DNA of 64,000 nt from Brachyhypopomus gauderio (taxonomy: Eukaryota; Chordata; Actinopteri; Gymnotiformes; Hypopomidae). Positions 1 through 64,000 of this stretch are shown here, one piece after another; within the stretch, counting starts at the first letter, position 1, and each line of letters starts with the position of its first letter. The notes beneath the pieces are model-generated. The model saw only the letters and a program-made list of their open reading frames with translations, did not search any database and was not told the DNA's origin. A program made the translations under genes and the position numbers. The stretch covers positions 3,360,652 to 3,424,651 of the forward strand of contig NC_135212.1 in assembly GCF_052324685.1 (NCBI RefSeq). The letters are read 5' to 3'.

Positions 1-224
1 ATTGCTTAACAAATACAAACAAATAATATTTTTTTCTTGAGTCACTAGAAGATTCCAAATGCTGACATTTACACTGAGGTTGAACATAATAATAAACTAA
101 ATTCCATTTCATATAAATTAATATATTTTTTATACCATTTAAAAAATACAAGCAGCATAAATATGAAGAATGTGTTGTTGTATTTGATTACAGTGTGATT
201 TAATGTGTGTTGAAGTAATATTAA
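1..224. other. AT-rich flank, nothing recognised
   Basis: AT-rich intergenic DNA at the left edge of the window. I see no V segment, RNA gene or clear repeat in it. The last five bases (ATTAA, 220-224) are the left copy of the target duplication of the adjoining LTR. Confidence 0.6.
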
Positions 225-541
225 TGTCACGTTGAGGACCCCGGCCCCTCCCTTTTGGGCGTGTGTATACGTAGTCCACGTGCTTTGTCTGCGTCAGCGG
301 AACTCTGTGGTGTGTCTCTCCTGTGAATCGTCTCGTAATCACATGGGGCTAATGTGGTTTGTCTATTTAATGTGCGCTCGCGCAGTGTCCTGTGCTCGTC
401 GTTGTCTAAGTCTACACGTTGTGTGTGTGCTTGCTCCGTGTTACTCGTGCGCTATTGCGCAATACTTGTCAATTAAAGGTTACGTTTGCTCCGCAACCCG
501 AGGATTCTGTGTCTTGTCCTTGGCTGCGCCCGAACGTCACA
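225..541 (+). mobile_element. Solo LTR of an LTR retroelement
   Basis: A 317-bp block starts TGTCACG and ends CGTCACA, the TG...CA ends with short inverted repeats that are usual for LTRs. It is flanked by a perfect 5-bp direct repeat ATTAA (220-224 and 542-546), as left by retroviral-type integration. A TATA-like stretch near 365 and an AATTAAAG polyadenylation-like stretch near 472 fit plus orientation. No internal retroelement sequence adjoins it, so it is a solo LTR fossil. The intact target duplication suggests moderate age. I cannot assign the family. Confidence 0.75.
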
Positions 542-734
542 ATTAAATTCACAGCCACACATTGTTCTAAAGGTTTTAGATTCTTATTATGTTTAAATGG
601 ATTTTATGTCTTATGCGAACTGAATAAAATATAGATATTTCAGAATACAGTGGCATGCTACAGAATTACTGTGAGGATCACAGGCTTGATAAACTGTTTT
701 CCTACTTCTCATTTTCACTATTTTTTTATTCCAG

Positions 735-773
735 AGTTATTGTACAGATGTCTGTATGAGTCCTCTCACAGTG
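735..773 (-). promoter_or_regulatory. Recombination signal (23-RSS) of VH1
   Basis: On the minus strand, heptamer CACTGTG (767-773) directly follows the V exon. A 23-bp spacer and nonamer ACAATAACT (735-743) come next. A 23-bp spacer is the expected type for heavy-chain V segments. The nonamer departs from ACAAAAACC at two or three places. Confidence 0.88.
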
Positions 774-1216
774 GCTGTCTAGCACAGTAATACACAGCTG
801 TGTCTTCTGGCTTCAGTTGACTCATATGAAGGTAGAAATTTGAGCTGTCTTTGGATGCGCTGAACCTGCCCTGTACAGTCTGGGCTGTGCCTTTATCAGA
901 GTCAGTGTAGTAGTACACGATCCATTCCAGTCCTTTCCCAGGAGCCTGACGGATCCAGTGCATCCTATAGCTGCCCAGGTTGAATCCACTGCAGGTGCAG
1001 GTCAGTTTGTGGGATCCACCTGGAGCCGCTGCTACTGACTGCTTAGACTGGGTGAGGACGACCTGGGACTGAACACCTGAACAGAGACACAAAGGAAATA
1101 TTCTTTCAATGTTTTAAAATTATTGTTATGATTTGAAGTGGTTCATCACAGAAAGAGACACAAGACTCACATGTTGGAATTAGCAGTAGCAGCACCAGTG
1201 TAGATGTGAGGAACAT
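774..1216 (-). CDS. Immunoglobulin heavy-chain V segment VH1 (intact)
   Basis: Leader exon 1171-1216 starts at ATG 1216 and encodes [15 protein letters not shown], a hydrophobic signal peptide. The donor GTGAGTC splits a codon. V exon 774-1076 follows acceptor CAG and encodes the end of the leader plus framework 1 to CDR3 start. Seen directly: first Cys in LTCTCSGF, Trp in [16 protein letters not shown]3 [11 protein letters not shown], and second Cys in [11 protein letters not shown] 7-23-9 signal follows at once. It should join to D-J segments lying to the left and form the antigen-binding VH domain of fish Ig heavy chains. There is an extra Cys two residues after the first canonical Cys, shared with VH4. 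No stop or frameshift is seen, so it is potentially functional. Confidence 0.93.
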
Positions 1217-1319
1217 GGCTTGGTTAGAACTGGAGCTCATTAGAGTTGTTAGACACCTGGAGGTCATCTACAGCCTTTCATCATGTTCCTCTAAATATAG
1301 AGAAGGGCTTCAATGAGAA

Positions 1320-1327
1320 CTTTGCAT
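1320..1327 (-). promoter_or_regulatory. Octamer-like promoter element of VH1
   Basis: ATGCAAAG on the minus strand, one mismatch from the Ig octamer ATGCAAAT. It lies about 105 bp upstream of the VH1 ATG, with a TATA-like CTATATTTAG between. The same layout, with a perfect octamer, precedes VH4. Confidence 0.65.
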
Positions 1328-1569
1328 AACAAGCCAATCACATGAGAGATGCTGTGTGGCTAATGAGGGTACATTAGACATGTTTGTGTTCTGGGACAGG
1401 GCTGCACCCTACTGTACTGTAAGGGCAACATGAATTAATATTTCCACAGTCTCACCAGCACTCAATGTGTTTGTATGCCTAAGTTTATGTTGGCCATAAA
1501 ATTATTATATTAATTATTATATTATATTATTATATTATTATATTAAGATTTTAGAAATTCAAATTCTAT

Positions 1570-1690
1570 AATTATAACCCAGCACCCAGTTGGGGTTAGG
1601 TGCCTAGCTCAAGGGCACCTCAGGCCTCAGGCCTGGGAATCAAACCCACAACCCTCCGGTCACAAGACCAGTTCCCTACCACAGGACCAT
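1570..1690 (-). repeat. tRNA-derived SINE fragment
   Basis: Read on the minus strand, this has a GTGGTAGGGAACTGG A-box-like stretch and a B box GGTTTGATTCC (complement of 1635-1645). A fish-SINE-style tail with TGCCCTTGAGCTAGGCACC and AACCCCAACTGGG follows. This is the plan of tRNA-derived SINEs of teleosts. I did not identify the named family, and no target duplication was found. Confidence 0.65.
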
Positions 1691-1778
1691 GACTGACCCT
1701 TATGTGTGTGTGTTTGTCTACGTTGTTGTCAGTTGTTTGACTGAGAGTCCTGCTATGTAATTTTATGTTTAATGTACG

Positions 1779-2615
1779 TGTAACAAGTCAGAATCATGAG
1801 ACATGAGATGGGATCCATGCGCAGGTTTATTATACAGGGCCGGAGCAAAGATAAGACGAAAGCGCAAAAAAGGCCAAAAATCCAGAGACAGGGTTGCCAA
1901 CTCTCACGCATTGAGCGTGAGACACACGCATTTGACCATCTTCACACGTTCTCACGCCACACTTCCGATATCTCACGCTGAAAAAAAAATCTAGTTTATT
2001 TACCTCTGATCCACATCTATGATTCAATGAGTTACTAGTTCGCTCTGGCGTCAACCACTGGCGATCGATCAATCGCGATACAATACTTAATTTGTGTCCA
2101 TTTTACACCGCCCCTGTAACTACTTACCCCCCCCCTCCCGTCAACAACTTACGTTCACCACACTTCCCCCCCCCCCCCCCCACCCCGTCAACAATTTACA
2201 TTCGCCACCCCCTCCAGGTTCAAATCTCACTCCAAGTGATCTTGAGAAGTTGGCAACCCTGCAGAGATCCAAAAAACAGCAAAGGTACAAACAGCACAAG
2301 GTAAAAAACAAGGTCAGAGGTTCACAGCCAGAAATTTATACACAGGACAGCAGGCTAGAGAATAACGCCTGGTATGCGAACACTAAGGAATGGGAATACT
2401 TTGCAAAGTGAGGATGATCCAGGAAGAGTATATACTGGCAGGATAATTAGTAAAATAGGAAGAGCTGTGGAGAAACCATAGCCACCCTAGGACCTCTGGA
2501 GGTGGGAAGGGGAACTGCAGGTGTTCACAGTATCATAGCATTAAAGACGGCTATAGCCTCCTCAACTCGGCACCTTGCTTCCTTTCTCTCACTTCACAAC
2601 GTGAGAAACGTGACA
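1779..2615 (-). mobile_element. Possible LTR-like repeat split by a MITE
   Basis: The block starts TGTAACAAG and ends GTGACA, the same terminal style as the solo LTR at 9452-9817. Without the inserted MITE it would be about 464 bp. I see no matching target duplication, so its ends and its nature as an LTR are uncertain. It could also be a fragment of a larger dispersed repeat. Confidence 0.35.
1889..2261. mobile_element. hAT-like MITE with C-rich core
   Basis: Perfect 14-bp terminal inverted repeats, CAGGGTTGCCAACT at 1889 and its complement ending at 2261, bound a 373-bp element with no coding capacity. The flanks share the direct repeat CAGAGA (1883-1888 and 2262-2267). CAGGG ends suggest a hAT-type non-autonomous element, although hAT elements usually leave 8-bp duplications. 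The inside holds poly-C runs alternating with a CAACTTACGTTC-type motif, also present in the element at 16859-17261. Confidence 0.7.
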
Positions 2616-3102
2616 GGAATATAAAACCCCTGGCTAGATATGAAACCCTAGTCAAACTGAACTTGATTTAACAGTGAGGACTGATTTCTTCTGATTTTTA
2701 ATAAGGCACTGATTTTTTTTTTATATCTACTCCTAAGAAAAACATTATTGTATGCGCAACTGTTCATCTGTGCATTGATTCAGGTTTCATTGAACATTTG
2801 ATTTGGGTTAAAAATATTCACTTTAATTTTCAAGCTGAACTTACAGAGGACAGAGCTCAGTGATTACAAGATTACTATAGCATGGATTATAAAGGAAGCG
2901 GTCACCCTGTGGTTTATACACACCATAACACATGAGTAATTTGATCTACTTCAGATGAAGTAACTATTTTATACAGCCCATTTTGCTTCATTAAGATCTT
3001 AATTAAGAGCTAAGAAACAAATGGGTATGTAGTTAATGGTAATTTACTGTTTGCCTTTTTATTTTAACAGACTTTAACTGCAACAGTGTTTTCTTCAGGA
3101 GT
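2616..3102. other. Intergenic, nothing recognised
   Basis: AT-rich sequence between the repeat block and the VH2 recombination signal. I see no V remnant, octamer or transposon end. Confidence 0.5.
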
Positions 3103-3141
3103 TGTTTTTGAACAGGGATGTAACTGAATTATCTCACTGTG
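3103..3141 (-). promoter_or_regulatory. Recombination signal (23-RSS) of VH2
   Basis: Minus-strand heptamer CACAGTG (3135-3141, consensus), 23-bp spacer, nonamer TCAAAAACA (3103-3111). It is directly joined to the VH2 exon. Confidence 0.9.
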
Positions 3142-3626
3142 GTTCACGAGCACAGCAATACACAGCTTTGTTTTCAGTCTGCAGATTCTGCCCTTGTAAG
3201 TTAATGGTGCTGCTGGAAGAGTCTCTGGAAACTTGAAACCTGCTTTTCAGTTTATCACTATAGTAGATGTTACCACTACCACATATCCGTCCAACCCACT
3301 CTAGAGCTTTTCCTGCAGGCTGCCGGATCCAGTGTGTACAGTAGCTGGTATCAGTGACTGAATACCCAGACACTTTACAGGTGAGTGTCATTGATTGTCC
3401 AGGACTGACAACAATGGAACCAGGCTGTGTTAACTCGATGCTGTTAATACCTGTTAAAAATGTAGATTATTTTAATATTTTCAAGGCAAATGTCTATTTA
3501 AAGTGAACATGTAATAAAGACTCATTACATGTAGTAATCTAATAACAGATAATCTATTCATGTAAAGACTGATAGAGACTCACAGCTTACAGTGGCCATC
3601 AGCAACAGCAGGAGTGTGTGGAGCAT
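3142..3626 (-). CDS. Immunoglobulin heavy-chain V segment VH2 (open, atypical FR3)
   Basis: Leader exon 3584-3626 encodes MLHTLLLLLMATVS. V exon 3142-3450 continues to framework 3. It shows LTCKVSGYSV, WIRQPAGKALEWVG and FQVSRDSSSSTINLQ, the family of VH7 and VH9. CDR1 has Cys in SYCTHW and CDR2 has Cys in GRICGSG, which could form an extra CDR1-CDR2 disulfide. The end of FR3 is odd. The usual EDTAVYYC is ENKAVYCC, so Asp is lost and a Tyr before the canonical Cys is Cys. The frame is open and the recombination signal is good, but these changes may hurt folding. It may be a V gene on the way to becoming a pseudogene. Confidence 0.9.
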
Positions 3627-3699
3627 GATGTGTGTGGACGCTGAACAAGTAGACGCTGTCTTCACCTCCAACTGCTTCATTAAGGGGGAACAGCAGGTC

Positions 3700-3707
3700 A
3701 TTTGCAT
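3700..3707 (-). promoter_or_regulatory. Ig octamer of VH2
   Basis: ATGCAAAT on the minus strand (ATTTGCAT on plus), about 75 bp upstream of the VH2 ATG. This is the standard Oct-factor site of Ig V promoters. Confidence 0.8.
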
Positions 3708-4160
3708 TGAGAATCACCTGATACAAATCTGCTGCTCTCTGGAGGTCTTCAGGATGTACTTAGTCATGTAAGTTTTTACCTTGCAAATATTTTTAGAACA
3801 TAAAACCTGAGCAGACATTTTTACGACATGTACTGCTGTGTTCTGTGTTCTTCTAAATGCACAATTTGTATTTTCTATTTTAATAGAATAGAAATAAAAT
3901 TGAAAAATATAATGTATATATAATAATAAATAAAACTTACAATAGTTTGTTAAATTGTTTACTGTTTATACTGAAAGTTTAGAATTTTCAGTTTTTCACT
4001 GTAGCATGAAGCTGAAAACAGTTTTCCATAAACATTTTTGTAAATTTTACAAAATATTTGTAATGTAATAATAATTTAGTCACATTTTTTTTAACTATAT
4101 GTAGTACACATTGATTCTGTGAACCTCCCTACTACAGATGAACATGCCAAACTTGGCAAG

Positions 4161-4454
4161 TGTGACGGTACTGCGGGCCCCCTACTGGTCGCCTCTGTCT
4201 ACAGCGGCAGTTGTCTTGTTGTTGTGTTGTGTTCGTCCCTCAGGTGGGCGGAGCCCGTGATCCGTCTCACCTGAGGGTCGTTTGTTTGTCTATATATGTC
4301 TTGTCTTTGTACCAGTTGACCGCTGGTCATTATATCCTTAATTTGTATCGCGTCATGGGTCTTTGGTTTGTGCACTTTATTCATTTAAACCTCCTTTTCC
4401 CCTGAGACTTTGCGTGATCGCTTCCATTTTATTTTGCACTCCCTGCCCGTCACA
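4161..4454 (+). mobile_element. Solo LTR of an LTR retroelement
   Basis: A 294-bp block starts TGTGACGG and ends CCCGTCACA, flanked by a perfect 5-bp direct repeat GCAAG (4156-4160 and 4455-4459). A TATA-like TCTATATATG stands near 4290. No internal retroelement sequence adjoins it. It lies about 40 bp from where the VH3 pseudogene loses similarity to V segments. It is a fossil solo LTR. The perfect duplication argues against great age. Confidence 0.78.
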
Positions 4455-4496
4455 GCAAGATTGCTACTGGGCATTTTATTTTGCATTTCTGATCAC

Positions 4497-4848
4497 ATAA
4501 TGATGTTTGGACATTGAATCTTTCTCATTTATGCTCCCATCATAATAAATGTTGTTTATCCACTCCAAAGCTTTTCCTGCAGGTTGTCGAATCCAGCCTG
4601 TTCCACGGTGACTGCTGCTAACAGTGATGGAAGCTCCAGTCACTCTACAGGTGATGGTTAAAGGATCTCCTGGTTTTACAGCTACTGAGTCTGACTGAAT
4701 GAGTTCAGTAGCACAGAACACATCTGTAGAAAGACAGAAGACAAGGTTCATATGGTTAATCTGGGGGTTCAGATGAACTACGAACCCTTCAGTTCAAACA
4801 CTCACAGGAGACAGCAGCCAACAGCAGCAGTGGAGCTGAAACAAACAT
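4497..4848 (-). pseudogene. Truncated Ig heavy-chain V segment VH3
   Basis: Leader exon 4806-4848 (MFVSAPLLLLAAVS) and donor GTGAG are intact. The V exon starts at 4723 after acceptor CAG and reads through FR1 (LTITCRVTG), CDR1 and FR2 (GTGWIRQPAGKALEW) into CDR2. Similarity then ends near 4497. There is no FR3, no second Cys and no recombination signal. The open frame runs on into unrelated sequence for a few codons. The 3' part was probably lost by deletion, and a solo LTR ends 43 bp further on. The FR2 resembles the VH2 family but the leader and CDRs differ, so I treat it as a separate family. Confidence 0.87.
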
Positions 4849-4949
4849 GTTTTCAGTTGAAGCAGGACTGAAGGGAGTTGTTCTCCTCTACAGGCACATC
4901 AGAGATGGTCAGAACATTGTGATCCTACTACTATTATGACTAGATGGGG

Positions 4950-4967
4950 ATTTGCATATATTTGCAT
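4950..4967 (-). promoter_or_regulatory. Paired Ig octamers upstream of VH3
   Basis: Two copies of ATGCAAAT on the minus strand, at 4960-4967 and 4950-4957, 10 bp apart, about 100 bp upstream of the VH3 leader. The promoter is thus kept although the V exon is truncated. Confidence 0.7.
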
Positions 4968-5054
4968 TGTAGGATAGTCGTTCTGTGCTACAATTAAACA
5001 GATGCTATAATACACAGCAGACTGGCTCAACTTTTACAAAATATATTAGATGTA

Positions 5055-6662
<1,608 letters not shown>

Positions 6663-6664
6663 TA

Positions 6665-7144
6665 TATTAGCTATATTAGCTATTTTAGTAAATGCTTACT
6701 TGTACCTTGGGATCTTTAATGGGTTGCTGAAGATTATTTCCATTTTGTGAGTTTGATTGATTAGTATATTCTGATCTTTATTAGGAGAACTGATCTCCTA
6801 TCAGTTATGGTATGTTTTGGATTTTCATGAAACTACACAGTCCCCCCATCCTGACTAAACTGCAGTGCTACAACTGTGGAAATCAGAACTGTTATTTTTA
6901 TTACAAAAAGAGAACAAAAGAACAATATAATGAATTCAAGTGTAAGGTGTGAGTTCATTCTTTACTTCATAATTGAAAATTAATGTTTCTTGTTTCTAGT
7001 TAAATCTTGACAAAGTGAGATTAATATGTCAAATTTCAGAACATTTCAAGTCACTAGAATTTTGTGCAACGTAACATGGAAAAGAGAGCCATATTTTTCT
7101 GTCTGAGATTACTAAACTTTCATCTACACTGTAAATGGATGAAG
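6665..7144. other. Intergenic, nothing recognised
   Basis: AT-rich spacer between the Tc1 element and the VH4 recombination signal. No V remnant or repeat end was noticed. Confidence 0.5.
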
Positions 7145-7183
7145 AGTTTTTGTACAGTTTTCCCTCTGCTCTCTCTCACAGTG
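7145..7183 (-). promoter_or_regulatory. Recombination signal (23-RSS) of VH4
   Basis: Minus-strand heptamer CACTGTG (7177-7183), 23-bp spacer, nonamer ACAAAAACT (7145-7153), close to consensus. Confidence 0.9.
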
Positions 7184-7605
7184 AGTCTCTAGCACAGTAA
7201 TACACAGCAGAGTCTTCTGACTTCACTTGACTCATATGCAGGTAGAAATTTGAGCTGTCCTTAGATGCTGTGAACCTGCCCTGTACTGTCTGGGCTGTGC
7301 TCTTGTAAGAATCAGAGTGATAGTAAATTATCCATTCAAGTCCTTTTCCAGGACCCTGACGGATCCAGTGCATGTCAGTACCCCCCACAATGAATCCACT
7401 GCAGGCACAGGTCAGTTTGTGGGATCCACCTGGAGTGACTATTACTGACGTCTCAGACTGTGTGAGGATGACCTGAGAGTGAACACCTAAACAGACAGAT
7501 AGAATTCATAATCAATTGTATCTTTAGATGCTGTTTATTACTGAAACAGACGAAACACTCACATGTAACAGCCAGCACCAGCAGCACTGTAGATGTGACA
7601 AACAT
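7184..7605 (-). CDS. Immunoglobulin heavy-chain V segment VH4 (intact)
   Basis: Leader exon 7563-7605 encodes [15 protein letters not shown] exon 7184-7486 follows acceptor TTTAG. It shows [49 protein letters not shown] and [10 protein letters not shown]. It is the close relative of VH1, with similar FR3 and the same promoter layout. Like VH1 it has a second Cys two residues after the first canonical Cys. No stop or frameshift is seen. It should be able to rearrange through its good 23-RSS. Confidence 0.92.
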
Positions 7606-7705
7606 GGTTGGTTTAGAGTTGGATGTTTGAATGGAAAACTACCTGGAGATCCTCTTCAAACTTTCTACCTGTTCCTCTAAATATAGAAAAGAGGTTCAAT
7701 GAGAA

Positions 7706-7713
7706 ATTTGCAT
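7706..7713 (-). promoter_or_regulatory. Ig octamer of VH4
   Basis: ATGCAAAT on the minus strand, about 100 bp upstream of the VH4 ATG, followed by a TATA-like CTATATTTAG near 7680. The flanks match the VH1 promoter closely. Confidence 0.8.
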
Positions 7714-7919
7714 AACAAGTCATTGACATGACCCATCACAGCAGGGATGTTGGGTATATTTCAGTGAGGGGCGCACCCTAGTGGTGGTATATGAGTGCAG
7801 CATGAGTAAAGATCACATTTAGAATGTTTAGTTTTACTGCTGGAGATATCCTGAATATTATCAACTCAGAAACCTGCAAGGAATCGTTATTCTGCTGGGA
7901 TAATTTATGTCTGTAAAGT

Positions 7920-8060
7920 GATAATTGACCTATTCCACCAGAGTCTGATACATCCAGTGCATGTTAGTGTGTCCACACTGAACCCACTGCAGTCACAGGT
8001 CAATTTGTGAATTGCAGTTGGAGTAACTGCCATACCTGTCAAGTCTCCCGTTGTGGCCGG
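7920..8060 (-). pseudogene. Degenerate Ig V fragment VH5
   Basis: On the minus strand a short stretch reads AVTPTAIHKLTCDCSGFSVD, followed by altered FR2 codons. This is FR1 to FR2 of the VH1/VH4 family, including that family's extra Cys. No leader, FR3, second Cys or recombination signal can be found. It is a relic of an old duplicate. Confidence 0.75.
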
Positions 8061-8099
8061 AAAACTATTTTGGATAATAAACCTCGCTCTACACATCAA

Positions 8100-9190
8100 T
8101 CTATGAAGCCTTATGATGATGATGATGATTCATGGCCTTAACCTACAGAATGAAGATGTACTGGGTATGTCTGCTTCCTTAAGTAACTAAATAACTCAAG
8201 GAAGGTTCACTGGGAAATGGAGCCCTAGTGTTTGTACAGATGCTCCACCAAATTCTATGACTCCTGTACCCAGTAATTCAAAGCCTTGTCCTCCCAAGTC
8301 TTTCCTCTCTTTGGTGATTGTGCCATCTCGTCTGTCCATGAAAAGATAAACCCAGCCAACCACTGGACCAATGAACTCTTTCTGATATTAATAAGAGGCC
8401 ATTTTTTATTATTGTTGTTCTTCGTCCCCTAAAGTAGCCCTCAGAGAGCATCAACGTGATGTTTGAACATCCACTGAGGCGTTCAGCTGCATCTGTTCAG
8501 AAACCTCACCCACCCTCCAAACCTGCCAGCCGTGAGTGAGTGAGTTACTCACTGACTTGCACTTAGTCATACTGAAAATAAAAGGATGTCCATAGTGTCA
8601 CTGTGGTAGTATTTGTATTTGCATAAAATCAGGCCCTAGATGTCAGAAGTAATCAGAGTTATTCTGAGGGTATACTGCTAGACTGAATGGAGACATTTGA
8701 AGATCAGGATGTTTAGCAGTAGGTGATCAGGTCCATCAGATTGCAGTCTCCTGTTCCTGAAGAACAAGGTTCCAACCCAGCAACTACATTAATAAAAACT
8801 AAAATACTGTTTCCTGGAAGAATGATTACCAGGAAGTCATGCTTTACCTCCAACTTAAAAATAATGATTTGTTTGTCTTTTTCTTATTACAATTCTTCTT
8901 TTTTATGAGATCTAATTGGTCTATTTGGACCATGTTTGGCAATGATGGCTCATCAATGTAACATTAAACCAATAATCAGTGCAAATCAATGTTTTATTTT
9001 CTGATATAAGGTAGATATTTAAAGTGTCATACTTTTGAAGTCATCTCATAAATGGTTTTAATTGTTAGCTAGAGTTGAATTGCAAGTTATTTTATTAAAC
9101 TTGATCAAATAAACCAAATAATTAAGGGAGCATTTAATTATAAGTGTGTATTTGACCTTAATGGTTAAGGCTGATGGTTTAACAGAGCAT
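8100..9190. other. Intergenic, no gene seen
   Basis: About 1.1 kb between VH5 and two orphan octamers. A short GAT repeat lies near 8115. Otherwise I recognise no V segment, transposon end or RNA gene. Confidence 0.45.
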
Positions 9191-9212
9191 ATGCAAATCT
9201 GTATATTTGCAT
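9191..9212. promoter_or_regulatory. Orphan octamer pair
   Basis: ATGCAAAT (9191-9198) and ATTTGCAT (9205-9212) lie 6 bp apart in opposite directions. No V leader lies next to them. They may be the promoter remains of a lost V segment, or chance in AT-rich DNA. Confidence 0.4.
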
Positions 9213-9451
9213 CAGTATTTTGGTTCGCTGAACACAGGTGTTTCCCAAAAGTCGTGCATCAGCAATTCTGATTAATATCGTTATCAGTGACTGTGGTGTT
9301 TCAGTGTGTTAAGAGAGCAGATATGATAGATTTGTGTTTCTGTGTGCTGCACAGAAACACAAGGAAGGGAGTGGAGGAGTACAGATGGTTCTATATTAAA
9401 AATAGATTTTAAGATTTCATATTATCGTCATTACCATTGTAATAGTGTTTG

Positions 9452-9817
9452 TGTAACAGTGGGTGCATAGCACTATGCAGACATTATACTGTATAAGAAG
9501 GGTTTATTCACAGTAGTAGTCAGACAGTCCAAAGGTCAAATCCAGATTATTGGCCACATCAGATCAGTCCAGAATCTGCAAATCCAAAAGAGACGAGAAA
9601 CAAACCTGGTTGATCCACAGAGAGAATAAATCACAATACAGACACTCCATATGCTTCCTGCTAGATTTGACTATACTTTGTAATGAAGTGAAGTCCAGGT
9701 CCATAAGGAGGTGTGGGAATGATGACCAGGTGTGATTAATAATTAGGGGAGGATGATCTGGTCAGCCAGTGCTGGGGATTCTGGGAGTTGGAGTCTCTGG
9801 TGTTTTGCTTTATGACA
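9452..9817 (-). mobile_element. Solo LTR, Ty3/gypsy-like appearance
   Basis: On plus the block starts TGTAACAG and ends ATGACA, flanked by a perfect 5-bp direct repeat GTTTG (9447-9451 and 9818-9822). Read on minus it starts TGTCATAAAG, has an AATAAA near its 3' end and ends GTTACA, as an LTR should. Length is 366 bp. No internal sequence adjoins it, so it is a fossil solo LTR. The gypsy-type assignment rests on general look only. Confidence 0.78.
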
Positions 9818-10029
9818 GTTTGCGTTTTAATAAATTGAGCTTCACTATTGCAATTCCAGAAGTATTCCACATATTATAAATAGAACAGCATAACTGCATT
9901 TTATTTTTGAAAAAGGTTTTATACATAAGGGTAGTAAAATATTATGCAGCAGTTTTATTGGAACTATTTATTTATTTAATATTTATTTACTTTATCAGCT
10001 TGTAGGTCTAAGGTTGGTCCATCTGGCTA

Positions 10030-10037
10030 ATTTGCAT
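10030..10037 (-). promoter_or_regulatory. Orphan Ig octamer
   Basis: A perfect ATGCAAAT on the minus strand with no V leader downstream of it. It could belong to a lost V segment. Confidence 0.35.
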
Positions 10038-10211
10038 TAGTCATCCTCCAAATTTTCATTGATTCATATTTTCAAGCCTACATTATGTAACTGTACTCAT
10101 ATAAAACTATCTCAGAACCTAAGAAAGCAGCTCTTCAGTTTAAATGCAATGTGGTGATTTTTAGTAGTATTACCAGTAGTGCTAGTAATATAATGCGTGT
10201 ATATCTGTATC

Positions 10212-10250
10212 TGTTTGTGCTCTGACATTTTGGCAGTTTGTGATACTGTG
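10212..10250 (-). promoter_or_regulatory. Recombination-signal-like sequence at VH6
   Basis: Minus-strand heptamer CACAGTA (10244-10250), 23-bp spacer and nonamer-like GCACAAACA (10212-10220). The spacing is correct and both motifs are imperfect. It stands directly after the repeated YYC codons of VH6, so the 3' edge of that V segment seems preserved. Confidence 0.6.
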
Positions 10251-10450
10251 CTTCCTGAGCACAGTAATACACAGCTGTGTCCTGAGCACAGTAATACACA
10301 GCCGTGTCCTGAGCACAGTAATACACAGATGTGTCCTGAGCACAGTAATACACAGATGTGTCCTGAGCACAGTAATACACAGCTGTGTCCTGAGCACAGT
10401 AATACACAGCTGTGTCCTGAGTCTGAAAGTTTCTGCCCAGTAAAGACAAT
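10251..10450 (-). pseudogene. Ig V 3' end with expanded YYC codons (VH6)
   Basis: On the minus strand the frame reads LLGRNFQTQ and then the end of FR3, DTAVYYCAQ, six times in a row with Ala or Ser variants, ending at a signal-like heptamer. No FR1, CDR1, FR2, CDR2 or leader precedes it. An octamer lies about 50 bp upstream, so most of the V exon seems deleted. The upstream flank (10640-10880) resembles that of VH8 and VH10, suggesting VH6 descends from that type of unit, though its codons QTQDTAVYYC look nearer VH7/VH9. It cannot make a V domain. Confidence 0.8.
10255..10416 (-). repeat. 27-bp tandem repeat encoding DTAVYYCAQ
   Basis: Six nearly identical 27-bp units start at 10255, 10282, 10309, 10336, 10363 and 10390 (plus coordinates). 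A seventh, partial unit leads into the V codons. Each unit encodes nine residues covering the conserved FR3 end and the canonical second Cys. Units differ at one or two bases, so expansion is recent or homogenised. It looks like slippage or unequal crossing over within the V 3' end. A CRISPR array can be excluded: this is eukaryotic DNA and there are no unique spacers. Confidence 0.92.
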
Positions 10451-10499
10451 GTGTTGCTGGAGGTTTCAAAATTTTCTTGGCAGATATTAATATAGTTAG

Positions 10500-10507
10500 A
10501 TTTGCAT
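10500..10507 (-). promoter_or_regulatory. Ig octamer upstream of VH6
   Basis: ATGCAAAT on the minus strand, followed by sequence like that around the VH8 and VH10 octamers. It is the likely old promoter of VH6. The leader and most of the V exon are missing between them. Confidence 0.55.
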
Positions 10508-10639
10508 ATTTTGTTCTTTATTTCAATGTCAAGTTAAACACATTAGCATCTGTAATGGTTCCTCGGAAAATTGAGGAAAATTAGGGAAAATTAAGGAAAG
10601 GATAAAAGTATTAAAATATTCACCTGTGCCATGAATACA

Positions 10640-10880
10640 GTCATGTATTTACTCGTGCCTGGGATGGATTTGTACATTAATTCAGATGAATGGAGACCAA
10701 CTGGATAGTGTGGAAGGTCATTCTTTGACCTTTATCAACTCACATATCGAGAAAAATCTGTCTTTATACAACAATATATTGGGATTTTTTTCCTGGTTCC
10801 TAACCAAAATGTAGGATTCATTTTTGTTACATATCAACATGTAAGAGCTGCTAGATTCTGACTGGTTTTCCTTTTATTAG
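10640..10880. repeat. Older copy of the VH8/VH10 upstream flank
   Basis: The stretch from a GGATGGATTTGTAC motif, through GTGTGGAAGGTCATTCTTTG, to CTAACCAAAATGTAGGATTC matches 14610-14800 and 19440-19630 with many differences. It is a diverged third copy of the duplicated V unit, placed upstream of VH6. Confidence 0.65.
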
Positions 10881-11024
10881 CATGGTGATTATAGATATAA
10901 AGTATATGTTTCTATATTGTGGGGAAAAAACTCATATAATAGAATTGTCGTCTAATAGAATTTGATTTTTGAAGCTGTTGTGCTAATTTACCTTTTTTTC
11001 TTTTTTCTTGAAACTTAAACTGTG

Positions 11025-11441
11025 TTTTACGGTTAATCACTAGTGGTACTATCACCATGGTGTTCTCACTACTCTATTTTACGGTTAATCACTAGTGGTA
11101 CTATCACCATGGTGTTCTCACTACTCTATTTTACGGTTAATCACTAGTGGTACTATCACCATGGTGTTCTTACTACTCTATTTTAGAGTTAATCACTAGT
11201 GGTACTATCACCATGGTGTTCTCACTACTCTATTTTACGGTTAATCACTAGTGGTACTATCACCATGGTGTTTTCACTACTCTATTTTACGGTTAATAAC
11301 TAGTGGTACTATCACCATGGTGTTCTCACTACTCTGTTTTACGATTAATCACTAGTGGTACTATCACCATGGTGTTCTCACTACTTTATTTTACGGTTAA
11401 TCACTAGTGGTACTATCACCATGGTGTTCTCACTACTCTAT
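11025..11441. repeat. 52-bp minisatellite, eight copies
   Basis: Eight copies of a 52-bp unit start at 11025, 11077, 11129, 11181, 11233, 11285, 11337 and 11389. Only a few bases differ among copies. Each unit contains two short palindromes, CACTAGTG and CACCATGGTG, with about 5 bp between them. No coding role is apparent. Confidence 0.93.
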
Positions 11442-11511
11442 TCCACTCACTCTACTGCCCTACAGAGCATGTGTAGTTACTGCTATTACTGAGTGAATGA
11501 AAAACACTGTG

Positions 11512-11570
11512 TTTCTCAGTCTCACTGACGGCCCAGGATTGACAATCATGAATTAAGTCTGAGTCAGAAC
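11512..11570 (-). pseudogene. Ig V framework-1 relic
   Basis: The minus strand reads VLTQT, a stop, then FMIVNPGPSVRL. This lines up with ELIQAGSMVVSPGQSMTL of VH7 and VH9. No leader and no sequence past FR1 can be found. It is a small relic of the VH2/VH7/VH9 family. Confidence 0.5.
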
Positions 11571-11649
11571 AATTATTTTTGTTTGGTTTTTGGTTAAATT
11601 TAAAAAAATCTCCTAAACTGCCTGACAGGATGCAGCTGTTGGGGAGAAT

Positions 11650-12160
11650 GTACTGGTAACATCATTGTGTCTTCTTGCTGATCACGTTTGTGAGTGAATA
11701 CTGCCCCCTGCTGCCTTGTTGTATATTAACGTTGTAGTCCTGGGTCCAGGTACACACACACACAGCTGCTAACTAATCACATGTTGGCTTACACTGTATA
11801 TTTTATTTGCTGTGGATCAGTCACACTTTGTGTTTGATAAACTCACTGATGTTTCCATCAGGGTGGGTGTTCAGATCATGTGCCTTATCGTTCCTGTCGT
11901 CTGACGCCTGCAACTTGGTTGTGTTACTCAGAACACGCCTACCCTGCCCATTTCATGCATCCACGCTTTTACATACTGGATTATCTCAGATGCTTCTTTA
12001 CATGGGCTGCATCCTGGATCATGTCTGGTCTGATACACCCCTGCTTCCGTGGACCTAGCAATTAAACTTTACTTTGTCCTTCAGGTCTGCCTTTTCTAGT
12101 CATTGTTTGTCTAATGTCCTGCCACTGAGTGTCTAATGTCCTGCCATTTGAACCTCATCT
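11650..12160. other. Unassigned sequence, possibly repeat-derived
   Basis: No V segment is seen. A short direct duplication TGTCTAATGTCCTGCCA stands at about 12110 and 12131. An AATTAAACTTT stretch near 12060 resembles repeat 3' ends, but I found no paired termini or target duplication. Confidence 0.35.
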
Positions 12161-12455
12161 GCTTCAGTGATGACCTTGTCCTCCATCTATACTTTCTCCT
12201 CAGTTCATCCTTCCATACAGTATAAATTTCTTGCTTTTAAATAGCAGAAAACACATTTGGGCCTTGCAGGTGAGGTTGGATTCTGCTTTAGGATGGAAGG
12301 AGGTACTAATGAAGGAATAAATAAAAACTGTTAAGGAGTGTAGGGAAAACATGAGTACAAGAACATTAAAACTAAGGAGATTAGTGTTGTCTCTTTAATA
12401 ATGAATGTGTAAGGCATGGCACACGTTACTGTGTCAGAAGATATTTAACAGGGAG

Positions 12456-12494
12456 AGTTTTTGTGAAGGCTTGTAGTTTGTTTGTTTCATTGTG
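12456..12494 (-). promoter_or_regulatory. Recombination signal (23-RSS) of VH7
   Basis: Minus-strand heptamer CACAATG (12488-12494), 23-bp spacer, nonamer ACAAAAACT (12456-12464). The heptamer's fifth base differs from the CACAGTG of its twin VH9. The first three bases, most needed for cutting, are kept. Confidence 0.88.
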
Positions 12495-12938
12495 GTTCAC
12501 GCGCACAGTAATACACAGCTGTGTCTTCAGTCTGCAGATTCTGCCCTTGTAAGTTAATGGTGCTGCTGGAAGAGTCTCTTGAAACTTGAAACCTGCTTTT
12601 CAGTTTATCACTATAGTGGGTGCTACCGCTACCACATATCCGTCCAACCCTCTCCAGAGCTTTTCCTGCAGGCTGCCGGATCCAGTGTGTACAGTAGCTG
12701 CTATCAGTGACTGAATACCCAGACACTTTACAGGTGAGTGTCATTGATTGTCCAGGACTGACAACCATGGATCCAGCTTGAATGAGTTCAACACAGTGAA
12801 CACCTGTTGGAAATTGTTCAAAAGTGTTATAAAATAAAAAATAAGAATATAACTACACAGCAGTATTTACAGTCTCATCTACAAACACTCACGGGTAATT
12901 GCTGCCACTAGCAACAGCGGTAGGAATGTAGTAAGCAT
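12495..12938 (-). CDS. Immunoglobulin heavy-chain V segment VH7 (intact)
   Basis: Leader exon 12893-12938 encodes MLTTFLPLLLVAAIT. V exon 12495-12803 shows VELIQAGSMVVSPG, LTCKVSGYSV, WIRQPAGKALERVG, FQVSRDSSSSTINL and [11 protein letters not shown]. Extra Cys residues stand in CDR1 (SYCTHW) and CDR2 (GRICGSG), as in VH2 and VH9. In FR2 the usual LEW is LER, a change at a residue that normally helps the VH-VL interface. No stop or frameshift is seen. It is the unit-A twin of VH9. Confidence 0.92.
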
Positions 12939-13008
12939 GGTGTATGTTGAGATTGATATGGTGAAGCTGTTGGTCTTCAGGACTTCAGTAAATAGGAGAG
13001 GGAGGTGC

Positions 13009-13016
13009 ATTTGCAT
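13009..13016 (-). promoter_or_regulatory. Ig octamer of VH7
   Basis: ATGCAAAT on the minus strand, about 70 bp upstream of the VH7 ATG. The flanks are identical to the VH9 octamer region. Confidence 0.8.
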
Positions 13017-13361
13017 AGAGCCTCTGATAAGATCAACTTGATGTTTTACATGTCAGCTATTTTAATCTACTTCTCATCTACTACTGTTTATTATGTTTAT
13101 GTTGAAACAGTACTGTTGAAACTACTGTTTATTATTGTTGAATGCCACATATTAGCAATATGCAATTTTATATTTGGATTAAATTATACAAAATTATATT
13201 TAAATGATATATAATTGTGTAATTCTACTAGTGGGGGAATATTTTTCAAAACGTTGCAGATGAATTGGATCTGAGTACATAGTCAAGCTTCTGCAGTAGA
13301 CATGGAATGTGTTAGGAAATCATTATTAATGTCACAACGAGACAGTCCCACAGCATGAGAG

Positions 13362-13457
13362 ACACACACACACTCACTCACACACACTCAGTCACACACA
13401 CACTCACTCACACACACTCACACACACACACACACACACACGCACACACACTCACAT

Positions 13458-13519
<62 letters not shown>
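13362..13519. repeat. CA-rich microsatellite
   Basis: Mixed CACA and CACTCA repeats, ending in a pure CA run. The same site in unit B (16261-16343) has a shorter pure CA run. Confidence 0.95.
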
Positions 13520-13522
<3 letters not shown>

Positions 13523-13939
13523 TAGGCTGCTGTGATGATATCTGATGACCAGAGCACTGACTGACTGCTGTTGCTTCAACTGCTCATTTTCTTATGAAGC
13601 TTGAATCTCAGTATGGAGAATAAAGATTCTCTAAATATTCAATATCTCTCACTGACCCTACAGAATTAGGAGATCACATAAGGCACTCTAACTGCCAACT
13701 CTAAAGTTTTTCAGTTATAATGCTGAAACAATTTAATGTATATTATATTTTAGTCCTTTAGTCCTGTTTGTTTCTCCTTTTCTTGGGAGGGGACACAAGT
13801 TGGGGATTTGACGGGCTAATAAATTTGTGTTCTGCGGCTCATTGTCAGAGGTTTTATTTTGCAGTTTGTTTTGAAATATCCAAAGACTTGAAGCTTGATA
13901 TGGAACCAAATATTTTCACCAGCTGATCGTATGAGGAAG

Positions 13940-13978
13940 TGTTTGTGTATGACTTTACCACTGCCTTCTTTCACTGTG
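13940..13978 (-). promoter_or_regulatory. Recombination signal (23-RSS) of VH8
   Basis: Minus-strand heptamer CACAGTG (13972-13978), 23-bp spacer, nonamer ACACAAACA (13940-13948). Confidence 0.9.
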
Positions 13979-14420
13979 GGCGTCTAGCACAGTAATACAC
14001 AGCAGTGTCTTCACTCTTCAGATTGTTCATCTGTAAGTACAGCTGACTGCTGGAGTCGTCTCTGGAGATTGTGAATCTTCCTTGGACTGATTGGGAATAA
14101 TAGATGGGACTACTAGATGTGCTGATGTATGCAATCCACTCTAGTCCTTTCCCAGGTGCCTGTCTGACCCAGCTCATACGATAGCTACTGAATGTGAATC
14201 CAGAGCCTTTACAGGTCAGTTTATGAGAGTCTCCGGGTCTTTTTACCACAGCTTCAGACTGAGTCAGACTCTGACATAGAGAACCTGTGAAACAGAATAA
14301 TCAGAGTTATGAGTTAAACTCTTTCTTGACTTTTTCCATCTACATAATGAACTCATTTCCATCCTGACACTTACGTGGTAGACATGCCAGCATCAGCAGT
14401 AGGAGAGGTGAGAGATACAT
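13979..14420 (-). CDS. Immunoglobulin heavy-chain V segment VH8 (intact)
   Basis: Leader exon 14375-14420 encodes [16 protein letters not shown] exon 13979-14284 shows [58 protein letters not shown] and [11 protein letters not shown]. This is a typical teleost and mammal-like VH framework with only the two canonical Cys in the V domain core. No defect is seen. It is the unit-A twin of VH10, from which it differs mainly in CDR1 and CDR2. Confidence 0.94.
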
Positions 14421-14499
14421 GGTGCAGACTGTAGCTGAACAGAATGGACCTCCTCTATAGTCTCACTGACACACAGGTGGGTTATAGATGGGGAGGCTG

Positions 14500-14507
14500 A
14501 TTTGCAT
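14500..14507 (-). promoter_or_regulatory. Ig octamer of VH8
   Basis: ATGCAAAT on the minus strand, about 80 bp upstream of the VH8 ATG. Confidence 0.8.
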
Positions 14508-15391
14508 ATTGACACAATCAGAGGGTTTAGTGGAAACATGTCCAATGGGGACTATTAGGAGTGATTAAAATACTACTGATTATTATGATTATGAGTTCTA
14601 CTCATGTCTGTGATGGATTTGTACTTGTAGTCAGATGAAATGGAGATGAGGTGGACAGTGTGGAAGGTAATTCTTTGGCCTTTATCAACACACATAGCAA
14701 GAAACAACTTTAGACTGCTGTCTTTATGCAACAGTAGATCTGAGATTTTTCCTCATTTCTAACCAAAATGTGGGGTTCACTTTTGTTACATATTAAGATT
14801 CTGACAATTTTTTCCATTAAGATAATCATGAAGTCATGATCATGAAGTCACCATAATAATTATATTATTTCAAGGCTGCTTTGACAGAACAGTCTTTGCT
14901 GCATTGACAAAAAGACCTTCCATCTGTTCTATGTAGTACTGGAAATATTATATAGTATAGTGATTATGGCTTTGATACAATTAGGTTAATTGTCAGATAA
15001 TTTTCTTTATTTTTTAGATTTTCAATCCTGGTTCCATTTTGGTTTCAGATTTCTCAGGAAACCAGAACAATTTCATATCTGTACTGAATCTCCAGAATGT
15101 CAGTGATGACCTTGTCCTCCATCTATGCTTCCTCATCAGTTCATCCTTCCATACAGTATAAATTTCTTGCGTTTAAATAGCAGAAAACACATTTGGGCCT
15201 TGCAGGTGAGGTTGGATTCTGCTTTAGGATGGAAGGAGGTACTAATGAAGGAATAAATAAAAACTGTTAAGGAGTGTAGGGAAAACATGAGTACAAGAAC
15301 ATTAAAACTAAGGAGATTAGTGTTGTCTCTTTAATAATGAATGTGTAAGGCATGGCACACGTTACTGTGTCAGGAGATATTTTACAGGGAG

Positions 15392-15430
15392 AGTTTTTGT
15401 GAAGGCTTGTAGTTTGTTTGTTTCACTGTG
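15392..15430 (-). promoter_or_regulatory. Recombination signal (23-RSS) of VH9
   Basis: Minus-strand heptamer CACAGTG (15424-15430), 23-bp spacer identical to that of VH7, nonamer ACAAAAACT (15392-15400). Confidence 0.9.
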
Positions 15431-15874
15431 GTTCACACGCACAGTAATACACAGCTGTGTCTTCAGTCTGCAGATTCTGCCCTTGTAAGTTTATGGTGCT
15501 GCTGGAAGAATCTCTGGAAACTTGAAACCTGCTTTTCAGTTTATCACTATAGTAGGTGTTACCATCACCACATATCTCTCCAACCCACTCCAGAGCTTTT
15601 CCTGCAGGCTGCCGGATCCAGTGTGTGCAGTAGCTGGTATCAGTGACTGAATACCCAGACACTTTACAGGTGAGTGTCATTGATTGTCCAGGACTGGCAA
15701 CCATGAATCCAGCTTGAATGAGTTCAACACAGTGAACACCTGTTGGAAATTGTTCAAAAGTGTTATAAAATAAAAAGTAAGAATATAACTACACAGCAGT
15801 ATTTACAGTCTCATCTACAAACACTCACGGGTAATTGCTGCCACTAGCAACAGCGGTAGGAATGTAGTAAGCAT
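15431..15874 (-). CDS. Immunoglobulin heavy-chain V segment VH9 (intact)
   Basis: Leader exon 15829-15874 encodes MLTTFLPLLLVAAIT, identical to VH7. V exon 15431-15739 shows LTCKVSGYSV, CDR1 SYCTHW, WIRQPAGKALEWVG, CDR2 GEICGDGNTYY, FQVSRDSSSSTINL and [11 protein letters not shown]. It has the CDR1-CDR2 Cys pair of its family. The residue after the canonical YYCA is Cys instead of Arg, so it brings one more, unpaired Cys into CDR3. No stop or frameshift is seen. Confidence 0.92.
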
Positions 15875-15944
15875 GGTGTGTGTTGAGATTGATATGGTGA
15901 AGCTGTTGGTCTTCAGGACTTCAGTAAATAGGAGAGGGAGGTGC

Positions 15945-15952
15945 ATTTGCAT
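15945..15952 (-). promoter_or_regulatory. Ig octamer of VH9
   Basis: ATGCAAAT on the minus strand, about 70 bp upstream of the VH9 ATG. Confidence 0.8.
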
Positions 15953-16258
15953 AGAGCCTCTGATAAGATCAACTTGATGTTTTACATGTCAGCTATTTTA
16001 ATCTACTTCTCATCTACTACTGTTTATTATGTTTATGTTGAAACTGTACTGTTGAAACTACTGTTTATTACTGTTGAATGCCACATATTAGCAATATGCA
16101 ATTTTATATTTGGATTAAATTATATAAAAATGATATATAATTGTGTAATTCTACTAGTGGGGGAATGTTTTCCAAAACGTTGCAGATGAATTGGATCTGG
16201 GTACTTAGTCAAGCTTCTGCAGCAGACATGGAAACGGTGCGACAGTCCCACAGCATGA

Positions 16259-16260
<2 letters not shown>

Positions 16261-16343
<83 letters not shown>
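16261..16343. repeat. (CA)n microsatellite
   Basis: About 41 pure CA units, at the place matching the CA-rich tract of unit A. Confidence 0.97.
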
Positions 16344-16346
<3 letters not shown>

Positions 16347-16858
16347 TACCCCAGGCTGCTGTGGTGATATCTGATGACCAGAGCACTGACTGACTGCTGC
16401 TGCTTCAACTGCTCATTTTCTTATGAAGCTTAAATCTCAGTATGGAGAATAAAGATTCTCTAAATATTCAATATCTCTCACTGACCCTACAGGATTAGGA
16501 GATCACATAAGGCACTGTAACTGCCAACTCTAAAGTTTTTCAGTTATAATGTTGAAAAAATGTAATGTAGATGATATTTTAGTCATTTAATCCTTTTTGT
16601 TTCTCCTTTTCTTGGGAGGGGACACAAGTTGGGGACTTCACGAGCTAATAAATCTGTTTTCTGTGGTTCATGATCCGAAGTTTTATTTACAGTTTTTGAC
16701 GACTGCTAACGTGCGTTTGTCCAATCTATAGTCGCATTTTCAAAACTAAACACAGTGAACACAACATCAGTTTTCAGTGGATATACTATTAGTTCAATTC
16801 TTGTTGTTATGGCACTGTCATTTTACATGTTTTTATAATGCTTAAAATTTCTATATAC

Positions 16859-17151
16859 TAGGGTGACCAAACGTCCGTATTTCCCGGGACATGTACGTAT
16901 TTCACGTCCTGTCCCGGGCGTCCCGGGATAATTTTTAAAACTGTGGAAATGTCCTGGTTTTTAAATTACGTTAATCGGGCCATTAATTCTACAGGCACTA
17001 GGACCCTGAGCACGGCGCTGTATGACACGGAATCCCTGAGCCTCATCAGTTGAGCCTCATCATACTCAACTGGTGGAGAACCAACAACTTACGTTCGACA
17101 CCCCCCCCCCCCCCCCCCCCCCCCGCTCGACAACCTACGTTCCCCCCCCCA

Positions 17152-17186
<35 letters not shown>

Positions 17187-17261
17187 CTCGACAACTTACA
17201 ACTTACGTTCGCCCCCCCCCCCCCCGTCCTGGTTTTCCCAAACAAAAATATGGTCACCCTA
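16859..17261. mobile_element. MITE with TAGGGTGACC ends and C-rich core
   Basis: Ends TAGGGTGACCAAA (16859) and TTTGTTTTT...GGTCACCCTA-type right end (to 17261) are inverted repeats. The flanks share a TATATAC-like direct repeat. No coding capacity. The core holds long poly-C runs separated by a CTCGACAACTTACGTTC-type motif, also seen in the MITE at 1889-2261. It is nested in the mariner-type element, so it arrived later. Confidence 0.72.
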
Positions 17262-17467
17262 CTTATATACACAAGGTTATCCAATAACAAAATTCTGGAT
17301 CATTTTTGCCTTATTTACAATTGCTCGCACACAGCATGTCAAAAATGAAAACCTAAGGTTCAAAACCTTAAATACTTTATAAAATGCAAAGTTCTGCAAA
17401 AACAAAGACAGCTGAAAAGCTATTACTCTAATACATATTTTTTGCACATATAGATCAATGAAATAAA

Positions 17468-17995
17468 ATGAAGTACAGTAATGTACCGGGTCAGACAGGA
17501 GCAAATATAACAATTTGTCCTGCAATCTCAAGTGCTGGTTTGGTCCTTCACAAATGCCAGATTGGTCCCTATAACAGAGACCTCCTTCTTTCGTTTTTGA
17601 ATGAATTCTACCAACAACTGGTTCCAGAAGCAGAAAGGGAACAGGTGGGAGGAAACACGAGGACATTTGTGATGGGACGATGTAGCATTCTGTCATTCTC
17701 ATGTCATCACAAACTGGTTTATAGACCATCCAAGAGTGATGTCCCTTTTCCTCCCGCCCATCTCACCTTTCCTCAACCCCACTAAGGAACTTTTTTCAGT
17801 CTGGAGGTGGAAGGTGTATGATCATCGGCCCCATGACTAAATGTCCCTGCTGCATGCAATGGATCCCGGCTGCAGAGACATTTCAGCTGAAGACTGCCAG
17901 GGGTGAAAAAGCTTTTCTTTCCCAGGTGCATGGCAAGGACTAACATCAGATGTGATGTGGATGAAAACATGTGGCCAACTGCTGAAGACCACTTA
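17468..17995 (+). pseudogene. Mariner/IS630-type transposase remnant
   Basis: Reading frames across this stretch hold VPGQTGANITICPAISSAG, then GPYNRDLLLSFLNEFYQQL, a FLPP-type proline stretch, then WRWKVYDHRP and DVMWMKTCGQ-like codons. This is the C-terminal catalytic half of fish mariner-like (ISRm11-type) transposases, where such motifs occur in this order. The motifs lie in different frames and stops intervene. The N-terminal half is not recognisable. The copy is dead. Confidence 0.75.
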
Positions 17996-18771
17996 CATTA
18001 CACATAACAAGACTGTTCAGTTTTGTATTCTGTTTTTTCCCCCTTGTGTGGCTTTTTTTGTATGTGTGTATTTTTACACATATGGGACTATGGCTAATTA
18101 TGTTTACAATTACGGTAATTTTTTTTTTGGGTTAGGCCACAATTTACAGTAATGTCCCTAATACAGTAAAATATATCCTTTACTGCAAAACTTACTGACT
18201 CCTTTTTTGTCTAATCTACATTCCATATAGTACCTAACAGTAAATATCACTCATTGTGTAGACAGTATGTTGCCCAAAATGCACACATTTGAAAAAAAAA
18301 AGTACAAATGAAGCGGATTACAGTAAAAATGAACTGACTAAGAAAACAACAGATATTACTGTAAAATGTCTGTTGTTTGCTGGGAGAGGGTAAAATATTA
18401 CATGTAGTACTGTTTCTGTACTGCCATCAAATTTTTTTACAGTGGTTGTGCAGTGATTGACTATGTTCATCTCGAATAGAGAATGTGTGCTAGTGTTAAG
18501 AATAATTGGATACTGAACCAGGTTTGCTGTGTTTTAACAAAGTTGGTGTATAAAGAGAAAACTTTGTTTGCGTTGTGAAATGCAGAGTTGTTATTTAGTT
18601 AAGAAAATGCGCTTTTGAAAACGATATTAACTATTTGGCTATTTGTGTGAGGTCAATGTGTTGCTGTGTTTAGAGTTTTGACAATGTATCACAAGTATTG
18701 GGAAACGCATGTTAGCAGTCATCAAAAACTGTAAGTTTGATATGGAACCAAATATTTTCATTATGAGGAAG

Positions 18772-18810
18772 TGTTTGTGTATGACTTTACCACTGCCTTC
18801 TTTCACTGTG
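18772..18810 (-). promoter_or_regulatory. Recombination signal (23-RSS) of VH10
   Basis: Minus-strand heptamer CACAGTG (18804-18810), 23-bp spacer, nonamer ACACAAACA (18772-18780). Same as VH8. Confidence 0.9.
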
Positions 18811-19252
18811 GGTGTCTAGCACAGTAATACACAGCAGTGTCTTCACTCTTCAGATTGTTCATCTGTAAGAACAGCTGACTGCTGGAGTCGTCTCTGGAGA
18901 TTGTGAATCTTCCTTGGACTGATTGGGAATAATAGATGGAAGTACTATCTGTGTGGATGAATGCAATCCACTCTAGTCCTTTCCCAGGTGCCTGTCTGAC
19001 CCAGTTCATACGATAGCTACTGAATGTGAATCCAGAGCCTTTACAGGTCAGTTTATGAGAGTCTCCAGGTCTTTTTACCACAGCTTCAGACTGAGTCAGA
19101 CTCTGACATAGAGAACCTGTGAAACAGAATAATCAGAGTTATGAGTTAAACTCTTTCTTGACTTTTTCCTTCTACATAATGAACTCATTTCCATCCTGAC
19201 ACTTACGTGGTAGACGTGCCAGCATCAGCAGTAGGAGAGGTGAGAGATACAT
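18811..19252 (-). CDS. Immunoglobulin heavy-chain V segment VH10 (intact)
   Basis: Leader exon 19207-19252 encodes [16 protein letters not shown] exon 18811-19116 shows [52 protein letters not shown] and [11 protein letters not shown]. It is the unit-B twin of VH8. Of eight residue differences in the shared V region, one is in CDR1, five in or beside CDR2, one at the CDR3 edge and one in FR3. No defect is seen. Confidence 0.94.
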
Positions 19253-19331
19253 GGTGCAGACTGTAGCTGAACAGAATGGATCTCCTCTATAGTCTCACTG
19301 ACACACAGGTGGCTTATAGATGGGGAGGCTG

Positions 19332-19339
19332 ATTTGCAT
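19332..19339 (-). promoter_or_regulatory. Ig octamer of VH10
   Basis: ATGCAAAT on the minus strand, about 80 bp upstream of the VH10 ATG. Confidence 0.8.
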
Positions 19340-20073
19340 ATTGACACAATCAGAGGGTTTAGTGGAAACATGTCCAATGGGGACTATTAGGAGTGATTAA
19401 AATACTACTGATTATTATGATTATGAGTTCTACTCATGTCTGTGATGGATTTGTACTTGTAGTCAGATGAAATGGAGATGAGGTGGACAGTGTGGAAGGT
19501 CATTCTTTGGCCTTTATCAACACACATAGCGAGAAACAACTTTAGACTGCTGTCTTTATGCAACAGTAGATCTGAGATTTTTCCTCATTTCTAACCAAAA
19601 TGTGGGGTTCACTTTTATTACATATTAAGATTCTGACAACTTTTTTTCCATTATTAAGATAATCATGAAGTCATAATCATGAAGTCACCATAATAATTAT
19701 ATTATTTCAAGGCTGCTTTGACAGAACAGTCTTTGCTGCATTGACAAAAAGATCTTCCATCTGTTCTATGTAGTACTGGAAATATTATATAGTATAGTAA
19801 TTATGGCTTTGACACAATTAGGTTAATTGTCAGATAATTTTCTTTATTTTTTAGATTTCCAATCCTGGTTCCATTTTGGTTTCAGATTTCTCAGGAAACC
19901 AGAACAATTTCATATCAGCACTGAATCTCCAGAATCTGTGTGTGTGTAAAATTCAGTTCTGGAAGACAATTGGGGGCTTCAAGAAATGTTTGAGACACAT
20001 TGAGAAGTGTTACATTTTATTTAGTGTACTATGGCACCATCTGCTGACCTTGGGAAAACAATTGTCCATGAGA

Positions 20074-20112
20074 CGTTTTTGCACAGCTCACTCACATGTT
20101 TCTCCCACTGTG
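20074..20112 (-). promoter_or_regulatory. Recombination signal (23-RSS) of VH11
   Basis: Minus-strand heptamer CACAGTG (20106-20112), 23-bp spacer, nonamer GCAAAAACG (20074-20082). Confidence 0.9.
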
Positions 20113-20552
20113 GTGTCTGGCACAGTAATACACAGCTGTGTCGTGCTCTCTCAAATCATGTAGCAACAGCTCCACCATGTTGTTGGAGTTGTCTCTCGTA
20201 ATTTTTATACGTCCGTCAACAAGTTTGTCATATATAGTTTTGCTGGCATCATACCAGATAGCCCCCATCCACTCCAGTCCTCTTCCAGGTCGTTGTCTGA
20301 TCCAGTGCATGCCATAGCTCCCAAAGTCAAATCCAGATCCTTTACAGGACAGACCCAGAGTTTCTCCTGTTTCTTTCAACACTGGATCAGTGGGAATAGA
20401 CTCGAGACTTTGACATATAATACCTGCCACAAAACAACAAATGTCATTGTCATCATATACACAGTGTGAGATCATCATTTCTAAATGAAGGAGTTGGAGA
20501 ACTCACTGATGGTGTGGACCAGCAGCAGTAATAGGGAGAGAGTGATATTCAT
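20113..20552 (-). CDS. Immunoglobulin heavy-chain V segment VH11 (intact, distal-most)
   Basis: Leader exon 20507-20552 encodes MNITLSLLLLLVHTI. V exon 20113-20423 shows QSLESIPTDPVLKETG, LSCKGSGFDFGSY, MHWIRQRPGRGLEW, CDR2 AIWYDASKT, a long FR3 with KITRDNSNNMVELLL, and [11 protein letters not shown]. It stands apart from the other families in this window. No stop or frameshift. It is the last V segment before the locus gives way to transposons and unrelated genes, so it is the most 5' V segment that I can see. Confidence 0.93.
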
Positions 20553-20629
20553 GGTGAGTGTTGATGAGACGCCCCTGCTGCGCTCAACCCAGCAGCACAT
20601 AAATACTGCATGAACACACAGCCCTCTGG

Positions 20630-20637
20630 ATTTGCAT
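20630..20637 (-). promoter_or_regulatory. Ig octamer of VH11
   Basis: ATGCAAAT on the minus strand, about 78 bp upstream of the VH11 ATG, with a TATTTATG TATA-like box near 20603. Confidence 0.8.
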
Positions 20638-20639
20638 GG

Positions 20640-22254
20640 TGATGTCGAGGTGTAAGGTCATTGTGTTGGAGAGAAGGTCAGTAGAGAATTAAAAAACACA
20701 AACACACAAAACTACTGAATTCCAATGCAAGCTACAACTGATATCAGTGCAGTTCACTGTTATTGATTAGTAAAGGAGAATCAACATATTATTCATAATA
20801 GCATTGTTTTTTAATTATATTTTTCATTATATATTTAAATTATTATACCCTTTTGGAATGTTTAATTTCAGAATGCACATCTTGGCAATTTTAATGAAGT
20901 AAAAAGATCAAATTATTATAGTAAATGTGAGGACCATTAAATATAAAGATGATGTTTTTGTGACAGTCCTGAGCAGTACTATTTCTAAAATGCAGAATTA
21001 TATCACTGTCTACAAATCATACCAGTCCCATTCACTACCTCACAGTAGTGTTCATCTATAGGAGTGATAATTCCTTCCAGCTTTTAGTTTGAATTTTTTT
21101 GTTTGTTTGTTTTTGTTTTTAATAATGATAATTTATAAATAATAATATTAGCATTTTTTTCATATCATTACATTTTCTTGCAATTTTAATGAAGCAAAAA
21201 GAACATTTTCTAAAGTTAGTCTGTCTTGAAAATATCACTCTGACGAGCACTAAATAAACATGTTTTTCTGACAGCACTGAATCTCCAGAGAACACAGTTT
21301 GTTCATTGTTGCTCCATTATTATGTAGCTCGCTTCTGCCCCCTACAGGTGGTATGTTATTCATGGCTCTTAAAATCTCTCAGGCATACACCTGACCTGAC
21401 ATACATAGATGGAAAACACAGCAGGTTCTGAGTTTGCTCAGCTAAACATAAAATAAGATATTTGGAACTTCAGATATCGCCACCGATAGACCAGGAGCCT
21501 CACTGTTCAACTCTGAGAAGAATTAGGAGAGACTTTGGTGACTTTTATTATTCTCTTGCTGCAGTGACGTATCTGACAGCTACTACATCATGAGTTACTA
21601 TCTCAAACTTAAGTTACAAGTGAACAAAGTTGTCTGTGTCTGCGTAGTGTTGTGGTTGTTCTTTCATGATTACATGTATTATTGTCATTTGACACTTTCT
21701 GAAACTAAATTATATCCTTACAAATATTTCCATTTAAAAATAACTCCATGTTTTTTGTGTTGTGTATGTTTGTATATTTGTCCCTGTACTAGTCATGCAC
21801 AGTCATGTGCAACGAATCCTGTGCTGTCATTCTCAGATACACCATGTTGTGTTGACTCCACACAGCAGCAGTACATAGATACTGAACGAACACACAACCC
21901 TCGTGGTTGTCATCAGTCACAGTACAGCATATTTGGTGAGATTAGGCTGTGTCAGGTACTGTGCGCCATGATGTTTCTGGCTCATTAAACCTAATATATT
22001 ATAGCTAAATTCTTTCAACCTACAGCATCAATGCAGAACACTTCACAGCTTCCCCTGCTCATAAAGATGAGGCGGACATAGAGAAAATGGAATGTCCAAA
22101 CGACTCCTGTTTACAGTCTGTTTGCTTATTACTGATGTTTGCCAAATTATCATAGCACAAAATCATCATTAGCAAACTGTAATGCTGTTTGTGTTTGTGG
22201 TGGTATTTTAATATCTGTGAACGATTTTAACTGGTGGTTTATTTGCTATATATA
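20640..22254. other. Intergenic border of the V cluster
   Basis: AT-rich, no gene seen. A CAATTTTAATGAAG motif occurs near 20887 and again near 21183, a short internal duplication. At 21850-21920 a stretch with CAGCAG, ACATAGATACTG and GAACACACA resembles the VH11 promoter (20575-20640) and may be its diverged copy without a V exon. Confidence 0.4.
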
Positions 22255-22502
22255 CACACTCTTTTGCCAAAAGTATTAGCTCACCCATCCAAATGATCAG
22301 AATCAGGTGTTTCAATCACTTCCATGGCCATACAGTGGTGTGAAAAAGTGTTTGCCCCCTTCCTGATTTCCTGATTTTTTTCCATGTTTGTTTCGGACCA
22401 TCAAACCAATTTAAATATTAGTCAAAGACAACACAGGTAAACACAAAATGCTATTTTTAAATGAAGATGTTTATTATTAAGGGAGAAAAAAATTCAAACC
22501 TA

Positions 22503-24018
22503 CAGTCATGGCCAAAAGTTTTGAGAATGATACAAATATTAATTTTTACAAAGTCTACTGCTTCAGTTTTTATAATGGCAATTTGCATATACTCCAGAAT
22601 GTTATAAAGAGTGATCAGCTTAACAGCAATGAATTGCAAAGTCAATATTTGCCTAGAAAATGATTATCCCCCAAAACACATTTCAACTTCATTGCAGCCC
22701 GGCCTTAAAAGGACCAGCTAACATCGTTTCAGTGATTGCTCCATTAACACAGGTGTGGGTGTGGATGAGGACAGGGCTGGAGATCAATCTGTCATCATTA
22801 AGTAAGAATGACACCACTGGACACTTCAAAAGGAGGCTGGTGCTTGACATCATTGTTTCTCTTCTGTTAACCATGGTTATCTCTAAAGAAACACGTGCAG
22901 TCATCATTGCACTGCACAAAAAGAAAGATTGTACCTCAGTCAACAATCTATCGCATCGTCAAGAACTTCAAGGAGAGAGGTTCCATTGTTGCCAAAAAAG
23001 CTCCAGGGCGCCCAAGAAAGACCAGCAAGCGTCAGGACCATCTCTTAAAAGTGTTTCAGCTGCGGGATCGTACCCTACCAGCAATGCAGAGCTTGCTCAG
23101 GAATGGCAGCAGGCAGGTGTGAGTGCATCTGCACGCACTGTGAGGCGGAGACTCTTGGAGCAAGGCCTGGTCTCAAGGAGGGCAGCAAAGAAACCACTTC
23201 TCTCCAGAAAAAACATCAGGGACAGACTGATATTCTGCAAAAGGTACAGGGAGTGGACTGCTGAGGACTGGGGTAAAGTCATTTTCTCTGATGAATCCCC
23301 TTTCCGATTGTTTGGGACATCTGGAAAACAGCTTGTTCTGAGAAGACGAGGTGAGCGCTACCACCAGTCTTGTCTCATGCCAACTGTAAAGCATCCTGAA
23401 ACCATTCATGTGTGGAGTTGCTTCTCAGCCAAGGGAATCGGCTCTCTCACAGTCTTGCCTAAAAACACAGCCATGAATAAAGAATGGTACCAGAATGTCC
23501 TCCAAGAGCAACTTCTCCCAACCATCCAAGAGCAGTTTGGTGATCAACAATGCCCTTTCCAGCATGATGGAGCACCTTGCCATAAAGCAAAGGTGATAAC
23601 TAAATGGCTCAGGGAACAAAACAGAGATTTTGGGTCCGTGGCCTGGAAACTCCCCAGATCTTAATCCCATTGAGAACTTGTGGTCAATCATGAAGAGACG
23701 GGTGGGCAAACAAAAACCTACACATTCTGCAAGCATTGACTGTGTGAGAATGGACTGCTATCAGTCAAGATTTGGTCCAGAAGTTGATTGAGAGCATGAC
23801 ACGGAGAATTGCAGAGGTCCTGAAGAAGGGTCAACACTGCAAATATTGACTTGCTGCATTAACTCATTCTAACTGTCAATAAAAGCTTTTGTTACTCATG
23901 ATTGCAGTTATATTTCTGTATGTGATTACATCTGACAAACGCACATAAAAGCCAGAGGGCAGCAGATCATATGAAAACATAATATTTGTGTCATTCTCAA
24001 AACTTTTGGCCATGACTG
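22503..24018 (+). mobile_element. Tc1-like element C, nearly full length
   Basis: A 1516-bp element with ends CAGTCATGGCCAAAAGTTTT and complement, TA on both sides, inserted in the left inverted repeat of element B. It carries a disrupted transposase gene. It is the youngest layer of the nest. Confidence 0.92.
22873..23880 (+). pseudogene. Tc1-like transposase of element C, frameshifted
   Basis: It starts MVISKETRAVIIALHKKKDC, then the frame shifts. The helix-turn-helix region (STIYRIVKNFKERGSIV) reads in another frame before the main frame resumes near 23100. DDE residues are visible: Asp in FSDESPF, Asp in FQHDGAPCHKAK, Glu in [12 protein letters not shown] further frame change lies near 23640, just before the Glu motif. 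At least three frame breaks make it inactive. Family motifs are known from Tc1 transposases. Confidence 0.87.
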
Positions 24019-24119
24019 TACATGTCCCTGTGTGAAAGTGACTGCCCTCGTGTTAAAACAAGAGCACAGTGACAACTCAGCCACGAGGTCACAAAAGACC
24101 CCACAACAACATCCAAAGA

Positions 24120-24716
24120 CCTGCAGGCCTCACTTGCCTTAGTTAAGGTCAGTTTTCATGCCTCCACCATCAGAAAGAGACTGGACAAAAAATGGCCTAC
24201 ATGGCAGAGTTCCTAGAAGAAAACCACTGCTGAGCAAAAAGAACATTAAAGCTCGTCTCAATGTTTCCAGAACACATTTTCCATCTTTATGATCCCCAAG
24301 ACTTTTGGGAAAACATTCTGTGGACTGATGAGACAAAAGCTGAACTCTTTGGAAGGTGTGTGTCCCAGTACATCTGGTGTAAAAGAAACACTGCATTCCA
24401 GAAGAAGAACATTATACCAACAGTAAAATATGGTGGTGGTAGTGTGACGGTCTGGGGCTGTTTTGCTGCGTCAGGACCTGGAAGACTTGCTGTGATAAAT
24501 GGAACTATGAATTATGCTGTCTACCAAAAGATCTTGAAGGAGAATGTCCGATCATCTGTTTGTGACCTCAAGCTGAAAAGAACTTGGGTTCTACAACAAG
24601 ACAATGATCCAAAACACACCAGCAAGTCCACCTCTGAATGGCTGAAGAAAAACAAAATGAAGACTTTGGAGTGGCCTAGTCAAAGTCCTGACCTCAATCT
24701 GATTGTGATGCTGTGA
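24120..24716 (+). pseudogene. Tc1-like transposase remnant of element B
   Basis: The C-terminal half is open from about 24261: WTDETK with the first Asp, [28 protein letters not shown] with the second Asp. The usual PDLNPIE reads PDLNLIV, so the catalytic Glu is lost, and a stop follows at once. The 24120-24260 stretch has HTH-to-linker codons in shifted frames. The N-terminal region is missing. Confidence 0.85.
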
Positions 24717-25208
24717 CATCATCTTAAAAAGGCGTTCATGCTCAAACCCTCCAATGTGGTTGAATAACAATTCTGTAAAGATGAGTCGGCCACAATTCCT
24801 CCACAGTGCAGTAAAAGACTCACTGCTAGTTATCACAAACGCTTGGCTGCAGTTGTTGCTGCTAAGGGTGACCCGACCAGCTGTTAGGTTTAGGGGGCAA
24901 TCACTTTTTCACACAGGGCCATGTAGGTTTGGATTTTTTTTCTCCCTTATAAATAAGCACCTTCATTTAAAAATAGCATTTTGTGTTTACCTGTGTTGTC
25001 TTTGACTAATATTTAAATTGGTTTCATGTTCCGAAACATTTAAGTGTGGCAAACACTTTTTCACACCACTGTAGGTGTATAAAATTAAACACCTAGGCTT
25101 TTACAAACGCTACAATGGCTATGTTTTTACAAACATCTGTGAAAGAATGGGTTGCTTACGAGTGAATTCCAGCATAGAACTGTAATAAGATGTCACCTGT
25201 ACAACAAA

Positions 25209-25212
<4 letters not shown>

Positions 25213-25260
<48 letters not shown>
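25213..25260. repeat. (TG)n microsatellite
   Basis: About 24 TG units. Element A sequence ends just before it. Confidence 0.96.
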
Positions 25261-25264
<4 letters not shown>

Positions 25265-26800
25265 ATGTTATACTAGTTTCAATGTGAGACCACAAAGCAA
25301 CAGGGGCAGTGAGCAGTACGTCTAGAACAGATGCATCCTGTTTCTGTCTGAGCTATTAACCGTTACCATGACCAATGTTTCAGTAATGAAGGTATATATA
25401 TAATTTGCTTACTTTTGTTTATTTTTTATAACTAATATGATGTGCTAGCCTACTAAACCTAAAACTTAATGGGAAACTTCTTATTTACTTAATTTCTTTA
25501 TTTATAGTTGTGTATAATGATTCAGAATAGATATAGGCCTATTCAAATGTCTAAACTGAGAGATTTTATTTTGTCGTGTGTTTGTTTATTTATTATGTAT
25601 ACCGTATCTCCGTGCAAAAAACTTTGCAAATCCATCTTTTTAATGTCTGAGTAGGCTACTACTGTTAAATTGATCGTGTTCATTTGAATTTGCAGATAAA
25701 TTAAAAAAACTCACAACAAGTAGCACAACTCACACTTCAGAGCACATTTAATAGCCCTTTATGCAGCTTCATGAAGTAAAGAGCCGTGTATATATGTCAC
25801 AGTAATACTCAGTAGTGAAACAGTAGCAGCTAAAATGCTTGCCTGTCTATAAACATATATATTTGATCATGTGTCTATTGTGGTAATAGGACAGCAAACC
25901 AGGTGGCCTGTGCAAATGAGTTTCATACTGCCTGAAACATTACAGCCAACATGCAAATCCTCCTGGGTAAATTCATTATTCATACTTTCTGGTCTATTCT
26001 TACACAAGCAGAAATCATCAGAGCATAAAGTAGCATGTCGGAAATGCCCAGTTGAAGATGTGAGTCTCTCAAGCAATTAACGTTTTAGTTTTGTTAACCA
26101 AATGTTACAGCTGGCCACTATAAGCCCATGCAAATTGATGAATTTTAATATGATTACTGTGACAAAAAAATTACCTCAGTTGTAGTGCTTTAACTTTTTT
26201 ATATTATTAGAGTAGAGACTTGTGGTATATGGTAAATGTGGTAGAACGCTTTATTATTGTAATTGCAAATGCGATATGCATCTGCTCACCTGCATGAATA
26301 TAACACAGCTGAATACGTAGTGATCAATGTAAGACTTCTGGATACATTTCTGAAGTAAAAAAGGATATCACTTACATAAAACTTTCCTTAAAATGACCGA
26401 GCAGTCTAAACATTTGGTGTGAACATGGTGTTCACAAACACGCGTGGCACCAGTCAGAGCTGTATGGGCCCAATGGGCCTGGTACCTGCTGTCCTCTAAG
26501 AAAAACATGCGATTCATCATTAAACAAGTTTAGCAGTTTCTTCAGTAATGAAAAGTGCATCTAGCAAGCATATTAAACCAACACTGACATGATCAAAGTG
26601 AAGTTTTTAACTGGGGGGAACAATGGTTGATGTTGATTGTGGTGTGTGTTGTGTAACACTTTCTGGTAGACATCACCTCGGCCGTTTACACAATTAAATC
26701 CGAACCATGCGGTCGGATTCTCCGCGATTATCTTGTTTTTTACCAATTTAGTTCCCGTTCCTTTAGTCCTAATAGCAAACACGTTGTTAATTCCCTGGAT
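25261..26800. other. Intergenic, no gene seen
   Basis: AT-rich spacer between the transposon nest and the presumed promoter of the aldehyde dehydrogenase gene. No V segment, exon or transposon end was recognised. Confidence 0.45.
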
Positions 26801-26929
26801 TTTATTGTTTATTTATTTATTTTACTTCTTTATTTTAGAAAAGACACGAAAACCTTTGTTGTTTGCGGTGCCTTATCAAACTCGACAAACTTGATTTTTT
26901 GCTTACTGGCGAACTAACACCCGGAACTG

Positions 26930-26999
26930 CCTCTAATCTTTGGATTTGGAGAGAAGTCGGTGAGAGGAGAAACAGATTTCGCGAAATCTTCACTAAAAG
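26930..26999 (+). other. Probable non-coding first exon of the ALDH3B-like gene
   Basis: A donor AAAAG|GTAAAA at 26999/27000 closes a stretch with no ATG, about 1 kb before the coding exon, whose acceptor lies at 28030. The 5' end is not defined, so the start given is a guess. The exon holds a perfect 16-bp palindrome, AGATTTCGCGAAATCT (26974-26989). Confidence 0.45.
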
Positions 27000-28041
27000 G
27001 TAAAATATAACGTTTTTGTCTCGCATCATGAATGTTTTTACTTACTGACGTGATTTTGTTAGCGGGCATTATCTGAAGTCGGTTAGTAACCTAGTTATAG
27101 ATTTATATAATTAACGACTATTTAATCCAGAGTTCCAATCCAACATCGCTTGTTTAATTTGAAGTCATATTTATTTTTGGTTGCATTGCTCACTCCAGCG
27201 TGGTCTTTACGCTTCAAGGTCTTTAAAAAGCTGAAGATAGAGCTGACAAAATAATGTGGGTGTGACTTATAGCCCTTATAAATCTGGGTGTTGTCTTGCA
27301 AGATGTAGACATTGCAGACACACTTCATTTGGATATTATGACCACAGTGCACCCATCATTCAAATTTGAGGTTAGTACTAACGATCCAAGATACACAGAC
27401 ACACTCCACCTTTATGTAAAAGCCACTGCTCCCATAGTCACATGAAGTGAACTTCTGATTGTTGTGCCAGACTCTCGTCCCCCCTGGTTCCCCCTGGTTC
27501 CCCCTGGTTCCTGTTCCCCCTCCAGCAGAACGCGTGGTTGGACACTTGCTAGTCAGCATTCTGTACTGAGAGTTCATTTCCAGTTATCAGTATAATTTTG
27601 GCATGTCAATGTATCATATGTTTGCCAAAGCAAATACCGTATTTCAGTAGTTTAACAGATTGCCTCGTGCCTGACCTATCAGCTTACTGGAAAGTCCTAA
27701 ATGCTCTCTGTGTGGGTTAGGAAGTTTGCAACATTGTGAAAATGCCAGAAGAATAATAAAACAAGTTCACAGTGGTCAGCATATCATTTTGTTTACAAAA
27801 GGAGCAAATATTATTTTAATGCCATCTGTACACTATTCAAGACTTAAATACCGCATGTAGGTGCCAGGTATGGTAACTAAAATATAAATTTGCTAGTTAT
27901 ATCTAGATCAAACTGAACATGTATGTTGGATCATGTCCGATACATGAGGTGAGGTATGGTTTCGATGTTGTGTTTCCAAAATTGCACCAACATTACAAAA
28001 ATCTCTCTCTCTTCTCTGCATCTCTCTCAGAAGAGTGTGAA

Positions 28042-30765
28042 ATGGAAAGCCAGAAGCAAGTGTTGGAGAGACTTCGTGCTGCGTTCCAGTCAGGTGTGAC
28101 GGTGCCACTACAGTTCCGTCTTACCCAGCTGCAGTCTCTTCTCTCTCTACTCGAAGACAATGAGACGCAGATCTTGGAGGCACTGCATAAAGACCTCGCA
28201 AAGGTAAAATGTACACAAACACACACGAAGGTGTCAAACATTGTTCTGTCCCCCCAGTAACCCTTTCTTCTTCCTTTCTTCTTCCTTTCTTCTTCCTTTC
28301 TTCTTCCTTTCTTTCTTGTAGCCCAAATTTGAAGCAGTGCTGTCAGAAATTGACATTGTGGTCAATGATCTTTGCTATACCATCAGTAACTTGGCCACCT
28401 GGATACAGCCCAGTTATGTGAGCAAAAACCTGGTAAGATTCACACAGAATGTCATTTGTATGCATCAGATCTGATTTGACAATGAGTAAAACCACTGAGC
28501 AAATTGAGAAAGGCAGTACTGTGGAGAAGCACCGACAGCTTTTCAGAAAACCCCTTTGTGTTTCTTTCTCTCGTTTTTGTGCACTGCACTTAGGCCACAA
28601 AGCTGGACGAGTGCTTCATCCGCAAAGAGCCGCTAGGGGTCGTTTTGATCATCAGCGCGTGGAACTACCCGCTGCAGCTCATTGTGGGGCCGCTAATTGG
28701 CGCTATTGCTGCAGGTAGATTTGACTGCCTTCACAATGCCTCTCGGTCCAACCAGAGCATGCGTTTATGTACAGCATTCAAGTACAAGTCTTCCGTCTGT
28801 GTCGAATGCTTTTGTAAGGCACTGTACATGGATCTGATTCCTGTATCACTGCACAGGCAACTGTGCCATTCTGAAGCCATCGGAGATAAGCCGAGCGACT
28901 GAGAGACTTCTCGCGGAGCTCATACCCAAGTACCTGTCTCAGGTAATGTGTGGATAAAACGTCTCGACGATGTCTTATGAACACATGCCTTTTTATGCTT
29001 GCTTATTTTAAACTACCAGGGAGGGACGGCTGAAGCTGTCCTTAGCACTGTCTAACAGGGGAGGGTCTTGTGTTATTTTAAGGCTCATGGTGCGGGCTAC
29101 AGTGACTACAGTGGCCTTGGTGTTCTTTAGCTTTCCCAAAGCCTTTCCAAGTTCAGTATCCAGCAGCTACTAAAGCGTATGGATTAATGAAGCTGTAGGT
29201 CTTCATTTGTATAGCACCTTTCATACATACATGCAACTCAAAATGCTTTATGCGTATGTGGCAAAGTGTAAGCGTGTAATTGTAATTCAGTTAACGCCTT
29301 AACTGTATATTAATGCTTGTTTTGGATACATCTTACATCTTGGTCATGCACTATAATTGCAATTTCAGGAGTGCTTTGCTGTTATTTGTGGAGGAGCAGA
29401 AGAAACCACGTCATTATTGGAGAACAGATTTGATCACATCTTCTACACAGGTAGGTGTCCCCCAGTGTGTCAGCCATGACACAACAGATGGGAGTTCAGG
29501 CCACTACAGAACGCCTTCGAGCCTCGTTGTGTGATCTGCTCTCAGGCTCCCAAGCAGTAGCTCGCAACATCCTCCGGGCGGCTGCGGCGCACCTCACCCC
29601 CGTCACCCTGGAGCTGGGCGGCAAGTGTCCCTGCCTCATCTACGGCAACGTGAACGTGTTGGCTGCAGCCAAGAGGCTGGTGTGGTCCAAGTTCTTCAAT
29701 GCGGGACAGAGCTGCGTGGCACCAGACTACGTTCTGTGCACGCTGGAAATGCGGGAAGAGCTCCTGCCCGCGATTGTCAAGGCCCTGGCCACCTTCTATG
29801 GCTCTGAGCCGCGGCAGAGTGTGGATTTCGGACGCATTGTGACGGACAGGCACTGGGACAGGCTCACAGCCCTCCTGGCCAAGTCACAGGGGAGGGTGGT
29901 CATAGGAGGAGATTCTTCGAAAGAGGACAAGTACTTTGGTGAGCGTGGGAGGCATTTAATTTACTCTAGTTTTTAGTCCCATGAAATTGCCAGCAAAGGC
30001 TAAATTCTGCATCTTCCTGTGCTAATTGTCTGCTGTTCTTTCCAATGGGTCCAGCTCCTACTGTGATCGTGGACTTGGATACGTCGGACGCCCTGATGCA
30101 GGAGGAGATTTTTGGTCCCATTATGCCTATTATTACTATAGAGTCCCTGGACCAGGGAATTTCCATTATCAATCGGATGGAGAAACCCTTGGCTCTTTAC
30201 GCCTTTTCTGACGACTCTAAGGTAGGAGGCCACACCACGCCGGGAGAGGACAAAGCTGCTGCCCATTTTCACCAGAGCTTTCAGGAAACACGAGGTGACA
30301 AAATGAACGTTTCTTCTTCAGATTGTGACTACGGTACTGGAAAGAACCAGCAGCGGAGGGTTCTGCTCCAACGATGGGATCGTTCACATGACGATACCCA
30401 CCTTGCCTTTTGGAGGAGTGGGTGAGTGTATCATCAAGTGACATGGGCAGCCCCCATATGCCTTTAGAGGTGTTTAAACAAAGTTGAGCTTGCCATAACA
30501 ATCTCACACTGAATAGATCTGTGGGAAGGCGTGTGACACGTTTTGATGTCCGTGTGTTCGGCCAGGGGCCAGCGGAATGGGCAGTTACCACGGCCGCTGG
30601 ACCTACGAGACGTTCAGCCATAGGCGTGCCTGTATGCTGCGGAGCTGGGGGCTGGAGCGAATCGGCATGTTGCGTTACCCGCCGTACACGGAGAGCAACC
30701 TGGGCTGGCTACGGTGGGCCACCACAACCAAAAAGAAGAGCTGGGGATGGTGCAGTGTGATGTAA
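28042..30765 (+). CDS. aldh3b1: Aldehyde dehydrogenase, ALDH3B type
   Basis: Nine coding exons: 28042-28203, 28322-28432, 28594-28714, 28857-28942, 29369-29450, 29546-29938, 30055-30221, 30322-30421, 30566-30765. They join in frame to 473 aa, close to the roughly 470 aa of human ALDH3B1. The enzyme oxidises fatty and other aldehydes with NAD(P)+. Visible motifs are APWNYPLQ-like [17 protein letters not shown], catalytic Glu about residue 210 in TLELGGK, catalytic Cys about 244 in [34 protein letters not shown] and [14 protein letters not shown]. The protein ends CSVM, a CAAX-type lipidation signal, and has no C-terminal membrane helix as ALDH3A2 does. That and the SGGFCSND stretch favour ALDH3B over ALDH3A. 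The 1B/2B paralog choice is not settled. Coding starts in the second exon. Confidence 0.9.
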
Positions 30766-31418
30766 GCACTGGCTTATATAGGAAGTGATCACAAGGGATC
30801 GCTTCCTCCATTGGTCAAGAGAAGGAAAATAATCATGCCAAAAAAAGCAAGAATCAAGCCACTCGTGATTACATTGTTTTTGAATTGCATTGTAAAAGGG
30901 GACATCTTCATAATCTTCACGTAACGTGGAATGCCTTTTGCTTTAACCCCAGACACTACTCAACTTCAGGGCAGTCTTCACTGCTGTGAAAGCACGTTGC
31001 AGTTTAAAAGTGACTTCTGTTCATGTAATTACATCACTTTGGTTATTATAGCCATGCATCGAATTTGCGTATATTTATACACACAAATGTCCTAACAAGT
31101 GTTTTTGTATGGTTATGAATCATAAACCATTTTTTCTATCTATTAAATCATTGTGTTTAATTTTTTGGTAATAGTCCCTAGAAAATGTAGACAGAAATAT
31201 TGTGTACTTTATATTTTGTGTTGAGGATATTGGTATTGATTGTGTACTTTTATGTTCATTAACCTCAAAACATTTCCCTTGTTTACAGTCTTTCTGTGGA
31301 TAAAATTAAACTGAGAGGCAAATCACAATTTTCAAATGACCGAATCCACCATAATAGACATAAATGCAATTCATTTTTCGGCCGGTAAGACATAAATACT
31401 GTAGATACACAAATGTAT

Positions 31419-31424
31419 TTTATT
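31419..31424 (-). terminator. Candidate poly(A) signal of clpp
   Basis: AATAAA on the minus strand, about 235 bp past the clpp stop. The ALDH3B-like gene on plus ends in the same interval (ATTAAA at 31142-31147 is a candidate signal for it), so the two genes converge here. Confidence 0.5.
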
Positions 31425-31656
31425 TCAGATTATGAACTTAGGTTGTAGAACACAAATAAGGGTTAGATATAATCTCTTTTGGTTGTCCATGATGTATTGA
31501 TTTTGTAACATTGTCAGTCTTCGCTGTCCCATGACCAGATTTACTCTGCATGAACTTTGAGGTCATATGTGAAAGACCAGTGACGAAAGCCCAGATTAGA
31601 GTAGAAAAGGAAATGAGTACTATGGTTGTTACTGACCCTCCTCCTACGGGTCCAGC

Positions 31657-34237
<2,581 letters not shown>

Positions 34238-34808
34238 GTTACTTATCTTGGTTATAGACAATCCACGCTGACCTGACTACTTAACTGCCCCGGATGTAGT
34301 TTCCCCTTGACCTCTGATCGGTGTTCTATCATATTGTGGCCGCTAGATGGCGTCGTGGTGCAATAAATGTTGGTGGTGGAATAATTATTCTGAAACTACG
34401 ACATGCAAGAGAATTTAAATCAAATTATTGTCAGAAGACACGTTACGAAACAGTATAATCTCGGGTATGGATTATTTCACTTATAGTGATAAAGTGTCAC
34501 TGGAGTTTCAACCATTTTGTAATTATTGATTGTTTTGTCAACCACGTCAATCATTGTTGCACATACTGTAATTTATGTTGAGTCATAAGACTATAAATGC
34601 AAACAGCATGATTAATGTAAAAACTCAGTAAGAAGTGCAGACCATGTATATTTTATTAGCATATAATTTAAGATCTTATTTTGTACACTCACATAGGATG
34701 GGGGCTGTAGTGACTCGCTCCTGCCGCGAGGGGGCGCCGCTGCGTCCCGTTAAGTGCGTTTCTTTCAGCTTCGCTGTTGAACTCGGAGCGCCTTCGCTGT
34801 CGGATGAC
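34238..34808. promoter_or_regulatory. Head-to-head promoter region of clpp and gng5
   Basis: Only 571 bp separate the two start codons. The right half is GC-rich (CCTGCCGCGAGGGGGCGCCG near 34720). I see no clear TATA box. A shared two-way promoter is likely from the spacing, but this is inference. Confidence 0.5.
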
Positions 34809-35754
<946 letters not shown>

Positions 35755-37450
35755 GGTATATATGAACATGTTTGCTAAATGCATTTGAAAATTACCCTCT
35801 TTTGATTATACATGGGTATTTCTCTAATCACTCTCGTTTGTCTCTCCTCAGAGGACTAAGGAATAAGAAATGAAGGTCTTGAAAACGCATATCCCTTTGC
35901 TCTTCCTGCTCATGGTGAACCTCTCAGCGTGATGAACACTACTCTTAGATTTACAATGACATATTGTTTAAGAACGTACGGCAGGTCTGGGTTTAAATTC
36001 TTGTTGTTCTTATTGTTTCCATTAATTCTAAAAGAGCTACGGCTTTGTATTCTGTAATTTACTGAAGAAATGTGGGTCCATGTCCTCTGTCTCATTAGTG
36101 CCAAGAGGAAAGACGGTGATTATATTCCATCTCAGAATTCCCGGTGAAAATGCCTTACTTTCTTGCCTTATTTCTTTCTTACATTTTCTTACTCTCTGGT
36201 TTTATATTTACTTTGCAACATTCCAAATAATTGGATAGATGGCAGCCGATTGGTGAACACTATTACACTGTAATTTTTAAAGAGTTTTCCTAGTCATTTT
36301 TAATTGATGTCTGATGGGTAAATGGATATCAGTGGATTACATTTGTGTCATTAACTGGCATAGTTCACCATAGCTCATCCAGTTGGCTGAAAACAGATTT
36401 GCATGAAAGCCAGTTTTATGGCATAATCATCAAGGTGCAAACAACAAACCATTTAGATTTTATGACAACTGTGGATAGCATACAGACCACACTGGAAGAG
36501 TCAATATTTTAAATTATACAATCAAGAATACAGCATTTATTAGACTTCTGTTTATTGATAAAACAGTGAATGATTCCATTGCGATGTAACAGGAGGTGTT
36601 TAATATCACGATTCTTTCAGATCTCGTTTGCAACCTTTTTATTGTATTTACTCTGAATACTGAATGAGGTACTGTTTTGTGTCATTTTTACATTTGCAAA
36701 GTTGTTGGTTTGTATTAACGTTGTTTTTTGGTGTTTGCTACATAGTGCCAAGAATGGAAGGAAAAATACTCAGATAACAGTTCAAGTGTATGTGGCTGTG
36801 CTAAAAAAGTATAATTACACCACGGAAGCATTGCACTTACCTAATTACATCATTTATGTATTTTCTAAAAAAAGAAAAAAACAATACCTATCTAAAGGTT
36901 TATTTGTGTCACTCTGTGAAAGCAGCACACCTACTTGAAATGTTAGCCACATCATACACTCATACTGTACACTAAAGCCTTCACCTGGTGTATAAACATT
37001 TACTGAAAATTCAGTCTGCACTAAATAACAATGTGGCAACGTGGCCCCAGCACTAACAGCAGAACTACACCTTACACCTGGAATCATGCCAGAATGCCTG
37101 TTGCGTCAAAGTCAAGCATTTCTAGCTGAAAGAGCCCTACTGATCTGCAAAAAAAAAAACCATACTAACATCACAAATGTTTCTGAAGACAAATGAACAT
37201 GGTCTAGTTCTTATACACTGTGCATGCTTTCAGGAAGTTGGTGCTCGTGTCCTTCCTAAATTCACATATGATTTATATGAAGTATGATCACATTATTGGT
37301 CCTGTTGTTTTATTTGATTACTGAACAGATTTTTTTTCTGCTTTTCTTGTGAACAGTTCTTTTTTTTAATAAAGTCACCCCTTTCCAGCATTTTGGTACT
37401 TTAAAAATATATATTTTCCCCATTAGTGTATGTATTGCGGACGCACATGG
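35755..37450 (+). other. Probable gng5 3' UTR and flank
   Basis: AT-rich, no coding exon seen. AATAAA occurs at 37368-37373 and again at 37453-37458. Either could end the gng5 transcript, in which case the 3' UTR would be about 1.6 kb. Confidence 0.45.
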
Positions 37451-37452
37451 CA

Positions 37453-37458
37453 AATAAA
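37453..37458 (+). terminator. Candidate gng5 poly(A) signal
   Basis: AATAAA, 188 bp before the carm1 start codon. The other candidate is AATAAA at 37368-37373. carm1 transcription must begin very close downstream. Confidence 0.45.
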
Positions 37459-37645
37459 GTGATTTCATAACTTGATCTTCGAGTATTAATCATCTTTATC
37501 AGAACAAAGAGGGGGGGCGATGGAGCCCCTGGACGTGAGCCGCCCTCACACCCCACACGTGGGGGCAGTAATAAGCCGGGGCCTGTGTCGTTCCCCCCCG
37601 GCTCCACGTTAGGTCGCGGCGCGCCGTCCCTCCCCGAGATCGAAG

Positions 37646-47402
<9,757 letters not shown>

Positions 47403-49300
47403 GGCCCCTCGTGGGTCCCCCCCTGCATGTCCAACCTCCCAAACTGACCACAGCCAAAACCAGAATACCAAATGCAGTGCTGCAGTGTCTGGCCATCACC
47501 TCTTCTATCTCGATGTGTTATATAGTCGTATATATATTTTCTCTCTCACTCTGTCTGTCTCCCCCCCCCCCTCTCTCTCTCTCTCGCTCTCTCCCCCTCT
47601 GTGTGGTGTTTCTTACATATCCGTCCCTCACAACCTGCAATGCCAGCGTTCACTCTCTCAGCCAGCCGGTGCGAGGTGTGCCGCTCTGTCCTCCACAGCA
47701 GTGCGGGTGCTGCTGTCGAACAGTTCCAGGACGAGCCACAGGGTGGCAGCACTCGGCTGTCGATCGACTGAAGAGCACAAAATGACTTGAGCGTTGAGAT
47801 CCAGCGGACAAGGACTCAACAGCACAGGATGCTGACTGCAGGACAGTTAAAAATATATATATATAAAATAATCAGACAGGCATTCACACGTGAACATAGA
47901 CATGCCCATCAGTGATGGACCTTTGATGCAAACCTGAGATTAGGAGCAGGACTGTCCGGCTGTTTCTAGGTCTCTCTCTCTCTCTCTCTGTCTGTCTCTC
48001 CCCCCCCCCCCCCAACTTATCCGTTATTAACTCAGCATGAAGTCTTCATCTTGACCTGACTAAACATCTGTACCACATCTGGGTTTTCCCTTTTCCTCCT
48101 AGGATAATGAACTCGTGTACAATTTATGCTGTAGGCACCCAGTCCATCAAGGCAGTGAGCGCACCGGCCCGTCCTGTAGAGAGCCCAGTGTAGATGGGTT
48201 CCTCCTCGTAGTTCATCCCGTATCCGTGTGCTCATCTCATCCCTTTTGATTGTCGTGCAGTCCCAGATGTGCGTGTGGCTCCATGTTTCACGCGGGAGAT
48301 TCACGAGCAGCATTAGCGAAACCGTCTCGCTCAAGCCCCGCCCACCACCACTGGTAACACAGAACCAGCCTCTTTTTGGATTTTATTCAAAATCCATTTA
48401 TTATTTATCACCTGTGTAGATTCTGAGCACCCCCCCCCCCCCCCCTTAAAATAAAACTCCGAACCAACCCCCCCCCCACATCCTGCCATGCTGACCTGGC
48501 CCCCTGCAGTCTGTGCCGGACTGAGGGAGTCGTTTAATCAGACAGATGAACTGTGCTGTGGGGACTGTGGACACATTCACTGGCCGCTGCAGCAGGACAA
48601 CACTTTGAATCCGCTACGTCCTAGTTTACATCCCCACACCCGACATTTTGACCTGTGTGTGTGTTTAGGTGCCCGGTGGACGGAGGCCCCCCTCCCATAA
48701 CCTGCTCTGAGCATCCCCTGGCCCTTCTGTTCCTGTCTCCCCACTCTGGGCGCCACACAGACCACACACACACACTTTGAAAGTGTATGCATTGCTTCCA
48801 GTCATACTTAATTTTGTTTCAGTTCATCATTCATTTTGATTTAGAAACTTTCAGTGAAGAAACCGCTTGCTAGTTTATAGAATTAACTTTTTTGCTTTTT
48901 TTTTTTCCTTTTTTCTTTCCAAAAACAAAAATCAGACAAAAAAAAGTGCTAATTAAATGTTGGTGGAGACCTCCCTATAAAGTCTGGCTTCTTCTGACAC
49001 TTCCGTCTGACCTCTCATTTCTGAGGTTCAGCTGCTGATGTAACAGAAGCCACAAGTTGAATGTTTTAAATTTGTGTATTCACTGTGCAGTTTCACACGC
49101 AAATTAAAGTGCAGCTGCACCTTCCAGTTTCAGTTGTTTTTCCCACCCAACTTTTTTTTGGGATTTATATATTTTTTCTTTGGCTGGGGGGTTTTGTTCT
49201 TTTTGTTTTTATTTTACATAATGCCCAGAAAAGCAGGAATGTTTATGGATTCTCTTGTGTGGATTGCTACACTTTGAACGTAAGACATGATGCAGTCTAG
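47403..49300 (+). other. Probable carm1 3' UTR
   Basis: After the stop codon the sequence holds pyrimidine repeats (47525-47600, 47972-48013), poly-C runs (48430-48446, 48470-48477) and long unique stretches, with no further coding exon. I could not fix the end: AATAAA near 48451 and AATTAAA near 49102 are candidates. Confidence 0.4.
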
Positions 49301-50931
49301 ATAACTCGTAGCACCAACGTCCACAGTTGAACCTCGTCTTGTAAAAGGCCGCTATACGTTTTGTCTGTTTCCCTCATGGAGACGACTTGGTGATGTTCCT
49401 GCCATCAGGGGGCTGATTCTTTAAGTCAAACCAGCCCGTTCCGACTGGCTCTGTGGACAGCTCAGTTAATCACATCGTTTAAATCGGGCCATGACAATAA
49501 CGGCCAGAGGTCAGTACACGATTGCCATTTTGTTCAAGCTTACTAAGAAACTGGGTACCTATCCTCATAAAGGCAGCTTCAGTGGAAGCAGACACTCTTT
49601 TTATATCTGTGTTCAGCAAAGAGTTTGACTTCAATTCCCATATGCTATAAATTGGATCTATGAAGTGAAACATAACTGATATCTCAGGTGATTGCCCCCT
49701 CCCCCCTCCCAGGTGGAAATGTTGTAGTCTTCAGCCCGTTTTTTGTTCTTGAGGGTTGGCTAACATGTTGCACAGTAGCCTGGGGTCTGTTGGGCGGACG
49801 TGGCCGGCACAACATTCACCACGAGCAGCAGTTTGCGTGACGAACTCCGCCCCGTCAGGGGGCACGTGTGCAGCTGGCAGTGGGCAACCACAAGAGGTCA
49901 TAAATTAGCCCTGCATTTTTACATGGCATGCATGCGAATGTGTCTAGGTTCGGGGTTGCGTTAAGTGTCTGGAGCTTCCTTTTTTTTTAAGAGACACTTA
50001 AAATTTAAACTTGTTGTAATTAAAACTTTTAAGATCTGAGCTTTGGCTGAAAATAGGCCGTCGGAAGAACTGCGCTATTGCAGTACATCTTGGATTGTGT
50101 GACCACCACAGATTAGCGCTGGAGGGATTAGATTTGCATGCATTGTTTTGATCAGAATTATTCATGTGTTTAACCGTTGCAATGCCAGCATGTTTGGAAA
50201 CATTAGATGAGAATTCAGCGAAGATCGTTCAAGATGCTAACATTGATATAGCAGCATTCTGCAGTTACAATACGGGAAGGGCCTTAATATTAACAACGTG
50301 TAGTGCATCCTGACTAACGGTCATTTGTCCAGTGAAAGTCTTGGTCCATGATTCAGTTTATTCAATTCCAAATTGAACAGTTGGACAGATCATTCCTGTC
50401 TGGTGAGGGGGGGGGGGGAGGGGGGGGGGGGGGTTATTATAGTAAATTTTCAAATCATGTACACAATCTGATGGGAATGACTTAACATAGCAGTCAAAGC
50501 AGAAACCTGGCCAGGAAAAATGCAAATAAATAACCCTGGCAATCCCTTCGTCTTAGTTTCAAGAAAAGAAGCAGTGAAAAGAAATGAACAAAGACATTTT
50601 TCTGGACCAGCTTGAAGTGATGAGAATTTGCAAAGCAGGTTTTAAATCATAGCACTTCACACACTCTTAAACCAGGAGAAAACCAAAACCAAAAATGTGT
50701 TTTTGTTGGGTTTTTTAAATATATTTTCATATTGGCTTGAGAACTGAGATACTAAATGCATTGACACCCCATCTTATTTTTATGATATACAATACTTTAA
50801 TCTGCAGCATGCAGTTTCATCAGCCCAGACTGGGAACTCAAGTCTACAGCCGATGAATTGACAGTCTTCATATTTGTATGTATCTACATTTTTTTCCCTT
50901 AATCCCACCCCAAACCTTCTTTTCCTGCTGG
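49301..50931. other. Convergent 3' ends of carm1 and yipf2
   Basis: No coding exon is seen. Part should be the yipf2 3' UTR (minus), with a minus-strand AATAAA near 50357. A G-run of about 25 bases interrupted once lies at 50407-50433. Confidence 0.4.
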
Positions 50932-52718
<1,787 letters not shown>

Positions 52719-53722
52719 GCTGTGAGATCACGGCCACACACTAGAGAGAAATAAACATGGACAAATATACAGTAAACAAAAATAATACACACGTGTTAAC
52801 ACTAATGCCACCCAAGTGAAATTCCAGCTTGTCTGGGTTTGCCACTCACTATTGGTTTCTAAAGGTGAATTAAATAAATCTACGTTAACTTTATCATAAT
52901 CTCATATGTTAATATGGGTAATGTGAAAGAATCAAACCAACCTGACACACAGTCTTCTTGTAATCACTCCATGAAGCTGGCTTAGCCGGCCAGCTCGTTA
53001 GCTAGCTATTTGCTATTACTGTCGTTCACAACTGGGAATAATGAAAAATAAAAGATCTATATGGTACAAACCGATTTTAGTGTCTGAATACAACAAAAAC
53101 CTAAGCAGTTACACACACACCTCTAAGCTGATTTTGCCCATGCTCCACGTCACCGATCGCGCGAGGAAGTTCCTGTCTGTCAATACAAGGTCACGTGACC
53201 CAACTGAAGCCGGAACAGAAGGACAATTAACCTGAAAAACAAACAGTACGGGCTTTAGTTTGAGAATTGATCGCACTTTACGGAAACTCTCTCATTAAAT
53301 TAGAATAAAATTAAATTTAAAAATGATAGTGTTTTCTACTAATTAATTCAATGTATTCTACTAATTAATTCAAAATTGATATACACACCTTAACGGAGAG
53401 ACCTTAAATTACATTTCATGTGGGAACCTAAAAATAAACCCCTTTCCAGAGAATATATCTATTCGTCACAACTACATTAAACACTGAATGATATATAAAA
53501 TAAAACTACATTTCATGTGGGAACCTAAAAATAAACCCCTTTCCAGTGTCGGAACAATAACACTGAACGTACTGAGGCATTCGCCATTACGGCTCTCCAG
53601 TAACCCGCTGTGTCCTGCTTTATGGGCGGGGTTGTTGGAAACCCGCCGTACTGCTGGTAGTGTTTCCGGGTGACTTTAACCAATGAACCGTGAAGCGTTT
53701 GTCACGTGGTTCCACCCCTAAC
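52719..53722. promoter_or_regulatory. Head-to-head region of yipf2 and timm29
   Basis: About 1 kb separates the two start codons. Untranslated first exon(s) of yipf2 probably lie in it. CACGTGAC-like sites occur near 53192 and 53703. A 39-bp direct repeat lies at 53411-53546. Confidence 0.45.
53411..53546. repeat. 39-bp direct repeat upstream of timm29
   Basis: The stretch ACATTTCATGTGGGAACCTA and the following 19 bases (53411-53449) recur exactly at 53508-53546, 97 bp apart. Confidence 0.92.
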
Positions 53723-54941
53723 ATGGCTGCCTCGTGGGTGCTGCGGAGAGTCTGCTCCACCGCCGCCTCGGCGTCTGACAAGGGCACCAGGTGGCAAAGA
53801 CTGTTGAACAGTCGAGCGAGTGAGTAGGGGTTTCTTTGCTTTTATTTTTTCTCTTGGTGTTCCGTATTTTGCACTCCCAATCTCACTAGAACTGGTCATT
53901 ACTCAATTTACTGTGCACCATACCCTTACATACCCAGTTCATTAGAAATACTTAGGTATTTAGCTTATGCCCAAAAAATATGCAGTAGCATTGTGGTCAG
54001 AAATAGATCGTTCATGAGAATAAATAACAAAATGTGTGTAGATAAAATACCTATAATCTACACAAAGTGCATACAAGATTTTTTACTGGTGAGTGTAGAT
54101 AACGTTAGTGCATAATTTTATTGGTTTAACAACGTTAACCGTTTGTATTTTTTAATTAACGGCACCAGTTATATAGACCACGTGATCATCTCCAATGTTC
54201 TTGCTCCTTAGTTTGTTTTCCGGTAGTGGGAAATTCACGGTTGTCTTTGATACTCTAAAACCTATTGAGATGAACCTTTTGGCAGGTGCGTGGTGTCGCA
54301 GTCTTCTGGGCGACTACAAAGAGGCGTGTCGTGAAGTGGTCGTCGGGGCACGGGAGCACCCCCTCAAAGCCGCTGTTTATGTGGCCTTGCTGGGGGGGAC
54401 ATATGTCTGCTACCGCACCAATCCAGACGGGGCTTCTTTCCAGGCTAACCTACTAGAGAAATCCAACGAGCTAGCACTGCTGTCCCCGTGGACACGCAGC
54501 GGCACGTCGGACGAGCACGTCCAGAGCCTGGTGAAGCTCCACGCCGAGGGCCGCTTGCGCCACCTGAGTCTGGGCGTCGTCTCGCTGGCGTACGTGGCGG
54601 ACCACGACCCCGCCTGCGACCTGTACGAAGCTCGCTGCAGCGCCCTGTCCACGCCCTGGGCCGAGCTGCCCAGACGCCTGTTGGACGTGGGATTCGCCGG
54701 CCACTGGTGGCTCCTGGATGAGAAGATGAAGGACTACGACATCAACGAGGAGGAGTTCAAACACCTCGCGCCTGCCTTGGTCGCCACAGCGCCCCCCTCT
54801 GCACAGGAGACGGAGAGAAACGAAAGACTGCACGAAGAGTCGTGGAAGCCGCTGGTGATGGGGGAGGAGATGAAGGACGCCGTAGACATTGTGGTGAAAG
54901 AGGGAGCAGTAACAGGAGAAAGGAAGGAGAACAGCGCATGA
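53723..54941 (+). CDS. timm29: Mitochondrial inner membrane translocase subunit Tim29
   Basis: Two exons, 53723-53819 and 54286-54941, join in frame to 250 aa (human TIMM29 260 aa). Tim29 is a metazoan subunit of the TIM22 carrier translocase that inserts multi-pass carriers in the inner membrane. Seen: N-terminal presequence MAASWVLRRVCSTAASASDK, LLGDYKEACREVVVGAREHP, one membrane segment AAVYVALLGGTYVCYR, then GRLRHLSLGVVSLAYVADHD, YEARCSALSTPWAELPRRLL, DVGFAGHWWLLDEKMKDYDI and NEEEFKHL, all in human order. A longer open frame begins at 54195 but its first part does not resemble Tim29; ATG 53723 plus the GTGAGT donor gives the right N-terminus. Confidence 0.94.
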
Positions 54942-57355
54942 GACGGGACGTCATTATGATGTCATTAAGGACTGCACAGCCACTGACGTGCAAAGTGCCG
55001 ACTTTGTCATTTATGATCAAATTAATTTGTTTCAGTGTGAAAGGTAGAGTGTGTTTCTGCACAATAACTCATTCATTAATGGTTATTAGGGTATGGGAAC
55101 AAAACAAAGCTATTTGTCTTTTTTTTATGACCTATAATGAAATATGAAATGGAAGAAACTACATTTGTTTGAATCGTGAGCATGAAGCTGATCATAACAT
55201 CATAGCCGGGTCTACACAAAGTCCTTCTCTGAGAGATTTTTCAGCATTACACACGCTGTTTTACGCTGTTACACAGGTAACTAGATCTTAACAGACAAAT
55301 AGTTGTCCCACCACAGAGACCGACATGGGTGTGGTCTTGTCCTCATAGGGAAAGGTGGGTTTTTTTTTCTTTCTTTTTCCCGCTCCTTCAGAACGACGGT
55401 CACCACTTTATTCCTTTCGCTAAAGACACGGACGGGTTAATTATCTCATGAATCAGATTCCATTTGAGTGACCTCCTGTTTCATTTCCAGGAGAAACCTT
55501 CGCGCTGCAAATTAAACTCTCTCGAGTCTTCTCTCTTCCATCTTCCCTCTCCCACATGTGTGCGCACCCTGCTCTGAGATGGTTGGTATTGATCGTGTGG
55601 CTCTCGGAGCTGCGCAGGCTTTCGTTCCTGATCGGTATCCGATCTCCCGGAGAGGGTCGTTCATCCTGACCCTGCAGTAAAGAACGCAAGCATGGGGGTG
55701 TTGGGGGAGAAGTGTGTCCTCTTAAACCCTCCTCGGTGTGTGAATACTAATACTTCCCAATCGCAACGGAAGGGAGCAGGCAGCTTATGTATTAGAGCGT
55801 GGGGGTGTTGTTCGTGCAGAATGAAAGACTCATGACATTTGAATAGTTAAATAACCTTAACAAAACTGTTCACTAAACTAAAGGCACCTACGTTGTTGTT
55901 TGCTGCTTTGGAGCAAATGACTCCAGACAAGGGTGACCCAGGGTGTTTTTAAAGGGCTGTGGGGCCTCGATTACTGCCTCCGGGATTTCCTCTCTTTGGA
56001 GAACTCCCTCTCTGCATGCTGCAAAACCCTAAAGGTCGTTCCTTATCTGCACGTAACTGTACCCCACTTGGGACTGGGAAGAAACACGCTGTAATGGGGT
56101 CAAAGGTGAACCAGTGATGTCATTGATGCACATTTACAAACTGTCTTTCTGAACTATCATATGTCACCCAGTGAACATTAACAGTTGAGACCTGTAACTT
56201 GCTTTAGTAAAAAAAATAGGTTGAATGTGAATTATTAAATTATCACATCCTTCCCAAATTACTCTGCAATACTGTACATTGGAATGGTCATTGAGTCTGA
56301 TCCCTTTTTTTTTATTATCACACTATTATTCAATCGCTAAAGATTTTTTAGCTTGGCACAGGAAGTCAGTAGTCTCCAGCAGTGGTATCTGATGCCCCTC
56401 CGTCCTCATAATGCACTGGAGCACTTGGCCCGTCCATCAGATGGTCCACAGGGACACGGAAATGGACAGAACCGTTCCCACTGTCTGCACCTTCCTATAC
56501 AGCACACTCCAGTGCCCGAGCGTTTTAATGCTATCCCCGACTTACTTTAATTTCCTATATGACGACTGATGTCAGATAAGCAACAGCAATGGGAAAGAAA
56601 CCCAAGCAGAAGCTTTCTGCTGGGTATCATTCTCATGTGTGCATTTTCCAGTCAATCATTAAAAGATGTTTTTGTTTACTCCAAGGTTGTATTTGCTGTT
56701 TGTTTGTTTGTTTGTTTGTTTGTTTTACCATTCTTACACTTTGCCTTCTTTCTCCACTCCAATACCCCCACCCCACACTCTCCTCCTGTTGACTATTGAC
56801 CGCCACCCTGTCAAATATGTCGCCGTGGCCAGTGTCAGATGGATGTGGTGACTGCACCAGAGGTCTAAGGACTGGTCAGCATAGCCCAGACGCTGCGGGT
56901 GGGGGTGGACGTGGGGGTGGGGTGGAGCCAGGGGTCATTGGGTATAAAGTGGAGGGAGTTAGGGGGTTTCTGGCCATGGGTCTGACCTCTGTGACCATAA
57001 CTCTACCTCCATATATAGCATGTCTCATCAGTATGGGTTAAGGGTAGAGAACAGACTAAATGCGGAGGAATATATCTTACGTGTTTTCTTTTTACAGCTC
57101 TCTTGAAAAGTAAATCTTCAAACCAACATTGCATCCATTCAAAGTGTTAAACCATTCGGTGTACCTTCTGTACTAAAGAAAGTCCTCTTTAAAGGAAACA
57201 CGGTTCCCGAGTGACAGATGAAATTAGTTTGATCATGAGCAAGCCTGATGGTTAAACTGTTAACAAGAGGCGTCGCACGAGGCAGCTTTAACAACATTTA
57301 GGGTAGTGGCTCCCAGAAATGAAAGGGTTAAATGTCTGGCACGCCGTGGGAGGAA

Positions 57356-57395
<40 letters not shown>

Positions 57396-57600
57396 CAGGA
57401 GGGACAGTTAGCAAGAAATGGTGGTATAAATAAAAATGTCTGTCTGGTGTGTGAACATTTTTGACGATGGGAGAGAAGCCAGCGCTTACACATGGAAGAG
57501 AGAGAGAAATGGAGAGAGCGAGAGAGAGAGAGAGAGAGAGAGAAGGGTGGGGATAAGGGTGTTGAGGAAGGGGGAGGGAAGAAACCAAAGAGAGGGGGAG
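54942..57600. other. Intergenic, no gene recognised
   Basis: Contains the timm29 3' UTR at its start, then mixed-composition sequence. I found no exon with both splice signals and recognisable codons. A TTTG repeat lies at 56699-56723 and a TG run near 57359-57386. Confidence 0.4.
57503..57542. repeat. (GA)n-rich microsatellite
   Basis: GAGA-rich tract of about 40 bp in a purine-rich stretch. Confidence 0.9.
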
Positions 57601-57689
57601 GAGGGAGAAACGGAGCGTTCACAATTTTCATTCAAACTGACATAGCCTGCGTGTCCTGGTTTGCACTTCCCTCTCTCTCTCTTTTACAC

Positions 57690-58053
57690 ACACAGTCGTT
57701 CCACACACACAGTCGTTCCGCACACGCACGGAAACAAGCAGACAGTCTGCAGCTAAGTTTACGGCAGGAGGACGGATTCGGAAAAACGGAGGGGGGAGGA
57801 CGGAGAGGTCAAAAAACGAGGAGAAGCGAGTGTGATAGGTGCACGGCTGGGGAACCGCGGCGACCTGCTGAAAAGTGAGGACAGAAGAAAAGGGGGGAGA
57901 GTTTGAAAATAGGCGAAAGAGGGTGTGGGGGAGAGGGGAACTGCAGGAATATGCTGAGATGGAGGAATGCAGGGTTGGACCAGCACAGCTCGACATATAG
58001 AGGGGGCAGGAGTCAGACTGGGTGTATACATCTGAGCTCTCCCCCAGGGGCTG
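57690..58053 (+). other. Possible 5' untranslated exon of an unknown gene
   Basis: A purine-rich block with many GGAGG and GGGGAG runs ends at a strong donor GGCTGG|GTAAGT (58053/58054). No long open frame runs to the donor. Together with a good internal exon at 59767 it suggests the start of a plus-strand gene continuing past the window. The 5' edge is a guess. Confidence 0.35.
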
Positions 58054-59490
58054 GGTAAGTACCTTCTACCTGCTAGTTTTCTTCATGTCTAGTTTTCTCA
58101 CTGCTTCCCTGAAATTCACAGTTCTAATGTTAATTTAGTACATAATGCTTGTAGTAAGGGTTGCAATTTTTTTATTCTTTTTTTTTGGGGGGGGGAGGTT
58201 TTGCATTAGGAGGCTTTGACATGCCAGGAGACAGCTTTCACAATGTGATTCAAATTTGATGTGACATTTGTGGCAAGTATTGCTTATATGGTTGGACATG
58301 AGTGCAGGAGGAAGCTAATGTGATGTTATTCATGAAGGCATGCGTGAGCCGTGTGTCTACGTGTGCTCGTATGATACATAACGTGGACGTGTATGGGACT
58401 TCGCTTTACTCTGTGTAGTTCCTACGAATTATAACATTCAGTTCACATTTTCGAGTTGTAATTACAAATACAAAGGCTCTGTCAATATTACTTAGGCACA
58501 CATTTTTTGTGTGTATATGTGTAAGACTACCGGGTAGTATTAATCCCTATGAAAGTGAATAGCAATTAGATTAAAGTATTGATCCAGTCTGGGGCAGGTA
58601 GACACAGACCCAGACGGTGGGAGGGACATCACCATTCACATGACCATAGACATCTTCATCAATAACTGTCTCGCACCCATAGCTAAAGTACCTGCAAGGA
58701 CCAGCAATTGGGGGGCCTCTGCACTCATTAGAGCCTGCTTAAAATGACCAAATACAACACACACAACACCGTGTTTTGTCCTCCATATTTATAGACCATT
58801 GGTTTTCTTGCAGAAACACCAACTGGTAGAATTTATACATATTCATAGCTATGGTAATAATTGTTAGTTAATTAATGTTATATAGCTTTGATATATAAAG
58901 GTGTAGGGTACGTCTCTGGAAACACTGTCAGGTTATCCTTTCGAGAAGAATAGCATGTGAAGATGCACATATGCGAATGTATGACAGACATTAGTAAAAA
59001 TGCACATTCTAGGGCAGAAATGCATGCACAGACAAAACCACACCGTTAAAGCCCCCAGTCCTCTGAAACGGCTGTGTCTCCCTTGAACTTATTCACCAAA
59101 GGGTCATGAGTTCAAGTCCCAGGTGGAGGGGGTGGGCTGTCTCGGTAGTCTTATTCTTCCTGAGAGACCTTCCCCCGTCTCTCTGTCGCTCACAGGCTCA
59201 GCCACTACCGCAACGGCTGGACAAACACATGCGTATGAAGCAGCTCGGACGTGTCCACTCCAGGCCAAAAGGACGAGAGCAGGAATCCCACGTTGCTTCT
59301 CTCCCTTAGCCCACAACTCACACTGGCATTTAAAGCAAAGGTCTCAGGATCTACTAATGATCCTTGTATCTCATGCTGAAGCACAAAATGGTTGTGTTAC
59401 ATTACATTCATCCGCAATACCTGTTCTTGCTTTGGGGGCATGGCTGTGTGCTAAATGATACAGGTTTCTTTTTACCACATGTTTGTCCGC

Positions 59491-59521
<31 letters not shown>

Positions 59522-59766
59522 GATCCTGCAGACAGACAAACGGACAAGCGTCACTACCAGACAGCCCCTCTTTCATAGGAAATGAGGCCCTTTGACCTTT
59601 GCCATTCAGTCTGTCTGGAAATGCAGAGCCTGGAATCGATCAACACCACCCTGCACCCCCACCCCCACACCCGCCCAGACACGCACTCTCCACCTCCACT
59701 CCTGTGGACTCACTCACCCCTGCCCTCCTCCCCTCCACCCCCTTCCATTTTTCTCTTTCTCCGCAG
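58054..59766. other. Probable intron or intergenic, nothing recognised
   Basis: Mostly AT-rich. A TG run lies at 59493-59517. A B-box-like GAGTTCAAGTCCC near 59107 could be a SINE remnant, but no A box accompanies it. Confidence 0.35.
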
Positions 59767-59962
59767 AGAGCAGCGTGCCCCCTTCCCGTTCACGCTCACC
59801 CCTGGCCCCCCGCTCCCCTCCCCCACTATCAGATAATAGGCCCCACAGTGCTTATGCTACATTTCGTGCAGCCCCTGGTGCACTGGCCCCCTTTACGTCT
59901 GACCACGCAGCGATGGCTTCCAGCCTCAGGGCAGGGTCCTGTGTAGAGCGCTGGACGAAACT
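59767..59962 (+). CDS. Putative exon of an unknown gene
   Basis: A long pyrimidine tract and acceptor CGCAG stand at 59762-59766. A strong donor CT|GTGAGTAA stands at 59962/59963. One of three frames is open throughout: SSVPPSRSRSPLAPRSPPP, then LSDNRPHSAYATFRAAPG, then MASSLRAGSCVERWTKL. An ATG at 59913 in context GCAGCGATGG could be the true start, which would make the first part untranslated. The exon ends after two bases of a codon. I do not recognise the protein. Both an internal coding exon and a start exon are possible. Confidence 0.4.
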
Positions 59963-60954
59963 GTGAGTAAATTCTTGGCATGTTTTGAAAGAAAAGCGTC
60001 ACGCATCCTGTGTTTAGTTTAGCATCGCCATCTGAATTTTGCACTCCGTCAATTTTGTGACATGGTTACACCTAGCCAAGGCGACCATGTGGACATGTAT
60101 ATAGGTAGCAAATCTTGATGCGGTTGAGTGAGTAAATCTATGTAGACCTGCATTTTGTTGGGTTACACACGCTCCTTTGAATTTTTATGAAGAAAGAAAG
60201 AAAGAAAGAGAAAAACTCGGCCACAGGCGAGTCACGGTGAACATTCAACGCTGTCGGTGAGTTTTGAAGTGAGTGAAACCATCGAGCGTTGAGTGTACCC
60301 TGCCTCTCGAGCTCACACCTACCACTACAGCTTCATACGCTGCACCAATTACACGTGCAATATCTCTTAGCCGCCGAGCTGGCCAAGATGGCTGCCGGGC
60401 TGCCTCCACTGGCATCACCACTAGCCAATGCCAAAGACACTCCATCCATTCCCATAGCTCAGAGTCCCGTTTCACATTCATTGCTGTCGGTGGGTTTTAT
60501 CAGGCTGACTCGCCGAACAATGAATGAGAAATGTGGTCTTCTGTTACGGCTCATCGCCCGCTCTAATGGCCCATGTGCTTGGGAATTACAATTCATCTGT
60601 ATTCTTTCATTATTTGAAATGTGTTTCAATCTATATGCGTCAATGTAGGTCAATAAATGAGAAATCTAAATTAGAACCTTGAATGCGTTTCGTTGCCTTT
60701 TTTTGACGGTGTGTGTTGTGGTTTCTGCAAACAAGTCTGGATTCTCTATAGTTGTAGTGCCCCTCAATCACCCCCACCCCCTCCCCTCGCATAGAGATAT
60801 CGTTAGAGATATTCCACTAGATTCCACAGTTCCACAAGCCGAACCCGGAGCCGACAAAACCGATCGATCAGTCATACTGATCCACCTGATCTTCAGAGAC
60901 AGAGAGTAGGAGAGTCAACATTGGTTACAAGAATGTGTCCCTTCCTCAGGCTAA

Positions 60955-60955
<1 letters not shown>

Positions 60956-61020
<65 letters not shown>
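60956..61020. repeat. (TG)n microsatellite
   Basis: About 32 TG units. Confidence 0.97.
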
Positions 61021-61025
<5 letters not shown>

Positions 61026-61917
61026 TGCGCATAACGGTACGTGTTTGTGAGTTGAGGGGGGTGCAAAGAGCCGCTGAACAAGATCCAGCAAGTGTTGCAT
61101 GTAACAAGAACAAGACCTTAAGACGCATTCAGTAACACCCAATTGAGCCATGAATGCTGGAACTAATTAGAGGAACACTTGAGGGTCCCCTCGGTGTGGA
61201 GAGGATGAGCTCCAAGCAGACCCGCAGACATGGAGGACGTTTAATGAATGAAGATGCATGTCTTGGGGCCCCGCGTCAGGGCCGTTCCCACACTGCACAT
61301 GAGCAGCTTACGTTGTCTCCGACCTGGTGAGTAGGTGAAAGCCACTAGCGAATGACTAGAACAAAAGGAAGAAATGACAGCCCTCAGCTAATTACCAGCA
61401 CAATGGCTGCATTAATACAATAACCACATTCATAGTGCTCATTGTAGTACGACTATTTCTACAGTTGGCTGGCAGTGAGCATGAATTGAGCTAAAACAGA
61501 CCTAGAGTCTGTCTTGCCTGAGAGAGGGTAAAGTCTTTGACCCACTTCATTATCTTCCGTGAGCCATGGCAGCCATCGGGGTCATCAGCCAATTACAGGC
61601 AGGCTTCATCAAATGGACTGACCTGATTGGAGCTAGGGCGGGACAAGACGTACTGAAAGAGGCTGATTTATAAGAAGAGGATGTGTTCCGTGATTGAGGT
61701 TTGCACCATGATTTGTGCTGAGAGACAGTGCTTTTTACAGTAACACTGTTCATCATTGGACCAGAAGAAGGTGTATGCTACTCACAAATACTGACTTTGC
61801 TCTTATAGAGGTTAAACTACACAGATTGCATTGATGTTTACCCCATATTCCAATATGCTTTCATTTGTCAGGCTTATCTTAATTTCCTTAATCATAATGT
61901 CACTGATTTTTCAATTG

Positions 61918-61918
<1 letters not shown>

Positions 61919-61980
<62 letters not shown>
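61919..61980. repeat. (TC)n microsatellite
   Basis: About 31 TC units. Confidence 0.97.
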
Positions 61981-61982
<2 letters not shown>

Positions 61983-62815
61983 TTGTCTGTCTCTCAAAGA
62001 CAATCTCTTTATCATTTCTCTTTTCTCACATTTAGACATCTCACTCCATTCATTTCCTCCATGCCCAAATCTGTCATTCCCCCACTCCGTCCGCTCTTTC
62101 TCTCTTTCGTGGAGGCTCAGGCGGACACCTACAGATATTTTGTAGGGTCTCCACAATAAGCAACTGAGGATTGTAAGTATGAAGCCGTTTAATGATGTTG
62201 TGATTCTTACAGTTTTTACAGCCCACCTCAAAGCTCTAACAATCCCAAGGTCTCTAACCACTCACCCTCTCACCTTTAAGCCCAACAAAGTTCCTAGCAC
62301 AAAGATTAGAGCCCCATAATCTGTGACATTTCACAAAACACACTGATAGTTACCTATTTTTTTTAAGCTTCGTCACAAAGCAGTCACATTACCTCCGGTC
62401 AACCAGTGACGTGTTGTGTCTTTGCCAGTTTGAACGAACCACCAAACAGAGAAGCATGGAAACCACACTCCCGGAATGTGAGCCTCCCGCAAATTCTAAC
62501 CACTAATCCTCCCTACCACCCCATATAGACACATATGTCAGTGACCGCCTAAAATTAGAACCGTTTCTTCGACTCCAAGCAGCAGCAGAAAAACTCGAAA
62601 ACAATAAACAAAGATGATATGGCTACACTGAGCAGCACACAAGCCTAGGGACTCCAGGAGAGACCGCAGATAAAAGCTTAGCTTGTCACTCTCCAGACAT
62701 TACTGACCAAGTAGCAGGATGTTCTTAAAAACGAAATGGAGATACAGGAAATGTTTAGGACTACATTTTTCACAATGGTTTTATAACACACCAAGATCCG
62801 AAACATATAGCACAG

Positions 62816-62846
62816 TGTACATGCTAACCACTAATTAGCATGTACA
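62816..62846. other. Perfect 12-bp inverted repeat
   Basis: TGTACATGCTAA (62816-62827), a 7-base loop, then the exact complement TTAGCATGTACA (62835-62846). It could form a hairpin. No gene or transposon end was found beside it. Confidence 0.8.
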
Positions 62847-64000
62847 TTAAAATGCAGCAAATGATAGGCGATTTCTATTGACCAATGAGACAGAAGAGAG
62901 AGGCTTTGAAGGCACACCAGGAAGCAGGACCTCTGGCATGGCAGGCATGCAGTCATAACTCCACCCACAGTCATAACTCCTCCCACAGCCATACTATAGA
63001 CATCATCTGAACATGAAACTGAATCTGAACATGATGACAGACACTACACAAACTAAAAAACCACATAGCTGGAAAATACATATCAACAGCTAGCTCCATT
63101 TGATTCTGATACTTCAGACTAATTTTAGTGCACTATAATCAGAAGGGGAGAAATCCTATCTGTTCTGAGTTGAACATGAAAATAAGAGACCACGGCTAGG
63201 CTACTGGTGGCGAAACCATGGTAACATAGTACCATTTATACTAACATTTACAAAACGTAAAAAAATGGAAATGATAAATTTTGTTTATATTAATTTTATA
63301 CATTTCAATTGAAAATATCAGAAATGGATTTTGTATGCCATCGGGAGAAGTGTTTTCACAAAAATACCATTTTGTCCATAATGACTATTGTTTCAATCAT
63401 TGATTTATTCTGTAGACACAGCCATATACACATTTTAGAACCGTTTCAAGTGGGTTATCAAAGGGATTTTCACAAAGTAGAGAAATATTAGGATTTTAAA
63501 AATGCATATCTTAATTAGGCTGAAACTGCTAGAATAAGCTGTAGGTAAAGGTGATTAAGTCAGTTTTAGAAATAAGAACGGGGGGGAAGCCTGGATGACA
63601 GATAGGATATCTTCTCAAGGAATGTTGATAAATGATTGCTTTCAGTTCAAGCAGAGAAAAGCCAAATGCCTAAGGAGACACAGAGAGAGCACGCAAACTG
63701 TGGCCAAAATAACACAAAGTTGCACAGTTGCAGATTTAGACAATTAATTTTAAGCAAAGCACTTGAAGATTATATTTATGTGGTCATTTTATATATATTT
63801 TTTTATTAAAATGTATTTTATGATGTGTGTTTAAGCTGAGGAAACAAGATGGTCAACGCCAAAGAAAAGGTGAAGTGGGCTAGGCTATTGGTGTGCACTG
63901 CATTAAAATACTTTATTTTCAATACATTATTTTATGTACATGCATATATATTATAGACCTATATTTATATGCGGTAGAGCAGAAAGTTCTTCGACACAAT

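Follow-up and report, generated by a model that had tools for sequence, protein, structure and literature searches.

The VH cluster and its truncated pseudogene

The window, the whole stretch of 64,000 nucleotides of Brachyhypopomus gauderio DNA that was analysed and that corresponds to C2:3360652-3424651, takes in one end of a densely packed VH cluster, with minus-strand V genes at about 804, 3171, 7214, 12525, 14009, 15461, 18841 and 20142. The V genes at 12525, 14009 and 20142 match the Pfam V-set at 1e-11 to 3e-13, and the cluster is labelled heavy chain on the strength of the one at 14009, which also matches antibody heavy-chain domains of known structure. The minus-strand V gene at 3137-3466 reads NKAVYCC for DTAVYYC, the Tyr before the conserved Cys being a Cys, and elsewhere in the cluster one V end (C2:3235024, within locus L032) lies in inverse orientation with a high-scoring plus-strand RSS. 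Tc1/mariner-like transposase pieces (DDE_3, HTH_Tnp_Tc3_2) were found at 5757-6440 and 22657-23661, with a similar frame at 24234-24713. Both the V genes and the transposons have the look of a bony fish. To the right of the V genes lie an aldehyde dehydrogenase exon (29455-29973) and a Tim29 gene (54186-54938), and the plus strand carries two mir-181 precursors (60229-60306 and 60462-60540, 66.1 and 50.6 bits) about 155 bp apart. An 18-copy array of 42 bp (46274-47021) is open over 257-335 codons in four frames; its Pfam matches to TcpQ and eIF2_C pass the whole-protein cut-offs with no single stretch passing alone, and we took them as repeat artefacts.

The first-pass annotation had read 10251..10450 as an Ig V pseudogene with expanded YYC codons. 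The array is there, reading on the minus strand, and the FR3 homology, the conserved DTAVYYC and a missing 5′ part bear out its host as an Ig VH pseudogene. From high to low coordinates, the minus strand shows a promoter octamer (ATGCAAAT, 10500..10507), an FR3 remnant of 51 bp ending in SSNTLSLLGRNFQTQ (10417..10467), six 27-bp units, GAAG, and an RSS-like signal made of the heptamer CACAGTA (10244..10250), a 23-bp spacer and the degenerate nonamer GCACAAACA (10212..10220). The remnant includes the LLGRNFQTQ lead-in that had been described before and is 74-77% identical over 43-51 bp to the FR3 of the V genes L014, L015, L021, L022 and L023; with the conserved DTAVYYC, this homology places the sequence among IGHV genes in any state.

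A functional IGHV gene has a leader exon, an intron and a complete V-set with an ATG, and none of this organisation was found. The octamer lies 91 bp upstream of DTAVYYC. Of 18 reference rows, among which one place appears twice, 17 have it at 491-536 bp and the last, V804, showed no octamer; about 400 bp are therefore missing in the pseudogene, and the leader, the intron and the FR1-CDR2 region have been lost. Between the octamer and the array or RSS there is no usable ATG, the sole one being the octamer's own (ATG-CAA-ATC-TAA), and therefore no joint can encode a chain. A Pfam search of the stop-to-stop translation of the pseudogene gave no V-set match, whereas the three neighbouring V genes tested all matched; the hits obtained, NDUS4 (E 0.0041) and YdjO (E 0.24), were both below the curated cut-offs. 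As judged from its sequence, the pseudogene is no longer able to produce an antibody chain and has no coding role. The non-functional, Cys-rich joint that had been proposed as its rearranged product thus gives way to no chain at all, given the lack of both a leader and a usable ATG.

The ancestry of the 5′ part was approached through its promoter and its flank. The promoter matches L021 weakly, over 14 exact bp at E 0.055, as read from BLAST diagonals because a global alignment mis-threaded it; an assignment to the L021 family can only be weakly suggested. Further upstream on the same strand, 10650..10840 shares 78% identity with the distal upstream flanks of V14009 and V18841; it lies 233-423 bp upstream in the pseudogene, and its counterpart 589-789 bp upstream in the two V genes. 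Because the L021 promoter match is weak and the distal flank matches another V family, the 5′ part may possibly be chimeric; the flank match is real, but it is not decisive, and we did not take it as proof of a chimera.

The 7-23-9 signal reported after the array is present, yet it scores weakly. Scored with a weight matrix trained on 19 distinct RSSs of the neighbourhood, it reached 14.7, compared with 22.4-26.8 for 16 of the 19; the other three scored 11-13, either with the nonamer off the 23-bp spacing or with the RSS cut. Over 200 kb and both strands, 51 of 8214 CAC starts scored at least as high as the pseudogene RSS: 41 training sites, one opposite-strand V, two copies of the pseudogene and seven others. 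The 23-bp-spacer RSS expected at an IGHV 3′ end is therefore present in weak form, and it looks like a decayed RSS. Such a predicted signal would allow rare null joints at most; if it works, genomic VDJ or RNA repertoire reads joined to CTCAGGAAG would be expected.

The 27-bp array and its five paralogous copies

Inspection of the sequence and of its open reading frames placed six 27-bp units, GACAC(AG/AT/GG)CTGTGTATTACTGTGCTCAG, at 10255..10416 on the minus strand; named by the variable codon, they run A A T T G A. TRF called the same array at 10253-10421, with 6.3 copies, 97% matches, no indels and a score of 317, and the six-unit tandem repeat of YYC codons is thus real. The translation DTAVYYCAQ, previously given for every unit, is right for four of the six, the other two reading DTSVYYCAQ. 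As the array length equals six units plus 7 bp, the direct repeat CTCAGGA is present at both edges, its first copy at 10415..10421 and its last at 10253..10259, both on the minus strand. The frame stays open, as had been noted and ascribed to a unit length that is a multiple of three; however, the 27-bp unit is stop-free in five of six frames, so that an open frame across the array carries no weight. A coding role for the array was ruled out by these open frames together with the lack of a usable ATG and of a V-set match. Minisatellites consist of head-to-tail units of about 10-60 bp, and the window array (27 bp × 6.3) is of this kind.

We searched the genome (796.5 Mb in 840 contigs, some stretches of which read N, all counts being lower bounds) and found the array in at least five paralogous places by DNA search; a search with the 5′ flank returned the same five, each with an array. 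A tandem-unit pattern, which detects close matches to the unit only, gave 20 matches (tandem pairs) genome-wide, all 20 in the five arrays, and the reversed control pattern gave none; the array is therefore not a chance pattern, and no further array of similar form was found by this pattern elsewhere in the genome. A looser pattern gave 610 matches against 281 for its control. Among the matches listed, which reached as far as contig C3, those at 2.8-3.4 Mb of C2 were the five arrays, and the remainder resembled unrelated repeats by eye.

All five copies lie on C2. Together they hold 25 units: AATTGA (6) in the window, ATTGGAA (7) at 3314 kb, aAA (3) at 3153 kb, TTTA (4) at 3095 kb and GGGGA (5) at 3222 kb. 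The earlier count of six units was thus correct for the window and missed four sister copies with 3, 4, 5 and 7. Every one of the five arrays ends in an A unit, and the octamer is kept in all five copies, an RSS-like signal in four. The 900-bp upstream flanks, other small arrays included, are 94-99% identical. Unit number therefore varies between paralogs of one genome, as it does between copies of a minisatellite. The window and the 3314 kb copy show this clearly: they agree at every position over 240 bp of 5′ flank and mismatch at three positions over 500 bp of 3′ flank, and despite these near-identical flanks the arrays differ in unit number and order, being three single-unit steps apart by hand count.

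The other V ends found in the 200-kb cluster region have one unit each. A further comparison took 63 single-unit rows, four of which repeat a place already counted; as 15 of the rows are loci picked by similarity, it is not a census. The closest of the 63 to the arrayed form was L021, which reads CTGAGGA and CTCGGGA at the two CTCAGGA places (5/7 matching). TRF returned 107 rows for the 200-kb region, six of them at V ends or their exons, and among these six only the three of 27 bp multiply YYC codons.

Origin of the array

Very probably, the array arose by replication slippage or unequal exchange and was spread by block duplication, without a coding role. This cause, one of those offered by the first-pass annotation, is the best fit to the 7-bp edge repeats, to the differences in unit number between near-identical paralogs and to a neighbouring non-V array that also varies. 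PMC3389668 outlines a model, credited to Haber and Louis, in which direct repeats of 5-10 bp set the limits of a segment that slippage or unequal crossing over then duplicates, and most flanks in the set described there are 7 bp; the CTCAGGA at both edges of the array agrees with this. We infer the following order of events, with slippage or exchange as their agent. The loss of about 400 bp that lay between promoter and late FR3 would have turned an IGHV gene into a pseudogene free of coding constraint, and the last FR3 codons of this gene would have come to lie between CTCAGGA direct repeats 27 bp apart. Slippage or unequal exchange between the two CTCAGGA copies may then have duplicated the 27-bp segment, and later slippage, exchange or conversion could have built it up into a small minisatellite. 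As blocks of the VH cluster were duplicated, the pseudogene would have been carried to five places, in which the number of units (3 to 7) and their order presumably keep changing. According to PMC3389668, the expansion of longer repeats is believed to be driven by meiotic gene conversion rather than by slippage, so that slippage proper may explain the first step only. No single-unit ancestor of the pseudogene was found, all five genomic places of its 5′ flank having arrays, and the first duplication was thus not directly seen. The exact 7-bp match of the edges could derive partly from later homogenisation.

A second cause proposed for the repeat was the faulty repair of germ-line RAG breaks, and no result calls for it. 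Here RAG would break the V end both at its true RSS and, within each unit, at a reversed cryptic heptamer TACTGTG, with misrepair having made the array or still changing it, which we regard as very unlikely. The VH cryptic heptamer, named as such in an excerpt of PMC3526766, does occur in every unit; however, TACTGTG is commonly spelled by Tyr-Cys-Ala codons, and the other V ends of the 200-kb region share the cryptic heptamer region and yet have one unit each. The junctions between units show no extra bases and fall within the 7-bp homology. They lie inside the CTCAGGA block, itself placed between the heptamer-like motifs TACTGTG and CACAGCT, and for this reason slippage and a break at that point cannot be told apart from the sequence alone.

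Also on the side of RAG is the RSS border of the 3222 kb copy, where a 323-bp deletion takes the RSS; its break falls 1-2 nt within the heptamer and shows 1 bp of microhomology. At its far end, however, no heptamer was seen by eye. In a further V (3267425) the RSS is interrupted within the spacer, and these two events cannot carry the claim. Joined Ig genes do occur in the germ line of cartilaginous fish, according to a passage in PMC5192425. Against the RAG reading stands also the 52-bp minisatellite that served as control (11025..11442, 8 copies). It lies about 600 bp from the V-end array, outside any V exon, and has 8.0, 6.0 and 4.0 copies in three paralogous blocks of the 200-kb region, the window having 8. 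As this non-V array varies too, the V end is not the only unstable place, and the array there resembles its non-V neighbour in behaviour. In-register tandem copies of 27 bp are not a known outcome of RAG repair. The wider proposal, that germ-line nicking or cutting by RAG, at the RSS and at embedded TACTGTG heptamers, makes V 3′ ends fragile and that an unconstrained pseudogene records this as unit gains and losses and one RSS-border deletion, would have an equally slim chance of being right; germ-line RAG damage is not needed to explain the array.

It is still less probable that the arrays are an assembly artefact. The cluster is repetitive, and the 3153 and 3095 kb copies have a run of N that stops about 1.1 and 1.6 kb, respectively, short of the array on its upstream side; against this, the five separate loci differ in unit number, unit variants and flanks, and their units span only 81-189 bp, which long reads exceed. 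Equally remote is the idea that the arrayed V is kept as a decoy giving null VDJ joints, for although the octamer is present in five of five copies and the RSS-like signal in four, this signal is weak (14.7 vs 22.4-26.8) and lost in one copy, and block duplication accounts for the five copies without any use.

Relation to known systems

The array is an ordinary minisatellite whose location is unusual, within a truncated VH pseudogene found at five places. It lets the birth and turnover of a minisatellite in an antigen-receptor locus be followed in a small and clean example, with five copies, comparable flanks, 3-7 units and traceable variants. It is also a warning for annotation, where repeated YYC codons in an open frame should not be taken for a Cys-rich V gene; the understanding of V(D)J recombination is unchanged unless a RAG link is shown. 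Within the titles and openings of abstracts listed, we found no report of repeated YYC codons in a germ-line V, and the exact repeat peptide strings had no match in the papers searched.

The closest known setting is that of teleost translocon IGHV loci, in which pseudogenes abound. A passage in PMC2996982 puts pseudogenes at more than 68% in the IGHV locus of Atlantic salmon, and one in PMC5192425 at over half of 55 VH in catfish. The locus described here is alike in its dense VH cluster with octamers and 23-RSSs, and the window pseudogene differs in its missing leader-to-CDR2 part and its tandem YYC array. With VH replacement it shares the cryptic RSS heptamer TACTGTG, present in each of the six window units; here, however, the heptamer is spelled by the Tyr-Tyr-Cys codons, with no sign of use in the sequence. 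With Haber-Louis minisatellites it shares the 7-bp edge repeats, a length of integer units plus 7 bp and the variation of unit number between near-identical copies; unlike them, its seed is the YYC codons of a V gene beside an RSS.
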